Made by a program: the position numbers and the translations under genes | Source of the DNA: Streptomyces glomeratus | GTDB lineage: Bacteria; Actinomycetota; Actinomycetes; Streptomycetales; Streptomycetaceae | Length of the DNA stretch: 64,000 nt | NCBI RefSeq assembly: GCF_021462825.1 | Contig: NZ_JAKEEB010000003.1 | Span: 62,001-126,000 of the forward strand | Direction of reading: 5' to 3' | Shown here: positions 1 to 64,000 of the stretch, one piece after another | Layout: each line of letters opens with the position of its first letter | Numbering within the stretch: position 1 is the first letter of the stretch | Notes under the pieces: model-generated | What the model saw: the letters and a program-made list of their open reading frames with translations, nothing else | Told to the model about the DNA's origin: nothing | Database searches by the model: none

Positions 1-1766
1 TGGCGTTCCTCTCGGCACGCTCCTTCGACCCGGTCTACGACGAGCACGTCTTCGACCTGGCCTTCGTGGGCGGCTCGCGGCCGCACCTGATCACGCTCGC
101 CGCGACCACCCCGTCCCCCTTCGGGCCGCAACGGCACGGCCGTCCCTTCGACGCGCCCGGGAAGGAGGAGACACCCGACAGCGAGGGCGCGCCCACGACC
201 CGGATCGACCTGGAAGGGCTCGCCGACCGGATCGTGCCGTTCCCGGTCGAGGCCGCGCGCTACTCCGGGCTGCGGGCCGCCAAGGACGGGGTGCTCTGGC
301 TGCGCCACCCGGTACAGGGTGTCCTGGGCGCCTCGCGGGCCACGCCCGACGACCCGGACCCCAAGAGCGAGCTGGAGCGCTACGACCTCGCCCAGCAGCG
401 CATCGAGCATCTCTCCTCGGACGCCGACCACTTGTCGGTCAGCGGCGACGGCAAGCGGGTGCTGCTGTGGACCGACGGCAAGCTGAAGGTCGTACCCAGC
501 GACCGGCGGGCCCCGAACGACGACGACAGCGACTCCAACATCACCGTGGACCTGTCCCGCATACGCCAGACCGTCGATCCGGCGGCCGAGTGGCGGCAGA
601 TGTTCGAGGAGACCGGCCGCCTCATGCGGGACAACTTCTGGCGGCCCGACCTCGGCGGGGTCGACTGGGACGGCGTACTGGACCGGTACCGGCCGGTCCT
701 GGAGCGCCTCGCCACGCACGACGACCTGGTGGACCTGCTGTGGGAGGTGCAGGGCGAACTGGGCACCTCGCACGCGTACGTCACCCCCACCGGCTACGGG
801 CCGGGCGCGGACCGCCGGCAGGGGCTGCTCGGGGCCGACATCTCCCGCCACCCGGACGGGAGCTGGCGCATCGACCGGGTGCTGCCGTCGGAGACCTCCG
901 ATCCCGACGCCCGTGCCCCGCTGGCTGCTCCAGGGGTGGCGGTACGGGCCGGGGACGCGATCATCGCGGTCGGCGGGCGGCGGGTGGATCCGGTGGCCGG
1001 GCCGGGGCCGCTGCTGGTCGGGACGGCGGGCACACCGGTGGAGCTGACCATCTCGCCCGCGGGCGGGGGCGATCCGCGGCATGCCGTCGTCGTGCCGATC
1101 GCGGACGAGGAGCCGCTTCGGTACCACGCGTGGGTGGCGGACCGGCGGGCGTATGTGCACGGCAAGTCCGGCGGGCGGCTCGGGTACCTGCACGTGCCGG
1201 ACATGGTGGGTTCCGGGTGGGCGCAGCTCCACCGGGACCTGCGGATCGAGGTCGCCCGGGAGGGACTGGTCGTGGACGTCCGGGAGAACCGGGGCGGCCA
1301 CACCTCCCAGCTGGTCGTGGAGAAGCTGGCGCGGCGGATCGTGGGCTGGGACCTGCCGCGCGGGCTGCGGGCGTACAGCTATCCGGAGGACGCTCCGCGC
1401 GGTCCGGTCGTCGCCGTCGCCAACGAGTTCTCCGGGTCGGACGGGGACATCGTCAACGCGGCGGTCAAGGCGCTCGGTATCGGACCGGTGGTGGGGACGC
1501 GCACATGGGGCGGCGTCATCGGGATCGACAGCAGGTACCGGCTGGTCGACGGGACGCTGGTGACCCAGCCGAAGTACGCCTTCTGGCTCGAGGGCTATGG
1601 GTGGGGCGTGGAGAACCACGGGGTCGATCCCGACGTCGAGGTGGTCCAGACGCCGCAGGACCACGCGGCCGGGCGTGACGTCCAGCTGGACGAGGCGGTG
1701 CGGCTGGCGCTGGCCGCGCTGGAGGAGCGCCCGGCGAAGCGGCCCCCGGAGCTGCCGGGCCTGTGA
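1..1766 (+). CDS. Tricorn protease homologue, C-terminal part (5' truncated by window)
   Basis: The reading frame is open from the first complete codon (position 3), so this is the last 588 or so residues of a protein that usually exceeds 1000. Tricorn is a large cytosolic self-compartmentalising peptidase that degrades peptides released by the proteasome. The visible part starts in the last blades of a beta-propeller (SFDPVYDEHVFDL), followed by the core with GTSHAYV (the Ser-His pair), a PDZ domain (about residues 270-370), and the S41-type catalytic domain with NEFSGSDGD holding the nucleophilic serine, then NHGVDPDVEV. No catalytic residue looks lost. It ends about 125 bp before the HIT gene. 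Confidence 0.93.
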   Translation, partial: AFLSARSFDPVYDEHVFDLAFVGGSRPHLITLAATTPSPFGPQRHGRPFDAPGKEETPDSEGAPTTRIDLEGLADRIVPFPVEAARYSGLRAAKDGVLWLRHPVQGVLGASRATPDDPDPKSELERYDLAQQRIEHLSSDADHLSVSGDGKRVLLWTDGKLKVVPSDRRAPNDDDSDSNITVDLSRIRQTVDPAAEWRQMFEETGRLMRDNFWRPDLGGVDWDGVLDRYRPVLERLATHDDLVDLLWEVQGELGTSHAYVTPTGYGPGADRRQGLLGADISRHPDGSWRIDRVLPSETSDPDARAPLAAPGVAVRAGDAIIAVGGRRVDPVAGPGPLLVGTAGTPVELTISPAGGGDPRHAVVVPIADEEPLRYHAWVADRRAYVHGKSGGRLGYLHVPDMVGSGWAQLHRDLRIEVAREGLVVDVRENRGGHTSQLVVEKLARRIVGWDLPRGLRAYSYPEDAPRGPVVAVANEFSGSDGDIVNAAVKALGIGPVVGTRTWGGVIGIDSRYRLVDGTLVTQPKYAFWLEGYGWGVENHGVDPDVEVVQTPQDHAAGRDVQLDEAVRLALAALEERPAKRPPELPGL

Positions 1767-1846
1767 GCCCCCGTGGCACGAGGGGTGTACGCCGGGCCTT
1801 CCCCGTCCACCGGCCCTTTTCCGGACCGGTGGACGGGCCGGCCCGA

Positions 1847-1882
1847 TACGATGCCGTCGTAGTGATCAGTCTGTGTCAGGAG
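1847..1882 (+). promoter_or_regulatory. Possible promoter -10 and Shine-Dalgarno for the HIT-rnz unit
   Basis: TACGAT at 1847-1852 fits the streptomycete TAnnnT -10 pattern. It is followed 24 bases later by a strong AGGAGG ribosome site at 1877-1882, placed 8 bases before ATG 1891. I do not see a good -35. The promoter is therefore tentative, while the ribosome site firmly sets the start of the HIT gene. Confidence 0.4.
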
Positions 1883-1890
1883 GCACGCAT

Positions 1891-2244
1891 ATGGCGGGAG
1901 AGCCGCAGGACGACTGCCTGTTCTGCAAGATCGCCGCGGGGCACATTCCGGCGACGATCATCCGCGAGACCGACACCACCGTGGCCTTCCAGGACATAAA
2001 CCCCCAGGCGCCGACCCACATCCTGGTCATCCCGAGGCTTCACCACCGGGACGCCGCATCCCTTGCCGCCGCCGCGCCGGCCGTCGCCGCCGATGTGCTC
2101 CGTGAGGCGGGCGAGGTCGCCGTGCAGGAAAAGCTGGAGAGCTACCGCATCGTCTTCAACACCGGCAGCGGCGCCGGGCAGACCGTGTGGCATGCGCACG
2201 CCCACGTCCTCGGCGGCCGCGGCCTGCAGTGGCCCCCCGGGTGA
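1891..2244 (+). CDS. HIT family (histidine triad) nucleotide-binding protein
   Basis: A 117-residue protein, the normal size of HINT-type histidine triad hydrolases that cleave nucleoside phosphoramidates and related adenylates. The N-terminal DCLFCKIAAG and the C-terminal triad WHAHAHVLGG are both intact. The start at 1891 is chosen because AGGAGG lies just upstream; a longer in-frame extension back to 1597 runs through the end of the tricorn gene and is not supported. It lies 6 bp before rnz on the same strand, so the two are probably cotranscribed. The physiological substrate cannot be read from sequence. Confidence 0.92.
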   Translation: MAGEPQDDCLFCKIAAGHIPATIIRETDTTVAFQDINPQAPTHILVIPRLHHRDAASLAAAAPAVAADVLREAGEVAVQEKLESYRIVFNTGSGAGQTVWHAHAHVLGGRGLQWPPG

Positions 2245-2250
2245 CGCGCC

Positions 2251-3156
2251 ATGTCCGTCCGTGAACTGGTGGTCCTCGGCACCGCCAGCCAGGTCCCGAC
2301 CCGGCAGCGCAATCACAACGGCTATCTGCTGCGCTGGGACGGCGAGGGCATCCTCTTCGACCCCGGCGAGGGCACCCAGCGGCAGATGCTCCGCGCCGGG
2401 GTCGCCGCCCACGACCTGCACCGGATCTGTGTCACGCACTTCCACGGGGACCACTCGCTGGGGCTGGCCGGGGTCATCCAGCGGATCAACCTGGACAAGG
2501 TGCCGCACGAGATCACCGCGCACTACCCCCGGTCGGGACAGCGGTTCTTCGAGCGGCTCCGGTATGCCACCGCCTACCGCGAGACCGTCCCGCTCATCGA
2601 GGCACCGGTCGCAGAGGACGGTGTGCTCGCGGCGACGGGCACGTACACGCTCGAAGCCCGCCGGCTCTCCCACCCGGTCGAGTCGTTCGGTTACCGGCTG
2701 GTGGAGCCCGACGGGCGGCGGATGCTGCCCGAGCGGCTCGCCGCGCACGGGATCGCGGGCCCGGACGTGGGCCGTCTCCAGCGTGAGGGCTCCCTCGGCG
2801 GCGTCCCGCTGGAAGCCGTGAGCGAGGTGCGTCGCGGACAGCGGTTCGCGTTCGTCATGGACACCCGGCTGTGCGAGGGGGTGTATGCCCTCGCCGAGGG
2901 CTGCGATCTGCTCGTCATCGAGTCGACCTTCCTCGACGAGGACGAGCGGCTGGCGGTGGAGTACGGTCACCTGACGGCCGGTCAGGCGGCGAGGGTGGCC
3001 CGGGAGGCCGGGGCACGGCACCTGGTCCTCACCCACTTCAGCCAGCGCTACACGGAGTCGGAGGAGTTCGAGCGTCAGGCGCGGGCCGCCGGTTTCGAGG
3101 GGGAGCTGACCGTGGCCCACGACCTGCTGAGAGTGCCGGTCCCGAAACGGCTGTGA
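2251..3156 (+). CDS. rnz: Ribonuclease Z (tRNA 3'-processing endonuclease)
   Basis: A 301-residue metallo-beta-lactamase-fold protein of the short RNase Z form, which removes the 3' trailer from tRNA precursors. The zinc motif HFHGDH lies near residues 63-68, and [21 protein letters not shown] at the N-terminus and [10 protein letters not shown] near the C-terminus are typical of the family. ATG 2251 follows the HIT stop by 6 bp. The end overlaps a possible GTG start of the next gene, but that gene more likely begins at ATG 3177. Confidence 0.93.
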
Positions 3157-3164
3157 TCGGGCTC

Positions 3165-3177
3165 TACGATGCTTTGA
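3165..3177 (+). promoter_or_regulatory. Leaderless-type promoter -10 for the adenine deaminase-type gene
   Basis: TACGAT at 3165-3170 sits 6 bases before ATG 3177 and there is no Shine-Dalgarno. This TAnnnT-n6-ATG arrangement is how leaderless messages begin in Streptomyces. It lies at the very end of rnz, so the downstream gene may be both read through and independently started. Confidence 0.4.
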
Positions 3178-4175
3178 TGCCCCTCCCCAAAGCGGAACTG
3201 CACCTCCACGTCGAAGGCACCCTGGAGCCGGAGCTGGCGTTCGAGCTGGCCGCCCGCAACGGCGTCGAACTGCCGTACGCGGACACCGACGACCTGCGCA
3301 AGGCGTACGCCTTCGACGATCTCCAGTCCTTCCTGAACCTGTACTACGAGCTGATGGCCGTGCTGCGGACCGAGCGGGATTTCGAGGACCTCGCGAACGC
3401 GTACCTGGCACGGGCCGCCGCGCAGGGCGTACGGCACGCCGAGATCTTCTTCGATCCGCAGGCGCACATCGCCCGGGGCGTACCCATGGGGACGGTCGTC
3501 GAGGGCCTGTGGCGCGCGCTCGGCCGCAGCGAGGACAACCACGGCGTCTCCACCCAGCTCATCATGTGCTTCCTGCGGGACGAGTCCGCCGACTCCGCCA
3601 TGGAGACGCTGCGGGCCGCCGAGCCGTACCTCGACCGGATCGTCGGCGTCGGCCTCGACTCCGCAGAGGTCGGCCACCCTCCGGCCAAGTTCCGCGAGGT
3701 GTACGAGGCCGCCGCCGCCCTCGGGCTGCGCCGGGTCGCGCACGCGGGGGAGGAGGGGCCGCCGGAGTACATCACCGAGGCCCTCGACGTGCTCGGCATC
3801 GAGCGCGTCGACCACGGGCTGCGCTGCCTGGAGGACCCGGCGCTGGTCGAGCGGCTGGTGCGCGAGCGGGTGCCGCTGACGCTGTGCCCGCTGTCCAATG
3901 TGCGGCTGCGTGCCGTCGACGCCCTGGCGGACCATCCGCTGCCCGCGATGCTCGACGCCGGGCTGCTGTGCACCGTCAACTCCGACGACCCGGCCTACTT
4001 CGGCGGGTATGCGGGGGACAACTTCCACGCCGTGCGCGAGGCCCTCGGCCTGAGCGGGGAGCGGATGCGCGAGCTGGCCCGCAACTCGTTCGTCGCGTCC
4101 TTCCTGGAGCACGACGAGGAGCGGAGGGCACGCTACCTCGCCGAGGTGGACGCCTACGAGTTCACCGGGAACTGA
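3177..4175 (+). CDS. Adenosine/adenine deaminase family; signature favours adenine deaminase
   Basis: A 332-residue TIM-barrel metal-dependent aminohydrolase. It has the N-terminal metal motif AELHLHVEGTLEPE, AHAGEEGPPEY, VDHGLRCLED and NSDDPAYFGGY, all intact for zinc binding and deamination. The stretch VGLDSAEVGHPPAKF, where classical adenosine deaminases have GFDLAGDE, is the mark of the adenine deaminase branch (yeast Aah1 and Pseudomonas PA0148 type), so purine-base salvage is likelier than adenosine deamination. An alternative GTG start at 3153 overlaps the rnz stop, but the leaderless -10 at 3165 favours ATG 3177. Confidence 0.88.
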   Translation: MPLPKAELHLHVEGTLEPELAFELAARNGVELPYADTDDLRKAYAFDDLQSFLNLYYELMAVLRTERDFEDLANAYLARAAAQGVRHAEIFFDPQAHIARGVPMGTVVEGLWRALGRSEDNHGVSTQLIMCFLRDESADSAMETLRAAEPYLDRIVGVGLDSAEVGHPPAKFREVYEAAAALGLRRVAHAGEEGPPEYITEALDVLGIERVDHGLRCLEDPALVERLVRERVPLTLCPLSNVRLRAVDALADHPLPAMLDAGLLCTVNSDDPAYFGGYAGDNFHAVREALGLSGERMRELARNSFVASFLEHDEERRARYLAEVDAYEFTGN

Positions 4176-4192
4176 TACGGCCGCGCCGGGCC

Positions 4193-5566
4193 CTAAGGGG
4201 TTCCGGGTCCCGGTGCCCCGGTCGCCTGCCCGGGCCCGGCCGTTCCGTAGGTCTGCCGGGCCGGGACCACCGGGTGATCGAGCGTGATCTCAACGACGGA
4301 CTGCTCGGGTGCGCCGACCTGAGGGACCGCACCCGCGGGACCGGCCGTGGACGCGGCGACCAGGGCGGCCGCGGTGCCTCCGCGGCGGCGCACGGCGCCC
4401 GGCAGCAGCGGGCGGCCGCCGGTGTGCAGGGCGACGGCGGCCAGCGGTAGGGCGATCGCCAGCAGTCCGGCCGCGAGGATCGCGCCCATCGCCGGGAAAC
4501 CCGCCCGGGCGGCCAGCACGCTTCCGGTGAGGGGGCCCGCCGCGGTGCCGAGCGAGGACGCCGAGCCGACGAGGACGGCCCAGCGGCCACGTGCGTCGAG
4601 GGAGGCGGCGAGGCCGATCAGATACGACAGCACGATCGGGTAGAGCGTGTTCCAGGCGATCTCGCCGGTCGCGAAGGTGCCGAGGCCGGTGGCGGAGGCG
4701 CTGAGCGCGATACAGCCGGCGATGAGGACGGTGCCCGCTCCGACGGGAAGCGCGCGGCCGAGGCGCGGCCCCAGCGTGCCCGCGCCGATCACGCCGAGCA
4801 GCCCGGCGCCGAGCGCGGCCGCGAAGACCGCGCCGACGGTGACCTCCGTGAGGTGCGCCTGGGTGAGGCCGATGCGTCCGCTGACGCCCCACAGGGAGTT
4901 CTGGGCGAGGGACCAGCACAGAATGCCGGCGGACAGAACGAGTCCGGAGCCGCGATGGGGCAGCCGGCCCGTCCCGCGGGGGGCCGTGGTGACGGGCGCG
5001 GGGGAGGCGAGACGGCCGGTCGCGGGCCACACCAGCAGGGCGGTGAGCGCGATCGCGGCGAGCGGGACGCCGTGACCCGGTCCGAGGTGGGGGACCGTCA
5101 GATAGATCGCCCCGGCCAGCGCGGAGACGCTCAACAGGCCCAGAGTCGAGGCCTGATGGGCATCCCAAACTCTCGACTTCGTTCGGGCAGGGGACGCCCC
5201 CAGGGCGGCGATACCGGTAGCGGCGACCGTGGTGGCCGTGCCGGAGCCGAATCCTCCGGCGACCGCCCCCGCGACGACCACGGGGATGCTGTGGCTGAGG
5301 GCGGCCGTGCCGTATCCGGCTGCGGCGAGCAGCAGGCCGGCGCGGGCCAGCCGCCGGTGGCCGATCCGGTGGACATGGGCGGCGAGCAGAAATCCCGCGG
5401 AGGCCGAACCCAGCAGCAGGGCACTGCCGATGGAACCGGCCTCGGTGGCGGAGAGCGGCAGACCCGCGTCGAGCCTGCCGACGGTGGTGGGAAGGAGGTA
5501 CGAGGCGAGGTACCCGGCCGTGAAAAGGGCGACGAGGGGCCAGGGCTGGGCAATGCGGGGGGACAC
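4193..5566 (-). CDS. MFS transporter
   Basis: A roughly 457-residue, very hydrophobic protein with about twelve membrane segments and the loop HRIGHRRLARAG after segment 2, as in major facilitator efflux permeases. I chose GTG 5566 because the first membrane helix (WPLVALFTAGYLASYLL) begins about 10 residues later. A longer frame reaches GTG 5659 but adds a charged stretch without a clear ribosome site. The gene converges on the deaminase gene with 17 bp between stops. The C-terminal 70 residues are Ala/Gly/Pro rich and probably disordered. Substrate unknown. Confidence 0.8.
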   Translation of the reverse strand: MSPRIAQPWPLVALFTAGYLASYLLPTTVGRLDAGLPLSATEAGSIGSALLLGSASAGFLLAAHVHRIGHRRLARAGLLLAAAGYGTAALSHSIPVVVAGAVAGGFGSGTATTVAATGIAALGASPARTKSRVWDAHQASTLGLLSVSALAGAIYLTVPHLGPGHGVPLAAIALTALLVWPATGRLASPAPVTTAPRGTGRLPHRGSGLVLSAGILCWSLAQNSLWGVSGRIGLTQAHLTEVTVGAVFAAALGAGLLGVIGAGTLGPRLGRALPVGAGTVLIAGCIALSASATGLGTFATGEIAWNTLYPIVLSYLIGLAASLDARGRWAVLVGSASSLGTAAGPLTGSVLAARAGFPAMGAILAAGLLAIALPLAAVALHTGGRPLLPGAVRRRGGTAAALVAASTAGPAGAVPQVGAPEQSVVEITLDHPVVPARQTYGTAGPGQATGAPGPGTP

Positions 5567-5855
5567 GGGCGTTCCAGGGCGTGCGGAAAGGCGGCTCGGA
5601 AGGGGGGAGGGCGCCGTCCGTCGACCGACAGGAACGCGCGGGCAATTTGTATCAAGCACGCGGTTCGAGAAGAAGCGCGGGATGTGTGATGTGGCTCACT
5701 TTTCAGTTTGTGTCTGGTGAACTCGGGTATACGACCGCGCTTCCTGTGGGCGCGGAGGCTCAGCGCCGGTGCGTCGCCTCCGTGGCGCCCCCCCGCGTCG
5801 CCCCCTTCGGGTCATCCTCGTCGTCGCCCCCGCCGTCGCCCCCTTGATGGTGCCA
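5567..5855. other. Intergenic region between divergent MFS and glucarate dehydratase genes
   Basis: About 290 bp without a supportable gene. It is less GC-rich near 5690-5740. It should hold the promoter of the minus-strand MFS gene, but I cannot single out one. The tract 5770-5845 is a low-complexity run of repeated CGTCGCCCCC-like units. Confidence 0.6.
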
Positions 5856-5899
5856 TTGACGGGTCTGGTTCACCTACATAGTCTTCATTTTCATATATG
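5856..5899 (+). promoter_or_regulatory. Sigma-70-type promoter with CATATATG palindrome at the start site
   Basis: TTGACG at 5856-5861 and TAGTCT at 5879-5884 are separated by 17 bp, close to the housekeeping sigma consensus. The expected transcription start near 5891 falls at the perfect 8-bp palindrome CATATATG (5892-5899), within the AT-rich tract CATTTTCATATATGG that stands out from its surroundings. The likely reading is a promoter with a repressor operator over its start site, driving glucarate dehydratase and the downstream kinase. The repressor is not encoded next to it. Confidence 0.6.
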
Positions 5900-5934
5900 G
5901 ACAGCCCTCGATGGGGAGACAGAGGAGCCGCCCT

Positions 5935-7242
5935 GTGCCCACCCCGCCCCGCCGTGACCTCGCCATCGCCGAGGTGCGTCTGACGCCGATCCTGGTCGCC
6001 GACCCGCCGCTGCTCAACACGCAGGGTGTCCACCAGCCGTACACGCCCCGGCTGATCGTGGAGGTGGTGACCGCCGACGGGACCACGGGCGTCGGCGAGA
6101 CCTACGGCGACACCGGGTACCTCGGACTGGCCCGGCCCTTCGCCCAGCGGCTGACCGGCCGTCAGGTGACCGACCTCAACGGGCTGTCCGCCGTCGCCGA
6201 CGAGGTCGCCGTCGACCGCACCCGGGCCGGTGCCCGACTCGACATGGGCGGACTGCGCGGGGTCCAGACCGCCGACAAACTGCGGCTGTCCGTCGTCTCC
6301 GCCGTCGAGGTCGCCTGCCTCGACGCCCAGGGCAAGGCGCTCGGACTGCCCGTGCACGCGCTGCTCGGCGGCAAGGTGCGCAACGAGGTCGAGTACAGCG
6401 CGTACCTGTTCTACCGGTGGGCCGACCATCCCGAGGGCGTGGCCTGCGAGAAGGACGACTGGGGTGCCGCGCTCGACCCGGAGGGAGTGGTCGCCCAGGC
6501 CCGGGCGTTCAAGGAGCGGTACGGCTTCGGCTCCTTCAAGCTCAAGGGCGGGGTCTTCCCACCCGACGAGGAGATCGCCGCGATCCGCGCCCTCGCCGAG
6601 GCGTTCCCCGGGCACCCGCTGCGTCTGGACCCCAACGGCGCCTGGTCGGTCCGGACCTCCCTGAAGGTGGCCCGGGAGCTGGGCGACGTCCTCGAATACC
6701 TGGAGGACCCCGCCCTCGGGACGGCCGCGATGGCCGAGGTCGCCGCGGGAACCGATGTGCCGCTCGCCACCAACATGTGCGTGACCACCTTCCCGGAGAT
6801 CGAGGAGGCGTTCACACGCGGCGCCGTCCAGGTCCTGCTGTCCGACCACCACTACTGGGGCGGGCTGCGCAACACCCGGGAACTCGCCGCCGTCTGCAGG
6901 GCGTTCGGGGTGGGACTGTCCATGCACTCCAACACGCACCTCGGCATCTCCCTCGCCGCGATGACCCATGTCGCCTCGACCGTGCCCGACCTCCACCACG
7001 CCTGCGACACCCACTACCCCTGGCAGTCGGAGGACGTCGTCACCGAGCGCCTCTCCTTCGAGGGCGGCCGGATCGCCGTACCGGACGCGCCCGGTCTCGG
7101 CGTCACGCTGGACCGCGACCGGCTGGCCGCCCTCCACGCACGCTGGCTCGCCGACGACGGCACCCTGCGCGACCGCGACGACGAGGCGGCGATGCGTGTC
7201 GCGGATCCCGGCTGGGTCACTCCGGCGGTGCCCCGCTGGTAG
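5935..7242 (+). CDS. Glucarate dehydratase-type enolase superfamily enzyme
   Basis: A 435-residue member of the mandelate racemase/enolase superfamily. The acid-sugar dehydratase signature is complete: KLK with Lys202 and Lys204, the metal ligand in LDPNGAW, EDP, Asn280 in ATNMC, Asp304 in SDHHYWGG and His331 in MHSNTH. These match E. coli GudD, which dehydrates D-glucarate to 5-keto-4-deoxyglucarate. GTG 5935 is chosen because AGAGGAG (5921-5927) lies 7 bases upstream; ATG 5911 is in frame but lacks a ribosome site. A PfkB sugar kinase follows, which suggests a carbohydrate catabolic unit, but no aldolase for the product is nearby. Confidence 0.88.
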   Translation: MPTPPRRDLAIAEVRLTPILVADPPLLNTQGVHQPYTPRLIVEVVTADGTTGVGETYGDTGYLGLARPFAQRLTGRQVTDLNGLSAVADEVAVDRTRAGARLDMGGLRGVQTADKLRLSVVSAVEVACLDAQGKALGLPVHALLGGKVRNEVEYSAYLFYRWADHPEGVACEKDDWGAALDPEGVVAQARAFKERYGFGSFKLKGGVFPPDEEIAAIRALAEAFPGHPLRLDPNGAWSVRTSLKVARELGDVLEYLEDPALGTAAMAEVAAGTDVPLATNMCVTTFPEIEEAFTRGAVQVLLSDHHYWGGLRNTRELAAVCRAFGVGLSMHSNTHLGISLAAMTHVASTVPDLHHACDTHYPWQSEDVVTERLSFEGGRIAVPDAPGLGVTLDRDRLAALHARWLADDGTLRDRDDEAAMRVADPGWVTPAVPRW

Positions 7243-7281
7243 GCGGAACGGCTCCGGGGAAGCGACGCCGCGAACCGTGAC

Positions 7282-7314
7282 ACGTGGTGCACACTGACTG
7301 GATCCGCACCACGT
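7282..7314 (+). repeat. Inverted repeat just upstream of the PfkB kinase ribosome site
   Basis: ACGTGGTGC (7282-7290) and GCACCACGT (7306-7314) are perfect complements separated by 15 bases. The right arm ends 2 bases before the GGGAG ribosome site at 7317-7321. It can act as a DNA operator or as an mRNA hairpin next to the ribosome site; sequence alone does not decide. Confidence 0.6.
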
Positions 7315-7327
7315 CAGGGAGCCCACC

Positions 7328-8497
7328 GTGACCACCACCGGAGAGGGACCGCACCGCCGAACCGGCATGGAAGAGGATCCGCACCCCCATCCCCACCTCG
7401 GGGAGGAAGCGCACCACCACTCCCATGTCGACCCCCTGGCCGCCCTGCGCGCGCCGGGGGACCCGCCGCGGGACGTGTACCTCACGGGGACGGTGTTCCT
7501 CGACATCATCTTCACCGGGCTCGACTCCGCCCCCGTGCGCGGCACCGAGTCCTGGGCGCGCGGGATGGGATCGAGCCCCGGCGGTGTCGCCAACATGGCC
7601 ACCGCGCTGGCCCGACTCGGCCTGAAGACCTCCCTGGCCGCCGCGTTCGGCGACGACCACTACGGCGAGTACTGCTGGGACGAACTGGAACAAGGCGAGG
7701 GCATCGACCTCTCGCCGTCCCGGCGGGTCCCCGGCTGGCACTCCCCGGTCACCGTCTCCATGGCCTACGAGGGCGAGCGGACCATGGTCTCGCACGGCCA
7801 CGAGCCGCCGCCGGAGGAAACCATCCCCGCCTGCCCACCCCCCGCCCGGGCCGCCGTCGCCTCGCTGACCCCGGGCCGGCGCGCCCCCTGGATCGCCGAG
7901 GCGGCCAAGCGGGGCACCCGTGTCTTCGCCGACGTCGGCTGGGACGACACCGGTACCTGGGACCTCGCGGGCCTCGCCGACCTCGAACACTGCGAGGCGT
8001 TCCTGCCGAACGCCGAGGAGGCCATGCGGTACACGGGCACCGACTGCCCGCGCGCCGCCGCGCATGCGCTGAGCGCCTGTGTGCCGCTGGTCGTGGTCAC
8101 CCTCGGCGCGGAGGGCGCGTACGCCGTGGACGGGCGCACCGGGGCGACCGCCGCCGTGCCCGCGATCGCCGTGGAGGCGCTGGATCCGACGGGCGCGGGG
8201 GACGTCTTCGTGGCGGGCTTCGTGACCGGCACGCTGGCCGAGTGGCCGCTGGCCGACCGTCTCGCCTTCGCGGGCCTGACGGCCGCGCTGTCGGTGCAGG
8301 AGTTCGGCGGCTCGCTGTCGGCGCCCGGATGGTCCGAGGTCGCGGCGTGGTGGCGCCGGGTGCAGTCCTACGAGGACCAGGACCCGGCGGCCCTCAGCCG
8401 GTACGCGTTCCTCGACCGGCTGGTCCCGGAGGCGTGCGTGGAACCCTGGCCGCGGCGGCGTGCCGTACCCACGATCGGGTTCCGCAGATCGACATGA
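7328..8497 (+). CDS. PfkB family carbohydrate kinase with His-rich N-terminus
   Basis: A 389-residue ribokinase-fold sugar or nucleoside kinase. The C-terminal catalytic and anion-hole motif DPTGAGDVFVAGF and the N-terminal substrate motif SSPGGVANMATALARLG are intact. It is some 60-70 residues longer than typical PfkB proteins, largely through a leading segment rich in His (EDPHPHPHLGEEAHHHSH) that is not part of the fold and could bind metal. GTG 7328 has GGGAG 6 bases upstream. It follows the glucarate dehydratase gene by 85 bp and probably belongs to the same sugar-use unit. The substrate is not readable. Confidence 0.85.
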   Translation: MTTTGEGPHRRTGMEEDPHPHPHLGEEAHHHSHVDPLAALRAPGDPPRDVYLTGTVFLDIIFTGLDSAPVRGTESWARGMGSSPGGVANMATALARLGLKTSLAAAFGDDHYGEYCWDELEQGEGIDLSPSRRVPGWHSPVTVSMAYEGERTMVSHGHEPPPEETIPACPPPARAAVASLTPGRRAPWIAEAAKRGTRVFADVGWDDTGTWDLAGLADLEHCEAFLPNAEEAMRYTGTDCPRAAAHALSACVPLVVVTLGAEGAYAVDGRTGATAAVPAIAVEALDPTGAGDVFVAGFVTGTLAEWPLADRLAFAGLTAALSVQEFGGSLSAPGWSEVAAWWRRVQSYEDQDPAALSRYAFLDRLVPEACVEPWPRRRAVPTIGFRRST

Positions 8498-8555
8498 GCG
8501 CGGCGATGTGCCGCCGCTCGGCAGCCCGGGCGGCGGCCGGCGGCCCGGACAGCCG

Positions 8556-9506
8556 TCAGAAGCCCAGGCGCCGCAGCTGCTTGGGGTCCCGCTGCCAGTC
8601 CTTGGCCACCTTCACATGGAGGTCCAGGAACACCGGGGTGCCGAGCAGCGCCTCGATGTGCTTGCGGGACTTGATGCCGACCTCCTTCAGGCGCTTGCCC
8701 TTGGGGCCGATGATGATCCCCTTCTGGCTGGGGCGCTCGATGTAGACGTTCGCGTGGATGTCCAGGAGCGGCTTGTCCGCCGGGCGGTCCTCGCGCGGCA
8801 GCATCTCCTCCACCACCACCGCGATGGAGTGCGGCAGCTCGTCCCGCACGCCCTCCAGCGCCGCCTCCCGGATCAGCTCGGCCACCATGACCTGCTCCGG
8901 CTCGTCCGTCAGGTCGCCCTCGGGGTAGAGCGCGGGCCCTTCGGGCAGCAGCGGGATCAGCAGGTCGGCCAGCAGCTCCACCTGCCTGTCCCCGACCGCC
9001 GACACGGGCACGATCTCCGCCCACTCGATCCCCAGCTCCTTGCCCAGCCGGTCGATGGCGATCAGCTGCTCGGCGAGAGCCTTGGAGTCCACGAGGTCCG
9101 TCTTGGTGACGATCGCGACCTTCGGTGTCTTCCTGATCCCCGCCAGCTCCTTGGCGATGAAGCGGTCACCGGGGCCGATCTTCTGGTCGGCGGGCAGACA
9201 GAAGCCGATCACGTCCACCTCGGCCCATGTCGTGCGCACCACGTCGTTGAGCCGCTCGCCGAGCAGCGTCCGCGGCTTGTGCAGACCAGGGGTGTCGACC
9301 AGGATCAGCTGCGCATCCGGCCGGTGCACGATGCCCCGTACCGTGTGCCGCGTCGTCTGCGGCCGGTTCGAGGTGATCGCCACCTTCTGCCCGACGAGAG
9401 CGTTCGTGAGGGTGGACTTGCCCGCGTTGGGGCGGCCCACGAAACAGGCGAAGCCCGCCCGGTGGACGGCCTCGGTAGGCTCGGAAGACTGGCTGCGCAC
9501 GCTCAT
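8556..9506 (-). CDS. era: GTPase Era, ribosome assembly factor
   Basis: A 316-residue GTPase that binds the 3' end of 16S rRNA during 30S maturation. The G motifs are complete: GRPNAGKST (G1), a Thr in the TTRHTV switch (G2), DTPGL (G3), TKTD (G4) and the VSA G5 region. The C-terminal KH domain carries IIGPKGKRLKEVG. ATG 9506 is preceded by AGGGAGA about 9 bases upstream; ATG 9515 is possible but too close to that site. In many actinobacteria era sits directly after the phoH-ybeY-corC-cdd block; here amt and glnK separate them. Confidence 0.95.
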   Translation of the reverse strand: MSVRSQSSEPTEAVHRAGFACFVGRPNAGKSTLTNALVGQKVAITSNRPQTTRHTVRGIVHRPDAQLILVDTPGLHKPRTLLGERLNDVVRTTWAEVDVIGFCLPADQKIGPGDRFIAKELAGIRKTPKVAIVTKTDLVDSKALAEQLIAIDRLGKELGIEWAEIVPVSAVGDRQVELLADLLIPLLPEGPALYPEGDLTDEPEQVMVAELIREAALEGVRDELPHSIAVVVEEMLPREDRPADKPLLDIHANVYIERPSQKGIIIGPKGKRLKEVGIKSRKHIEALLGTPVFLDLHVKVAKDWQRDPKQLRRLGF

Positions 9507-9576
9507 GGCGCCCATTCTCCCTGATCCACAGAGCCCCACCGCACGGTTGTCCGCACGCCGGGCCCGGTGAGCTTGC

Positions 9577-9633
9577 GGAAACAGCGACGCAACACGAAAC
9601 GTCACGGAAACACACCCGTACGCAACCGGAAAC
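9577..9633 (+). promoter_or_regulatory. Candidate GlnR boxes upstream of amt-glnK
   Basis: GAAAC elements end at 9582, 9600, 9611 and 9633. The last three are spaced exactly 11 and 22 bp apart, the period of the GTnAC-n6-GAAAC nitrogen boxes bound by the response regulator GlnR in Streptomyces. GTCAC (9601-9605) and GTACG (9618-9622) lie between them. The array is 50-106 bp before the amt start, inside the era-amt divergent intergenic region. Ammonium transporter plus PII genes are classical GlnR targets, which supports the reading. Confidence 0.5.
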
Positions 9634-9645
9634 GCGCGACGGTGA

Positions 9646-11346
<1,701 letters not shown>

Positions 11347-11347
11347 C

Positions 11348-11379
11348 CCGGGGGGCCGCGCCTGCGCGCGGCCCCCCGG
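11348..11379 (+). terminator. Strong hairpin terminator after glnK
   Basis: GGGGGGCCGCGC (11350-11361) pairs perfectly with GCGCGGCCCCCC (11366-11377) around a CTGC loop, extended by two further C-G pairs. There is no U-tract, as is usual in Streptomyces. It lies between convergent genes and can serve both strands. Confidence 0.75.
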
Positions 11380-11393
11380 CGTCGTACGGCGCG

Positions 11394-11747
11394 TCAGCCC
11401 GCCGTGAGCGTGGCGCGGAGCGTGCCGTCCGGGCCGGCCACCAGCACCGGCGTCCCGGGACCGCCGAGGTCCCGCACCGCCGCCCGGTCCTCCGCGGACG
11501 CGGACCCGGCCTCCGTGACCACGGCCGCCGCCTCCAGCGACTTCGCGCCCGACGCCACCGCCATCGCCACCGCGGTCTGCAGGGCGCTCAGCTTCAGCGA
11601 CTCCAGGGCGACGGTTCCGGCCACATACGTACGCCCGGTCTCGTCGCGCACGGCGGCACCCTCGGGCACACCGTTGCGGGCCCGGGCCGAACGGGCCAGG
11701 GTGACGATCTTGCGGTCCTCGGGGTCGAGCGCGTTGGTGTCGGTCAT
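11394..11747 (-). CDS. Cytidine deaminase-like protein lacking the zinc site
   Basis: A 117-residue protein at the position where actinobacteria often carry a small cytidine deaminase-fold protein between corC and era. The fold pattern is visible (ARNGVPEGAAV, VAGTVALESLKLSALQTAVAMAVASGA), but the zinc and catalytic residues are missing. Where the family has CAE or HAE before the helix, this reads SAL, and the PCxxC of the second motif is absent (DLGGPGTPVLV). It is therefore unlikely to be a working deaminase and may have a structural or nucleotide-binding role. The stop lies 15 bp from the glnK terminator. Confidence 0.75.
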   Translation of the reverse strand: MTDTNALDPEDRKIVTLARSARARNGVPEGAAVRDETGRTYVAGTVALESLKLSALQTAVAMAVASGAKSLEAAAVVTEAGSASAEDRAAVRDLGGPGTPVLVAGPDGTLRATLTAG

Positions 11748-11791
11748 GGTCCGAGCATACGAAGCCGCCCGGACCGGGCGGCCTCAGGGGC

Positions 11792-13102
11792 TCACTCCGG
11801 CTGCGGCCGGTCCTCCTCGGGGGGCTCGGCCGGCCCCACCGGTTCCGCCAGCACGGTCACGATCTTGTTCCTGCGGCCCGCCGCGGCCTCCGCGGTCAGC
11901 CGCAGCTCCCGGCCGTCGGGGAGTTCCACCACGGACGACGCCCCCGCGATCGGCACCCGGCCGAGCGCCTTCGCGAGCAGTCCGCCGACCGTCTCGACGT
12001 CCTCGTCGTCGTACGCCTCGAGCCCGTACAGCTCGCCGAGGTCGCCGATGTCGAGGCGGGCGGTGACGCGATAGCGGTCGTGGCCCAGCTCCTCCACCGG
12101 CGGCAGCTCACGGTCGTACTCGTCGGTGATCTCGCCGACGATCTCCTCCAGGATGTCCTCGATGGTGACGATCCCGGCCGTGCCGCCGTACTCGTCGATG
12201 ACGACCGCGACGTGGGTGCGCTCCTTCTGCATCTCCCGCAGCAGGTCGCCCGCGTTCTTGGTGTCCGGCACGAAGGTGGCAGGCCGCATGGCGGTGGACA
12301 CCAGCTCCGACTCGGCGTCCCGGCTGATGTGCGTCTTGCGGACCAGATCCTTGAGATACACGATCCCGACGATGTCGTCCTCGCTCTCCCCGGTGACCGG
12401 GATGCGCGAGAAGCCGGACCTCAGGGCCAGCGTCAGCGCCTGACGGATGGTCTTGTAGCGCTCGATGACGACCAGGTCCGTCCGGGGGACCATCACCTCC
12501 CGCACGAGGGTGTCGCCCAGCTCGAACACCGAGTGCACCATGCGGCGCTCCTCGGCCTCGATGAGGGACTCCTTCTCCGCCAGGTCGACCAGGGCGCGCA
12601 GCTCCGCCTCGGAGGCGAAGGGGCCGCGGCGGAAGCCCTTGCCGGGCGTCAGGGCGTTGCCGAGGAGGATGAGGAGGTTCGGGATCGGGCCCATGATCCT
12701 GGCCAGCGGCACCAGGACGTACGCGGCCGCCGTCGCCGTGTTCAGCGGGTGCTGGCGGCCGATGGTGCGCGGGGAGACGCCGACGGCGACGTACGACACG
12801 AGCACCATGACGGCGATCGCGGCCAGCAGGGCCTCCGCGGTCCCGGCGAACTCCTTCAGACAGGCGTAGGTGACCAGCGCGGCCGCGGCCATCTCGCAGG
12901 CGACCCGGACCAGCAGCGCCACATTGAGGTAGCGGGTCGGGTCCGCGGCGACCTGGGCGAGCTTGGCGCTGCCGCGCCGGCCGCTGCGTACGGCCTCCTC
13001 GGCGCGGAAGCTGGAGACGCGCGCGAGGCCCGCCTCCGCGCAGGCGGCGAGCCAGGCGACGACGACCAGTGCGACCGCGCCGACGACGAGCTGGAGGCTC
13101 AT
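11792..13102 (-). CDS. CNNM/CorC family membrane protein with CBS domains (HlyC/CorC type)
   Basis: A 436-residue protein with three to four N-terminal membrane helices (residues 1-135, DUF21 domain), two CBS domains (about 200-320, with [11 protein letters not shown] and [19 protein letters not shown]), and a C-terminal CorC_HlyC domain. This family is linked to magnesium and other divalent cation export. It overlaps ybeY by 4 bp (13099-13102), so the two are translated together. The pair follows phoH in the conserved order. Confidence 0.9.
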
Positions 13103-13596
13103 GACACGGTCGGGGCCGGGGACGGGCCGGTCAGGCCCTTCTCCGCGCGCCAGCCGTCCACGATGGCGGCTTGGAGGCCGAACATCTCGGCCTTCTCGTC
13201 GGGCTCCTCGTGGTCGTAGCCGAGCAGATGCAGCACTCCGTGGACGGTCAGGAGCTGGAGCTCCTCATCCATGGAGTGCTGCGTCGCTGCCTCGGCGCCC
13301 TGCTTGGCGGCGACCTCCGGGCACAGCACGATGTCACCGAGCAGCCCCTGCGGGGGCTCGTCGTCGTCCTTGGCCGGGGGCCGCAGCTCGTCCATCGGGA
13401 AGGACATGACATCCGTCGGGCCCGGCAGATCCATCCACTGGACGTGCAGCTGCTCCATGGCGTCGGCGTCCACGACGATCACCGAGAGCTCGGAGAGCGG
13501 GTGGATGCGCATCCGCGCGAGCGCGTAGCGGGCGATGTCGAGGATCGCCTGCTCGTCGACCTCGGTACCGGACTCGTTGTTGACGTCGATCGCCAT
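13099..13596 (-). CDS. ybeY: Endoribonuclease YbeY (16S rRNA maturation, 70S quality control)
   Basis: A 165-residue protein of the UPF0054 family. The zinc-binding motif [11 protein letters not shown] is intact near residues 117-127, and [20 protein letters not shown] and [12 protein letters not shown] are family-typical. It starts 12 bp after the phoH stop and overlaps the corC homologue, fitting the phoH-ybeY-corC operon that is conserved in most bacteria. Confidence 0.95.
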
Positions 13597-13608
13597 GGCA
13601 GTGCTGGT

Positions 13609-14685
13609 CTACTTCCCCTTGTGCGCGTGTCCGGCCTTGCCGCGGGCGGCCTTGTGGGTGCCGTTCTCGGTGCCGTTCTTGCTGTCGTACTTCTCGTAGG
13701 CGTCGACGATACGGCCGACGAGCTTGTGCCGTACGACATCGTGGGACGACAGACGGGAGAAGTGGACGTCCTCGACGCCCTCCAGGATCTCCTGCACCTG
13801 CCGCAGACCGCTCTTGGTGCCGTTCGGAAGATCCACCTGGGTCACGTCACCCGTGATCACGATCTTCGAGTCGAAGCCGAGGCGGGTGAGGAACATCTTC
13901 ATCTGCTCGGGGCTCGTGTTCTGGGCCTCGTCGAGGATGATGAAGGCGTCGTTGAGCGTGCGGCCGCGCATGTACGCGAGCGGTGCGACCTCGATCGTCC
14001 CGGCGGCCATCAGCCGCGGAATGGAATCGGGGTCGATCATGTCGTGCAGCGCGTCGTACAGCGGGCGCAGATACGGGTCGATCTTCTCGTACAGCGTGCC
14101 GGGCAGGAAACCGAGACGCTCGCCCGCCTCGACGGCCGGACGGGTCAGGATGATCCGGTTGACCTGCTTGGACTGCAGGGCCTGGACCGCCTTGGCCATG
14201 GCGAGGTAGGTCTTGCCGGTGCCGGCGGGGCCGATGCCGAAGACGATCGTGTGCTTGTCGATCGCGTCCACGTACCGCTTCTGGTTGAGCGTCTTGGGCC
14301 GGATGGTGCGGCCACGGGAGGACAGGATGTTCTGCGTCAGCACCTGGGCCGGGGTCTCCGGTCCGTCGCCCTCACCGTTGTCGCTCGCGCGGAGCATGGC
14401 GATCGAGCGTTCCACTGCGTCCTCCGTCATCGGTTGCCCGGTGCGGAGCACCAGCATCATCTCTGCGAACACGCGCTGGATCAGGGCGACGTCCACCGGG
14501 TCGCCGACCGCGCTGATCTCGTTGCCCCGGACGTGGATGTCGACCCCCGGGAAGGCCGTCTCGATCACGCGCAGCAGGGAATCCCCGGAACCCAGCACCA
14601 TCACCATGGGGTGCTGTGCGGGGACGGTGATCTGCGTTCTCGCCTCCCCCTGCGCGGGGGTGTGAGCTGTGGGTGTCTGAGTCAT
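13609..14685 (-). CDS. phoH: PhoH-like ATPase
   Basis: A 358-residue protein with an N-terminal region of about 120 residues (HPMVMVLGSGDSLLRVIE) and a P-loop ATPase domain with GPAGTGKTYLA (Walker A) and DAFIILDEAQN (Walker B). PhoH proteins are thought to be RNA helicase-like ATPases acting with YbeY in RNA metabolism. ATG 14685 is chosen over longer in-frame extensions because the protein family begins about 20 residues before the conserved domain. About 198 bp upstream are free of genes and should hold the operon promoter. Confidence 0.92.
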   Translation of the reverse strand: MTQTPTAHTPAQGEARTQITVPAQHPMVMVLGSGDSLLRVIETAFPGVDIHVRGNEISAVGDPVDVALIQRVFAEMMLVLRTGQPMTEDAVERSIAMLRASDNGEGDGPETPAQVLTQNILSSRGRTIRPKTLNQKRYVDAIDKHTIVFGIGPAGTGKTYLAMAKAVQALQSKQVNRIILTRPAVEAGERLGFLPGTLYEKIDPYLRPLYDALHDMIDPDSIPRLMAAGTIEVAPLAYMRGRTLNDAFIILDEAQNTSPEQMKMFLTRLGFDSKIVITGDVTQVDLPNGTKSGLRQVQEILEGVEDVHFSRLSSHDVVRHKLVGRIVDAYEKYDSKNGTENGTHKAARGKAGHAHKGK

Positions 14686-14883
14686 GGGCCGGCTCTGTAG
14701 GCCTGCGATTCCTCCTCCGTAGGGCCGCGCAGTTGAGGGCGGCCTCGCGGTTTCAAGAGTACGACGCGGCGCTGACAGAGCCGTAGGGCTTTTCCGTGTG
14801 CTTGTACGACACCACCTGTGGCACCGGCCCGACCGCCGGCGCCGCTCCGTGGCGGTCAGGTATGGCACCCTGTGTCCGGGCTT

Positions 14884-16152
14884 TCACTCCACCCCCCTGA
14901 TCCGCCCCACCAGCACCGCCCCGGCCAGTCCGATCGCCGCCGCCGCCAGGTACAGCACCCGGTACCCGCCCAGGTACGTGACGATCGGTGCGGCCAGGGC
15001 CGGGGCCGCGACCTGGGGGAGGGCATTGGCGACGTTGATCACCCCCAGATCCTTGCCGCGGTCCAGGGCCTTCGGCAGGACGTCCGTCATCAGCGCGAAG
15101 TCCACCGAGGTGAACACCCCGAAACCCACACCGAGCACCGCCGCCGCGACGACCGTGCCCGGCCAGGTCTGCCAGCCCGACAGAGCGGCCGTCGCGACCG
15201 CCATCAGCACTCCGGACCAGACCACGAACGGCTTGCGGCGGCCCACCCGGTCCGACCGGACGCCGCCGACGACCACGGTGGCGAGGAGCGTGACCCCGTT
15301 GACCGCGGTGAGGATCAGCACACCCTTGTCAGGGTCGTGGTAGCCGACGCGGTCCCGCAGGTAGTAGAGGAGGTAGAGCAGGACGAGGGAGTTGCTCAGG
15401 TTGATCAGGAAGCGTGTCAGCCACGCCCAGCCGAGGTCGGGGTGGCGGCGCGGGCTCAGCCAGAAGCCCGCGAAAAAGCCCCGCCAGTGCCAGGGCGGCC
15501 GGTCCTCGTCCGCCAGCCGCAGGTCCTGGTGGCGCAGGACGTACGGCAGCACGCCCACCACCGTGAACACCGCGCACGCCGCATAGCCGGCTCCGATGCC
15601 CCCGGCCGCCGTCGCAAGGCCCGTCCCGCCGACCACCCCGAGGATCTGCGCCGCCCCCAGCCAGCCGCCCACCGAGCCCCGCTGGAGCCGCGGCACCCGG
15701 TCCGGCACCGCCGCCGTCACCGCCGCGAAAGCCGCGTTCAGCGTCAGCTGCACCAGGCACCAGCCCAGCGCCATGGTCCACGGGCCGCTCGCCCCGGCCA
15801 GCAGCAGAAGCGACAGCGCTCCGCCCGCCACCCCCGCCACGATCCACGGCGTACGGCGGCCCCGTCGCGCCGTCGTGCGGTCCGACAGCGCGCCGAAGAA
15901 CGGATTCGCGACCAGCGACACCACCGCGCCCGCTCCCGTCACCCAGGCCAGCAACGTCTCCTTGGGCATACCGGCGCCGGGTGCGAAGTCCTTCGCCTGA
16001 GACGCGAGCAGGATCTGCAACGGGCCGTACCAGCCCACCCAGATCGCGCCGTTGGCCAGCGACAGGGCCGAGATCCAGCCCCGGCCGACCCGTTCGACGG
16101 GCTCGGCGAGGGCGTCCGCGGACCGATCGGCGGACCGGTCGGCCGTCGTCAT
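14884..16152 (-). CDS. MFS sugar transporter adjacent to a GH1 glycosidase
   Basis: A 422-residue membrane protein with about twelve helices and the MFS loop GALSDRTTARRGRRTPW after helix 2, reminiscent of sucrose and other glycoside permeases. ATG 16152 overlaps the stop of the GH1 gene as ATGA; a longer frame reaching 16818 is only read-through of the glycosidase in another frame. The coupling suggests uptake of the disaccharide or glycoside cleaved by the neighbouring enzyme. Confidence 0.87.
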   Translation of the reverse strand: MTTADRSADRSADALAEPVERVGRGWISALSLANGAIWVGWYGPLQILLASQAKDFAPGAGMPKETLLAWVTGAGAVVSLVANPFFGALSDRTTARRGRRTPWIVAGVAGGALSLLLLAGASGPWTMALGWCLVQLTLNAAFAAVTAAVPDRVPRLQRGSVGGWLGAAQILGVVGGTGLATAAGGIGAGYAACAVFTVVGVLPYVLRHQDLRLADEDRPPWHWRGFFAGFWLSPRRHPDLGWAWLTRFLINLSNSLVLLYLLYYLRDRVGYHDPDKGVLILTAVNGVTLLATVVVGGVRSDRVGRRKPFVVWSGVLMAVATAALSGWQTWPGTVVAAAVLGVGFGVFTSVDFALMTDVLPKALDRGKDLGVINVANALPQVAAPALAAPIVTYLGGYRVLYLAAAAIGLAGAVLVGRIRGVE

Positions 16153-17474
16153 CTCCGCGCCCGCAGCAGATCCCGCAGCCACCCGTACGAGGCCTTCGGG
16201 GTCCGCTCCAGCGTCGTGTAGTCCACGTGCACCAGGCCGAAGCGGCGCGCGTACCCCTCGGCCCACTCGAAGTTGTCCAGCAACGACCACACGAAGTAGC
16301 CGCGTACGTCGACCCCCGCCTCCACCGCCCGGTGCAGCGCCCGGATGTGCCCGTCCAGATAGGCGATGCGCTCCCGGTCCTCGACGCCCTCGCAGGAGCA
16401 GCCGTTCTCGGTGACGACGACGGGCGGGAGCCGGTCGCCGTAGCGCTCGCGGAAGCCGGTGAGCAGCTCGGTCAGCGCCTCGGGGACCACCGGCCAGCCG
16501 AAGTCCGTCACCGGGCGGCCCTCGATCTCCCGGACGGAGAAGGGGAGTTCCGAAGGGAGGGAGAGGCCGCCGAACGCGATCTCCTCGCCCTGCGGGGCGC
16601 CCACCCGTGTCGGCGCGTAGTAGTTGATCCCGTACCAGTCGACCGGTTCCGCGATCACCTTGAGGTCGGTCGCGACGTCCTCGGGGCTTTTGGCCATCAG
16701 CTCGCCGATGCCCTCGGGGTAGCGGCCCAGCAGCAGGGGGTCGGAGAACAGCCGGTTGAGCAGGACGTCGTAGAACTCCGCGGCCGCCATGTCCTCCGGC
16801 GTTGCGGACGCCGGCCACGTCGGGCCGTGGGAGTTGGCGATCCCGATGTCACCCGCCCCGGCCGCACGCAGGGCCCGTACGGCCAGACCATGGGCCAGCA
16901 GCTGGTGATGGGCCACCGGCAGCGCATCGAACATCAGCCGCCTGCCCGGTGCGTGGGCACCCAGCGCATGGCCCAGCAAGGTGTGCTCGGCGGGCTCGTT
17001 CAGGGTGATCCACTTGGCCACACGGTCGCCGAGCCGCCCGGCGACGGCCGACGCGTAGTCGGCGAACCGGGACGCCGTGTCCCGCTCCAGCCAGTCCAGG
17101 GTGACCGGCAGATCCCAGTGGAAGAGGGTCACCACCGGCCGTACGCCCGCTGCGCACAGCTCGTCGACCAGGCGGTCGTAGAAGTCCAGGCCGCCGGGGG
17201 AGTTCACCCGGGGCCAGGAGACCGAGAAGCGGTACGCGTCCACACCGAGGTCCGCCAGGAGGGCCACGTCCTCGCGGTAACGGTGGTAGTGGTCGCAGGC
17301 CACCGCGGCGGTCGAGCCGTCCTTCACCCGGCCCGGCTCCGCGGTGAACACGTCCCACACGGAGGGTTCCCGCGCGTCGGCCGCCCCCTCGATCTGGTGG
17401 GCCGAGGTCGACACGCCCCACAGGAAGCCGGCCGGGAACTGGGGTATCGGGTTCGTCACCATGCGCCGGATCAT
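16149..17474 (-). CDS. GH1 family beta-glucosidase
   Basis: A 441-residue cytosolic glycoside hydrolase of family 1. It has the N-terminal signature FPAGFLWGVSTSAHQIEG, the acid/base glutamate in TLNEPAEH (near residue 170) and the nucleophile in VVTENGCS (near 360), and SLLDNFEWAEGY at the C-terminus. There is no signal peptide, so it acts on imported sugars, most likely beta-glucosides. The start could be ATG 17474 or 17462; neither has a convincing ribosome site. It is cotranscribed with the MFS sugar transporter. Confidence 0.92.
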   Translation of the reverse strand: MIRRMVTNPIPQFPAGFLWGVSTSAHQIEGAADAREPSVWDVFTAEPGRVKDGSTAAVACDHYHRYREDVALLADLGVDAYRFSVSWPRVNSPGGLDFYDRLVDELCAAGVRPVVTLFHWDLPVTLDWLERDTASRFADYASAVAGRLGDRVAKWITLNEPAEHTLLGHALGAHAPGRRLMFDALPVAHHQLLAHGLAVRALRAAGAGDIGIANSHGPTWPASATPEDMAAAEFYDVLLNRLFSDPLLLGRYPEGIGELMAKSPEDVATDLKVIAEPVDWYGINYYAPTRVGAPQGEEIAFGGLSLPSELPFSVREIEGRPVTDFGWPVVPEALTELLTGFRERYGDRLPPVVVTENGCSCEGVEDRERIAYLDGHIRALHRAVEAGVDVRGYFVWSLLDNFEWAEGYARRFGLVHVDYTTLERTPKASYGWLRDLLRARR

Positions 17475-17540
17475 CCTTACCGCCGGTAACGGAAGTCAAC
17501 GGGCAGGCGCGAACTGCCGGTTGCCTCGCAGGCGGCGGGT

Positions 17541-17807
17541 TCAGGCACCTTCCTTCAGCACACGTGAGACCAGCGTCCGCTGCTCCTCGCTCAGCCGGGG
17601 ATCCGCGCAGTACACGGTCTTGCCGTCCACGGTGATCTCATAACCGAAGCCGTCCGGCACCCCGGCCGGCGGCACACCCCGGCCGGCGGCCAGTGCCCGC
17701 TCGGCCAGGGTGTGCCACTCCTGAGCGTCCGCCCGTCCCGAGGTGTCCACCTCGGCCAGGCGCTCGATGCCCGCGAACCCGCCCGTACGCCTCACCCGAA
17801 TACGCAT
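17541..17807 (-). CDS. Emfourin-like protease inhibitor
   Basis: An 88-residue protein (MRIRVRRTGGFAGIERLAEVD ... VPDGFGYEITVDGKT ... LSEEQRTLVSRVLKEG) that matches in size and pattern emfourin, the protein inhibitor encoded beside protealysin-like M4 proteases. The beta-rich start, the DGFGYEI strand and the C-terminal helix are recognisable. It lies 33 bp downstream of the protease gene on the same strand. The expected role is to hold the cytosolic protease inactive until release; this is inferred from family and context. Confidence 0.85.
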   Translation of the reverse strand: MRIRVRRTGGFAGIERLAEVDTSGRADAQEWHTLAERALAAGRGVPPAGVPDGFGYEITVDGKTVYCADPRLSEEQRTLVSRVLKEGA

Positions 17808-17840
17808 GGGACCTGTCTAGTACGAGACGGGCGCCCGGGG

Positions 17841-18920
17841 CTACGTGGCCGGCACCCCGACCTGCTCCCAGGCCTTGAGCACGGCCTCCTGCTCCGCGCC
17901 CTCGCGGTAGCGGTTCACGGCCGCCGTCACCGTCAGCCGCGCGAAGTCCGCGAAGGTCGCGTGCGTCTCCAGCTCCCCGCCGGTCAGCACGTCGTACCAG
18001 ATCTGCCCGGCCCGCTCCCAGGCGTGTCCGCCGAGCTCGGTGGCGACCAGGTAGAACGCGTGGTTGGGGATCCCGGAGTTGATGTGCACCCCGCCGTTGT
18101 CCCGGCTGGTGTGCACATAGCCGTCCATCGTCCCCGGCTGCGGGTCCTTGCCGAGCACGTCGTCGTCGTACGCGCTGCCCGGTTCCTTCATCGAGCGCAG
18201 CGCCTTGCCGGTGACGCGCGGGGCGAGCAGCCCGGCACCGATCAGCCAGTCGGCCTCGGCGGCGCTCTGGCCGAGCGAGTACTGCTTGATCAGCGAGCCG
18301 AAGACGTCCGACATCGACTCGTTGAGGGCGCCCGATTCGCCGAAGTAGGCCAGATTCGCCGTGTACTGCGTGACGCCGTGGGTGAGTTCGTGGCCGATGA
18401 CGTCGATCGGGAGGGTGAAGTCGAGGAAGATCTCGCCGTCACCGTCGCCGAACACCATCTGCTCGCCGTTCCAGAAGGCGTTGTCGTAGTTCTCGCCGAA
18501 GTGCACGGTCGCGTCCAGCGGCAGGCCCTTGCCGTCGATGGAGTCGCGGCCGTACGCCGTCAGATACAGCTCGAAGGTGGCGCCGAGGCCCGCGTACGCC
18601 CGGTTGACGGTGGCGTCCCCGCCGGCCTCGTCGCCCTCGCCGCGGACCTTGGTGCCGGGCAGGGTCTCCCGGTGTCCGGCGTCGTAGACCGTGCGGTGCG
18701 GCGCGCCGGCGTCGGCCGTGGGCGGGGTCGCCGCGGGCGCGCCGATGACCGTGGTCAGGCGGCGGCGGGTGCGCTCCAGGGCGTCCCGCTCCAGGGTGCG
18801 GCGCGCGGGAGTGGCGAGCGCGGAGTCCTCGTGCTGGGCGAGGTTGTCGAGGACATGCGGTGGCACGATGGTGCAGAAGACGGGCTCAAAGCCCCCGTTG
18901 GTGTTCATGTCGGGCACCAT
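17841..18920 (-). CDS. Protealysin-like M4 metalloprotease
   Basis: A 359-residue thermolysin-family enzyme without a secretory signal. The short N-terminal propeptide holds FCTIVPPHVLDNLAQ, the PPL-type motif of protealysin-like proteases. The zinc site HELTH begins at His177, followed by GALNESMSDVFG, which supplies the third ligand, and the C-terminal GGVHINSGIPNHAFY with the catalytic His. ATG 18920 is preferred because GGAG lies 5 bases before it; ATG 18908 is possible. It is divergent from leuA and paired with an inhibitor gene downstream. Confidence 0.92.
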   Translation of the reverse strand: MVPDMNTNGGFEPVFCTIVPPHVLDNLAQHEDSALATPARRTLERDALERTRRRLTTVIGAPAATPPTADAGAPHRTVYDAGHRETLPGTKVRGEGDEAGGDATVNRAYAGLGATFELYLTAYGRDSIDGKGLPLDATVHFGENYDNAFWNGEQMVFGDGDGEIFLDFTLPIDVIGHELTHGVTQYTANLAYFGESGALNESMSDVFGSLIKQYSLGQSAAEADWLIGAGLLAPRVTGKALRSMKEPGSAYDDDVLGKDPQPGTMDGYVHTSRDNGGVHINSGIPNHAFYLVATELGGHAWERAGQIWYDVLTGGELETHATFADFARLTVTAAVNRYREGAEQEAVLKAWEQVGVPAT

Positions 18921-21006
<2,086 letters not shown>

Positions 21007-21027
21007 CCCTCTGACCGGCACGTTCCC

Positions 21028-21059
21028 GGCCCCGTCCGCCCTTCAGGGCGGGCGGGGCC
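21028..21059 (+). terminator. leuA terminator hairpin
   Basis: GGCCCCGTCCGCCC (21028-21041) pairs with GGGCGGGCGGGGCC (21046-21059) around a TTCA loop, 14 pairs with one G-U. It lies 22 bp after the leuA stop and has no following U-run. Confidence 0.75.
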
Positions 21060-21188
21060 ACGTCGTGGACCAGCCATTTCGGCCGAAGATCACGGAGAGG
21101 TCTCGTCCGGGGTACTGACTCCGCATCAACAATGTGGCTAACATCACGCCAGCGCGGCGATGATGCCGCGTGGCGAGGGAGGTGCGAC

Positions 21189-21893
21189 GTGCTGCCAGGA
21201 CGGGGACGCAACGGCCGAGGAGTCCGCAGGGGCCGTGTTTCGCAGGTTCTGGGCATCCGTACCGCGTGGACCGCCGTCGGCGACGGTGAGTTCTTCTGCC
21301 CCGGCTGCGGGGGCGACCGCAACTACCAGCGCCTCACCGGACGCCGCCGCCTCGCCCTCGTCGGCGTCCCGGTCCTGCCGCGCGGCGAGACGGGCCCGGT
21401 CGTGGAGTGCGCGGCCTGCGGCCGCCACTACGGCACGGACGTCCTGGACCACCCCACCACGACCCGCTTCTCCGCGATGCTCCGCGACGCCGTCCACACC
21501 GTGGCCCTCGCGGTCCTCGCCGCGGGCGGCAGCTGCTCCCGCACGGCCCTGGAGACGGCCGCCACCGCCGTCCGCTGCGCCGGCTTCGAGGACTGCACGA
21601 CGGACGGGCTCGGCGCACTGGTCGAGGCCCTGAACGCCGACACCGGCCGGGTCTGCGGTGAGCCGGGCGGCGCAAGCCTGGCCATAGAGCTGCACGAGGC
21701 GCTGGACCCCCTGGCCCCGCACCTCGCCGCCACCGGCCGTGAGTCGATCCTCCTCCAGGGCGCCCGGATCGCCCTCGCGGACGGTCCCTACACCCCCGCC
21801 GAACGCGAGGTCCTCACCACGGTCGGCGCGGCCCTGACGATCTGCTCGGACGACGTGGCCCGCCTGCTGGCGGCGGCACGCACACCCTCGTAG
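21189..21893 (+). CDS. TerB-like protein with N-terminal zinc ribbon
   Basis: A 234-residue protein. The first 80 residues carry two CxxC pairs (FCPGCGG at 37-40 and VECAACG at 74-77) forming a zinc ribbon. The rest is a helical TerB (tellurite resistance/DjlA-like) domain, with the acidic metal-site pattern IALADGPYTPAEREVLTTVG. GTG 21189 has GAGGGAGG 6 bases upstream. TerB domains bind calcium or other cations and appear in stress and phage-response systems; the exact role is unknown. It lies 127 bp before the STAND ATPase gene on the same strand. Confidence 0.82.
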   Translation: MLPGRGRNGRGVRRGRVSQVLGIRTAWTAVGDGEFFCPGCGGDRNYQRLTGRRRLALVGVPVLPRGETGPVVECAACGRHYGTDVLDHPTTTRFSAMLRDAVHTVALAVLAAGGSCSRTALETAATAVRCAGFEDCTTDGLGALVEALNADTGRVCGEPGGASLAIELHEALDPLAPHLAATGRESILLQGARIALADGPYTPAEREVLTTVGAALTICSDDVARLLAAARTPS

Positions 21894-22020
21894 CGGAATC
21901 CGACGGCCCGTCACCGGCCCGCTCCCTGCCTCTCGGAACCTCCTTCCCCACCGGCCTTGCCGTGCGATCGGCGGGGCACAATCGTCGTACCGGTACGTGC
22001 TGGGGGACGAGGGGGAGCTC

Positions 22021-25000
22021 GTGAGGCACGGCATGCGCTGGGCGCTGGTGGTGGTGCTGAACGTCCTGGCGTTCGCGGGCGTCTTTCTGTTCTTCTACGC
22101 CGCCGGAGTGCCGCTGCTGCCGACGTCCGACGACAACCGCGTGGCCGTCGGGGTCGCGGCGGCCACCGTCGCGGCCACCGTGGGCGGGGCCTGGGGCGCC
22201 TGGTGGGTGCCACGGGCCGCCGGGACCACCGAACCGGCCTCACCGGTGTCCCGGCTGGAGTTCCCGAACGCGACGGTCACCGTCGCGGCCCCGCCGAAGG
22301 ATCCGCCCCCGCTCCGCATCCGCATGGGCGACCTGCCCCGGGAACCGGTCGGCTTCCAACCCCGGGCGGACCTGCTCGACGAGCTCGCCGAGGCCACCGG
22401 GCGGCACGGACTGACGGTGGTCCACGCGGTCACCGGCGCCCGAGGGGTGGGCAAGACCCAGCTGGCCGCCGCCTACGCCCGGCGCCGCATCGAGGAGGGC
22501 TGGCCCGTGGTCGCCTGGATCACGGCGGAGGACGGCGGTCAGCTGACTTCCGGGCTCGCCGAGCTGGCCGCCCAGCTGGGGGTGCGGGCGGCCGACGACG
22601 ACGCGCCCGCGGCCGCCCGGGCGGCCCTCACCTGGATCGCCCGGAACCCCGACCCGTGCCTTCTGGTCCTGGACAACGCGACCGACCCGGACGAGATCGC
22701 GGGCCGGCTGCCGACGGCCGGGCGGGCTCAGGTGGTCGTGACCACCACCTCGCAGGCGTTCGAGAACCTCGCCGGGGCTCGCGTGGACGTCACCGTGTTC
22801 ACCGAGGAGGAGGCCCTGGACTTCCTGAGCCGGCGGACGGGGGTGCCTGCGGACGACGGTGCGCGTGACGTGGCGGAGGAGCTGGGGCGGCTGCCGCTGG
22901 CGCTGGCACAGGCCGCGTACGTCATCCGGGCGCGCGGGACCGGCTATCGGGCCTATCTGGAGCGGTTGCGGGCGTATCCACTGCGGACGGTGCTGGAGAA
23001 GGTGCCGGGCGAGCGGTACCCGCACGGCGTGGCCGAAGCCGTGCTGCTGGCGGCGGAGCAGGTCGGGCAGCGGCACCCGGTGGTGGGGCTGCTGCTGGAG
23101 GCGCTGTCGGTCCTGGCACCCTCCGGTGTGCCCCGGGACGTGCTCCGCGGTGTGGCGAAGGAGGCCGGGGCCGGTGACAGCGCCGAGGTGGAGGCGGGCC
23201 TGGGCGCCCTGGCCCAGGCGTCGCTCGTCACGGACGCCGGCGCGGACGCGGTGAGCGTGCACCGGCTGGTGCAGCGGGTGGTGCGGGAGCGAGCCGGGGA
23301 GGCACTGCGGCCGGTGGTGGGGGCCGTGGTCCGGCACCTGCACGAGGTGATCGTGCCGGAGGAGGAGGCATGGGAGCGCCGGGAGTTCGCGGGGCAGCTC
23401 GTCGACCAGATCGGTGCGCTGTGGTCGGTGGCGCGCGGAGACCTGGCGTCGTACGACCAGGAGGTGCAGAACGCCCTGGTGGGTCTGCGGCGCTGGGCGG
23501 CCTACGACCACCTCGGCCATGTCGGGGCATTGGCGCGGGCGGTGGAGTGGGCCGGTGAGACACGGCGGGACTGCGAGGAGGCGCTCGGCGAGGAAGCGGC
23601 CGCCTCCCGGCTGGCGCTCCGGCTCGAAGGGGACATGTACGCCTGGTCGGGCCGCGCCCGGCAGGCCATCGCCGCCTACCGGCGACTGCTGGAGATCTGC
23701 GACAGGTGCCTCGGCCCCGAGGACGAGAGCACGCTCGGGGCCCGCCGCCACCTCGCGCGGTCGTACCGGTCGGCGGCGGTCTACGAGCTGTCCGTACCGA
23801 TGTACGAGCAGCTGGAGCAGGACGTGCGCCGGCTCTACGGCCCGGACCACGAACGCAGCAGGACCGCCCTCGACGATCTAGCGCACGTCTACGCCGCGGC
23901 AGGGCGGTGGGCCGAGGCGGTGTCCCTCCTGGAACGGCTGCGCGCCGACTGGCCGACGGCCGGGGGAGCTTCACGCTCCACGCTGGACTCCCTGCAGAGC
24001 CTGGCCGACACCTTCCAGGAGGTGGGCCGGGCCGAGGAGGGCGTCGCTCTGCTCCGCCGCCACCTTCGGGAAAGCGAGGCGGAGCACGGTACCGACGCCC
24101 CCGAGACCGTCTGGGCCCGCAACAGCCTCGCGCTCCAATGCGTCGACGCGGGCCTGCACGGGGAGGGCCTCGCCGCCGCGGCGCGTGCGGTGGAGGACGC
24201 CGAGCGCCTCTTCGGCCCCGGGTCCCCGGAGATGCTCGAGATCCGCGACACCCTCGCCACGTGCCTGCTGTACGCGGGGCGCCAGGAGGAGGCCATCGCC
24301 CTGTTCGGGAGGCTGGTCGAGGAACGCACCGCCCTGCACGGCCCGGACGACGGGCGCGTGCTCCTGGCGCGCCGGCGACTGGTCTGGTCGCTCGACCAGG
24401 CGTGGCGGCCCGAAGAGGCCTACGAGGCCCATGTGGTGCTGCTCGCGGACCTGGAGCGGCTGCTCGGCAGCGAGGCACCCCCGACCTTCGACGAGCGCCG
24501 TGTCCACATCTCTTTGTGCGCCCAGGCCGGTCGCCTCCAGGAAGCGGTCGACTACGCGCTGGGCGTTCTCGCCGACCACGAGAGGGTCCGCGGGCCCTCG
24601 CACCCCCAGACCTTCGACGCCCGGATCGCGCTTGCCGACGCGCTGAGGGACGCCGCCCGGTATCCGGAGGCGGTCGCGCTGCTGGAGTGGACGGTGCGGG
24701 CCGCCGCGCGGATCTTCGGTCCCGGCCACCCGCGGACGCTTTCCTCGCGAGGACGCCTGGCCCGGGTGCTGCTGGAGGAAGGCCGGCCCGACCGGGCCCG
24801 AGAGCTGCGCGCGGAGAACCTGCGGGAGAACCTCCGGGCCTACGGCGACGACCACCTCAACGTCGTATGGGCCCGCAGCGACCTCGCCGACGTGCTCACC
24901 TGGTGCCAGGAACACGACGAGGCGCTCGCGGTCCACCGCAGGGTCGTCGAGGACGTGAACCGCGTCCTGGGCGCCGACCATCAGGCCGCCGTGCTGGCGC

Positions 25001-25968
25001 GCCGCTGGCTCGCCACGGCGTACGGTGAGGCGGAGCGCCACCGGGAGCAACTCGCCGTCACGGAGCGGGTGATGGCCGACAGCGAACGGCTGTACGGTCC
25101 CGACAATGTGCTGACCCTGGCGGCCCGTTCCGAACACGCCCTGGCGCTCGCCGGACTCGGGCGCGGACGTGAGGCCCGGCGCCTGACCCGGGAGGTGGAG
25201 ACCGGAGCCCGGCGCCTCATGGGGGCCGAACACCCGTACACGGTGTATCTGCTCGGCCGGGTGGCCGACGGACACCGCGCCGTGCAGCGCCGCTTCAAGG
25301 CGCTGCGTATCCGCCGCCGAGTGCTCCGGGCCTGCGAGACCCGGTCCGGTTCATGGAGCTGGGACGTGACAGGTGCACACCGCCTGCTGGGCCACGCCTA
25401 CGCCTCGGTCGGCCTCGTCCGTCGCAACGCCGTGGTCCAGCGGCGCCTGCTGGCGGATCTGACCGCCCGTTTCGGCTCGGATCACCGTGCCCCCCTCGAA
25501 CAGCGGTACTGGTGGACGCAGGCGCTCTGGCTCTCCGGCCGCTGGCGCGCGGCGCGCGAGGCCGCCCGCGCCCGCTGCGCCGACTACGAGCGGCTCTACG
25601 GGCCCGACCACCCCTGGACACTCGAGTCCCGCTGGCTGGTCGCCGCGACGGACCGCCGGACCGGCCGCCTGCGCACCGCCGTCGGCGAGTACACGGTGCT
25701 GGCCGCCGACCGTGCCCGTGTGCACGGCACAGACCACCTCCTGGCCTGGTACGCGCGCTGCGGCGTCGCCTACGCCACCCTCTGGGCGCTGCAACCGCAC
25801 CGTGCCGTGGCCCTGTACGGAACGGCCCTCCAGGACGGCATCCGCATCCTCGGCCGGGACAGCCGCCCCGTGGAACGCCTGATACCCCGCTACGCCCTGC
25901 TCTGCCTCGCCACCGGCCACTGGCTCCGCCTGCGCACGGCCCTGCGCGTACTCCACAGGAGGGCCTGA
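22021..25968 (+). CDS. STAND-type NB-ARC ATPase with tetratricopeptide repeats, membrane-anchored
   Basis: A roughly 1315-residue protein. Two hydrophobic helices lie at about residues 8-27 and 42-60. An NB-ARC NTPase follows with Walker A GARGVGKTQ (Lys145) and Walker B CLLVLDNATDP, then a winged-helix region (about 330-430). From about 500 to the end it is a solenoid of some fifteen kinesin-light-chain TPR units of about 43 residues, each marked by LYGPDHPWTL-like turns. Such proteins are signal-sensing molecular switches, several of them antiviral or regulatory. GTG 22021 sits close to GGGGGAG; ATG 22033 is an alternative. No separate effector domain is visible. Confidence 0.85.
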   Translation: MRHGMRWALVVVLNVLAFAGVFLFFYAAGVPLLPTSDDNRVAVGVAAATVAATVGGAWGAWWVPRAAGTTEPASPVSRLEFPNATVTVAAPPKDPPPLRIRMGDLPREPVGFQPRADLLDELAEATGRHGLTVVHAVTGARGVGKTQLAAAYARRRIEEGWPVVAWITAEDGGQLTSGLAELAAQLGVRAADDDAPAAARAALTWIARNPDPCLLVLDNATDPDEIAGRLPTAGRAQVVVTTTSQAFENLAGARVDVTVFTEEEALDFLSRRTGVPADDGARDVAEELGRLPLALAQAAYVIRARGTGYRAYLERLRAYPLRTVLEKVPGERYPHGVAEAVLLAAEQVGQRHPVVGLLLEALSVLAPSGVPRDVLRGVAKEAGAGDSAEVEAGLGALAQASLVTDAGADAVSVHRLVQRVVRERAGEALRPVVGAVVRHLHEVIVPEEEAWERREFAGQLVDQIGALWSVARGDLASYDQEVQNALVGLRRWAAYDHLGHVGALARAVEWAGETRRDCEEALGEEAAASRLALRLEGDMYAWSGRARQAIAAYRRLLEICDRCLGPEDESTLGARRHLARSYRSAAVYELSVPMYEQLEQDVRRLYGPDHERSRTALDDLAHVYAAAGRWAEAVSLLERLRADWPTAGGASRSTLDSLQSLADTFQEVGRAEEGVALLRRHLRESEAEHGTDAPETVWARNSLALQCVDAGLHGEGLAAAARAVEDAERLFGPGSPEMLEIRDTLATCLLYAGRQEEAIALFGRLVEERTALHGPDDGRVLLARRRLVWSLDQAWRPEEAYEAHVVLLADLERLLGSEAPPTFDERRVHISLCAQAGRLQEAVDYALGVLADHERVRGPSHPQTFDARIALADALRDAARYPEAVALLEWTVRAAARIFGPGHPRTLSSRGRLARVLLEEGRPDRARELRAENLRENLRAYGDDHLNVVWARSDLADVLTWCQEHDEALAVHRRVVEDVNRVLGADHQAAVLARRWLATAYGEAERHREQLAVTERVMADSERLYGPDNVLTLAARSEHALALAGLGRGREARRLTREVETGARRLMGAEHPYTVYLLGRVADGHRAVQRRFKALRIRRRVLRACETRSGSWSWDVTGAHRLLGHAYASVGLVRRNAVVQRRLLADLTARFGSDHRAPLEQRYWWTQALWLSGRWRAAREAARARCADYERLYGPDHPWTLESRWLVAATDRRTGRLRTAVGEYTVLAADRARVHGTDHLLAWYARCGVAYATLWALQPHRAVALYGTALQDGIRILGRDSRPVERLIPRYALLCLATGHWLRLRTALRVLHRRA

Positions 25969-26076
25969 CCGCACACCAGAGCCCCTGCCCGGCAGGTCTA
26001 CCGCCGTGGCATCCGTGGCACATTGATCACGACGGGACATCCCACGTCCCGGGCCCCACAGTGCAGGGAGCATGCC

Positions 26077-27288
26077 ATGACCCTCACCCGTCGCACCGCC
26101 GTCGGAGCGACGGTCGCCGCCGGGCTGCTCAGCGTCCTCCCGGTGACGCAGGCGGCGTCCTTCGTACCGCATCCGCACCGCGGCGGCTGCCTCTCCTCGG
26201 TGCCGTACACCGCCGGGCGGGGCGGCTACCACACCTACCGGATCCCGGCGACGGTCGTCACGGGCAAGGGCACCGTACTCGCCTTCGCCGAGGGGCGGCG
26301 GAGCGGAGCCGGGGACAGCGGGGACATAGACGTCGTGCTGAGACGGTCCTCCGACGGCGGCTGCACCTGGGGGCCCCTCGCGATCGTCGCCGCCGGCCGG
26401 GGGAACACCCGGGGCAACCCGGCGCCGGTCGTGGACCCGTCAACCGGCCGGATCGTCCTCGTCACCTCCTACAACAGCGGTGCGGTGAGCGAGGCGCAGA
26501 TCATGCGCGGCGAGGTGACACCCGCCCGGAGCCGCCGCGTCTTCGTGCAGACGAGCGGGGACGACGGACGGCACTTCTCGGCACCACGGGAGATCACGCC
26601 CGAGGTGAAGCGCCCGGACTGGCGGTGGTACGCCACCGGCCCCGGTCACGCGGTCGCCCTCACCCGGGGCCCGCACGCCGGACGTCTCGTCGTGCCCGCC
26701 AACCACTCCGCCGCGCCGCTCCCCGGCTCCTCCGACACCGGGCGGGAGGCCAAGTACTACGGCGCGCACGCGATCTACTCGGACGACGGCGGCAGGACGT
26801 GGCATCTGGGCTTCCGCGACGACTCCCCCGACGGATACGTCAACTCCAACGAGAGCAGCGCGACCCAGCTCCCCGACGGGCGGCTCTACTTCAGCGCGCG
26901 GGACCAGATGGGCAGCAGCCCCGGGAACCGTCTCGACAGCTACTCCCGCGACGGCGGCCGAACGCTGGACCGCCCCTACGCCGTGCAGCACACCCTGGAC
27001 GACGTCCCCGTCGTCCAGGGCAGCGTCCTCCAACTCCACGGCCCACATGCCCCGTTGCTCTTCTCCGGGCCCTCCGTGCCCACCGCGCGCCAGGCGATGG
27101 CCGTCTGGCGCAGCACCGACGACGGGGCGACCTTCACCAAGATGCTGACCCTGTCCTGGCGGAAGGCGGCCTACAGCGACCTGGTACAACTGCCCGGCGG
27201 CAAGGCCGGGATCCTCTACGAGACCGGGGCGAAGGGGCCGTACGAAACGATCGAGTTCCGGCGGATCCCCGTTCACGGCGCGGACTGA
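26077..27288 (+). CDS. Secreted sialidase (exo-alpha-sialidase, GH33 type)
   Basis: A 403-residue six-bladed propeller hydrolase. The N-terminus has MTLTRRTAVGATVAAGLL, a twin-Arg-like export signal ending near TQAASF. YRIPAT carries the substrate-carboxylate Arg of the FRIP motif, and Asp-box repeats are seen as SSDGGCTW, SDDGGRTW, SRDGGRTL and STDDGATF. ILYETG near the C-terminus holds the conserved Glu before the nucleophilic Tyr region. ATG 26077 has AGGGAG 6 bases upstream. It converges on a NanA-like lyase and a sialic-acid-type ABC transporter, so it likely frees sialic acid for uptake. Confidence 0.9.
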   Translation: MTLTRRTAVGATVAAGLLSVLPVTQAASFVPHPHRGGCLSSVPYTAGRGGYHTYRIPATVVTGKGTVLAFAEGRRSGAGDSGDIDVVLRRSSDGGCTWGPLAIVAAGRGNTRGNPAPVVDPSTGRIVLVTSYNSGAVSEAQIMRGEVTPARSRRVFVQTSGDDGRHFSAPREITPEVKRPDWRWYATGPGHAVALTRGPHAGRLVVPANHSAAPLPGSSDTGREAKYYGAHAIYSDDGGRTWHLGFRDDSPDGYVNSNESSATQLPDGRLYFSARDQMGSSPGNRLDSYSRDGGRTLDRPYAVQHTLDDVPVVQGSVLQLHGPHAPLLFSGPSVPTARQAMAVWRSTDDGATFTKMLTLSWRKAAYSDLVQLPGGKAGILYETGAKGPYETIEFRRIPVHGAD

Positions 27289-27291
27289 CGG

Positions 27292-28227
27292 CTACAACAG
27301 CCCCGCCGCCGCCAGATACTTGCCCACCCGTTCCGTCTCCGCCTCCGACAGCGCCACCTGCGGCTCCGCCGTGGCCGGGCACGCGATCACCCCCCGCAGA
27401 TGCAGGGCCGCCTTGAACGCCCCCAGCCCCGACGAGCCGGCGCCCATCCGGGCCGGGTCCCCGACCCCGGTCATGCCGTACAGCGCGCACAGCCGCTCCT
27501 GCTCCGCCCGCGCAGCGTCCCAGTCGCCCGCACGGCACAGGCGGTCCAGGCGCACGTACCCCTCGGGGTCCACGTTGGCCAGCCCCGGGACCGCCCCGTC
27601 CGCGCCCAGCGCCAGGGCCGAGTCCACGACCAGCTCGGAACCCGTCAGCACGCTGAAGCCCGCGATCCGGGGGTCCGCGTGGGCGCCCGTCACCACCGCC
27701 CGGAAGGCGGCCAGATCGCCGCTGGAGTCCTTCAGGCCGGCCAGGGTGCCCTCCGCGGCCAGCTCCAGAACCAGCTCGGGGCTCAGCTTGGTGTGGACGG
27801 AGACCGGGATGTCGTAGGCGAGCACCGGCACCGGGGAGCGCTCGGCGACCAGACGGTAGTGGCGGGCGATCTCCGCGGGGTGCGTGCGCGTGTAGAAGGG
27901 CGCCGTCACCACCACCGCGTCCGCGCCCGCCTCGGCCGCGTACGCCACATGGTCCAGCACCCGCGGCGTGGTCATGTCGATGGCCCCGGCCAGCACCGGG
28001 ACCCGGCCGGACACATGGGCCACCACCGTCTCCACGACCAGACGGCGCCGGCGGTCCGTCAGATACGCGGCCTCCGAGGAGGAGCCGAGCACGAACAGCG
28101 CGTCCACCCCACCCGACAGCAGATGGTCCACGAGCCCGAGGAGCGAGGGGACGTCCACCTCGCGGTCCGGTGTCAGGGGGGTGCAGACGGGCGGGACGAC
28201 ACCGGTCAGCGGGGTGGGCAGGGTCAT
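27292..28227 (-). CDS. NanA/DapA family lyase, probably N-acetylneuraminate lyase
   Basis: A 311-residue class I aldolase barrel of the dihydrodipicolinate synthase family. The Schiff-base lysine lies in GTLAGLKDSSGD and the tyrosine in VLAYDIP. The carboxylate-binding loop reads GSSSEAAY, where NanA has GSTGEA and DapA has GTTGE. The family includes sialic acid lyase, DapA and sugar-acid aldolases. The neighbouring sialidase and sialic-acid-like transporter favour cleavage of N-acetylneuraminate. ATG 28227 overlaps the stop of the upstream ABC ATPase (TGATG). The stop is 3 bp from the sialidase stop. Confidence 0.82.
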   Translation of the reverse strand: MTLPTPLTGVVPPVCTPLTPDREVDVPSLLGLVDHLLSGGVDALFVLGSSSEAAYLTDRRRRLVVETVVAHVSGRVPVLAGAIDMTTPRVLDHVAYAAEAGADAVVVTAPFYTRTHPAEIARHYRLVAERSPVPVLAYDIPVSVHTKLSPELVLELAAEGTLAGLKDSSGDLAAFRAVVTGAHADPRIAGFSVLTGSELVVDSALALGADGAVPGLANVDPEGYVRLDRLCRAGDWDAARAEQERLCALYGMTGVGDPARMGAGSSGLGAFKAALHLRGVIACPATAEPQVALSEAETERVGKYLAAAGLL

Positions 28228-29357
28228 CAGGGCTCCCGTGCGTGTTTCTGGTCGGGCAGTACGTGTTCCGGCGGTACCTCGGCCATGGCGGTGTCCGGGG
28301 AGAGCCGTGCCGCCTGGCGCACCAGGTCGCGTGTCGGCTCGCCCTCCTCCACAGGATGGTGACAGCGGAAGCGGTGCCCGGCCGCCGACGCGCCCGAGAA
28401 GCCCGGCATCGCCGTGGCACACACCTCGTCCGCCTTCCAGCAGCGGGTACGGAACGGGCAGCCGCTCGGCGGCCGGGTCGCCGAGGGCACCGGACCCGCC
28501 AGCGGGATCGGGTCGATCGGGTCCAGCAGACCGGGCGTCGCGGAGAACAGGGCACGGGTGTACGGGTGCCGGGCGTGGTCGGTGACCCGGCCGGCCGGGG
28601 CCTCCTCGACGATCCGGCCCAGATACATGGTGATCACACGGTCGCTCATCCGCCGTACCGTCTGGATGTCGTGCGAGACGAAGACGAGCGCCAGGCCCAG
28701 GCGTTCCTTCAGGTCCAGCAGGAGGTTCAGGATCTGCGCGCGGACCGACACATCCAGTGCGCTCGTCGGTTCGTCGGCGACCACCAGTTCCGGGTCCAGG
28801 GCGAGGGCGCGGGCGATGGCCACGCGCTGCCGCTGCCCCCCGGAGAGCTGCCCGGGCAGGGCGTCGGCGAGGGCCCGGGGAAGACCCACCAGGGACATCA
28901 GCTCCCGTACCCGCTCCTCCCGCCGGTCCGGGGTCCCGCGCCGGTGCACGTCCAGCGGGTCGCGCAGGATCCGGCGCACCGTCAGCCGGCGGTTCAGCGC
29001 CGTCGACGGGTCCTGGAACACCATGCCGGTGCTGCCGCCGACCGCGACCCGGCGCTCGGCGGGCGGCATCGACCACAGGTCGCGGCCCCGGAACAGCACC
29101 GTGCCGGACGTCGGCCGCTCCACACCCACCAGCACCTTCGCCAGCGTCGACTTGCCACAGCCCGACTCGCCGACCACCCCGACCGTCTCCCCGGGCGCCA
29201 CGGCCAGATCGGCGCCGGTCAGGGCGTACACCCGGTCCCTGGCGAACAGGCCGCCGCTGTGCGCCCTGTGGACGACATGGGCGCCGGAGAGCTCCACGAT
29301 CGGGTCACGGGCGTCGTCCGCGTCAGGGGCGCCGGAAGGCCCGGCGGTCGCCTTCAC
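28227..29357 (-). CDS. Dpp/Opp-type ABC transporter ATPase (DppF-like)
   Basis: A 376-residue ATPase with Walker A GESGCGKST, Q-loop MVFQDPS, signature LSGGQRQR, Walker B LVVADEPTSALD and the C-terminal oligopeptide-transporter extension with its CPFRTRCWKADEVC cysteine motif, where this subfamily binds an iron-sulfur cluster or zinc. GTG 29357 overlaps the stop of the fused permease-ATPase (GTGA). It is the last transporter gene before the lyase. Confidence 0.92.
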   Translation of the reverse strand: MKATAGPSGAPDADDARDPIVELSGAHVVHRAHSGGLFARDRVYALTGADLAVAPGETVGVVGESGCGKSTLAKVLVGVERPTSGTVLFRGRDLWSMPPAERRVAVGGSTGMVFQDPSTALNRRLTVRRILRDPLDVHRRGTPDRREERVRELMSLVGLPRALADALPGQLSGGQRQRVAIARALALDPELVVADEPTSALDVSVRAQILNLLLDLKERLGLALVFVSHDIQTVRRMSDRVITMYLGRIVEEAPAGRVTDHARHPYTRALFSATPGLLDPIDPIPLAGPVPSATRPPSGCPFRTRCWKADEVCATAMPGFSGASAAGHRFRCHHPVEEGEPTRDLVRQAARLSPDTAMAEVPPEHVLPDQKHAREP

Positions 29358-31333
29358 GTCACGGCCTCGCTCTCCTCCGTCGTCACCAGGTCGACCGCCG
29401 GGTGATGGCAGGCCGCCGTGTGCGTCCGTGTGCCCGCCAAGGCGGGCGCCGTCGTTCCGCACACCTCGCTCGCCCGCGGGCAGCGGTCCGCGAACCGGCA
29501 GCCCGCCGGGAAGTCGGCGGGCGCCGGAACGACCCCCTTGATCTGCGTCATCCGCGTGGCCGCCGACTCCAGGGACAGGACGCTGCCGAGCAGTCCGCGC
29601 GTGTAGTGGTGGGCCGGCGCCTCCACGAGGTCCGCGGTCACCCCGGTCTCCACGATCTGCCCGCCGTACATCACCACCACCCGGTCCGTGACGTCCGCCA
29701 CGAGCGCCAGGTCGTGCGAGACGAGGATCAGCGCGAACCCCAGTTCCGCCCGCAGCCGCAGCAGCAGTTCGATGACCTGCGCCTGAACGGTCACGTCCAG
29801 CGCGGTCGTCGGCTCGTCGGCGATGATCAGCTTCGGATCGCGGGAGAGCGCCAGGGCGATCAGGACCCGCTGACGCTGACCGCCGGACAGCTCGTGCGGA
29901 TAGCTGCGCAGGGTGCGTTCGGGGTCCAGCCCGACCATCGTCAGCAGTTCGGCCGGACTGCGTCGGCCGCCGCGCCGTACGACCTGTTTCAGCTGAGCCC
30001 GGATCGTCATCGCCGGGTTCAGGGAGGACAGCGCGTCCTGATAGATCATCGCCATCTCGTGGCCGAGCAGCCTGCGCCGTACCCGCATCGGCTCGGTGAG
30101 CAGGTCCCGCCCGCCGAACCGTACCCGGCCCCGTACCCGGGCGCCCTTCGGCTGGAGCCCCATGACCGTGAGCGCGGTGAGCGACTTCCCGCAGCCCGAC
30201 TCGCCCACCAGCCCGAGGACCTCGCCGGGGTGCACCTCGAAGCCGATGCCGTCGACGATGTCCACGCCGTGGTGCCGGCCGGGGAAGCCGACGACGAGGT
30301 TCTCCATCGCGAGCACCGGCGGGCCGTCCGGGAGCGGACGGGCGCGGGAGCGCAGCCGCCGGGCCGCCTCGGCGAGCCCCGGCAGCGCAGGCACCTCGCC
30401 GCTGCCCGGCTCCGGCGTCTCCCACCGGTCGCCGTCGCCCCGCACCCGGACGGCACGGGCCGCGGGAGCCGCCCACGCGTCCGAGACGCCCTCGGAGAGG
30501 ATGTTCAGCGACAGCACCGTGACCAGCATCAGCAGGCCCGGGAAGACCGTCGCCCACCAGCCGCCGGTCAGCACCATGTTCTTGCCGTCCGCGATGACGC
30601 TGCCCCACGAGGGGTCCGGGGGCCGTACGCCCGCCCCGATGAACGACAGCGACGCTTCGAACACGATGGCCTCGGCGACCTGAACGGTGCAGAAGACCAG
30701 CACGGGGGCGGCGCAGTTGACCGCCACGTGCCGCAGGACGATATGGGCAGTCCGCGCACCGATCACACGTTCGGCGGTGACATAGTCCTCGCCGTACTGG
30801 TCCAGCACGTTCGCCCGTACGACCCGGGCGACCGACGGGATGAACAGGAACGCGATCGCGCAGATGAGCACGGTGATGCCGCCGCCGAAGACGGAGATGA
30901 GGACGGCGGCGAGCGCGATGCCGGGGAACGCCATGACGACGTCCAGACAGCGCATCAGCGTCTCGTCGACGGCCTTGCGGGAGGTCGCCGCGACCGCGCC
31001 GAGCAGGGCCCCCACGGCCAGGGCCAGCGCGGTCGCCCCGAGCCCGATCGCGAGCGACCAGCGGGCCCCGTACATCAGCCGGCTCAGGATGTCCCGGCCG
31101 AGGCTGTCCTGCCCCATCCAGTGGCCGGCGGACGGGTGCCCGCTGCCGTCGACCGGCTCCTGCTGGTCGAGGGGGTCGTCCGGGGCGAGAACCGGTGCGA
31201 GCAGCGCCACCAGCACCACGGCCGCCAGGAAGCAGACGGCGGCCTTCGACAGCGGCGGCAGCCGGCGCCAGCCGCGCAGCCGGATACCGGGACGGGACAG
31301 GGCCGCGCCGAGGCCCCTGCGTGTGGTGATCAT
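29354..31333 (-). CDS. Fused ABC permease and ATPase (DppC-DppD fusion)
   Basis: A 659-residue natural fusion. Residues 1-290 are a DppC-type permease with six helices and the EAA-like loop GARTAHIVLRHVAVN. Residues 340-640 are a DppD-type ATPase with GESGCGKSLTAL, LSGGQRQRVLIAL, LIIADEPTTALD and the C-terminal CRFADRCPRASEVC motif. The same subunit layout (binding protein, permease, permease-ATPase fusion, ATPase) is known for the SatABCD and SiaEFGI sialic acid importers, which is why I read the locus as sialic acid uptake. ATG 31333 overlaps the permease stop by 4 bp. Confidence 0.92.
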   Translation of the reverse strand: MITTRRGLGAALSRPGIRLRGWRRLPPLSKAAVCFLAAVVLVALLAPVLAPDDPLDQQEPVDGSGHPSAGHWMGQDSLGRDILSRLMYGARWSLAIGLGATALALAVGALLGAVAATSRKAVDETLMRCLDVVMAFPGIALAAVLISVFGGGITVLICAIAFLFIPSVARVVRANVLDQYGEDYVTAERVIGARTAHIVLRHVAVNCAAPVLVFCTVQVAEAIVFEASLSFIGAGVRPPDPSWGSVIADGKNMVLTGGWWATVFPGLLMLVTVLSLNILSEGVSDAWAAPAARAVRVRGDGDRWETPEPGSGEVPALPGLAEAARRLRSRARPLPDGPPVLAMENLVVGFPGRHHGVDIVDGIGFEVHPGEVLGLVGESGCGKSLTALTVMGLQPKGARVRGRVRFGGRDLLTEPMRVRRRLLGHEMAMIYQDALSSLNPAMTIRAQLKQVVRRGGRRSPAELLTMVGLDPERTLRSYPHELSGGQRQRVLIALALSRDPKLIIADEPTTALDVTVQAQVIELLLRLRAELGFALILVSHDLALVADVTDRVVVMYGGQIVETGVTADLVEAPAHHYTRGLLGSVLSLESAATRMTQIKGVVPAPADFPAGCRFADRCPRASEVCGTTAPALAGTRTHTAACHHPAVDLVTTEESEAVT

Positions 31334-32292
31334 CGGGCCGCATCCCTCAGTCGCGGGTTGACCAGCAGATACAGGATGTCGATGGCGAGGTTGACGACCA
31401 CGAAGCCGGTCGCCGTGGTCAGTACGACGCCCTGGACGACGGCCGGGTCACCGTTCTTGACGGCGTCGATCATGAGTTTGCCCATCCCCGGCAGCGAGAA
31501 GATGGTCTCGATGACGACCGCTCCGCCCAGCAGGTACCCGACACGCAGGCCCAGCACGGTCAGCGGGTTGATGAGCGCGTTGCGCAGCACGTTCCGGCCG
31601 ACCACCACCCGAGGCGGCAGCCCGCTGCCGATCGCCGTACGCACGTAGTCCTTGTCCAGCTCCTCCACCACGGCCGTCCGCACGATCCTGGTCAGCTGTG
31701 CCGCCACCGGCAGCGACAGCGCGAACGCGGGCAGGATCATCGTCCGCAGCCACCCGGTGAAGGAGTCCGCCGGGTTGATGTATCCGCCGGTCGGGAACCA
31801 GCCCCGGTCGACCGCCAGGTACTGGATCATCAGCAGCGCCAGCCAGAACCCGGGAGCGGCGACCCCGGTCAGCGACACCACGCGGATGATCTGGTCCGGC
31901 AGCCGGTCCCGGTGGATCGCGGCCGTCACCCCGCCGGCCAGGGCCAGCACCACCGCGATGCCGAGCCCGAGGAAGGTGAGCTGGAGGGTGAGCGGCAGCG
32001 CGGTCGTGACCTGCTCGACCACCGGCGCCCGGGTAAGGGCGCTGGTGCCCATGTCGCCGTGGAGGAGATCGCCCACGAAGTGGACGTAGCGCACCGGCAG
32101 CGGGTCGAGCAGCCCGTTGTGCTCCCGGAAGTCGTGCAGTTGCTGCGGTGTCGGGTTGGCGCCCTGGAAGAACGCGGACGCCGGGTCGACGTCCGAGAAC
32201 CGCATCACGAGGAACACGAACAGCACGATGCCGAGCATCAGCGGCACCAGCAGCAGGACACGGCGGGCCAGGATTCCGGCGACGGCGGCCAT
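31330..32292 (-). CDS. Dpp-type ABC transporter permease (DppB-like)
   Basis: A 320-residue inner-membrane permease with an N-terminal helix (RRVLLLVPLMLGIVLFVFLVM), a periplasm-type domain and five further helices with the EAA-like loop SGLPPRVVVGRNVLRNAL. It partners the fused permease-ATPase downstream, with which it overlaps by 4 bp, and the lipoprotein upstream, from which it is separated by 19 bp. Confidence 0.92.
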   Translation of the reverse strand: MAAVAGILARRVLLLVPLMLGIVLFVFLVMRFSDVDPASAFFQGANPTPQQLHDFREHNGLLDPLPVRYVHFVGDLLHGDMGTSALTRAPVVEQVTTALPLTLQLTFLGLGIAVVLALAGGVTAAIHRDRLPDQIIRVVSLTGVAAPGFWLALLMIQYLAVDRGWFPTGGYINPADSFTGWLRTMILPAFALSLPVAAQLTRIVRTAVVEELDKDYVRTAIGSGLPPRVVVGRNVLRNALINPLTVLGLRVGYLLGGAVVIETIFSLPGMGKLMIDAVKNGDPAVVQGVVLTTATGFVVVNLAIDILYLLVNPRLRDAAR

Positions 32293-32311
32293 GGACCAAC
32301 TCCCGAAGTCG

Positions 32312-33940
32312 CTAGACCCACTTGGCCTGGAGAAGGTTGATGCCCGGGTAGGGCTGTGCCCTTATTCCGGTGAGTTCCCTGGGGTTCCAGGCGGTCATCA
32401 GCTCGTTGTGGACGACCGGATAGAGCACGGCCTGTTCGGCGACGACGTCGATGTAGTCCTGGATCATCGCCTTCTTCCGCTCCGGGTCGGACTCCCGGGT
32501 CGCCCGGTCCATGTCCGCGAAGAGCTTCTCGGCGACGGGGTCGTCGGCCCAGCGGGCGTACTGCATCCACAGGTTCTGCGGGCCGTAGTTGTAGTGCATG
32601 ATCAGGTCCGCGTCGAGGCCGAACTGGTTGGGGTTCGAGGCGGCGGCGACGACCTGGTAGTCCTGCTTCTGGTCCATCTTCGTGAAGACGGCCGTGGTCT
32701 CCTGCGGTGACAGCGTGGTCCGTACGCCGATCGCGTCCCAGGAGGACTTGATGGTGGGCAGGCAGTCGACGATCCAGCTCACGTTCACCGCGAGAAGGTC
32801 GATGCTCAGCCCGCTGACCCCGGCCTCCTTCAGCAGCGCCTTCGCCCTCTCGGGGTCGTGGTCGTAGACCGTCTTCGCCCGCCGGTACGCCGGATTGGCC
32901 TCGTTGAGGAAGGAGGTCGACGGCTTGCCGTGTCCCTTCAGAGCCACCTCGACCATCTTGCCGGTGTCGATGGCGTAGTGCAGCGCCTGCCGGACGCGGA
33001 CGTCGTCGAAGGGCTTGTGCCGGGTGTTGAACATCAGGAACAGGTTGTTCATCCCGGACCCGCCCCGCACCGTCAGCCCGCTCGCCGCGAGCTGCCGGAT
33101 GTTGGCGTAGGGGATGTTGTCCGCGATCTGTGCCCCCGCGTCGGCGCCCGAGATCCTGGCGACGCGCGGCGCGGCGTCGACGATCGTCAGCCAGTTCATC
33201 TTCTTGAACGCGGGTTTGCGCGGCCCGTTGTAGTCGGCGAACGCCTCGAAGGTGGTGTTGGACTTCGGGTGGTGCGCGGTCTGCCGGTACGGCCCGGAGC
33301 CCACCGCCAGTCCCTTGATCGCGTCGTCCCAGGCCCCGGGGCGGGAGAAGACGTGCTTGGGCATGATCTTCGCCAGGGTCAGCCGCGAGAGACCGTCCGG
33401 GAAGGGGAACTTGAGCACCAGCTCGACGGTCCGCGCGTCGACCTTGCGTACCTCGCTCAGCCAGCTCGCGAAGAACCCCTTGCCGAGGGTCTGGGTGCCC
33501 GGGTCCAGGATCCGGTCGAAGACGAACACCACGTCGTCGGCCGTGACCGGATGCCCGTCGTGGAACTTCGCCCCGGCCCGCAGGGTGAACCTCCAGGACG
33601 TGGGGCCGGGGTCCTTCGGCACCTCGGTGGCGAGAGCCGCGTACGGCTCGCGCGAGATGGGGTCCGTGTCGAGCAGGCCCTCGTAGATATGGTTGTTGGC
33701 TGCCATGCAGAAGGCCGAGGCGGTCTGGGTGGGATCCCAGCTGCCGTCGTTGCCGTAGCCGATGACCGCGGTCAGCGTCCGGTTCCTGCCACCCCCGCTG
33801 CCGGTGTCGTTGGTGGACTCCGGGCCCGAGGAGCAGGCGGCCAGCGACGAGGACAGGGCGGCGGCCGCGCCCAGCGCGCCGGAGTACTTCAGGAACGCCC
33901 GGCGGTCCGGCACCGGTACGTCGAGGGTCACGTCGCGCAC
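32312..33940 (-). CDS. Extracellular solute-binding lipoprotein (family 5), twin-Arg exported
   Basis: A 542-residue DppA/OppA-type binding protein. The N-terminus has RRAFLKYSGALGAAAALSSS followed by the lipobox LAAC, a twin-Arg lipoprotein signal; mature protein starts at the Cys near residue 35. The SBP5 core is seen in GAKFHDGHPVTADDVVF and LHYAIDTGKMV. It supplies substrate to the downstream permeases. By context the ligand is sialic acid or a related oligosaccharide or peptide; the family mostly binds peptides, so this is an inference. Confidence 0.9.
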   Translation of the reverse strand: MRDVTLDVPVPDRRAFLKYSGALGAAAALSSSLAACSSGPESTNDTGSGGGRNRTLTAVIGYGNDGSWDPTQTASAFCMAANNHIYEGLLDTDPISREPYAALATEVPKDPGPTSWRFTLRAGAKFHDGHPVTADDVVFVFDRILDPGTQTLGKGFFASWLSEVRKVDARTVELVLKFPFPDGLSRLTLAKIMPKHVFSRPGAWDDAIKGLAVGSGPYRQTAHHPKSNTTFEAFADYNGPRKPAFKKMNWLTIVDAAPRVARISGADAGAQIADNIPYANIRQLAASGLTVRGGSGMNNLFLMFNTRHKPFDDVRVRQALHYAIDTGKMVEVALKGHGKPSTSFLNEANPAYRRAKTVYDHDPERAKALLKEAGVSGLSIDLLAVNVSWIVDCLPTIKSSWDAIGVRTTLSPQETTAVFTKMDQKQDYQVVAAASNPNQFGLDADLIMHYNYGPQNLWMQYARWADDPVAEKLFADMDRATRESDPERKKAMIQDYIDVVAEQAVLYPVVHNELMTAWNPRELTGIRAQPYPGINLLQAKWV

Positions 33941-34188
33941 GGTTCCTCCAGCAAAGGTGGACGGAGTGAGAGCTTCGGACTGGGGCTCGAGGAGGGGGGA
34001 GATACGACGTCCTACGTCATGGGCGGCAGCGCGACCATAGGTGGGGGCGTGAGGGCGGTCAAGGGGACCTACACGAATGGCCCAGCCGTCAAAGGTGCGA
34101 CCAATGACGGCTTGAAATGCGGTTAGTTGACGTTTTCATTCGTGCCGGGGACGGGACGCCCGAGGAGCACGCGCGTACGATGCGGCGC
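33941..34188. promoter_or_regulatory. Divergent region between binding protein and GntR regulator, with inverted repeat and leaderless -10
   Basis: GACGT (34006-34010) and ACGTC (34014-34018) form an inverted repeat with a 3-bp spacer, a candidate half-site pair for the divergently encoded GntR protein. On the plus strand TACGAT at 34176-34181 lies 7 bases before ATG 34189, a leaderless-type promoter for the regulator. No gene fits in between. Confidence 0.4.
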
Positions 34189-34929
34189 ATGTCCGATGAC
34201 CCCGGGAACCGGCGCAGGATCGAGCGGCGCGTGAGCAGCCGGATCCAGCGCGAGGTCATGCAACTCATCCTCGATCGCAAACTCAGGCCCGGCGCACCGC
34301 TGCCCACGGAGTCGGAGCTGATGGAGAATCTCGGGGTGAGCCGCAACTCGGTCCGTGAGGCGCTCAAGGCCCTTCAGGCGCTCGACATCGTGGAGATCCG
34401 GCACGGTTACGGGACGTATGTCGGGCAGGCGTCGCTGACCCCTTTCGTCGACGGACTCACCTTCCGCACGCTCACCCGGCCCGACGACGAGATGGACGCC
34501 CTGAACGAGATCCTCCAGGTCCGCGAGGTGCTGGAGGAGGGACTGATCAGGCGGGTCGCCCTGACGCTGTCCGAGCCGGAGCTGGAGCGTCTGGAGGCGG
34601 TGGTGGCCCGCATGGAGGAAGCCGGCGGCCAGGGCCGGTCCTTTCCCGAACTGGACCGCGAGTTCCACGAATTGCTCTACGGCTCGCTGGGCAACGCGCT
34701 CGTGCCGCAGTTGCTGAGCGCGTTCTGGACGGTCTTCCGGCGGGTCGCCCGTGCCCGGGACTGGGCGGACGGCACGGCCCCGCAGCTGACGGCGCGCCGC
34801 CACCGGGACATCGTCACGGCCCTGCGGGCACGGGACGTCGAGGGCGCGGAGCGGGCGATGGCGGACCACTTCCGGGGCATCGAGGACCGTACGGCCCAGG
34901 AGTACGGCGAGCCGTCCGGTGGCTTCTGA
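34189..34929 (+). CDS. FadR-subfamily GntR transcriptional regulator
   Basis: A 246-residue regulator. The N-terminal winged helix spans about residues 8-75 (LPTESELMENLGVSRNSVREALKALQALDIVEIRHGYGTYV). The all-helical FCD ligand domain follows, with the metal-binding Asp/His pattern in FPELDREFHELLYGSLGN and HRDIVTALRARD. ATG 34189 is preferred because of the -10 TACGAT 7 bases upstream; ATG 34180 and 34117 are in frame but have no better signal. It is divergent from the ABC operon and is its likely local repressor, responding to a sugar acid or sialic acid derivative. Confidence 0.85.
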   Translation: MSDDPGNRRRIERRVSSRIQREVMQLILDRKLRPGAPLPTESELMENLGVSRNSVREALKALQALDIVEIRHGYGTYVGQASLTPFVDGLTFRTLTRPDDEMDALNEILQVREVLEEGLIRRVALTLSEPELERLEAVVARMEEAGGQGRSFPELDREFHELLYGSLGNALVPQLLSAFWTVFRRVARARDWADGTAPQLTARRHRDIVTALRARDVEGAERAMADHFRGIEDRTAQEYGEPSGGF

Positions 34930-35013
34930 GACCTGCCGTCACCGCAGGCCCGCGGCGCCGGGGGCGCCGCGAAAACGCTGCACCCGCGCCCACCGGTGGC
35001 CGAGACTGGGGCG

Positions 35014-35451
35014 ATGACGGACACAGGACGGTGGGAGCCGGGCGCGCCCGGCGTGCTGCGGCTGCCGTCCGGGCGGCTGGTGCGCGGGCGGGCGCTGCGG
35101 CGTCCGCTGCCCGAGGGCCCGGTGCCCGACTACGCGGTGTACCTCCTCGGCAAACGGCCTCCGCGGGTGCCCTGGGAGTACGACTGGCTGCGCTGGCCCG
35201 ACTTCCGGTTGCCGGCCGACCGTACCGAGGCGCGGCGGCTGTTCGCCCAGGTCTGGACCCGGGCCGCTACGGCGCGCGCCGAGATCGCCTGCGGCGGCGG
35301 CCGCGGCCGCACCGGAACGGCGCTGGCCTGCCTGGCCGTGCTGGACGGCGTGCCGCCGCGCGAGGCCGTGGAGTTCGTACGCGCCCGCTACGACCGGCAC
35401 GCCGTGGAGACGCCCTGGCAGCGGCGCTATGTGGAACGCTTCACCGGCTGA
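35014..35451 (+). CDS. Small protein-tyrosine phosphatase-like protein
   Basis: A 145-residue protein with the cysteine phosphatase P-loop ACGGGRGRTGTAL (Cys-x5-Arg followed by Thr-Gly) near residues 96-107, and an Asp-containing WPDFRLPAD stretch upstream that could give the general acid. The size fits compact dual-specificity or archaeal-type PTPs. The substrate cannot be told. GTG 34996 is a possible longer start. The gene is convergent with the GNAT gene. Confidence 0.8.
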   Translation: MTDTGRWEPGAPGVLRLPSGRLVRGRALRRPLPEGPVPDYAVYLLGKRPPRVPWEYDWLRWPDFRLPADRTEARRLFAQVWTRAATARAEIACGGGRGRTGTALACLAVLDGVPPREAVEFVRARYDRHAVETPWQRRYVERFTG

Positions 35452-35469
35452 GCTCCCGGCGCCCCCGGC

Positions 35470-36003
35470 TCACAGGCTCAGCTCCAGCACCAGGCGGTGC
35501 TCGCCCGGTCCGAAGTAGTTCCTGCGGAGCCCGCCGTCGGCTGCCGCCGGGGCGAATCCGGAGGACTTGTACAGGGCGATGGCCGCCGCGTTGGTGGGGT
35601 CGACGGTGAGCCTGACCTCCCGGACGCCGTCGTTGCGCAGCTGCCGCAGTATCTCCAGCATCAGCCGCCGCCCCAGTCCCTCCCCGCGCCGTTCCCGGGC
35701 GACGCCCAGGCCCAGCACCCAGCCGGTGCCGAGCACTGTGCCGGCCAGGACATAGCCCTGCAACGCCTCACCGTCGTCGAGGACGAAGAGGTGATCGGCG
35801 TACATGTCGAACAGCTGCCGCAGCATGAAGTACGGGTACGCCACCTCCTGGAAGACCTCCCGGTCGAGCCGGTGCAGCTCCGGCAGGTCCGCCTCGGTGA
35901 CCCCTCTCATCCGCACGGGCCGTTTGCGTGCGGGAGGGAAAAGGCCCTGGCCGGTGAGTGACGCGAAGGGATCTCCTGAGCGTTCCGCTGGATGAGCGGT
36001 CAT
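35470..36003 (-). CDS. GNAT family N-acetyltransferase
   Basis: A 177-residue acetyltransferase. The acetyl-CoA pyrophosphate loop is RERRGEGLGRRLM (motif A, Q/RxxGxG/A), with LTVDPTNAAAIALYKSSGF as motif B. The length, and the NAAAIALYKSSGF stretch, resemble RimI-type protein acetyltransferases, but the acceptor is unknown. It is transcribed away from the methyltransferase gene across a 247-bp gap. Confidence 0.87.
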   Translation of the reverse strand: MTAHPAERSGDPFASLTGQGLFPPARKRPVRMRGVTEADLPELHRLDREVFQEVAYPYFMLRQLFDMYADHLFVLDDGEALQGYVLAGTVLGTGWVLGLGVARERRGEGLGRRLMLEILRQLRNDGVREVRLTVDPTNAAAIALYKSSGFAPAAADGGLRRNYFGPGEHRLVLELSL

Positions 36004-36250
36004 GCCACCCCCTGGTCAAAGGTCGGGGACGCGCGGGCCCCATATGGGTGAATACGACTCGGATGGCGCACACCCTGCCGTCCGGTTCGCTTTCGGCAGG
36101 GTTTTGACCAGCATCTCCCGCCGGTGTCCGCCTGCTCAAGGAGGGTTCAGGACCAAGGGGCCGATTCACCGTCGCCCGTCCGGCCGTCCGGGGGTCCCTC
36201 CGTCGCGGCAAAGGGGATCCCCGTCCACTCGCCCGTTGGTACGGTTAAGC
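36004..36250. promoter_or_regulatory. Divergent region before the SCO2525-type cluster; leaderless -10 for the methyltransferase
   Basis: This 247-bp gap holds no supportable gene. TACGGT at 36240-36245 lies 5 bases before ATG 36251, and there is no ribosome site, so the methyltransferase message is probably leaderless. I do not see a clear -35. Confidence 0.4.
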
Positions 36251-37036
36251 ATGGACCTGGCAGCCCCAGCGGGGGCACCCAAACTCAACGCGGATGCCCC
36301 GTGGGACGCATTCGACCCTCACGCGTACATCGACCGCAATTACCGTGAGCTGCTCGACGTGGACGCGGAGATCATCGCGTATGTGCGCGATCACTTCAGC
36401 GATCATTTCCGTGGGCATTTCGAACGTCCGGTTCTGGGTATTGACGTCGGTGCAGGTGCCAACCTCTATCCGGCTCTGTCCATGCTGCCGTGGTGCAAGG
36501 AGATCACCCAGCTGGAGCTTTCACGCGCGAACGTCGAGTATCTGAGGGAACAGCGGGTCAACTTCGACCCGGGCTGGGACAGTTTCTGGCGGGTGCTGCG
36601 AGAGGGCCCGGCCTATCGCGACATCGACGAAAACCGGAGGGCGAGATTCGCCGACGCCGTCCGGGTCGAGCGCGGCAACCTCTTCGATCTGGTCCGCCGT
36701 CCCGCGCACTGGGCCATCGGAACGATGTTCTTCGTCGCCGAGTCCATGTCCGACTCCCATGCGGAGTTCCGCCGCGGCGTCGCGTGCTTCATGCGGGCCC
36801 TGGCGCCCGGTGCCCCCTTCGCCGCCGCGTTCATGGCCCGCTCCACTGGGTATGACGTCGGCGACGAACATTTTCCGGCGTGTGATGTGGACGAGTTGCA
36901 GGTGCACCAGAGTCTGCGGCCGTACGCCGGAAAAGTCGCCGTCCTGGGGCTCAAGAAGCCGACGGACATGGTGCGTCCGGGGCACGAGGGAATGATCCTG
37001 GCCCTCGGTCACCGGAATTCCGTGGTCCACTTCTGA
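36251..37036 (+). CDS. SCO2525-family SAM-dependent methyltransferase, NNMT/PNMT-like
   Basis: A 261-residue methyltransferase. SAM motif I is VLGIDVGAGANLYPALSML, followed by ITQLELSRANVEYLREQ and DPGWDSFWRVL. This order is close to the NNMT/PNMT/TEMT small-molecule amine methyltransferases, in which GSGPTIYQ, LxDY and the tryptophan region occupy the same places. It is the first gene of the conserved actinobacterial set known as SCO2525 to SCO2521. The substrate is unknown. Codon use is noticeably less GC-extreme in the first 60 codons. Start by leaderless -10 signal and by homology of length. Confidence 0.8.
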   Translation: MDLAAPAGAPKLNADAPWDAFDPHAYIDRNYRELLDVDAEIIAYVRDHFSDHFRGHFERPVLGIDVGAGANLYPALSMLPWCKEITQLELSRANVEYLREQRVNFDPGWDSFWRVLREGPAYRDIDENRRARFADAVRVERGNLFDLVRRPAHWAIGTMFFVAESMSDSHAEFRRGVACFMRALAPGAPFAAAFMARSTGYDVGDEHFPACDVDELQVHQSLRPYAGKVAVLGLKKPTDMVRPGHEGMILALGHRNSVVHF

Positions 37037-37085
37037 CCGAGGGCACGGAATACAGGGCAGAGCGACCTGTGTGAGGGGCATGGGG

Positions 37086-38924
37086 ATGCAGATCAAGCCA
37101 CGGCAGCACCTGCTGGACATCTGGCAGGCCATTGCCCGCCACTCCTTCGACGGCGGAAAGTGGTCCTGGGGGGAATGGGGAGGCCTCAGCAGTGTCGCGG
37201 ACGCCGAACGACTGCTGTGCCTCATGTATCCCGCCACCGAGATCCCCGCATTCCGCCTCGACGAGCCGGACACCACGCAGACGGACGTGGAGAAGGCGCT
37301 GAAACGGGTCGGCGGGCGCACCGAGATCCCCGCCAACCTCGTGACGGTCCTCGACCAGTTCATGCGCACGCACACCGGCCCGGACGCCACTCCCACATTC
37401 TCGGGCGGCTACTACTTCACCTCCCGGGACGCCAAGCAGGAGATCACCCGGGAACAGCGGGAACTGGGCGTGGTCGACTCCTTCTCCATGTCGGTCACGC
37501 TCTGCCTCGCCACGCTCGGCTTTCTCAAGGTCTACCAGGACCGCACCTCCCGCAGCGACATGAGGCAGGCCATCGCACAGCTGAGGGAGGCCACCAGCAC
37601 CCGTCTGACCGCCGCGATGGTCAGCCTGCTGCGCTCCTTCACCGTCAACGTCTTCGACGCCGACTCCGGCCAGGGACAGCGGTTACGCCGGCTGGTCGGT
37701 CAGGGACAGCTCTCCGAGCGTGCCGTCCTCCAGCAGTTCCAGCGGAGATTCAAACCGCTGCGCGCCACGATCACCGAGAGTTTCGTCCTCGGCGTCGACG
37801 TCGAGGAACGACTCAAGGACGACAACCAGCTCTTCGAATGCGGCTGGGCCTGGAGCCTGGTCAAGGACGCACCGAAGGTGGAGACCAGCGACCCGATCGG
37901 CGCACAGCCCGACGGCGTCGCGGACGCGGTGCCCTACCTGTACTTCACCGTGGTCGCACTCGACGGCATCCAGGACCTGTTCTCCGACCGCACCCTGACC
38001 CTCGGCCTGCTCAACCCCGAACAGCAGAAGCTCGCCGAAGCCCTCCGGCTGCGCTGGGAGATCACCCAGCAGTACTGGTCGGGCATCGCCCGCTTCGACC
38101 CCGAGCGCTGGCCGCTGGAGGACCTCCCCTGGCGCACCACAGGCCAGCTGCTGGAATCCGAGTACTTCTCGCTCTCCGTCGCCGCCATCCTGGTCCACGA
38201 CCTGGTCCGCCGGAGGGCCACCGACGAGGACCTCACGCGCACCGTGACCGTCATGGAGCGGCTCGCCGAACGCGGCCGCATCACCAGCCGTATGACGCGC
38301 GACGACCCGGCCGTACAGCTCCACAGTCCCGGCGTCACCCTGCCTCTGCAAGGCAGCGAGAGCGTCGGCGCGCCCCTGCAGTGGACCATGACCGACTTCT
38401 CGGCCCAGCTGCTCAAACGCACCATTCAGCTCAGCGAGCTGTCCCGCAACATCACCGCCCAGGACCGCCTGCTCCGGCTCGCCGAGCAGACCTTCGGACA
38501 TCTGTGGCAACGCCGCATCCAGGAAGGCGAGGGCATCGGGCTGTGGGACAACGTGCGTGCCGTGTACCCCGGCTCGCCCCTCGGCTCGGGCCTGGTGTCC
38601 TGGAGCGTCACCGAGCGGGTCACCGAATGCATGGTCGCCGCCCGCAAGCTGTATGTGCAGCGGCCGATCCGCAGCGCGGAACTGGCCGTCCTGGCCCGCG
38701 CGCTGCTCAGCGAGTCAACCCATCTGTTCGGCTACGAGCAGATGGAGCCCACCCTCGCGGCCGACGGCGAGCGCGCCAAGTCGCTGCGCAGCATAGAGAT
38801 CAGGCTGCGGCGGGCACGCAGGATCCTCGACGAACAGCCGGGTACGGCCTGTGCGCTGACGCTGTCCGTGCTCGGTGAACTCGACGTCCTGGCGCAGGCC
38901 CGGGACGCCGCCCGGGAGGTATGA
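37086..38924 (+). CDS. SCO2524-family protein of unknown function, with TTA codon
   Basis: A 612-residue cytosolic, mostly helical protein without a domain I recognise. It lacks membrane segments and nucleotide motifs. Recurrent features are RSDMRQAIAQLREATSTRLT, a long central helical part, and an Arg-rich C-terminal helix (RLRRARRILDEQPG). ATG 37086 is chosen because GAGGGG lies 7 bases before it; GTG 37071 and ATG 37080 are alternatives. Leu200 is encoded by TTA (37683-37685), so translation should need the bldA tRNA. It is followed 4 bp later by the P-loop protein and is surely cotranscribed. Confidence 0.8.
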   Translation: MQIKPRQHLLDIWQAIARHSFDGGKWSWGEWGGLSSVADAERLLCLMYPATEIPAFRLDEPDTTQTDVEKALKRVGGRTEIPANLVTVLDQFMRTHTGPDATPTFSGGYYFTSRDAKQEITREQRELGVVDSFSMSVTLCLATLGFLKVYQDRTSRSDMRQAIAQLREATSTRLTAAMVSLLRSFTVNVFDADSGQGQRLRRLVGQGQLSERAVLQQFQRRFKPLRATITESFVLGVDVEERLKDDNQLFECGWAWSLVKDAPKVETSDPIGAQPDGVADAVPYLYFTVVALDGIQDLFSDRTLTLGLLNPEQQKLAEALRLRWEITQQYWSGIARFDPERWPLEDLPWRTTGQLLESEYFSLSVAAILVHDLVRRRATDEDLTRTVTVMERLAERGRITSRMTRDDPAVQLHSPGVTLPLQGSESVGAPLQWTMTDFSAQLLKRTIQLSELSRNITAQDRLLRLAEQTFGHLWQRRIQEGEGIGLWDNVRAVYPGSPLGSGLVSWSVTERVTECMVAARKLYVQRPIRSAELAVLARALLSESTHLFGYEQMEPTLAADGERAKSLRSIEIRLRRARRILDEQPGTACALTLSVLGELDVLAQARDAAREV

Positions 38925-38928
38925 CACC

Positions 38929-39843
38929 GTGCTCGTCTTCGCCGCCTCCGACAAAGGAGGCACGGGGCGCTCCGTGACCAGCGCGAACCTCGCCTACCAA
39001 CGCGCACTCGCCGGTGACGACGTGTGCTACGTCGACTTCGACTTCGGCTCGCCCACCGCCGCCGCCGTCTTCGACGTCCCCGGAGAGCTGGGCATCGACG
39101 AGGGCGGCCTGCACACCTACCTGGAGGCGGGCACCGGGGAGCCTGCCCGCGTCGACATCTGGGCCCACACCCTGCACCCGGTGCTGCGCAACCGGCCCAA
39201 CGGCTCCGGCCGCCTGGTCCTGCTGCCGGGAGACGCGAGCGGCGGCGAGTTCGCCACGGACCAGGACACCCTGCGCCGCTGCGTCGATCTGCTGCTCCGT
39301 CTCAACAGCGAGTTCGACGTCATCATCGTCGACCTGAGCGCCGGACGCAGCTATGCCATGGACATGGTGCTGGAAGCGACCGCGCAGCCCGAGCTGCGGA
39401 GCGTCGAGGCCCGCTGGCTGGTCTTCCACCGCTGGACCCGGCAGCACGTGCTGGCGGCGTCGGGGCTGGTCTTCGGCGAGCACGGAATCCTCAACGGTGC
39501 TGCGGCCGGCCTCCACGACAAGGACACGCTCCGCCAGTCCATCCGCTTCGTACGCGCCGCCGTACCCGATCCCGAGTCCGCGCTGTGGTCCCAGGTGTCG
39601 CCCGCCCAGTCCGTCTGGATGCAGCGATGCGACGACTATCTGCGACAGCTCGCCTCGGACCGGAAGATCGGGGACAGCGTCGTCCTCGGGACCGTCCCGC
39701 TGGAACCGGTCCTGCAATGGCGCGAGCAGCTCATCACCGAGGAGGACGTGCTGTCCACCCAGATCGCCAACAAGGAGACGCTGGAGGCGCTGGAGGAACT
39801 CGCCCGCAAGCTGACCGACGACGCCCACTGGGGGCAGCCGTGA
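38929..39843 (+). CDS. SCO2523-family ParA/MinD-like protein with deviant P-loop
   Basis: A 304-residue SIMIBI-class P-loop protein. The N-terminus VLVFAASDKGGTGRSVTSANLAYQ aligns with the ParA/MinD deviant Walker A (KGGxGKS/T). The signature Lys9 is kept, but the main P-loop lysine is Arg14 (KGGTGRS). DFDFGSPTAA corresponds to the Walker A' strand and VIIVDLSAGRS to Walker B. It may bind nucleotide without normal hydrolysis, or act as a switch. GTG 38929 has GGGAGGT 8 bases upstream. It overlaps the next gene by GTGA. Confidence 0.85.
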   Translation: MLVFAASDKGGTGRSVTSANLAYQRALAGDDVCYVDFDFGSPTAAAVFDVPGELGIDEGGLHTYLEAGTGEPARVDIWAHTLHPVLRNRPNGSGRLVLLPGDASGGEFATDQDTLRRCVDLLLRLNSEFDVIIVDLSAGRSYAMDMVLEATAQPELRSVEARWLVFHRWTRQHVLAASGLVFGEHGILNGAAAGLHDKDTLRQSIRFVRAAVPDPESALWSQVSPAQSVWMQRCDDYLRQLASDRKIGDSVVLGTVPLEPVLQWREQLITEEDVLSTQIANKETLEALEELARKLTDDAHWGQP

Positions 39844-40799
39844 CGGACGCCGTGTTCCGGGAGACCGCCGCCGAGCCGCTGACCCGCTCCTTACCGCTGT
39901 CCCATCTCTCTCTGGAGCTGGGCCATCTGTACATGGAGGACTTCGAGGGCGGCCCCGAAAGGCTGCGGCGGCACTTCGAGAGCGTGAAGCCCTGGGCGGA
40001 GGCGGCCCGCGCCGACGCCACCGCCCGGGCCGGCGGCAAACGGCCCCGCATCAGCACCTGTTTCCTCATCGACGACTACTTCACACGTTTCTCCACACCC
40101 GCCGAGGTGGTACCGGTCCTGCTCGCCGAGGCCGAGCGCGCGGGACTCGTCATCGACTACCTGGCCAGAGAGTCCGGCTGTGCCGTCGCGGACAAGGTGC
40201 CGCTCGCGGAATCGGTGGCGGGCCGACTGGTCGAATCACCGCCCCCCGGCAGCTACGGCCTGCGCCCGCCCGTGGGCCAGACCGGCTGGCTCGCCAACGG
40301 CGTGCGCACCCCGGCTCTGCGCGCCCAGGCGATGAGGCGGTCCGGAGCCTGGCAGCCTCCCCAGGAGACCGCCGCCCACCGGCACTCCGTCTTCCTCGAC
40401 GTCGAACTGTGGGACGACAAGGACGGGCACCGCACCTGGTCCTGTCCCTTCCTCGCCGCGGTCTGGCAGCTGACCCGCCTCGGTCTGCTCCGCAACGAGG
40501 GCGAACCCGTCTTCGTCGCCCGCGCCCACTCCTCGGGCGGCTTCCCGTCCGAATGGGACCAGCTGGCGCCGCTGCTCCAGCTCAACGCCACCGCCGCTCC
40601 CTTCAACGCGTACCGCACCTGCTCGGTGCTGCCGTCGCGGTTCCTGCCCGTCGAGCACGCCGTGCGCATCATCCTCGACCAGACCGAGGTGGACGCCGGC
40701 GCACTGCGGCAGGTCGCCGAGCGGTCGGACCGCGAGGGCGTCGCCGTACCCGACTCGGTGGCGGACCGGGCCTCCTACGTCTTCTACCCGGGGTGGTGA
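39840..40799 (+). CDS. SCO2522-family protein of unknown function, with TTA codon
   Basis: A 319-residue soluble protein of a family found only in this gene neighbourhood. I see no known domain. Visible conserved-looking stretches are STCFLIDDYFTRFS, GSYGLRPPVGQTGWLANG, VFLDVELWDDKDGHRTWSCPFLAAVWQLTRLG and the C-terminal RASYVFYPGW. The acidic LIDDYF and LDVELWDD clusters could be catalytic or metal-binding. Leu18 is TTA (39891-39893). The GTG start overlaps the stop of the P-loop gene, so the two are translationally coupled. Confidence 0.78.
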   Translation: MTDAVFRETAAEPLTRSLPLSHLSLELGHLYMEDFEGGPERLRRHFESVKPWAEAARADATARAGGKRPRISTCFLIDDYFTRFSTPAEVVPVLLAEAERAGLVIDYLARESGCAVADKVPLAESVAGRLVESPPPGSYGLRPPVGQTGWLANGVRTPALRAQAMRRSGAWQPPQETAAHRHSVFLDVELWDDKDGHRTWSCPFLAAVWQLTRLGLLRNEGEPVFVARAHSSGGFPSEWDQLAPLLQLNATAAPFNAYRTCSVLPSRFLPVEHAVRIILDQTEVDAGALRQVAERSDREGVAVPDSVADRASYVFYPGW

Positions 40800-40800
40800 C

Positions 40801-41766
40801 ATGGGGACCCTGGGGCGGACGAGGCCCACGACGCTCGCCTGCGGCGAAGTCCGCACCTGCCTGCTGCCGACGTCCCAGGCGCTGGACCTCCGGGCGGCCG
40901 GCCATGTGCTGCGGCTGCGGGCCGACGAGCGCGTCCTCGCATCCGAACGCCCGAACCTGTACGCGCTGTCACCGGACACCCTCATGGGTGTCGACTGCGC
41001 GCTGCCCGCCTCCAACGGCGCCAAGGTACGCGCCGTCGGCACGGTCGTCGCCCGCGCGGCCCTCACCGAGGGCCGAGTCCTCCAGGCCGGCTCGTTTTTC
41101 CGCGTCCCGGACACGGGACCCGACCAACGGCAGCCCTGGGGCCACTACCTGGTGCGTCCCGGGGTGGTGGAACCCCTCGGGAAACTGCCCGCGCAGGCCG
41201 TGGCCGAGGGGCTCCTCAAGGGCGGCCGGCCCGGTGAGCTCGACCCCGGCCTGATCGCCGAGGGGCTCCTCACCAGGCTGCTGCGGCATCCGCTGCTGGA
41301 CCAGAAGAGCCCCTTCAAGAGCCGCCGCACCCGCCTGCGCTGGGTGGCCCTGCCCGTCCCGGACGGCCACGGCCCCTCGATCGACTTCACGGTCGCCGAA
41401 GACGACCTGCGCACGGTGCGGCTCGGGATCCCCGAAGGCACCGACCAGACCGCCGTCGTGCGCCTGTGCGAGGACCTCGCTCTGCACGACTGGCTGCTCA
41501 CCACGCTCGTGCGGATGCTCGACGGCAGTCGCTTCGGGTCGGCGGACGGGCCCATGGCCGTCCTGGCGCTGCGCCCCGCCGTCGACCACCTGATGCACCT
41601 GTGGATGCCCCGGGCACGGGTGGACCGGAAGCTGTCGGCGCTGTGGGAGGCGCTGGAAGAGCGGCCGGGCTTCAGCCGCCAGTGGCACACGCTGGTGCAG
41701 CGCATCCGGGACCAGATGGCCCTCCAGGCCATTCCGCTGCTGAGGGAGGCGCTGACCGCACGCTGA
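40801..41766 (+). CDS. SCO2521-family protein of unknown function
   Basis: A 321-residue soluble protein, starting 1 bp after the upstream stop. No known domain is recognised. The first third is beta-rich (LACGEVRTCLLPTSQALDL), the middle has the Lys/Arg-rich SPFKSRRTRLRWVALPVPDG, and the C-terminal third is helical. It completes the five-gene set and probably forms a complex with the other members; this is inferred from fixed gene order only. Confidence 0.75.
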   Translation: MGTLGRTRPTTLACGEVRTCLLPTSQALDLRAAGHVLRLRADERVLASERPNLYALSPDTLMGVDCALPASNGAKVRAVGTVVARAALTEGRVLQAGSFFRVPDTGPDQRQPWGHYLVRPGVVEPLGKLPAQAVAEGLLKGGRPGELDPGLIAEGLLTRLLRHPLLDQKSPFKSRRTRLRWVALPVPDGHGPSIDFTVAEDDLRTVRLGIPEGTDQTAVVRLCEDLALHDWLLTTLVRMLDGSRFGSADGPMAVLALRPAVDHLMHLWMPRARVDRKLSALWEALEERPGFSRQWHTLVQRIRDQMALQAIPLLREALTAR

Positions 41767-41826
41767 GCACGACGCGCGAGCCGCTCCGGCACGCGTTCCA
41801 GGAGGGTCCGACGGGGGAGGAAAGGA

Positions 41827-42843
41827 ATGACCGATACGCAAGGTTCCAGGGACACGGCACGGCCGGAGGGAATGCGCGTCCCACCGCTCCTGCTGAAAAC
41901 GCTCGTCACCGTCGTGGTGTCGATCATCGCCTACGTCCTCACCAATGCGCTCAACCAGAAGCAGGACGAGGTGTGGAAGCTGACGGTCTCCATCGTGATC
42001 GGTGGGTCCGCGCTGATCGTCCAGTACATGGTCGACTTCGAGCGGCGGCTGGAGGCGATGGAGAACGGACAGCGCACCCGTATCCGGGAGATGAGGGACA
42101 GCCTGGCGGAGCACCATCGTGAGGTGCACAGCCATCTCACCGACCACCGCCGGGAGATGACCGATCTGGTCGACGACCGTTTCGCCCGGATCAGCGAGGC
42201 CACCGAACTCTTCAGCCAGGTGGACCGCTCGGTACTGCGCTCGGACGGGGTGACCAAGCTGGCCCGCAGCGCCACCAAGGCGGGGCTGTTGAACAACGAG
42301 CTGGTGAAGACCTTCGCCAGCGAGGAGATCGACCGGCTCGCCCAGCTGCTGGAGAACCTGAGCAACAACATCGCCGACTGCCTCGGGGAGAACCAGGACT
42401 GGCTCATCGACCTCACCCGGTGCATCAAGACGTCCCTCGACGCCACCAGCACGTCCGTCGACCGTGATTTCTGGAACAGCGAGCCCGCGAGCCGCTATCT
42501 GGAGGCGCAGAGCGATGCGATCCTGCGCGGGGTGAAGATCAGGCGGCTGTTCATCGTCGACACCGAGCAACAGATCGACGACAAGCTGAAGGAGCTGTGC
42601 GAGAGCCAGCGCTCGCTGGGCATCGACGCCCGTGTGGTGGCCCTCTCCCAACTGCCCCACCGGGTGCAGCTGGGCACGCACAGCGACTTCATCATCTTCG
42701 ACAACGAACTCACCTACGAGATCGACCAGGACACCAAGAAGGTGAACGCCAAGACCACCCTCAACGCCAGGGCCGCCCTCGTCGAACACCGGATGAAGCG
42801 CTTCAACCGGCTGTGGGAGGCCACCCAGGACCTCTCCGGCTGA
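41827..42843 (+). CDS. Membrane-anchored coiled-coil protein, possible sixth member of the cluster
   Basis: A 338-residue protein. Two hydrophobic helices (about residues 20-40 and 52-68) are followed by a charged coiled coil (about 70-120, with HREVHSHLTDHRREMTDLVD). The globular C-terminal domain contains DFWNSEPASRYLEAQSDAILRG, KIRRLFIVD and SDFIIFDNELTYEID. This pattern resembles the C-terminal region of actinobacterial signalling proteins with phospholipase D-like or DUF6879-type folds, but I cannot assign it. GGGGAGGAAAGG lies just upstream of ATG 41827. It follows the SCO2521-type gene by 60 bp on the same strand and could tether the system to the membrane. Confidence 0.72.
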   Translation: MTDTQGSRDTARPEGMRVPPLLLKTLVTVVVSIIAYVLTNALNQKQDEVWKLTVSIVIGGSALIVQYMVDFERRLEAMENGQRTRIREMRDSLAEHHREVHSHLTDHRREMTDLVDDRFARISEATELFSQVDRSVLRSDGVTKLARSATKAGLLNNELVKTFASEEIDRLAQLLENLSNNIADCLGENQDWLIDLTRCIKTSLDATSTSVDRDFWNSEPASRYLEAQSDAILRGVKIRRLFIVDTEQQIDDKLKELCESQRSLGIDARVVALSQLPHRVQLGTHSDFIIFDNELTYEIDQDTKKVNAKTTLNARAALVEHRMKRFNRLWEATQDLSG

Positions 42844-42887
42844 GTACCGGGACCCGACGTCTCCTCGCGGGCCGGTGCGCGATCCCG

Positions 42888-43418
42888 TCAGCGGGCGGCG
42901 AAGTCGCGTTTCTCGGTCCGCGGGGAGTAGGTGAAACCACGGAACGGCCACTTCTGCCGGAGCCACTCGCTGACCAGCTCGTACAGCCGCTCGTCCAGCT
43001 CGGCGTGGTCCTCGCGCACCCAGGAGCGGACGACGGCGTGGCCCGGAGGGCCGGCCGGGTAGATGTAGACGCAGCCGATGACGTCCTCGTCGATCAGGAC
43101 GGAGTAGGTGAAGCCGATACGGTGCTCGAAGTCCTCGCGATGTCTGCGGAGATCCCGGAGATTGTCCTCGCGCGTCATCGGTACGGGCCAGCCGTACCGT
43201 TCGAATCCAGGAGTCCGCTGAATGTGATCCATGCTCGAGGTCCAGGCCCGGTAGTCACGGTCGTTGTGCTCGGGACCGAGCGGAACCAGATGGATTTTCC
43301 CGTCGCTGAAACCGCGGGGGATGGTGAAGTCAGCCGGTACGAATGGGGCGCCGGTTTCCCCGGTGCGCTCGTCCCCGTCGTGTGTGGTGTCCCTCGGCTC
43401 GTCTGCTGCCTGACTCAT
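42888..43418 (-). CDS. GNAT-type N-acetyltransferase
   Basis: A 176-residue protein of the GNAT fold. The core reads FTYSVLIDEDVIGCVYIYPAG and AVVRSWVREDHAELDERLYELVSEWL. The usual RxxGxG/A loop is weak (VREDHAELDERL), so cofactor binding is less certain than in typical members. The first 25 residues are charged and probably disordered. It is convergent with the membrane protein gene. Substrate unknown. Confidence 0.72.
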   Translation of the reverse strand: MSQAADEPRDTTHDGDERTGETGAPFVPADFTIPRGFSDGKIHLVPLGPEHNDRDYRAWTSSMDHIQRTPGFERYGWPVPMTREDNLRDLRRHREDFEHRIGFTYSVLIDEDVIGCVYIYPAGPPGHAVVRSWVREDHAELDERLYELVSEWLRQKWPFRGFTYSPRTEKRDFAAR

Positions 43419-43500
43419 CTGGTGTCCACTCAGTCCACGTCGACCTGGGCCTTCCTGAGCGCGCCACTATACCAACACCGAGGTCCAGGGTCTGCGCGGC

Positions 43501-44421
43501 TCATATGGGTTTCGCGGCCGCCCAGTCCCTGCTGAATTGACGAAGGGTCGACAGCAGGTAGACGGGCTCGATGGTCACCCCGCCCTGGGCGTCGGGACGC
43601 TCGATCGACAAATAGGCCCAGATGCCCTCGGGAGAGATGTTGTCCTGATGCCGTTCCCAGAGGATCGGTTCCTGACGATTGATCAACGGAAGATCCAGAT
43701 CGAGGATGCAGACGGAACTGACGAGCTCCTGGGAGAGCCAGCGGAACTGTAAATTCTCGCGTGACAGTTCGACGGGGACGCCGCTCTGGGTGACCAGCTC
43801 CCGGAATTTCTCGACCGACGGCCGCCAGGAGTCTCCCTCTCCGTAGAGCAGATACTGATAGGGGCGGCCCAGCTTCAAATTGTGGATCACGACGTCCATG
43901 AACGCGCCCGGTTCGCCGTCGTTGACATCGGACTGGAAGAGGCGCGTCATGATGCGCATGCGCCGCACGCAGGCCTCCATGCCGATCGCCTCCGCGTCGG
44001 TGACGAAGCCCACCGGGCCCTGGTTCTCGCCGTGCTCGATGAGCGCCCGGGCCGTTTCGTCGATCTTCGCCTGCAACCGGCGGCTGATGCGGGTGACCAT
44101 GTCCAGATGGCGCCCGCTCGCGTCACTGGCCTCCACGACCGCCCTGCGGATCTGCGCCCGCACACCGGCCGGGTCGTCCTCCGCCTGGGCCCGGGGGCGT
44201 TCACCGAACACCAGGTAGTCCAGGGTGACGTTGAAGTGGTCCGCGATACGCACGAGGGTCTCGAAGCTCGGCCTGATGCGGCCGTTGAGGTAGTGGGAGA
44301 TCGTCGCTTCATTGACGGCGAGTGCGCGCGCCAACTTTTTTCTGCCTCCGGATATCGCCGGGCTGTCGAGAAGGTCCCGCAGAACTGTCTCGAACTCAAC
44401 GCGGCGCTGGCTTGAGACCAT
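43501..44421 (-). CDS. XRE-type transcriptional regulator with TTA codon
   Basis: A 306-residue protein. Residues 1-75 carry an XRE/Cro helix-turn-helix (KKLARALAVNEATISHYLNGRIRPSFETLVRIADHFNVTLDYL). The remaining 230 residues form a sensor-like region of unknown fold (GENQGPVGFVTDAEAIGMEA, PYQYLLYGEGDSWRPSVEKFRELV). Leu224 is encoded by TTA (43752-43750 on this strand). GAGGT lies shortly before ATG 44421. It is divergent from the MppP-like operon and is its likely regulator. Confidence 0.85.
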   Translation of the reverse strand: MVSSQRRVEFETVLRDLLDSPAISGGRKKLARALAVNEATISHYLNGRIRPSFETLVRIADHFNVTLDYLVFGERPRAQAEDDPAGVRAQIRRAVVEASDASGRHLDMVTRISRRLQAKIDETARALIEHGENQGPVGFVTDAEAIGMEACVRRMRIMTRLFQSDVNDGEPGAFMDVVIHNLKLGRPYQYLLYGEGDSWRPSVEKFRELVTQSGVPVELSRENLQFRWLSQELVSSVCILDLDLPLINRQEPILWERHQDNISPEGIWAYLSIERPDAQGGVTIEPVYLLSTLRQFSRDWAAAKPI

Positions 44422-44504
44422 GATCGCTACCTCAGCGCAACCGGTGAACGCGACTTTCGCGTCGGGGAGTTACCCACACTATCGGCTGCTGCTCCGTCGG
44501 TACA

Positions 44505-44541
44505 GACGGCCGTTGCCGGCCGTCGTCGGGCTCCGTATCGT
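44505..44541 (+). promoter_or_regulatory. Promoter of the MppP-like operon with overlapping inverted repeat
   Basis: TTGCCG (44513-44518) and TATCGT (44536-44541), 17 bp apart, form a plausible sigma-70-type promoter with a start near 44548, followed by the very strong GGAGGAGGAG ribosome site. GACGGCCG (44505-44512) and CGGCCGTC (44517-44524) are a perfect inverted repeat with a TTGC spacer overlapping the -35, a natural operator for the divergent XRE regulator. Confidence 0.5.
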
Positions 44542-44566
44542 GGAAGCAACGGGAGGAGGAGCAGTC

Positions 44567-44854
44567 ATGACGGGGGCGAAGTTCCGGTTATTCAGGTCGC
44601 GGAACAGGTGGCGACGACTCATCGTCGGAACACTCGCTCTGGGCCTGTCCACGGTACTCATCGCACGGCCGGATCTCTGGCAATACCTCACCGCGGTGCT
44701 CGTGGTGCACGATCTGCTCATTCGGCTGCATGGAACCGAAAAGGACGACGACCGGCGGGATTCGGTGGCTGCTGAGAACGGAGGGGGAAATCATGACGCA
44801 ACCGGCCCGGCTGCCGAATCTGACGCAGTACGAGCGGATCGGATTCGATCGTGA
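44567..44854 (+). CDS. Small membrane protein with TTA codon, overlapping the MppP-like gene
   Basis: A 95-residue protein not resembling anything I know. A basic start (MTGAKFRLFRSRNRWRR) leads into one or two hydrophobic helices (LIVGTLALGLSTVLIA and LWQYLTAVLVVHDLLIRL), then a charged tail. Leu8 is TTA (44588-44590). GGAGGAGGAG lies 5 bases before ATG 44567, so translation is well supported. It overlaps the next gene by 62 bp, which suggests coupling. Confidence 0.65.
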   Translation: MTGAKFRLFRSRNRWRRLIVGTLALGLSTVLIARPDLWQYLTAVLVVHDLLIRLHGTEKDDDRRDSVAAENGGGNHDATGPAAESDAVRADRIRS

Positions 44855-45956
44855 ACTCAACCTGGCCGACGGTCACGCCCATCAAGGGGCGGACGCGGCA
44901 CAGCGGGAGATAACCCGGCGCCTGCCGGAACTCTATGAGACAAGCGAACTGAGCAGGCAGAAGGACGTCGAGAACACCTTCAAGGAGACGTTCTACCGGC
45001 TGGCCGGACAGCGATCCGCGATCCGCCACCCCCATGCGCTGCTCTGCTACTCGGCCTCCCTGTCGATCGACCTGGTCGGAGCCTTCCTGGGCGGCGCCGG
45101 CATCGGGGTTGCCCTGTTGCAGCCGTGCTTCGACAACCTCGCCACGCTCCTCATGCGCCGGGGCGTGGCGCTCACGCCCGTCGCCGAGAAGGCGGTGACC
45201 GGACCGGACCTCGCCCGGCTGCTCGCGGCCGCCGACGCGCCCGGGGCGCTCTTCCTCACCCTGCCGAACAACCCCACCGGTTTCACCCTGGGGCCCGCCG
45301 ACTTCCGGCGGGTCGCGGAGGTCTGCGCCGCCAACGGCACCCTACTGGTGGTCGACTGGACCTTCCGCTTCTTCGACCGGGGCGACGTCTGGGACCAGTA
45401 CGAGGTGCTGGATCGCTCCGGGGTGAGCTATCTGTGCATCGAGGACACCGGCAAGACCTGGCCCACCCTCGACCTCAAGTGCAGCATCCTCGCCACGAGC
45501 GCCGACCTCCACGACCGTCTCGCCGAACTCCACAACGACCTGCTGCTGAACGTCAGCCCGTTCGTCCTGACCCTGCTCACCGCCTATCTCGACGACTCGG
45601 TGCGGCGCGGCCTGGACGCCTCGGTACGCCAGGTGATCCGGACCAACCGCAGGGCCCTGCACCGGGCCCTGGACGGCTCCCTGCTGGTGCCCGGCGCAGC
45701 GGAGGCCACCATCAGCGTCGAATGGGTCCGCATCGCGGCCCCCTCGCCGGGCAGCCTGGAGGTCGTCGAACTGCTCGGGGACGTCGGTATAGCCGTGGTA
45801 CCCGGCGACCACTTCTACTGGCACGACCCGGATCTCGGCTCCCGCCACATCCGTATCGCCCTCGCGCGCGACCCCGTCATGTTCGCCAGGGCCTGCGCGC
45901 GTCTGCGCGGCGCGGTGGAGACACTTCCGCAGCTGTCGGGGACCCGCGCCCGATGA
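44793..45956 (+). CDS. PLP-dependent enzyme resembling the L-arginine oxidase MppP
   Basis: A 387-residue fold-type I PLP enzyme. The N-terminal NLTQYERIGFDRELNLADGHA and IEDTGKTWPTLDLK, with the PLP lysine at residue 221, closely recall MppP of enduracididine biosynthesis, whose catalytic lysine is also numbered 221. NNPTG and the C-terminal carboxylate Arg in RHIRIALARD are present. MppP-group enzymes (MppP, RohP, Ind4) use O2 to oxidise free L-arginine to hydroxy- or dehydro-ketoarginine products, rather than transaminating. ATG 44793 has GGAGGGGG about 7 bases upstream. The match to MppP is from memory of the sequence, so the exact reaction is an inference. Confidence 0.82.
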   Translation: MTQPARLPNLTQYERIGFDRELNLADGHAHQGADAAQREITRRLPELYETSELSRQKDVENTFKETFYRLAGQRSAIRHPHALLCYSASLSIDLVGAFLGGAGIGVALLQPCFDNLATLLMRRGVALTPVAEKAVTGPDLARLLAAADAPGALFLTLPNNPTGFTLGPADFRRVAEVCAANGTLLVVDWTFRFFDRGDVWDQYEVLDRSGVSYLCIEDTGKTWPTLDLKCSILATSADLHDRLAELHNDLLLNVSPFVLTLLTAYLDDSVRRGLDASVRQVIRTNRRALHRALDGSLLVPGAAEATISVEWVRIAAPSPGSLEVVELLGDVGIAVVPGDHFYWHDPDLGSRHIRIALARDPVMFARACARLRGAVETLPQLSGTRAR

Positions 45957-46891
45957 GGATCGTCTACCTCGACGAGCCGACCTATCTGCCCGAGTGGTGG
46001 CGGGCCAGATTCGCCAGGCTCGGGGACTTCGAGGTCTTCAACGACCGCCCCGATCCCGAGACCGCCCTGCACCGGCTGCGCGGGGCCGACCTCGCCGTGG
46101 TCGAGTGGACCCGTCTGACCGCCGGCCTGCTGAGCGGGATCACCCGGCTGCGCTATCTGACGCTGGTCACCACGAGCTTCGACACGGTGGACCTCGACGC
46201 CGCCGCCCGTGCCGGTCTCACCGTCGCGTACTGCCCGACGTACTCCCGGCAGGCCGTCGCCGAACACGTCTTCGCATCCCTGCTCGCCCTGATCCGCCGG
46301 CTGCCCGCCGCGGACCGGGCGGTGCGGGCCGGAGCCAGTCACCTGTACGGGCCGTTCCTCGGCCTCGAACTGCACGGCCGGACCCTCGGGCTGCTGGGTA
46401 CCGGCCGCATCGCCACGGCCGTCGCCCGGATCGCGGCCGGGTTCGGGATGGAGGTGATCGGCGCCAACCGTACGGGCAGGGCGGCGCCCGGGATCACCGT
46501 GCTGCCGCTTCAGGAGGTACTGCGCCGAAGCGACGTGCTGTCGCTGCACGTCCCCCTCGACGGGACCACACGCGGACTGGTGACCGCCGAGCGCCTCGAG
46601 ACCCTCAAGCCCTCCGCCGTCCTCGTCAACACCAGCCGCGGCGCGCTCCTCGACCAGGCCGCGCTCACCCGCATGCTCACCACCGGCAGGCTCGCGGGCG
46701 CCGCCCTGGACGACATCACCACCCAGGGCGCCGAACTGCTGCGCACGCTGGACAACGTGATCCTCACTCCGGGCACCGCCTGGTACACCGACACGGCCCG
46801 GTCGGCCAACCTCCAGGAGGTGTACGACAACCTCGTAAGTTACCTCGCCGGCCGCCCTCGCAACGTCCTCACCGGGCCGGGCCGACGGTAG
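45953..46891 (+). CDS. D-2-hydroxyacid dehydrogenase-family protein lacking the catalytic histidine
   Basis: A 312-residue NAD(P)-binding protein of the D-isomer-specific 2-hydroxyacid dehydrogenase family. The Rossmann glycine motif is LGLLGTGRIATAVARIA and the substrate Arg is Arg229 in NTSRGALLD. The usual catalytic Glu region (DVFEEEP) reads DDITTQG, and the catalytic His of TPHIA is replaced by Gly274 in TPGTAW. It cannot use the normal proton relay. It starts within the stop of the MppP-like gene (ATGA), so a coupled job such as imine or enamine reduction of its product is plausible. Confidence 0.82.
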   Translation: MRIVYLDEPTYLPEWWRARFARLGDFEVFNDRPDPETALHRLRGADLAVVEWTRLTAGLLSGITRLRYLTLVTTSFDTVDLDAAARAGLTVAYCPTYSRQAVAEHVFASLLALIRRLPAADRAVRAGASHLYGPFLGLELHGRTLGLLGTGRIATAVARIAAGFGMEVIGANRTGRAAPGITVLPLQEVLRRSDVLSLHVPLDGTTRGLVTAERLETLKPSAVLVNTSRGALLDQAALTRMLTTGRLAGAALDDITTQGAELLRTLDNVILTPGTAWYTDTARSANLQEVYDNLVSYLAGRPRNVLTGPGRR

Positions 46892-47220
46892 GAAAAATCG
46901 GGATCACTCGGATATCTCGGACAAGTTGCGGCCCCAAGTGACCGGCATGCAGCATGGCAACGTCAGCACAAAGCTGCTGTTCACGGCACGTGCGCCCATG
47001 CTCATGGCCCCCGGAACGCGTTTTCGGACAGGGCCGCGAGCGGCACGGGCACCCGTAGGACCGGCGTTGCGGTACCGGAAGCCGCACGGTCGTCAGAAGC
47101 GACCACTTCGCCGGAACGTCATGACCGAGTTCCCTGGAGCCGCATGTGTGGGACCGGCCTCAGACCGCCTTGGAACAGCAGCAGTAGAGGCGCGACAAGC
47201 GCGTCCATCAGGAGGTGTTA
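46892..47220. other. Intergenic region before the GTP cyclohydrolase gene
   Basis: A 329-bp stretch without a supportable gene. It is AT-richer at both ends. CTCGGA occurs twice around TAT at 46907-46921, and AGGAGG at 47210-47215 serves the next gene. I see no clear promoter, although one is expected here. Confidence 0.5.
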
Positions 47221-47757
47221 ATGAGCACCATCGCCGAGTGGCTCGAAGAGAACGTCACAACCGACAAACGCGCGCTCGACTGGTACCGGGAGCCGGAATG
47301 CGAACCCCGCATCGTCCGCGCCTACCGCCAACTGCTGAGCGGCTATGAGATCGACACGTCGACGATTCTCAAGACCACGGTCGAAGTCCAGGGCGAGCAC
47401 GCCGGTGTGGTCCGCGTGCACGACATCAACTACTACTCCATCTGCGCGCACCACTTCCTGCCGTTCTACGGAAAGGTGGCGATCTCCTACGTGCCCGGCA
47501 GCCGGATCCTGGGCCTGGGCAAGTTCCCCCGCCTGGTACAGGCGTTCAGCCGCAGGTTCCAGATCCAGGAGCACCTGGTGAAGGACATCGCCGAGGAGAT
47601 CATGTCCTCGGGTGGCGCCCGTGCGGCGCGCGTGGTCTCCACCGGCCGGCACATGTGCATGTGCAGCCGGGGCCCGTCCGACCAGACGTGCATCACCGAC
47701 ACCTCCTACGTCACGGGCGACAAGGAACTGTTCACCCGGTTCGGCCTCGACACATAA
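47221..47757 (+). CDS. folE: GTP cyclohydrolase I family protein (second FolE copy type)
   Basis: A 178-residue FolE-type enzyme. The zinc site is preserved as ICAHHFLPFYGK (Cys-x-x-His) and HMCMCSRG, with ILGLGKFPRLVQAFSRRFQIQEHL between. FolE opens GTP to dihydroneopterin triphosphate, the precursor of folate, pterins and 7-deazapurines. It is shorter at the N-terminus than housekeeping FolE and lies outside the usual ftsH-folE-folP-folB-folK operon, beside biosynthetic-looking genes. AGGAGG lies 5 bases before ATG 47221. The product may be a pterin cofactor or a 7-deazapurine precursor for the cluster. Confidence 0.88.
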   Translation: MSTIAEWLEENVTTDKRALDWYREPECEPRIVRAYRQLLSGYEIDTSTILKTTVEVQGEHAGVVRVHDINYYSICAHHFLPFYGKVAISYVPGSRILGLGKFPRLVQAFSRRFQIQEHLVKDIAEEIMSSGGARAARVVSTGRHMCMCSRGPSDQTCITDTSYVTGDKELFTRFGLDT

Positions 47758-47880
47758 GCGTCTGTCAGGTCCGACGTACCCCGCTTCCGCGGCGGACACC
47801 TCGTGTCTGCCGCGGGAAGCCGGGGTTCCCGTGCCGCCTCCCCACGTGGCTGACGGGACGTCGGAGATCCGGAGTGAGGC

Positions 47881-48510
47881 ATGAAACTGGACTTCCTTCC
47901 GCCCCACGCACTGCAGGACGGCGCCGTGCGCCACTACTGCCTGCGGTGCCGCAGCACCTCGGTGGAGTGGCGCACCGAGGGCGCCCGCCGCCATGCGGTG
48001 TGCCTCGCCTGCGGTCACGTCGCCGACCGGGCGCTGGTGCTGGATCCCGCGCTCCGATGGTGGACCGACGCCGAGGGCGAGTACTGGCACGAGACGGCGG
48101 GGGTGTTCGTCCAGGACGTCCGCGGCCGCCTCCTCTTCTTCGACCGTACGGCCTTCCCCTTCGGCCTGACGATCCCCGCCGGGCACGTCGAGCGCCACGA
48201 GGGCCCCGACGCGGCGGCGGCGCGCGAACTGTGGGAAGAGACCGGCATCACCGGCCGCAGGCTCGAACACCTGACCAGGACTCCCGTACCCGGTGACGGT
48301 TGCCGCCGTGGTGCCGACGCCCATCTGTGGCACGTGTACCGGACGGCCGACGCGGTGGACGCGGACCTGGCGGTGGAACTCGGCCCGGAGGGCACCACGG
48401 CTCTGTGGCTCACGCCCGACGAAGCGCTGCATCACCCGGTGACCTACGCCGTACGGCGCCTGCTCGGCGAGTGCCGGGATGCGCTGGTCTCCTCCCGAGC
48501 CGTCGGCTGA
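47881..48510 (+). CDS. Nudix hydrolase with N-terminal zinc ribbon
   Basis: A 209-residue protein. Residues 15-52 hold a two-CxxC zinc ribbon (YCLRCRSTSVEW and VCLACGHV). The Nudix box GHVERHEGPDAAAARELWEETGI is complete, from about residue 101. The family hydrolyses nucleoside diphosphate-linked compounds. Next to a GTP cyclohydrolase it could remove pyrophosphate from dihydroneopterin triphosphate, as NudB does, but this is only inferred from position. GGAGTGAGG precedes ATG 47881. Confidence 0.87.
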   Translation: MKLDFLPPHALQDGAVRHYCLRCRSTSVEWRTEGARRHAVCLACGHVADRALVLDPALRWWTDAEGEYWHETAGVFVQDVRGRLLFFDRTAFPFGLTIPAGHVERHEGPDAAAARELWEETGITGRRLEHLTRTPVPGDGCRRGADAHLWHVYRTADAVDADLAVELGPEGTTALWLTPDEALHHPVTYAVRRLLGECRDALVSSRAVG

Positions 48511-48515
48511 TTCCG

Positions 48516-50117
48516 ATGGTTCACTGCGAAGAGAGGACACGCACGGATACCGACGTGCCGATGCGGGCCGGGCGACGGGAATGGCTGGGGCTCGCGGTCC
48601 TCGCACTGCCCACCATGCTCATCGGTCTGGACATGAGCGTGCTGCATCTGGCCGCGCCCGCCCTCAGCGAGCGACTGCACCCAAGCGGCACGCAACTGCT
48701 CTGGATCGTCGACATCTACGGCTTCATGGTGGCCGGTTTCCTCGCCACCATGGGGACTCTCGGGGACCGGATCGGCCGCCGCAGACTCCTCCTGACGGGT
48801 GCTGCCGCCTTCGCGGCGGCCTCTTTGCTCGCCGCCTGTTCGTCCAGCGCGGCGATGCTCATCACGTCGCGCGCGTTGCTCGGCGTCGCGGGGGCGACAC
48901 TGATGCCGTCGACCCTCTCCCTGATCAGCAACATGTTCCGTGACCCCGGACAGCGGCGGCTGGCGGTCGCGGCGTGGATGACCAACTTCAGCATCGGCGC
49001 GATGATCGGCCCGCTGATCGGCGGGCTGCTCCTGGAACACTTCTGGTTCGGCTCGGTGTTCCTGCTGGGCGTGCCGGTGGGCATCGTCCTGCTGATCGCC
49101 GGTCCGCTGCTGCTGCCCGAATACCGCGATCCGGGGGCCGGCCGACTGGACCCGGTCAGCGTCGCGCTGTCCGTCACAACGGTGCTGCCGGTGGTCTACG
49201 GGTTCAAGGAGACCGCCCAGCACGGCGTCCATACGCTGCCGCTGCTGAGCGTGGCCGCCGGGCTCTGCCTGGGTGCCGTCTTCGTCCGCAGGCAGTTGAC
49301 GCTCCCCGACCCCATGCTCGACCTTCGGCTCTTCACCCGCCCGGCCTTCGGGGTGGCGCTGGGCGGGCTGACCCTCGGGCTCTTCGCGGTGACCGGGACG
49401 CAGTTCCTGCTCCTGCAGTACTTCCAGCTCGTGTTGGGGCTCTCCCCGTCCGTCGCCGGGCTGTGGTCGCTGCCCGCGGTGGGGGCGGGTGTCGTGAGTG
49501 CGCTGCTGGCCCCTGCCGTGGCCGGCCGCACGGGCCCGCTCCAGGTCATGGCGGGCGGTTTCCTCCTCGCCGTACCGGGACTGGTGCTGCTCACCCTGGC
49601 CGGTACGCAGTCCGGGCCGTTCCTCGCCGTCGTGGGTTTCGCCGTCACCTCCTTCGGTATCCAGGCGGCCCTCGCCCTCACCAACGACGTGATCATCAGC
49701 AGTGCCCCACCCGAACGCGCCGGGAACGCCTCGGGCATCGGGGAGACCGGCGCGAACCTGGGTGAGGCGCTGGGTGTGGCCGTCGCCGGATCCGTCGCCG
49801 CCGCCGTGTACCGCGCGAAGCTGGACGGCGGGTCCCTCCCGGACGGCCTGGGGCCCGATCTCGCCGATGCCGCCCGTGCGACCCTCGGCGGGGCCACCGA
49901 GGTCGCCGGCCGACTGCCCGCACGGCTCGGCGGTGAACTCCTCGCTCTGGCCCGGACGGCGTTCACGGACGGAGTGCACATCGCGGCGCTGCTCAACATC
50001 GGCATCCTGCTGACGCTCACCGCGGCGCACGTGGCACTCCTGCGCCGCGACACGGCACACCGCGACTCCACGGACCCCGCCCCGCAGCCGCGGGAGACGC
50101 TCCCGGACCGCCGCTAG
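48516..50117 (+). CDS. DHA2-family MFS exporter (14 membrane segments)
   Basis: A 533-residue or shorter drug:H+ antiporter. Typical motifs are LDMSVLHLAAPALSERL in helix 1 and MGTLGDRIGRRRLLLTG in the loop after helix 2, and GATLMPSTLSLISNMFRD (motif C region). Fourteen hydrophobic segments can be counted, as in QacA-type pumps. The start is uncertain: ATG 48516, GTG 48555 and ATG 48561 are in frame, and none is ideally placed after a ribosome site. At the end of the putative biosynthetic locus it may export the product. Confidence 0.87.
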   Translation: MVHCEERTRTDTDVPMRAGRREWLGLAVLALPTMLIGLDMSVLHLAAPALSERLHPSGTQLLWIVDIYGFMVAGFLATMGTLGDRIGRRRLLLTGAAAFAAASLLAACSSSAAMLITSRALLGVAGATLMPSTLSLISNMFRDPGQRRLAVAAWMTNFSIGAMIGPLIGGLLLEHFWFGSVFLLGVPVGIVLLIAGPLLLPEYRDPGAGRLDPVSVALSVTTVLPVVYGFKETAQHGVHTLPLLSVAAGLCLGAVFVRRQLTLPDPMLDLRLFTRPAFGVALGGLTLGLFAVTGTQFLLLQYFQLVLGLSPSVAGLWSLPAVGAGVVSALLAPAVAGRTGPLQVMAGGFLLAVPGLVLLTLAGTQSGPFLAVVGFAVTSFGIQAALALTNDVIISSAPPERAGNASGIGETGANLGEALGVAVAGSVAAAVYRAKLDGGSLPDGLGPDLADAARATLGGATEVAGRLPARLGGELLALARTAFTDGVHIAALLNIGILLTLTAAHVALLRRDTAHRDSTDPAPQPRETLPDRR

Positions 50118-50343
50118 CGCCGACCGGCGGCCAAGGCCCGGCACATGAGCTGTCCGACCCGCCGTAGGAAGGGGTGCCGGCCGACCCCGGGCGCTCCGCC
50201 CCACACCGCCCGCGTGAACCGTTGGCCACGGCTCAAGGTCCCCCCATTGTCAGCACTTGTAGAGCGCAGACACCTGCCCAGTGTAGATGCAGAGCGTCAC
50301 CATAGGGATGCGAAGAGTAAACCCGAAGGGGGAGGGGAGCACG

Positions 50344-50598
50344 GTGGCTGCACTACACGTATCACTCGGGGGACGACACTCGGCGCACCGCGTCGAAGAG
50401 GCGGAGGACACAGTGAACGAATTACGTTCGGCGCTCGAGGACGCCGGAACCGCCGTGCCGTCGCTCCTGATCGACCCCGCCGGTCTCGCGCGCGAGGCGC
50501 CTTGTCCGCTCGTGGAAGCGGGCGGCGGCCGTTCCGCCGGCGCCGCCGCCCGGCGCGCGGCGGCGCCGGGGATCCGACGGGCCCCGGAGGCGGGATGA
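50344..50598 (+). CDS. Small protein with TTA codon, unknown function
   Basis: An 84-residue protein (VAALHVSLGGRHSAHRVEEAEDTVNELRSALEDAG ...) with a helical middle and an Ala/Gly/Arg-rich end. GTG 50344 follows the strong GGGGGAGGGGAG site; GTG 50413 with GGAGGA is an alternative start. Leu27 is TTA (50422-50424). Its stop overlaps the next start (ATGA). Streptomycetes carry many such small proteins next to regulators, but I know no function. Confidence 0.6.
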   Translation: MAALHVSLGGRHSAHRVEEAEDTVNELRSALEDAGTAVPSLLIDPAGLAREAPCPLVEAGGGRSAGAAARRAAAPGIRRAPEAG

Positions 50599-50810
50599 AA
50601 CCACCGATCGGCTCGTACGCCGTGGACATCCGCACCGGGAGGGTGGGCGAGGTGATGGGCCACGAGGGCCCGTACGTCCAGTTGAGACCGTACGGCGGGG
50701 GCAAGGAGTGGGACGTGGAGCCGGAGGCCGTGCGTCTCGCGACCCCCGCGGAGCGCCTGAGCGCGGCGACCGCGTACGCGAACGCCCGCAGCCGCGGCGA
50801 GGTCCCCTGA
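50595..50810 (+). CDS. Small conserved streptomycete protein
   Basis: A 71-residue protein (MKPPIGSYAVDIRTGRVGEVMGHEGPYVQLRPYGGGKEWDVEP ...) with an SH3-like beta-barrel pattern of alternating strands. Related sequences are frequent in Streptomyces, commonly downstream of small acidic proteins like the one it overlaps. Function unknown. ATG 50595 lies within the upstream stop. Confidence 0.72.
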   Translation: MKPPIGSYAVDIRTGRVGEVMGHEGPYVQLRPYGGGKEWDVEPEAVRLATPAERLSAATAYANARSRGEVP

Positions 50811-50866
50811 AGCAGTCGATCCCGGACCCGCAGGGGCGTGTGGGCCATGACGTAGGCTGCGGGCGC

Positions 50867-51490
50867 ATGGGCTTGTGGAGCTTGACGCGACGGAGGAGGC
50901 CGCGGGCCGAGCGCCGGTACCCCGTCCCGCTCACGATGCACCAACTGTGGATGGTGTCGCTGAGCGCGCCGGTCAGCAGGGACCGGAACGCCTCGCGGAT
51001 CACCCTGTACCCGTTCACCCGGATCGACGACGAGGCGGCCCGGCGGTGGCTGGCCGACCAGTGGGAGATCACCTCGCGGGAGAAGCTGATCGGCCGGCTC
51101 GACGGGCTGGCGCGCACCGGCTACCGGGCGAGGGCCCATCGGCTCCTCGGCGTCTCTCCGCTGGCCTGGGACGCGGCCCTGTACGTCGACATCACCCGCC
51201 GCGGCTTCGGCTGCGGGATGATCAGCGAGGCCGAGGCCTGGACCGCGCTGAAGAACATCGTGCCGACGGTGGCGGGGACGTACGTTTCCTGGCACGAGTA
51301 CGCCGATCACTACGTGCTTGGGCGCAAGATCTGGCGGGACGGGCTGCGGGGGAGCCCGGAGGTGGACCTCCCCGCCCCCCAGGCCGTCGCGGAGGCGCAT
51401 CTGCGCGCACTGCTCGATCCGGCAAACCGGTCCAGCCCCTGGAACCTGGCACCGTGGGACGCCATACACCGACCCGACCACGCGCGCTGA
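50867..51490 (+). CDS. DUF1266 domain protein
   Basis: A 207-residue protein with a basic start (MGLWSLTRRRRPRAERR) and a helical DUF1266 domain, recognisable as LAWDAALYVDITRRGFGCGMISEAEAWTAL and SWHEYADHYVLGRKIWRDG. The function is not known. TAGGCT at 50853-50858 lies 8 bases before ATG 50867 with no ribosome site, so the message may be leaderless. It precedes recO by 22 bp. Confidence 0.82.
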   Translation: MGLWSLTRRRRPRAERRYPVPLTMHQLWMVSLSAPVSRDRNASRITLYPFTRIDDEAARRWLADQWEITSREKLIGRLDGLARTGYRARAHRLLGVSPLAWDAALYVDITRRGFGCGMISEAEAWTALKNIVPTVAGTYVSWHEYADHYVLGRKIWRDGLRGSPEVDLPAPQAVAEAHLRALLDPANRSSPWNLAPWDAIHRPDHAR

Positions 51491-51512
51491 CGCCGTACGC
51501 GAGAATGGCCCC

Positions 51513-52262
51513 ATGAGTCTGTTCCGCGACGACGGCATTGTGCTGCGCACCCAGAAACTGGGTGAGGCGGACCGGATCATCACGCTGCTCACACGGGGTC
51601 ACGGACGCGTACGCGCCGTGGCCCGCGGCGTGCGCCGCACCAAGTCGAAGTTCGGGGCCCGCCTGGAGCCGTTCTCGCATGTGGACGTGCAGTTCTTCGC
51701 GCGCGGCAGCGAGCTGGTGGGGCGCGGTCTGCCGCTGTGCACGCAGAGCGAGACCATCGCTCCCTACGGTGGCGGTATCGTCACCGACTACGCGCGCTAC
51801 ACGGCCGGTACGGCCATGCTGGAGACCGCCGAGCGGTTCACCGATCACGAGGGCGAGCCGGCCGTCCAGCAGTATCTGCTGCTGGTGGGTGCCCTGCGGA
51901 CACTCGCCCGAAACGAGCACGCCCCGCACCTGGTCCTCGACGCCTTCCTGCTGCGCTCCCTCGCCGTCAACGGGTACGCCCCCAGCTTCAGCGACTGCGC
52001 GAGGTGCGGCATGCCCGGCCCGAACCGCTTCTTCTCGGTGGCCTCCGGCGGCTCCGTGTGCGCCGACTGCCGGGCGCCCGGCAGCGTCGTACCGTCCCCG
52101 CAGACCCTGGTGCTGCTCGGGGCACTGCTTACGGGAGACTGGGAGACGGCGGACGCGTGCGAGGCGCGGTACGTCCGCGAGGGCAACGGGCTGGTGTCCG
52201 CCTACCTGCACTGGCATCTGGAGCGCGGACTGCGTTCGCTCCGGTACGTCGAGAAGTCGTAG
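51513..52262 (+). CDS. recO: DNA repair protein RecO
   Basis: A 249-residue RecO, which loads RecA with RecR in recombinational repair. The N-terminal OB fold reads DDGIVLRTQKLGEADRIITLLTRGHGRVRAVARGVRR. A C-terminal zinc finger has CARCGMPGP and CADCRAPG. It is followed 35 bp later by uppS, the usual actinobacterial pairing. Confidence 0.95.
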   Translation: MSLFRDDGIVLRTQKLGEADRIITLLTRGHGRVRAVARGVRRTKSKFGARLEPFSHVDVQFFARGSELVGRGLPLCTQSETIAPYGGGIVTDYARYTAGTAMLETAERFTDHEGEPAVQQYLLLVGALRTLARNEHAPHLVLDAFLLRSLAVNGYAPSFSDCARCGMPGPNRFFSVASGGSVCADCRAPGSVVPSPQTLVLLGALLTGDWETADACEARYVREGNGLVSAYLHWHLERGLRSLRYVEKS

Positions 52263-52297
52263 CGAAACCGTAGATCGCAGAGGGAGACGAGAAGCAC

Positions 52298-53134
52298 ATG
52301 GTGGTACGCGGGATCCTCGGGCGCCAGCGGCGCGAGTACAAGGCGCCGGAGCCGCACCCGTCGGGCGCCCGCGCGCCGAAGCTCCCGGGCGAACTGGTCC
52401 CGAACCACGTGGCGATCGTCATGGACGGCAACGGGCGGTGGGCGAAGGAGCGGGGTCTGCCCAGGACCGAGGGGCACAAGGTCGGCGCCGAGCGGGTGCT
52501 CGACGTGCTCCAGGGCTCCATCGAGATCGGTGTGCGCAACATCTCCCTGTACGCCTTCTCCACCGAGAACTGGAAGCGCTCGCCCGACGAGGTCCGCTTC
52601 CTGATGAACTTCAACCGCGACTTCATCCGCAAGACCCGTGACCAGCTCGACGAACTCGGCATTCGCGTGCGCTGGGTGGGCCGGATGCCCAAGCTGTGGA
52701 AGTCGGTCGCCAAGGAGCTCCAGGTCGCCCAGGAGCAGACCAAGGGCAACGACCTGCTCACGCTGTACTTCTGCATGAACTACGGCGGCCGGGCCGAGAT
52801 CGCCGACGCGGCGCAGCGGCTCGCCGAGGACGTGAAGGCGGGCCGGCTCGACCCGTCCAAGGTCTCCGAGAAGACGCTCCAGAAGTACCTCTACTACCCG
52901 GACATGCCGGACGTCGACCTGTTCCTGCGCCCGAGCGGTGAGCAGCGCACCTCCAACTACCTGCTCTGGCAGAGCGCGTACGCCGAGATGGTCTTCCAGG
53001 ACGTGCTGTGGCCCGACTTCGACCGCCGTGACCTGTGGCGGGCCTGCGTCGAATTCGCTTCCCGCGACCGGCGGTTCGGCGGCGCGATCCCGAACGAGGA
53101 ACTGCTGGCCATGGAGGGCGAGTCGGAGAGCTGA
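52298..53134 (+). CDS. uppS: Isoprenyl (di-trans,poly-cis-polyprenyl) diphosphate synthase
   Basis: A 278-residue cis-prenyltransferase of the UppS family. It makes the long polyprenyl diphosphate carrier for peptidoglycan. HVAIVMDGNGRWAKERGLPRTEGHKVG contains the catalytic Asp and the phosphate-binding loop. NISLYAFSTENWKRS, DLFLRPSGEQRTSNYLLWQ and the C-terminal DFDRRDLWRACVEF are all intact. AGAGGGAGA precedes ATG 52298. Chain length cannot be told with certainty. Confidence 0.95.
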   Translation: MVVRGILGRQRREYKAPEPHPSGARAPKLPGELVPNHVAIVMDGNGRWAKERGLPRTEGHKVGAERVLDVLQGSIEIGVRNISLYAFSTENWKRSPDEVRFLMNFNRDFIRKTRDQLDELGIRVRWVGRMPKLWKSVAKELQVAQEQTKGNDLLTLYFCMNYGGRAEIADAAQRLAEDVKAGRLDPSKVSEKTLQKYLYYPDMPDVDLFLRPSGEQRTSNYLLWQSAYAEMVFQDVLWPDFDRRDLWRACVEFASRDRRFGGAIPNEELLAMEGESES

Positions 53135-53203
53135 GCCGGTCGTCCGAGCCGCTCATCTGCCGGCCATCGGCGGTTCACGCGGGTCGCCGAGGATGCGGGA
53201 CTC

Positions 53204-54529
53204 ATGAGACGTCTCACCCCTGTCCTCGCCCTCGGCGCCCTGCTGCTCACCGCGCTGCCCGCGCACGCGGCGGACGGCCCCGCGCACCGCGAGAGCCATG
53301 GCACGAAGGCGCCCTATGCGCCCCGGCAGGACCCGCGCACCTACCAGCGGCCCCCGGCGGGCTTCGAGCCCGTCTTCACCGAGAACGTCTCCCGCCACGG
53401 CTCCCGTGCCGCGACCGACGGCGAGGACGCCGACCTCGTCCTCGCGCTGTGGGACAAGGCCGAGGCCGACGGGCAACTGACCCGCGGAGGCGAGGAGTTC
53501 GGGCCGACGGTCCGTGCCCTTCAGGCCGCCATGGCGAAGGTCGGCTACGGCGACCTCAGCGGGCGCGGGCGGCGGGAGATGCGGGACACGGCCGCGCGCA
53601 TGGAGCACCGGCTGCCGTCCCTCTTCGCGAGGATCGCCGACCAGGGCGAGCGGATCGACGTCGTCAGCTCCGGGCAGGGGCGGGCGGTGGGCAGCGCGAA
53701 GGAGTACACCGACTCCCTGGCTGCGGCCGACCCGAAACTGCGGCCGCTGATCGGGCCGACCCGTACCGACAAGGACCTGCTGTACTTCCACAAGGCGGCG
53801 GGCGGCGCGGCGTACCGGGACTACATCGAGAACGACCAGCGCCTCAAGGACACCCTGAAGGCCATCGCCGACCAGCCCAGGACCCGGCAGGTCGCCCGCC
53901 GCGTCCTGCGGAGGATCTTCAAGGAGTCCTTCGTCGAGCAGATCACCGACCAGGTCGGCGCCGCACAGGCCGTCTACAACCTGTACGCCATCGCCCCGGC
54001 GATGAGCGAGGAGAGCCCCGAGGGCGCCGGCCGGCGCATGGAGCGCTTCGTCTCCCGTACGGACGCGGCATGGTTCGGCTACCTCGGTGACGTCGAGGAC
54101 TTCTACGAGAAGGGCCCCGGCTTCGCCGACAGCGACATCACCTACAAGATGGCGGGCGTTCTGCTCGACGACCTCTTCAAGCAGGTCGAGGCCAAGCGCG
54201 CCGGCACCAGCGACCTCGGCGCCGAGCTGCGCTTCACCCACGCAGAGGAGATCATCCCGCTGGCCGCGCTGATGGGACTGCCGGGCAGCACGGAGCCGGC
54301 GACGCCGGGGGAGCCGTACACGTACGCGGACAACCCGTGGCGCGGCGCCTCGGTCGCCCCGCTGGGCGCCAACATCCAGTGGGACGTCTTCAAGAAGGGC
54401 GACCGCTACCTGGTCCGCATGCTCTACAACGAGAAGGAGACCCCCTTCAAGGCCGGCTGCCGCCCCATCGCCCAGCGCAGCGCCTTCTACGACCTGGACG
54501 AGCTCGAGCGCTGCTTCGGGCGCTCATGA
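53204..54529 (+). CDS. Secreted histidine-type phosphatase, MINPP-like
   Basis: A 441-residue protein with a secretion signal (MRRLTPVLALGALLLTALPAHA). The histidine phosphatase motif is SRHGSRA near residue 65. The C-terminal proton donor is in FTHAEEIIPLAAL, an HAE tripeptide as in multiple inositol polyphosphate phosphatases, rather than the HD of ordinary phytases. It probably removes phosphate from phytate or other organic phosphates outside the cell. Confidence 0.87.
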   Translation: MRRLTPVLALGALLLTALPAHAADGPAHRESHGTKAPYAPRQDPRTYQRPPAGFEPVFTENVSRHGSRAATDGEDADLVLALWDKAEADGQLTRGGEEFGPTVRALQAAMAKVGYGDLSGRGRREMRDTAARMEHRLPSLFARIADQGERIDVVSSGQGRAVGSAKEYTDSLAAADPKLRPLIGPTRTDKDLLYFHKAAGGAAYRDYIENDQRLKDTLKAIADQPRTRQVARRVLRRIFKESFVEQITDQVGAAQAVYNLYAIAPAMSEESPEGAGRRMERFVSRTDAAWFGYLGDVEDFYEKGPGFADSDITYKMAGVLLDDLFKQVEAKRAGTSDLGAELRFTHAEEIIPLAALMGLPGSTEPATPGEPYTYADNPWRGASVAPLGANIQWDVFKKGDRYLVRMLYNEKETPFKAGCRPIAQRSAFYDLDELERCFGRS

Positions 54530-54655
54530 GCACGGGCGCCTGAAGATCGGCTTATGCAGGATCCCGCCTCGTGGCCATGGACATGGGGCGGAAAGCGGTC
54601 GAGGAGGCGGTCGAGCCGGCGCATCGGCCGACCGCAGGGCGAGTTGCGGCGGCGC

Positions 54656-55066
54656 TCAGCCCGCCGCGCAGTCGGAACACGTGCCGAAGATCTCCACCGT
54701 GTGGGCGACGTTGACGTAGCCGTGCTCCGCGGCGATCGCCTCGGCCCACTTCTCCACCGCGGGGCCCTCGACCTCGACGGCCTTGCCGCAGAGTCGGCAC
54801 ACGAGGTGGTGATGGTGCTCGCCCGTCGAGCAGCGGCGGTACACAGACTCGCCCTCGGAGGTGCGCAGGACGTCGACCTCGCCGGCCTCGGCGAGGGACT
54901 GCAGGGTGCGGTAGACCGTGGTGAGCCCGACCGAGTCGCCCTTGTGCTTGAGCATGTCGTGGAGTTCCTGGGCGCTGCGGAACTCGTCGACCTCGTCGAG
55001 CGCCGCCGCCACGGCGGCACGCTGGCGGGTGGATCGTCCCCGTACGGGTTGGCCGGCGGTCGTCAC
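54656..55066 (-). CDS. zur: Zinc uptake regulator Zur (Fur family)
   Basis: A 136-residue Fur-family repressor of zinc uptake genes. It has the winged helix (TRQRAAVAAALDEVDEFRSAQELHDMLK), the sensory site HHHHLVCRLCG and the second structural CxxC (CSDC) at the C-terminus. GTG 55066 is preceded by AGGAGG with 5-base spacing, so the 26-residue extension to 55144 is not used. It is the last gene of the znuA-znuC-znuB-zur group. Confidence 0.95.
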   Translation of the reverse strand: MTTAGQPVRGRSTRQRAAVAAALDEVDEFRSAQELHDMLKHKGDSVGLTTVYRTLQSLAEAGEVDVLRTSEGESVYRRCSTGEHHHHLVCRLCGKAVEVEGPAVEKWAEAIAAEHGYVNVAHTVEIFGTCSDCAAG

Positions 55067-55168
55067 CGTTGCCTCCTTCTCGATGGCTTGCTCGCGCGCC
55101 CCTTCGGCTCTTTCACGGCTCACGTCTGGGCCTTGCCGGGCCATTGTGCCAGCCCGGATCGGGCGCGG

Positions 55169-56071
55169 TCAGACTCCGACCTCGTCGGTCGCCTCCCGGT
55201 TGGCCGGAATTGCGCACTCCAGCGGGTGACCGTTGGCGCGCGCCGCGGCGAGTGCCCGCGCGCGTCGCCGGGCCAGCGGAGTCGCCAGCGCGGTCAGCGC
55301 GATGAACGCGGCGATGGTCAGCAGCACGATCGTCGCGCCGGGCGGCACGTCCTGGTAGTAGGAGGTGATCGTGCCGCCGAGGGTCACGGTCACGCCGATG
55401 GCGACCGCGATCGCGAAGGTCGCCGCGAAGCTGCGGCCGAGCTGCTGCGCCGCCGCCACCGGGACCACCATCAGGGCGGACACCAGCAGCAGACCCACCA
55501 CGCGCATGGCGACCGTCACCGTGACCGCAGCCGTGACCGCGGTCAGCAGGTTCAGCGCCCGCACCGGCAGGCCTGTGACCCGGGCGAACTCCTCGTCCTG
55601 GCTGACCGCGAAGAGCTGGCGGCGCAGACCGAGGGTGACCAGGACGACGAAGGCGGCGAGCAGGCAGATCGCCAGGACGTCCGACGGCGAGACCGTGGAC
55701 AGCGATCCGAACAGGTACGACGTCAGATTGGCGTTGGAGCCGCCCGGCGCGAGGTTGATGAACATCACGCCGCCTGCCATGCCGCCGTAGAACAGCATCG
55801 CGAGGGCGATGTCGCCGCGTGTCCTGCCGTACCAGCGGATCAGCTCCATCAGCACGGCGCCGAGGACCGAGACGGCCGTCGCCATCCACACCGGGGAGGC
55901 GGAGAGGAGGAAGCCGAGGCCGACACCCGTCATCGCCACATGGCCGATGCCGTCGCCCATCAGGGCCTGGCGGCGCTGCACGAGGTAGATGCCGACGGCC
56001 GGCGCGGTGATGCCGACCAGGACGGCCGCGAGCAGGGCCCGCTGCATGAAGGCGTAGTTCAGGAGGTCCAT
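55169..56071 (-). CDS. znuB: Zinc ABC transporter permease
   Basis: A 300-residue ABC-3 family permease with about eight helices (MQRALLAAVLVGITAPAVGIYLVQRRQALMGDGIGH, then MTGVGLGFLLSASP). It overlaps the ATPase gene as TGATG and works with the upstream ATPase and zinc-binding lipoprotein. Confidence 0.94.
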   Translation of the reverse strand: MDLLNYAFMQRALLAAVLVGITAPAVGIYLVQRRQALMGDGIGHVAMTGVGLGFLLSASPVWMATAVSVLGAVLMELIRWYGRTRGDIALAMLFYGGMAGGVMFINLAPGGSNANLTSYLFGSLSTVSPSDVLAICLLAAFVVLVTLGLRRQLFAVSQDEEFARVTGLPVRALNLLTAVTAAVTVTVAMRVVGLLLVSALMVVPVAAAQQLGRSFAATFAIAVAIGVTVTLGGTITSYYQDVPPGATIVLLTIAAFIALTALATPLARRRARALAAARANGHPLECAIPANREATDEVGV

Positions 56072-56838
56072 CAGCTCAGCAGTCCCGTACGGATCGGTTC
56101 GGCGCCCGCCGCGTCGTGCGGGTGTACGTGGTCGTGGCCGGGCAGGGCGTGCTGGCCCACGGCCTTCGGGGGCGGTCCGTCGTGCAGGACGCAGCCGTCG
56201 CGCAGGACCACCGCCCGGTCGATCAGCGGCTCGAGAGGGCCCAGTTCGTGCAGCACCAGCAGCACGGTCACGCCGGAGGCCACCTGTTGCTTCAGTGTCC
56301 GTGCGAGCACCTCCTGGCTCGCGAGGTCGACGCCCGCCATCGGCTCGTCCATGATCAGCAGTTCGGGCTCGGAGGCAAGGGCACGGGCGATCAGCACACG
56401 CTGGTGCTGGCCGCCGGAGAGCGCGTTGACGGAGTCCTTGGCCCGGTCCGCCATGCCGACCAGTTCCAGCGCGCGTCGTACGGCCTCGTGGTCGGCCTTG
56501 CGCAGGAGACCGAAGCGGGCGCGGGAGAGCCGGCCGGAGGAGACCACCTCGGTCACGGTGGCGGGCACGCCGCCCGCGGCCGTCGTGCGCTGTGGCACGT
56601 AGCCGATGCGCCGCCAGTCGCGGAAGTCGCGGCGCGGGGTGCCGAACAGCTCTATCTCGCCGGCGCTGGGCGGCACCTGGCCGATGATGCTGCGCACGGC
56701 CGTCGACTTGCCCGACCCGTTCGCGCCGAGCAGCGCGACGACCTCTCCGCGGTGGACGGTGAGGTCGATGCCGCGCAGGACGGGGCGTGAGCCCAGGTCG
56801 GCACGGATGCCGCGCAGGCGTATGACCGGCTCGCTCAT
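56071..56838 (-). CDS. znuC: Zinc ABC transporter ATPase with His-rich tail
   Basis: A 255-residue ATPase with Walker A GANGSGKSTAV, Q-loop YVPQRT, signature LSGGQHQR and Walker B LLIMDEPMAGVD. The C-terminus holds HALPGHDHVHPHD, a His-rich run likely to bind zinc. ATG 56838 has GGAGGAAG about 7 bases upstream. The lipoprotein gene ends 17 bp before. Confidence 0.94.
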   Translation of the reverse strand: MSEPVIRLRGIRADLGSRPVLRGIDLTVHRGEVVALLGANGSGKSTAVRSIIGQVPPSAGEIELFGTPRRDFRDWRRIGYVPQRTTAAGGVPATVTEVVSSGRLSRARFGLLRKADHEAVRRALELVGMADRAKDSVNALSGGQHQRVLIARALASEPELLIMDEPMAGVDLASQEVLARTLKQQVASGVTVLLVLHELGPLEPLIDRAVVLRDGCVLHDGPPPKAVGQHALPGHDHVHPHDAAGAEPIRTGLLS

Positions 56839-56855
56839 TGCCGCTTCCTCCGGTG

Positions 56856-57812
56856 TCACTTGGTTCCCAGGGCCGTCTGGAGGGCCTTGAGGTTGGACTG
56901 CATGACCTGGATGTAGTCGCCGCCGTGGGACTTGGAGGTGATGCCCTCGATCGGGTCGAGGACGTCCGTCGTCAGGTTCGCGTCCTTGGCGATGGTCTTC
57001 GCGGTCTTGTCGCTCACGAGCGTTTCGTAGAAGACCGTGGAGACGCCGTCGGCCTTCGCCGTCCTCTCCAGGTCACGCACCCGTGCCGCGCTGGGCTCGG
57101 ACTCCGGGTCCAGGCCGTTGACCGCCTCCTCGGTGAGGCCGTAGCGCTCGGCGAGGTAGCCGAAGGCGGCGTGTGTGGTGACGAAGACCTTGCCCTTGGC
57201 GGTCTTCAGGCCGCTCGTGTATTGCGCGTCGAGGTCGTCGAGCTTCCTGACCAGGGCCGCGGTGTTCTTCCTGTAGTCGGCCGCGTGCTTGGGGTCCGCC
57301 TTTTCGAAGGCCTTGCCGACGCCCTGGGCGACCTGGGCATAGCGGACCGGGTCGAGCCAGATGTGGGGGTCCCTGCCGCCGGACTCCTCGCCATGGTGGG
57401 TGTCGTGCGCGGCCGCGTGGCCGCCGACCTCGTTGCCGTGTCTCTCCAGCGTGGTCAGGGAGGCGGCGTCGATCTTCGTCTTGATCTCGGACTGGGCGAC
57501 CGCGTCGTCGACGGAGGGCTGGAGGTTCTTCAGGTAGAGCACCGCGTCGGACTCCTCGAGCTGAGCGGTCTGCCGGGCGCTGATCTCCAGGTCGTGCGGC
57601 TCCTGGCCGGGCTGGGTGAGACTGGTGACATGGACGTGGCTCCCGCCGATCTGCTCGGCGAGGAAGGCCATCGGATAGAACGACGCGACGACGTCGAACT
57701 TCCCGGTGTTGCCGGCCGCACTGGTGAGGGAGCAGGCGGAGAGGGCTCCGAGTCCCAGTGCGGTGGCCGCGGCGACCGCGGTCCCGGGTATGAGGCGTCG
57801 GCGTATGTTCAT
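56856..57812 (-). CDS. znuA: Zinc-binding lipoprotein of the ABC importer
   Basis: A 318-residue cluster A-I binding protein. The lipobox is LSAC at residue 23-26. Zinc ligands are seen in EPHDLEIS, in the His-rich loop HGNEVGGHAAAHDTHHGEE, and in VTTHAAFGYLAERY. Start could be ATG 57812 or 57821; both lie within the proximal Zur box, so repression would block this region directly. Confidence 0.93.
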   Translation of the reverse strand: MNIRRRLIPGTAVAAATALGLGALSACSLTSAAGNTGKFDVVASFYPMAFLAEQIGGSHVHVTSLTQPGQEPHDLEISARQTAQLEESDAVLYLKNLQPSVDDAVAQSEIKTKIDAASLTTLERHGNEVGGHAAAHDTHHGEESGGRDPHIWLDPVRYAQVAQGVGKAFEKADPKHAADYRKNTAALVRKLDDLDAQYTSGLKTAKGKVFVTTHAAFGYLAERYGLTEEAVNGLDPESEPSAARVRDLERTAKADGVSTVFYETLVSDKTAKTIAKDANLTTDVLDPIEGITSKSHGGDYIQVMQSNLKALQTALGTK

Positions 57813-57826
57813 GACAGTCATTTTCA
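57812..57826 (-). promoter_or_regulatory. Zur box 1 over the znuA start
   Basis: TGAAAATGACTGTCA (minus strand) matches the 7-1-7 palindrome TGAAAATGATTTTCA known for Streptomyces Zur at 13 of 15 positions. It covers the znuA start codons. Confidence 0.75.
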
Positions 57827-57833
57827 ACAAACA

Positions 57834-57848
57834 TGGAAACCGTTGTCA
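57834..57848 (-). promoter_or_regulatory. Zur box 2 upstream of znuA
   Basis: TGACAACGGTTTCCA (minus strand) matches the Zur consensus at 11 of 15 positions. Its centre is 22 bp, two helical turns, from box 1, so Zur dimers on the two boxes would lie on the same DNA face. Confidence 0.6.
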
Positions 57849-58009
57849 ACAATCCCGGGCGGGGCGTCTCGGCGTCCCCGGGGACCCGCTCCAGGTGCCA
57901 TACCGATTTGATTGGAGGGGAGCCCCCGCCGGTAACCTGAAGCATTCGCTCTGAAGCAATGCTCTGAAGCAGTCGCTTCGTCGCCCGTCGTCGTAATGAA
58001 GAGAGCACC

Positions 58010-59392
<1,383 letters not shown>

Positions 59393-59412
59393 TCGCGGCA
59401 CGAGCCGAGCGA

Positions 59413-59453
59413 ACGCCGGGCGAGCCGGAACGATCCGGCTCGCCCGGCGTTTT
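59413..59453 (+). terminator. glyS rho-independent terminator
   Basis: ACGCCGGGCGAGCCGGA (59413-59429) pairs without mismatch with the stretch 59434-59450 across an ACGA loop, followed by TTTT. A U-tract is rare among streptomycete terminators. It lies between convergent genes. Confidence 0.88.
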
Positions 59454-59510
59454 CCGTGCCCGGCGTTCCCCGGTCGCCTCCCCGCGCCCCTGTCGGGGCG
59501 CCGGCCTCGG

Positions 59511-60563
59511 TCAGCGGCCCTGGAGGGCCCTGACGTTGTCGCCGAACGTCCAGTTCTTCGAGCCGTCCCAGTTGATCGACCAGGTCATCAGGCCCTTCAG
59601 GCTCGTTCCGTAGTGCCTCCACGCCTGGGAGACCAGGGACGGTGACATATAGCCGCCGCCCGCGCCCGACTGGGCCGGCAGGCCCGGGACCTGCTTGTCG
59701 TACGGCACCCTGATCGTCGTGCCCTGGACGGTCAGGCCCTTGTTCAGGCAGTCCGTCTGCGCCACGAAGCCCGCCACGGTGCCCGCCCCGTACGAGTCGC
59801 CGGAGCAGCCGTACATGCTGCCGTTGTAGTACTGCATGTTCAGCCACCACAGCCGGCCGTTGTCCGCGTACTTCTTGATGATCGGCAGGTAGGCGCCCCA
59901 GATCGAGCCGTAGGTGACGCTCCCGCCGGTGACGTAGGCCGTCTCGGGGGCCATCGTGAGGCCGAAGTCCGACGGCATACGGGCCAGCACTCCGTCGATG
60001 ATGCGGATCAGATTGGCCTGGGACGTGGAGAGCAGGGAGATGTTCCCGCTGCCGATGAGGCCCGTCTCGATGTCGATGTCGATGCCGTCGAAGTTGTACC
60101 GCTTCAGGATCGGCACGATCGTGGCGACGAACCTGTCCGCGACGGCCGTCGAGCCGAGGTCGATGCCCGCCGTCGCCCCGCCGATCGACAGCAGGATCGT
60201 CCGTCCCGCCGCCTTCGCCGCGCACATCTCCGCCGGGGTCGCCACCTTCACCCCCGCGTCCATGCCGTCCTCCCACAGCGCGGTGCCGTCGGAGCGGATG
60301 ACCGGGAAGGCCGCGTTGATCACGTTGTAGCCGTGTGCCGCGATACGGGAGTCGGTGATCGGGGTCCAGCCGAAGGGCGGGTGGACCCCGTTCGAGGAGC
60401 CGTCCCAGTTCTCCCAGTAGCCCTGCAGGACCTTGCCGGACGGGCGGGACTTCACGGCGCAGGTGTCGGCCGCGGACGCGGCGGGGGCTGCGGCGACGGA
60501 GAGCGGGGCGAGGACGGCCGCGGCCAGGGCGGCGGCGAGCAGGCGGAGCCGTTGGCGGAGCAT
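59511..60563 (-). CDS. Secreted GH18 chitinase
   Basis: A 350-residue chitinase with a typical Sec signal (MLRQRLRLLAAALAAAVLAPLSVAAAPA then ASA). The catalytic DGIDIDIE motif (DxxDxDxE) is complete, and LLSIGGAT is the substrate-binding strand. There is no chitin-binding module, so this is a single-domain enzyme. ATG 60563 has GGGAGG 6 bases upstream; a longer frame back to 60692 only translates the 9-bp repeat. Upstream are DasR-like sites, consistent with induction by chitin. Confidence 0.92.
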   Translation of the reverse strand: MLRQRLRLLAAALAAAVLAPLSVAAAPAASAADTCAVKSRPSGKVLQGYWENWDGSSNGVHPPFGWTPITDSRIAAHGYNVINAAFPVIRSDGTALWEDGMDAGVKVATPAEMCAAKAAGRTILLSIGGATAGIDLGSTAVADRFVATIVPILKRYNFDGIDIDIETGLIGSGNISLLSTSQANLIRIIDGVLARMPSDFGLTMAPETAYVTGGSVTYGSIWGAYLPIIKKYADNGRLWWLNMQYYNGSMYGCSGDSYGAGTVAGFVAQTDCLNKGLTVQGTTIRVPYDKQVPGLPAQSGAGGGYMSPSLVSQAWRHYGTSLKGLMTWSINWDGSKNWTFGDNVRALQGR

Positions 60564-60600
60564 GCGGGCCTCCCGGTGGGGTCGGTGAGGTGCCGTGGGC

Positions 60601-60669
60601 ATGACGGCGATGACAGGGATGGCAGTCATGACAGTCATGGCGGTCATGACAGGTATGACCATGACGGTG
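60601..60669. repeat. 9-bp tandem repeat in the chitinase leader
   Basis: About eight imperfect copies of ATGACAGTC-like units run head to tail: ATGACGGCG, ATGACAGGG, ATGGCAGTC, ATGACAGTC, ATGGCGGTC, ATGACAGGT, a 6-base remnant, ATGACGGTG. They lie between the DasR-like sites and the chitinase ribosome site, so within its probable 5' leader. Confidence 0.8.
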
Positions 60670-60672
60670 CGC

Positions 60673-60705
60673 TGGTCCAGACCTTTCGTCAATAGGTCTG
60701 GACCA
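60673..60705 (-). promoter_or_regulatory. Paired DasR-like operator of the chitinase gene
   Basis: TGGTCCAGACCT (60673-60684) and AGGTCTGGACCA (60694-60705) are exact complements, 9 bp apart. Each matches the 12-bp element TGGTCTAGACCA found in Streptomyces chitinase promoters and bound by the GlcNAc regulator DasR. Usually the two copies are direct repeats; here they are inverted. Confidence 0.8.
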
Positions 60706-60754
60706 AGTTCCGAGTTCCAGGCTCCGGATATGCGGCCTGCGACTGCGGTGACGA

Positions 60755-60792
60755 ATGACAGCTGACAGATATTGAAAACTGTCAGCTGTCAT
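60755..60792. promoter_or_regulatory. Large palindrome between chitinase and aldo/keto reductase
   Basis: ATGACAGCTGACAG (60755-60768) and CTGTCAGCTGTCAT (60779-60792) are perfect 14-bp inverted arms around ATATTGAAAA. Each arm itself contains the near-palindrome TGACAGCTGACA, giving four TGACAG-type half sites. It lies 50 bp before the reductase gene, a good operator for the TetR repressor encoded just after it. Confidence 0.75.
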
Positions 60793-60842
60793 GCCATGGT
60801 GGAGTCACACCCCACGACGCTCACCGGAACCCAGGAGTCCTC

Positions 60843-61847
60843 ATGCGCACCCGTAAGCTCGGCACCACCGGCCCCCAGGTCTCCGCCCTCGGCCTCGGCT
60901 GCATGGGCATGTCCGCCCTCTACGGCGACGCCGACCGGGCCGAGTCCATCGCCACCGTCCACGCCGCCCTCGAGGCGGGCGTGACCCTGCTCGACACCGG
61001 CGACTTCTACGCCATGGGTCACAACGAGATGCTGATCGGCGAGGCCCTGCGCGCCGCGCCCGCCGCCCGCCGCGAACAGGCGCGGGTCAGCGTCAAGTTC
61101 GGTGCCCTCCGCGGCCCCGACGGGGACTGGGCCGGGTACGACGGCCGCCCTGCCGCCGTGAAGAACTTCGCCGCGTACTCGCTCCAGCGCCTCGGCGTCG
61201 ACCACATCGACGTCTACCGCATCGCCCGCCTCGACCCCGACGTCCCGATCGAGGAGACGGTCGGCGCGATCGCCGAACTCGTCGAGAAGGGGTACGTCCG
61301 CCACATCGGCCTCAGCGAGGTCGGCGCCGAGACCGTCCGCCGGGCCGCCGCCACCGCCCCGATCGCGGACCTCCAGATCGAGTACTCGCTGATCTCGCGC
61401 GGTATCGAGGACCGCATCCTGCCCACCACCCGCGAACTGGGCATCGGCATCACGGCGTACGGGGTGCTCTCCCGCGGTCTGATCTCCGGGCACTTCACCC
61501 GCGACCGGCAGCTGGCCGCGAACGACTTCCGCTCCTTCTCGCCCCGCTTCCAGGGGGACAACCTCGACCACAACCTCGGCCTGGTCGACGCACTGCGCAA
61601 GATCGCCGAGCAGAAGGGCGTGAGCGTGGCGCAGCTCGCGATCGCCTGGGTGCTCTCGCGCGGTGAGGACATCGTGCCGCTGGTCGGCGCCCGCACCCGG
61701 GAGCGGCTGTCCGAGGCGCTCGGCGCCCTCGACGTGACCCTGGACGAGGCGGATCTGGCGGCCGTAGAGGCGGCCGTGCCGGCGGACGCGGCGGCCGGCG
61801 ACCGCTACCCCGCGATGCAGATGGCGCACCTCGACAGCGAGCACTGA
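60843..61847 (+). CDS. Aldo/keto reductase
   Basis: A 334-residue NADPH-dependent AKR barrel. The catalytic Asp and Tyr are in LLDTGDFYAMG and Lys in VSVKFG. The fourth residue, His in most AKRs, is Ala in DVYRIARLDP, as in the AKR13-like branch. AGGAG lies before ATG 60843. It is followed 26 bp later by a TetR regulator, which probably represses it. The substrate, likely a reactive aldehyde, is unknown. Confidence 0.9.
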   Translation: MRTRKLGTTGPQVSALGLGCMGMSALYGDADRAESIATVHAALEAGVTLLDTGDFYAMGHNEMLIGEALRAAPAARREQARVSVKFGALRGPDGDWAGYDGRPAAVKNFAAYSLQRLGVDHIDVYRIARLDPDVPIEETVGAIAELVEKGYVRHIGLSEVGAETVRRAAATAPIADLQIEYSLISRGIEDRILPTTRELGIGITAYGVLSRGLISGHFTRDRQLAANDFRSFSPRFQGDNLDHNLGLVDALRKIAEQKGVSVAQLAIAWVLSRGEDIVPLVGARTRERLSEALGALDVTLDEADLAAVEAAVPADAAAGDRYPAMQMAHLDSEH

Positions 61848-61873
61848 CCGTGCCGCCGGGTACGGTCTGAGTC

Positions 61874-62482
61874 ATGTCACCGACCACCGAGACACTGACC
61901 GCCGAGCGCATCCTCGAAGCGACCGAGGAGGTGCTGCGCCGCCACGGCCCGGCCAAGGCCACCGTGGTGGACGTGGCCCGTGCGCTCGGCGTCAGCCATG
62001 GCAGCGTGTACCGCCACTTCCGTACGAAGGCGGCGCTGCGCGAGGCGGTCACCCAGCGGTGGCTGGACCGCACATCCGGCGCTCTGTCCGCGATCGTCGC
62101 GCAGGACCGCGACCCGGAGGCACGGCTGCGCGAGTGGCTGTCGGCCCTGTTCGAGGCCAAGCGGCACAAGGCGGGCGACGACCCGGAACTGTTCGCCACC
62201 TTCAGCGTGCTGACCGGGGAGAACAGCCGTGTGGTGGACCAGCACATCGAGGACCTCACCGCCCAGCTCACGGAGATCCTCCGGGACGGCGCCGTACGCG
62301 GCGCGTTCACGCCGGCCCTCGACCCGGTGGTCACGGCCCGAGCGGTCTTCCATGCGACGGGACGGTTCCACGACCCCGCCTACGCGGGGGAGTGGGGGCG
62401 GCCCGGGATCGAGGCGGAGTTCGAGGCCGTGGTGGATCTCCTGCTGCGCGGGCTGCGGGCGGCGGGCCGTTCCGGCGCGTAG
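61874..62482 (+). CDS. TetR family regulator
   Basis: A 202-residue repressor. The helix-turn-helix is at residues 13-55 (RILEATEEVLRRHGPAKATVVDVARALGVSHGSVYRHFRTKAALREAV), and the C-terminal domain is a TetR ligand domain of the YcdC/TetR_C type. TACGGT at 61861-61866 lies 7 bases before ATG 61874 with no ribosome site, so it may also have its own leaderless promoter inside the operon. Confidence 0.9.
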   Translation: MSPTTETLTAERILEATEEVLRRHGPAKATVVDVARALGVSHGSVYRHFRTKAALREAVTQRWLDRTSGALSAIVAQDRDPEARLREWLSALFEAKRHKAGDDPELFATFSVLTGENSRVVDQHIEDLTAQLTEILRDGAVRGAFTPALDPVVTARAVFHATGRFHDPAYAGEWGRPGIEAEFEAVVDLLLRGLRAAGRSGA

Positions 62483-62515
62483 CGCCCCTCGCGGTTCCCG
62501 AACCGGCCGTTCCGT

Positions 62516-62540
62516 TGTTCGGGAACTGTTCCCGGAACAC
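62516..62540. terminator. Possible hairpin between convergent TetR and VOC genes
   Basis: TGTTCGGGAAC and GTTCCCGGAACA form a stem with one bulged base around a single T, within 62516-62540. The loop is very small, so pairing in RNA would fray at the top; it could equally be a DNA site. Confidence 0.35.
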
Positions 62541-62655
62541 CGTCCTGCATCGCGGTCGGCGCCCTCCCCGGGGCGTGCAAGCCGCCCGCTCCGCCCTCGC
62601 GGCCTACGGTCCCGGCCCTCGACGTCGCGCCCGCTGGGCCGTGGCAGCGAGGTCG

Positions 62656-63114
62656 TCAGGCCACACAGAACTCGTTGCCCTCCGGGTCCCGCATGACCCA
62701 CCAGTGGCCGGCCGGGCCCTTGTCCACCTCCTCGACGCGGGTGGCGCCCAGCGACTCCAGACGCGTCACCGTCGCCTCCCGGGCCCCCGGACCCGCGTGC
62801 ACGTCCAGGTGCAGGCGGTTCTTCGTGCTCTTGGGCTCGGGGACGTCCTGGAACAGGATGCGGCGGCCCCGGCCGATGCCCGTCTCCTCGTCGTAGGGGT
62901 CCTCGGGATGCCGGATCGCGGCGAAGCCCCGGAAGACCCGGATGCCGTTGTGCTCCGCGACCGCCGCCTCCGGCAGCGCACCGGCCGTCAACAGGCGGTC
63001 GATCAGCGCGCTGTTGTCCTCGACCGCGTATCCCAGCACCGCCGCCCAGAAGTCGGCGAGGGCGGGGGCGTCGCAGGTGTCGACGACGAGTTTCCAGTCA
63101 AGTGTCGCTGCCAT
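62656..63114 (-). CDS. VOC superfamily (glyoxalase-like) protein
   Basis: A 152-residue two-domain vicinal oxygen chelate protein. The typical start is LDWKLVVDTCDAPALADFWAAVLGY, with LHLDVHAGPG in the second half and the C-terminal MRDPEGNEFCVA. Metal positions appear as Asp/His/Glu in these motifs. Actinobacteria carry dozens of such proteins, and their functions range from resistance to isomerases. None can be singled out here. Confidence 0.88.
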   Translation of the reverse strand: MAATLDWKLVVDTCDAPALADFWAAVLGYAVEDNSALIDRLLTAGALPEAAVAEHNGIRVFRGFAAIRHPEDPYDEETGIGRGRRILFQDVPEPKSTKNRLHLDVHAGPGAREATVTRLESLGATRVEEVDKGPAGHWWVMRDPEGNEFCVA

Positions 63115-63124
63115 ACGGGCATTT

Positions 63125-63325
63125 CTACCCCGGGTCCACGGTCGCCTGGTGGGTCTCCGCGAGATGTTCCTCCGCCTTCAGCCACGGCAGGAACTGTGCG
63201 TTCCTGCGCCAGCCGCATGTGTCGCAGCTGATCGTGCGCTGCACTCCGGTCCGCCGCACCCGCACCACGTGTTCGCGCCCGTGCTGGTCCCAGCGACTGA
63301 CCTTGCTCATGTTGATCTGCAGCAT
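63125..63325 (-). CDS. Small protein with one CxxC, unknown function
   Basis: A 66-residue basic protein (MLQINMSKVSRWDQHGREHVVRVRRTG ...) with CDTCGWRRNAQ and a C-terminal HLAETH, which together could bind a single zinc (Cys2His2). GGAGG lies 4-5 bases before ATG 63325, so the longer frame to 63376 is not needed. It lies 10 bp upstream of the VOC gene on the same strand. Function unknown. Confidence 0.7.
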   Translation of the reverse strand: MLQINMSKVSRWDQHGREHVVRVRRTGVQRTISCDTCGWRRNAQFLPWLKAEEHLAETHQATVDPG

Positions 63326-63409
63326 GACGCCTCCAGGGAGTACCCGTCCGCTCGCGCAGCAAGGAGTGTGCAGCAAACCGAAGATCGACGGTGGTTTTCC
63401 ACGGATGCT

Positions 63410-64000
63410 TCAGTGCTGGCTGATCGTGCGCGGCAGCCGCAGGCTCAGGGCCACAGTCAGGGCGATTCCGGCGAGTTGCACCAGGAGCGTGGTCACCAGC
63501 GCGTCCCGCATGCCCGAGCCGGGCACCAGCGACAGGAAGAGGGAGCCGAGCGTCGCCACGCCCAGCGCCAGCGCCGACTGCTGAGTGGTGATCATGACAC
63601 CGCTGCCGACGCCCGCCCGCGCCGGCGGCACCTCGGACAGGATGATCCGCAGCAGGATCGGGAGCTGGAGCGCCTGGCCCGCACCGGCCACCGCCGCGCC
63701 CGGCAGCAGCTCCAACGCGCCCAGATGGGGCCAGGAACGCCAGGCGGCGAAGGCCATCAGTGCCACGCCGACCGCCTGGATCAGCCCGCCGGCCGTCACC
63801 ACGCGGGTGCCGAAGCGGCCCACCAGCCGCGGCCCGCACAGCGACACCACGAAGAACGCCAGCGCCATCGGCGTGAGCGCGAGACCCGCCGGGACCGGAC
63901 CGAGCCCGGCGCCCCGCTGCAACGCCACCGCGATCACGAACATGAAGCCGCTGAAGCCGATCGAGAAGGGCACCAGCAGGACCAGCCCGCGCCGCAGCGA
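63410..64000 (-). CDS. MFS transporter, C-terminal part (truncated by window)
   Basis: The frame is open to the window edge, so only the last 196 residues are seen. They contain six hydrophobic segments with GPVPAGLALTPMALAFFVVSL and SEVPPARAGVGSGVMITTQQSALALGVA, typical of DHA2 multidrug exporters. The end lies 84 bp from the small CxxC gene. Confidence 0.87.
   Translation of the reverse strand, partial: SLRRGLVLLVPFSIGFSGFMFVIAVALQRGAGLGPVPAGLALTPMALAFFVVSLCGPRLVGRFGTRVVTAGGLIQAVGVALMAFAAWRSWPHLGALELLPGAAVAGAGQALQLPILLRIILSEVPPARAGVGSGVMITTQQSALALGVATLGSLFLSLVPGSGMRDALVTTLLVQLAGIALTVALSLRLPRTISQH

Follow-up and report, generated by a model that had tools for sequence, protein, structure and literature searches.

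A 64,000-nucleotide stretch of Streptomyces glomeratus DNA (hereafter the window) was analysed around a gene for a PLP-dependent enzyme. The locus carries the following predicted genes and gene remnant:

42888-43418, minus strand: probable GNAT-superfamily acyltransferase, on the same strand as the XRE gene (weak Pfam profile matches and Foldseek)
43501-44421, minus strand: XRE-type regulator, a helix-turn-helix plus a C-terminal region of about 230 aa (HTH_3, E 6.8e-10)
44567-44854, plus strand: small protein (95 aa) containing a single hydrophobic stretch; its gene opens the oxidase operon and overlaps the start of the PLP gene
44793-45956, plus strand: predicted PLP-dependent arginine oxidase of the Bsp/Ind4-type branch (PDB relatives, family profile, tree; Lys221 in EDTGK)
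45953-46891, plus strand: putative Bsp5-type acyclic imino-acid reductase of the D-2-hydroxyacid dehydrogenase superfamily (match to 6p2i)
46905-46982, plus strand: short remnant of a cupin gene, the one found ahead of FolE in genomes G026, G064 and G247 (26-residue match)
47221-47757, plus strand: specialised GTP cyclohydrolase I paralogue, FolE (PF01227, E 1.3e-42; 85.6% identical to 9ujf)
47881-48510, plus strand: Nudix hydrolase with N-terminal Cys pairs (PF00293, E 1.5e-17)
about 48516-50117 (start possibly 48564), plus strand: DHA2-type MFS exporter (PF07690, E 1.1e-42)

These features appear to form two adjacent, separately inherited gene sets: module A (42888-46891), where the GNAT and XRE genes diverge from the 95-aa protein, oxidase and reductase genes across a shared 145-bp intergenic region, and module B (47221-50117), which comprises FolE, Nudix and exporter. 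The gap of 329 bp between the reductase gene and the FolE unit contains the cupin relic. A promoter and terminator scan found no signal. An earlier note had drawn a single locus from 44567 to 50117; every gene it named (PLP enzyme, dehydrogenase, FolE, Nudix, DHA2 exporter, XRE) is present, but the GNAT gene outside that range belongs with the XRE, oxidase and reductase genes, and the FolE unit recurs separately in other genomes.

The predicted arginine oxidase and its reductase partner

Judged by sequence, the PLP enzyme is a member of the MppP/RohP/Ind4 arginine-oxidase family, in agreement with the MppP-type assignment made previously and not with a place among ordinary aminotransferases. 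The assignment stands above chance because a PDB search returned the arginine oxidases 6c3a, 5dj1, 5bk7 and 7n79 at E values of 4e-80 to 7e-58, whereas the next aminotransferase came at 2e-7. The lysine of EDTGK, numbered 221 with the start at 44793, and the N-terminal segment ELNLADGHA are both in place as first described, the latter aligning with ELNIADGHA of 5dj1; we take this lysine and the conserved N-terminal segment to be functional marks of the family.

Within the family, the window enzyme shares these features with RohP (azomycin) and MppP (enduracididine). The enduracididine equivalog profile TIGR04462 gave 197.8 bits, under the 450 needed for MppP. In a full tree of 47 rows, RohP and 28 RohP-side loci split off from the window enzyme at 100/99, and in a reduced tree the split between reductase-linked and RohP-side loci reached 100/100 and recurred in 100% of 200 bootstrap trees. 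The reduced tree retained 24 of the 47 rows, with 13 of the 28 RohP-side loci and 10 of the 16 reductase-linked loci (window counted), after removal of MppP, Plu4 and 21 near-duplicates. MppP (branch 5.9) stood beside the window enzyme in the full tree, a placement that we ascribe to long branches, and Plu4 (8.7) stood at the root. No RohP-side relative within the genus exceeds 46% identity to the window enzyme.

The dehydrogenase gene, previously noted as coupled, shares ATGA with the stop of the PLP gene. Its product aligns with 6p2i, its best solved relative, without gaps over 306 aa (E 3.4e-88, 45.4% identity); we take 6p2i to be Bsp5, an imino-acid reductase whose structure was solved with D-Arg. 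The PDB name of this entry is glycerate dehydrogenase. The TPH motif of 5tx7 is TPG in both the window reductase and 6p2i, and the acid that precedes Pro in the 5tx7 segment DVLSQEP is missing from both, so that the two proteins are without the catalytic His and Glu usual in hydroxyacid dehydrogenases. (The L034 row of this alignment lacks its N-terminal part, and its identities there were left out.) The reductase adjoins the PLP gene in all 16 loci found of the window's PLP branch, against none within 1.5 kb at the 28 RohP-side loci. Closest solved relative, common reading frame of the alignment, loss of His and Glu, and PLP partner thus all point to a Bsp5-type enzyme. The earlier view that the other genes of known MppP-type pathways are absent holds in that none of the pathways it named fits the gene set, but partner genes are not absent, because the next gene encodes a Bsp5/Ind5-type reductase.

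In a class-wide PLP search, matches occurred in 10 of 296 genomes, and no further cassette was recognised there, since only the window's own genome exceeded 43% identity. At one of the eight new PLP loci from this search, L106, part of a dehydrogenase was matched weakly (35%, E 1e-12). Plasmid searches returned one dehydrogenase (32%), one FolE relative (76%) and one PLP relative (34%). A genome scan by exact peptide patterns was also used, which detects near relatives only.

The probable acyltransferase and the regulator

The protein at 42888-43418 is likely a GNAT acyltransferase. Its family alignment comprised the window protein and 13 of the 24 homologues found; at a loose threshold of E ≤ 5, 10 of these 14 members match Pfam Acetyltransf_3 (best 2.9e-5) and four match Acetyltransf_1, while the window protein alone reaches E 0.086 at best. 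Foldseek searches with its model, a weak one with a mean pLDDT of 59, gave 40 matches named acetyltransferases among the 50 listed, three reaching 0.001. The family profile found only two chance-level matches in the PDB (E 0.57 and 0.72), and an NCBIfam scan of the protein found none.

The GNAT gene is present at three of the 16 loci with the oxidase–reductase pair, namely the window, G322 and L036, which together make up the window's subclade (grouping support 82/76), and was not found in the fetched DNA of the 13 others; in the background, the family occurs in 30 of 296 same-class genomes. It adjoins the XRE gene in G322 as in the window, although the flanks of the two genomes differ, and in L036, an Actinoplanes locus, it lies in one open frame with the reductase. 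This L036 fusion could be read as two genes, as an internal ATG exists, albeit with a weak and close ribosome-binding site. The XRE protein has a 76% identical counterpart in G322, where the genes are arranged alike; at 1e-20, only the window's own genome matched among 295 same-genus genomes. The 95-aa protein, preceded upstream of its ATG by GGAGGAGGAG, keeps the core RPxLWQYLTAxLxVHDL in G322 and had no family match in profile scans. Module A shows dN/dS values of 0.16-0.31 against G322, where dS is near 1.

The GTP cyclohydrolase unit

In FolE, the CEHH and LGLSK of canonical relatives are replaced by CAHH and LGLGK, and the protein keeps the Cys/His/Cys positions, presumably the metal ligands, of GTP cyclohydrolase I, the family to which it belongs. 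It had been called a second FolE; the genome holds three FolE-like genes. In each of the five other complete units, too, the Nudix gene lies downstream of FolE, and the exporter, which matches QepA, LfrA and EmrB-type models under their cut-offs, is conserved together with the two. Values of dN/dS were 0.09-0.10 for FolE against G285 and G243, and 0.09-0.33 for module B against the same genomes.

In three genomes (G026, G064 and G247), the unit is accompanied by cupin, SAICAR-synthetase-like, SDR and SARP genes. The cupin relic scores 61 in the window, against 35.4 ± 5.3 (maximum 56) in 200 dinucleotide shuffles; it precedes FolE and marks module B as the probable remnant of a different cluster. 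The SAICAR-like gene was not found in the window's genome, and no relic of the SAICAR-like, SDR or SARP genes near the FolE unit rose beyond 60 shuffles, a borderline SARP score apart (36 against a shuffle maximum of 34, over 44 bp), which was not counted. We propose that FolE, Nudix and exporter were retained as the core of a larger cupin/SAICAR-synthetase-like/SDR/SARP cluster and act together: FolE would open GTP, the Nudix hydrolase would remove phosphates from the product and the exporter would send it out.

According to PMC7109123 and PMC7674941, the 8-azaguanine (ptn/8-azg) cluster likewise has a divergent GTP cyclohydrolase I and an exporter; the three module B genes are not its NO synthase, nucleosidase or PtnB. 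An 8-azaguanine-type reading of FolE was rejected, as the other two genes of module B are not of that cluster. In pentostatin/coformycin biosynthesis, the proteins PenB and PenC are an SDR and a SAICAR-synthase homologue, respectively (PMC12648386); genes of these two kinds adjoin the FolE unit in G026, G064 and G247, but there they stand beside FolE, Nudix and cupin genes.

The earlier note had joined arginine oxidation to GTP cyclohydrolase chemistry. We rejected this combination as a single pathway because the modules occur separately. Module B stands without module A in five other same-genus genomes (G026, G064, G243, G247 and G285), at the same chromosomal site in G285, beside homologues of SCO2521 and of the gene at 41827, where 730 bp replaces 4378 bp. 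Conversely, FolE or Nudix genes occur in the fetched DNA of none of the 15 other oxidase–reductase loci, and PLP or reductase genes at none of the six other FolE loci. A single undescribed pathway, with oxidised arginine joined to a GTP-cyclohydrolase product, trimmed by Nudix and exported, would suit the adjacency of the modules on one strand and the intactness of all genes under constraint; against these distributions, the cupin relic and the G285 site, we regard it as very improbable. Two independent modules, with module B unlinked to arginine, are what the gene distributions probably reflect. Joint use of the adjacent modules could have arisen in this strain.

Proposed chemistry and known systems

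Bsp4/Bsp5 pairs of Bacillus and Paenibacillus convert L-Arg to D-Arg. Module A resembles them in its coupled PLP oxidase and D-2-hydroxyacid-dehydrogenase-type reductase (45% identity to 6p2i, TPG for TPH) but its subclade adds the GNAT, XRE and small hydrophobic proteins, and the ten window proteins scanned for families (40801-50117) include no counterpart of the ligase-type genes at the Priestia locus. PunC5/BsP5 are termed acyclic imino acid reductases in PMC11876095. Two indolmycin-type loci, L032 and L045, show 53% identity to the window PLP enzyme and 46-49% to the reductase; family search at L045 identified TrpRS, ketoarginine-methyltransferase-like and PaaK-like genes, and similar genes were read by eye at L032. 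The indolmycin cluster has TrpRS, methyltransferase and PaaK-like genes beside its oxidase–reductase pair (Ind4/Ind5), whereas the same ten window proteins include no TrpRS, methyltransferase or ligase, and the tree sets the window outside the L032/L045 pair. A DHA2-type exporter (38%) also lies near the pair in L045. A mildiomycin-type reading was rejected, as milN, the partner of milM there, is a putative dihydrodipicolinate-synthase-type gene and not a reductase.

By analogy, the likely route is from L-Arg through a 2-imino acid to D-Arg or dehydro-D-Arg. The PLP enzyme, with O2, would convert L-arginine to 2-iminoarginine or, as in Ind4, its 4,5-dehydro form; the NAD(P)H reductase, coupled to it in translation, would trap the unstable acyclic imine before hydrolysis, giving the D-amino acid; and the GNAT protein, encoded on the strand of the divergent XRE gene, would then N-acylate it, with XRE controlling both arms from the shared intergenic region. 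The sequences fit a two-electron (D-Arg) and a four-electron (dehydro-D-Arg or hydroxy) outcome alike. An N-acyl-D-arginine-type product is suggested because the GNAT gene accompanies the pair in three loci and is in frame with the reductase in Actinoplanes. In its most novel form, with a probability of roughly 0.4, module A would be a three-enzyme route that takes L-arginine through O2-dependent oxidation, capture of the imine and transfer of an acyl group to N-acyl-D-arginine or N-acyl-4,5-dehydro-D-arginine, its reductase fused to the acyltransferase in one genus and the pathway placed under a dedicated XRE regulator in Streptomyces.

The pair could instead merely supply D-arginine or dehydro-D-arginine to a product assembled elsewhere, the GNAT gene being a passenger. 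It does stand without GNAT at 13 of the 16 loci, and at some of these, genes of ligase type lie close by: PaaK-like and ATP-grasp genes at L035, a Mur-ligase-like gene at L042 and PGA_cap at L037; retention of GNAT beside XRE in two genomes with differing flanks, together with the Actinoplanes reading frame, makes a passenger rather unlikely. More doubtful still is a RohP/MppP-type hydroxylase whose 2-keto product the dehydrogenase reduces to a D-2-hydroxy acid (2,4-dihydroxy-5-guanidinovalerate type). Family membership of the PLP enzyme would allow it, MppP and RohP yield a hydroxylated keto acid (PMC7497351) and the reductase belongs to the 2-hydroxyacid dehydrogenase superfamily, but the PLP enzyme falls outside the RohP side of the tree and the reductase, aligned with 6p2i without a gap, lacks the catalytic His and Glu.

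The three-enzyme route thus builds on an oxidase–reductase pair that is already known, and its acetyltransferase tie, found at three loci, appears to be new; among the titles listed in a search of the open-licence literature, none concerned a GNAT-linked pair. Turning L- into D-amino acids with an oxidase–imino acid reductase pair is unusual, and of biocatalytic interest. The window branch would add a third enzyme, joined by in-frame fusion, and because this enzyme predicts the next chemical step, the product is testable. Splitting off the FolE unit keeps a wrong pathway from being pursued and indicates another target, namely those FolE-Nudix-MFS units whose clusters also hold cupin, SAICAR-synthetase-like and SDR genes.

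A probable arginine oxidase and its adjoining reductase

The window has a GC content of 70.8%; among its genes are recO, uppS and Fur genes (identified by eye) and an SCO2521-family gene at 40801. All genes named in the earlier note were found there, at the corrected positions below. They form parts of two modules, module A (GNAT to dehydrogenase) and module B, the FolE unit (FolE to MFS).

42888-43418, minus strand: putative GNAT
43501-44421, minus strand: XRE regulator
44567-44854: TM95, a 95-residue protein with one hydrophobic stretch
44793-45956: PLP oxidase
45953-46891: dehydrogenase (hereafter reductase)
47221-47757: FolE
47881-48510: Nudix
about 48516-50117: MFS exporter

The proposal that the PLP enzyme belongs with the arginine oxidases was supported by a PDB search, in which its solved relatives 6c3a (which we take to be RohP), 5dj1 and 5bk7 (both MppP according to their records) and 7n79 (presumably Plu4) matched at E-values of 4e-80 to 7e-58, the next aminotransferase following at 2e-7. 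Because it scores 197.8 against the MppP equivalog model, below the cut-off of 450, the enzyme is a member of the family and not MppP itself. The best solved relative of the reductase is 6p2i, which we assume to be Bsp5 with D-arginine (E-value 3.4e-88, 45.4% identity, 306 residues aligned without a gap), followed by 5tx7 (4.8e-46). In place of the TPH of 5tx7, the window protein has TPGxAWY in common with 6p2i, and the acid in the DVLSQEP motif of 5tx7 is missing from the two proteins alike. We take these to be the positions of the catalytic His and Glu in D-2-hydroxyacid dehydrogenases. PMC11876095 describes PunC5 and BsP5 as acyclic imino acid reductases.

A search of 392 genomes from the genus found a near relative of the PLP enzyme only in genome G322 (61% identity), all others reaching at most 46%; a peptide-pattern scan of genome contigs, which detects near relatives only, added 14 loci at 51-56% identity. 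The reductase gene directly follows the PLP gene in all 16 of these loci (window, G322 and the 14 from the scan), and no reductase lies within 1.5 kb of the PLP gene in any of the 28 RohP-side loci (L003-L030). When the PLP tree was reduced to 24 of its 47 rows, linked and unlinked enzymes split at 100/100, a separation recovered in all 200 bootstrap trees. The full tree sets the 28 RohP-side loci and RohP apart at 100/99 and places MppP next to the window enzyme; the MppP and Plu4 branches are very long, and we take this placement to be an artefact, which is our reading rather than a demonstrated point.

The linked loci have varied neighbors. L045, of the indolmycin type, carries TrpRS, ketoarginine-methyltransferase-like and PaaK-like genes, and L032, of the same type, carries similar ones (by eye). 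Among Bacillota, the Paenibacillus loci L037 and L042 have a Mur-ligase-like gene upstream of the pair, recognized by family search in L042 and by eye in L037; a PGA_cap gene, backed by family search in L037, lies downstream. In L035 (Priestia flexa) the pair is followed by a PaaK-like gene, two ATP-grasp genes and a transporter gene (the last by eye), and in L033 (Alicyclobacillus) the first gene after the pair is similar to that in L035 (by eye). A more distant relative of the oxidase (34%), on the Bartonella kosoyi plasmid pTLV-1, typed as mobilizable, adjoins genes annotated as NAD(P)-dependent oxidoreductase, phenylacetate-CoA ligase family, ATP-grasp and MATE.

The FolE unit as a probably unrelated neighbor

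The window FolE, one of three FolE-like genes in its genome, is 85.6% identical to 9ujf and was found in six of 295 genomes of the genus (its own included), at seven loci. Nudix and MFS genes follow it in all five other complete units, the exception being a second copy in G064 (Nudix 45%, no matching MFS). The earlier note had joined FolE to the arginine oxidase in one pathway; this adjacency is most likely accidental, as neither a PLP nor a reductase gene occurs at any of the six other FolE loci. In G285 the unit adjoins homologs of the SCO2521-family gene and of the gene at 41827, as in the window, with a gap of 730 bp against 4378 bp: this is the same site with module B and without module A.

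In G064, G026 and G247 (loci L055, L057 and L058) the genes around the FolE-Nudix-MFS unit encode a cupin, a SAICAR-synthetase-like protein, an SDR and a SARP. The SAICAR-synthetase-like and SDR genes are reminiscent of pentostatin penC and penB, here in the company of a GTP cyclohydrolase; these clusters possibly represent an undescribed GTP-derived pathway. The window, G243 and G285 each have a cupin remnant upstream of FolE (scores 61, 57 and 100; shuffle maxima 56, 54 and 54; 0/200 shuffles each reaching the real score), the matches in the window (26 residues) and G243 (18 residues) being short and exceeding the shuffles only narrowly. FolE, Nudix and MFS are under constraint (dN/dS 0.09-0.33), and the reduced unit is therefore probably still in use, perhaps making and exporting a GTP-derived pterin or pyrimidine. 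On the Streptomyces sp. 3211 plasmid p3211-2, cupin, VOC, FolE (76%) and Nudix (52%) genes stand together amid insertion sequences.

A subclade with a putative GNAT and an XRE regulator

G322 also carries the XRE regulator (76% identity), the GNAT homolog beside it (57%) and the small protein with its RPxLWQYLTAxLxVHDL core. Because this cassette has other neighbors (UbiX- and UbiD-like genes, by eye), GNAT, XRE, TM95, oxidase and reductase appear to travel as one block. At 1e-20, XRE matches among 295 genomes of the genus, a sample evidently without G322, were confined to the window's own genome. In L036 (Paractinoplanes tereljensis), a GNAT homolog (58%) carries on in the reading frame of the reductase with no stop between them; the window, G322 and L036 form one group in the PLP tree (82/76), the window and G322 pairing at 95/92.

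Profile matches and a poor predicted model hint that the gene beside XRE encodes a GNAT. The window protein alone matches Acetyltransf_1 weakly (E-value 0.086), 10 of 14 family members match Acetyltransf_3 at E-values up to 5 (best 2.9e-5), and Foldseek with the poor model returned 40 named acetyltransferases among the 50 matches listed; a PDB profile search with the family gave no support for this identity. A search of 296 genomes from the class found the family in 30; at the 29 places read out of its 33 others, no PLP, reductase or XRE homolog was found within about 1.5 kb on each side, where the contig allowed. We infer that the GNAT would acylate the reductase product.

The chemistry of both modules is deduced throughout. 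The core of module A is an already known type of enzyme pair; what is new here is a subclade with a linked putative GNAT and XRE alongside, a variant of that pair.
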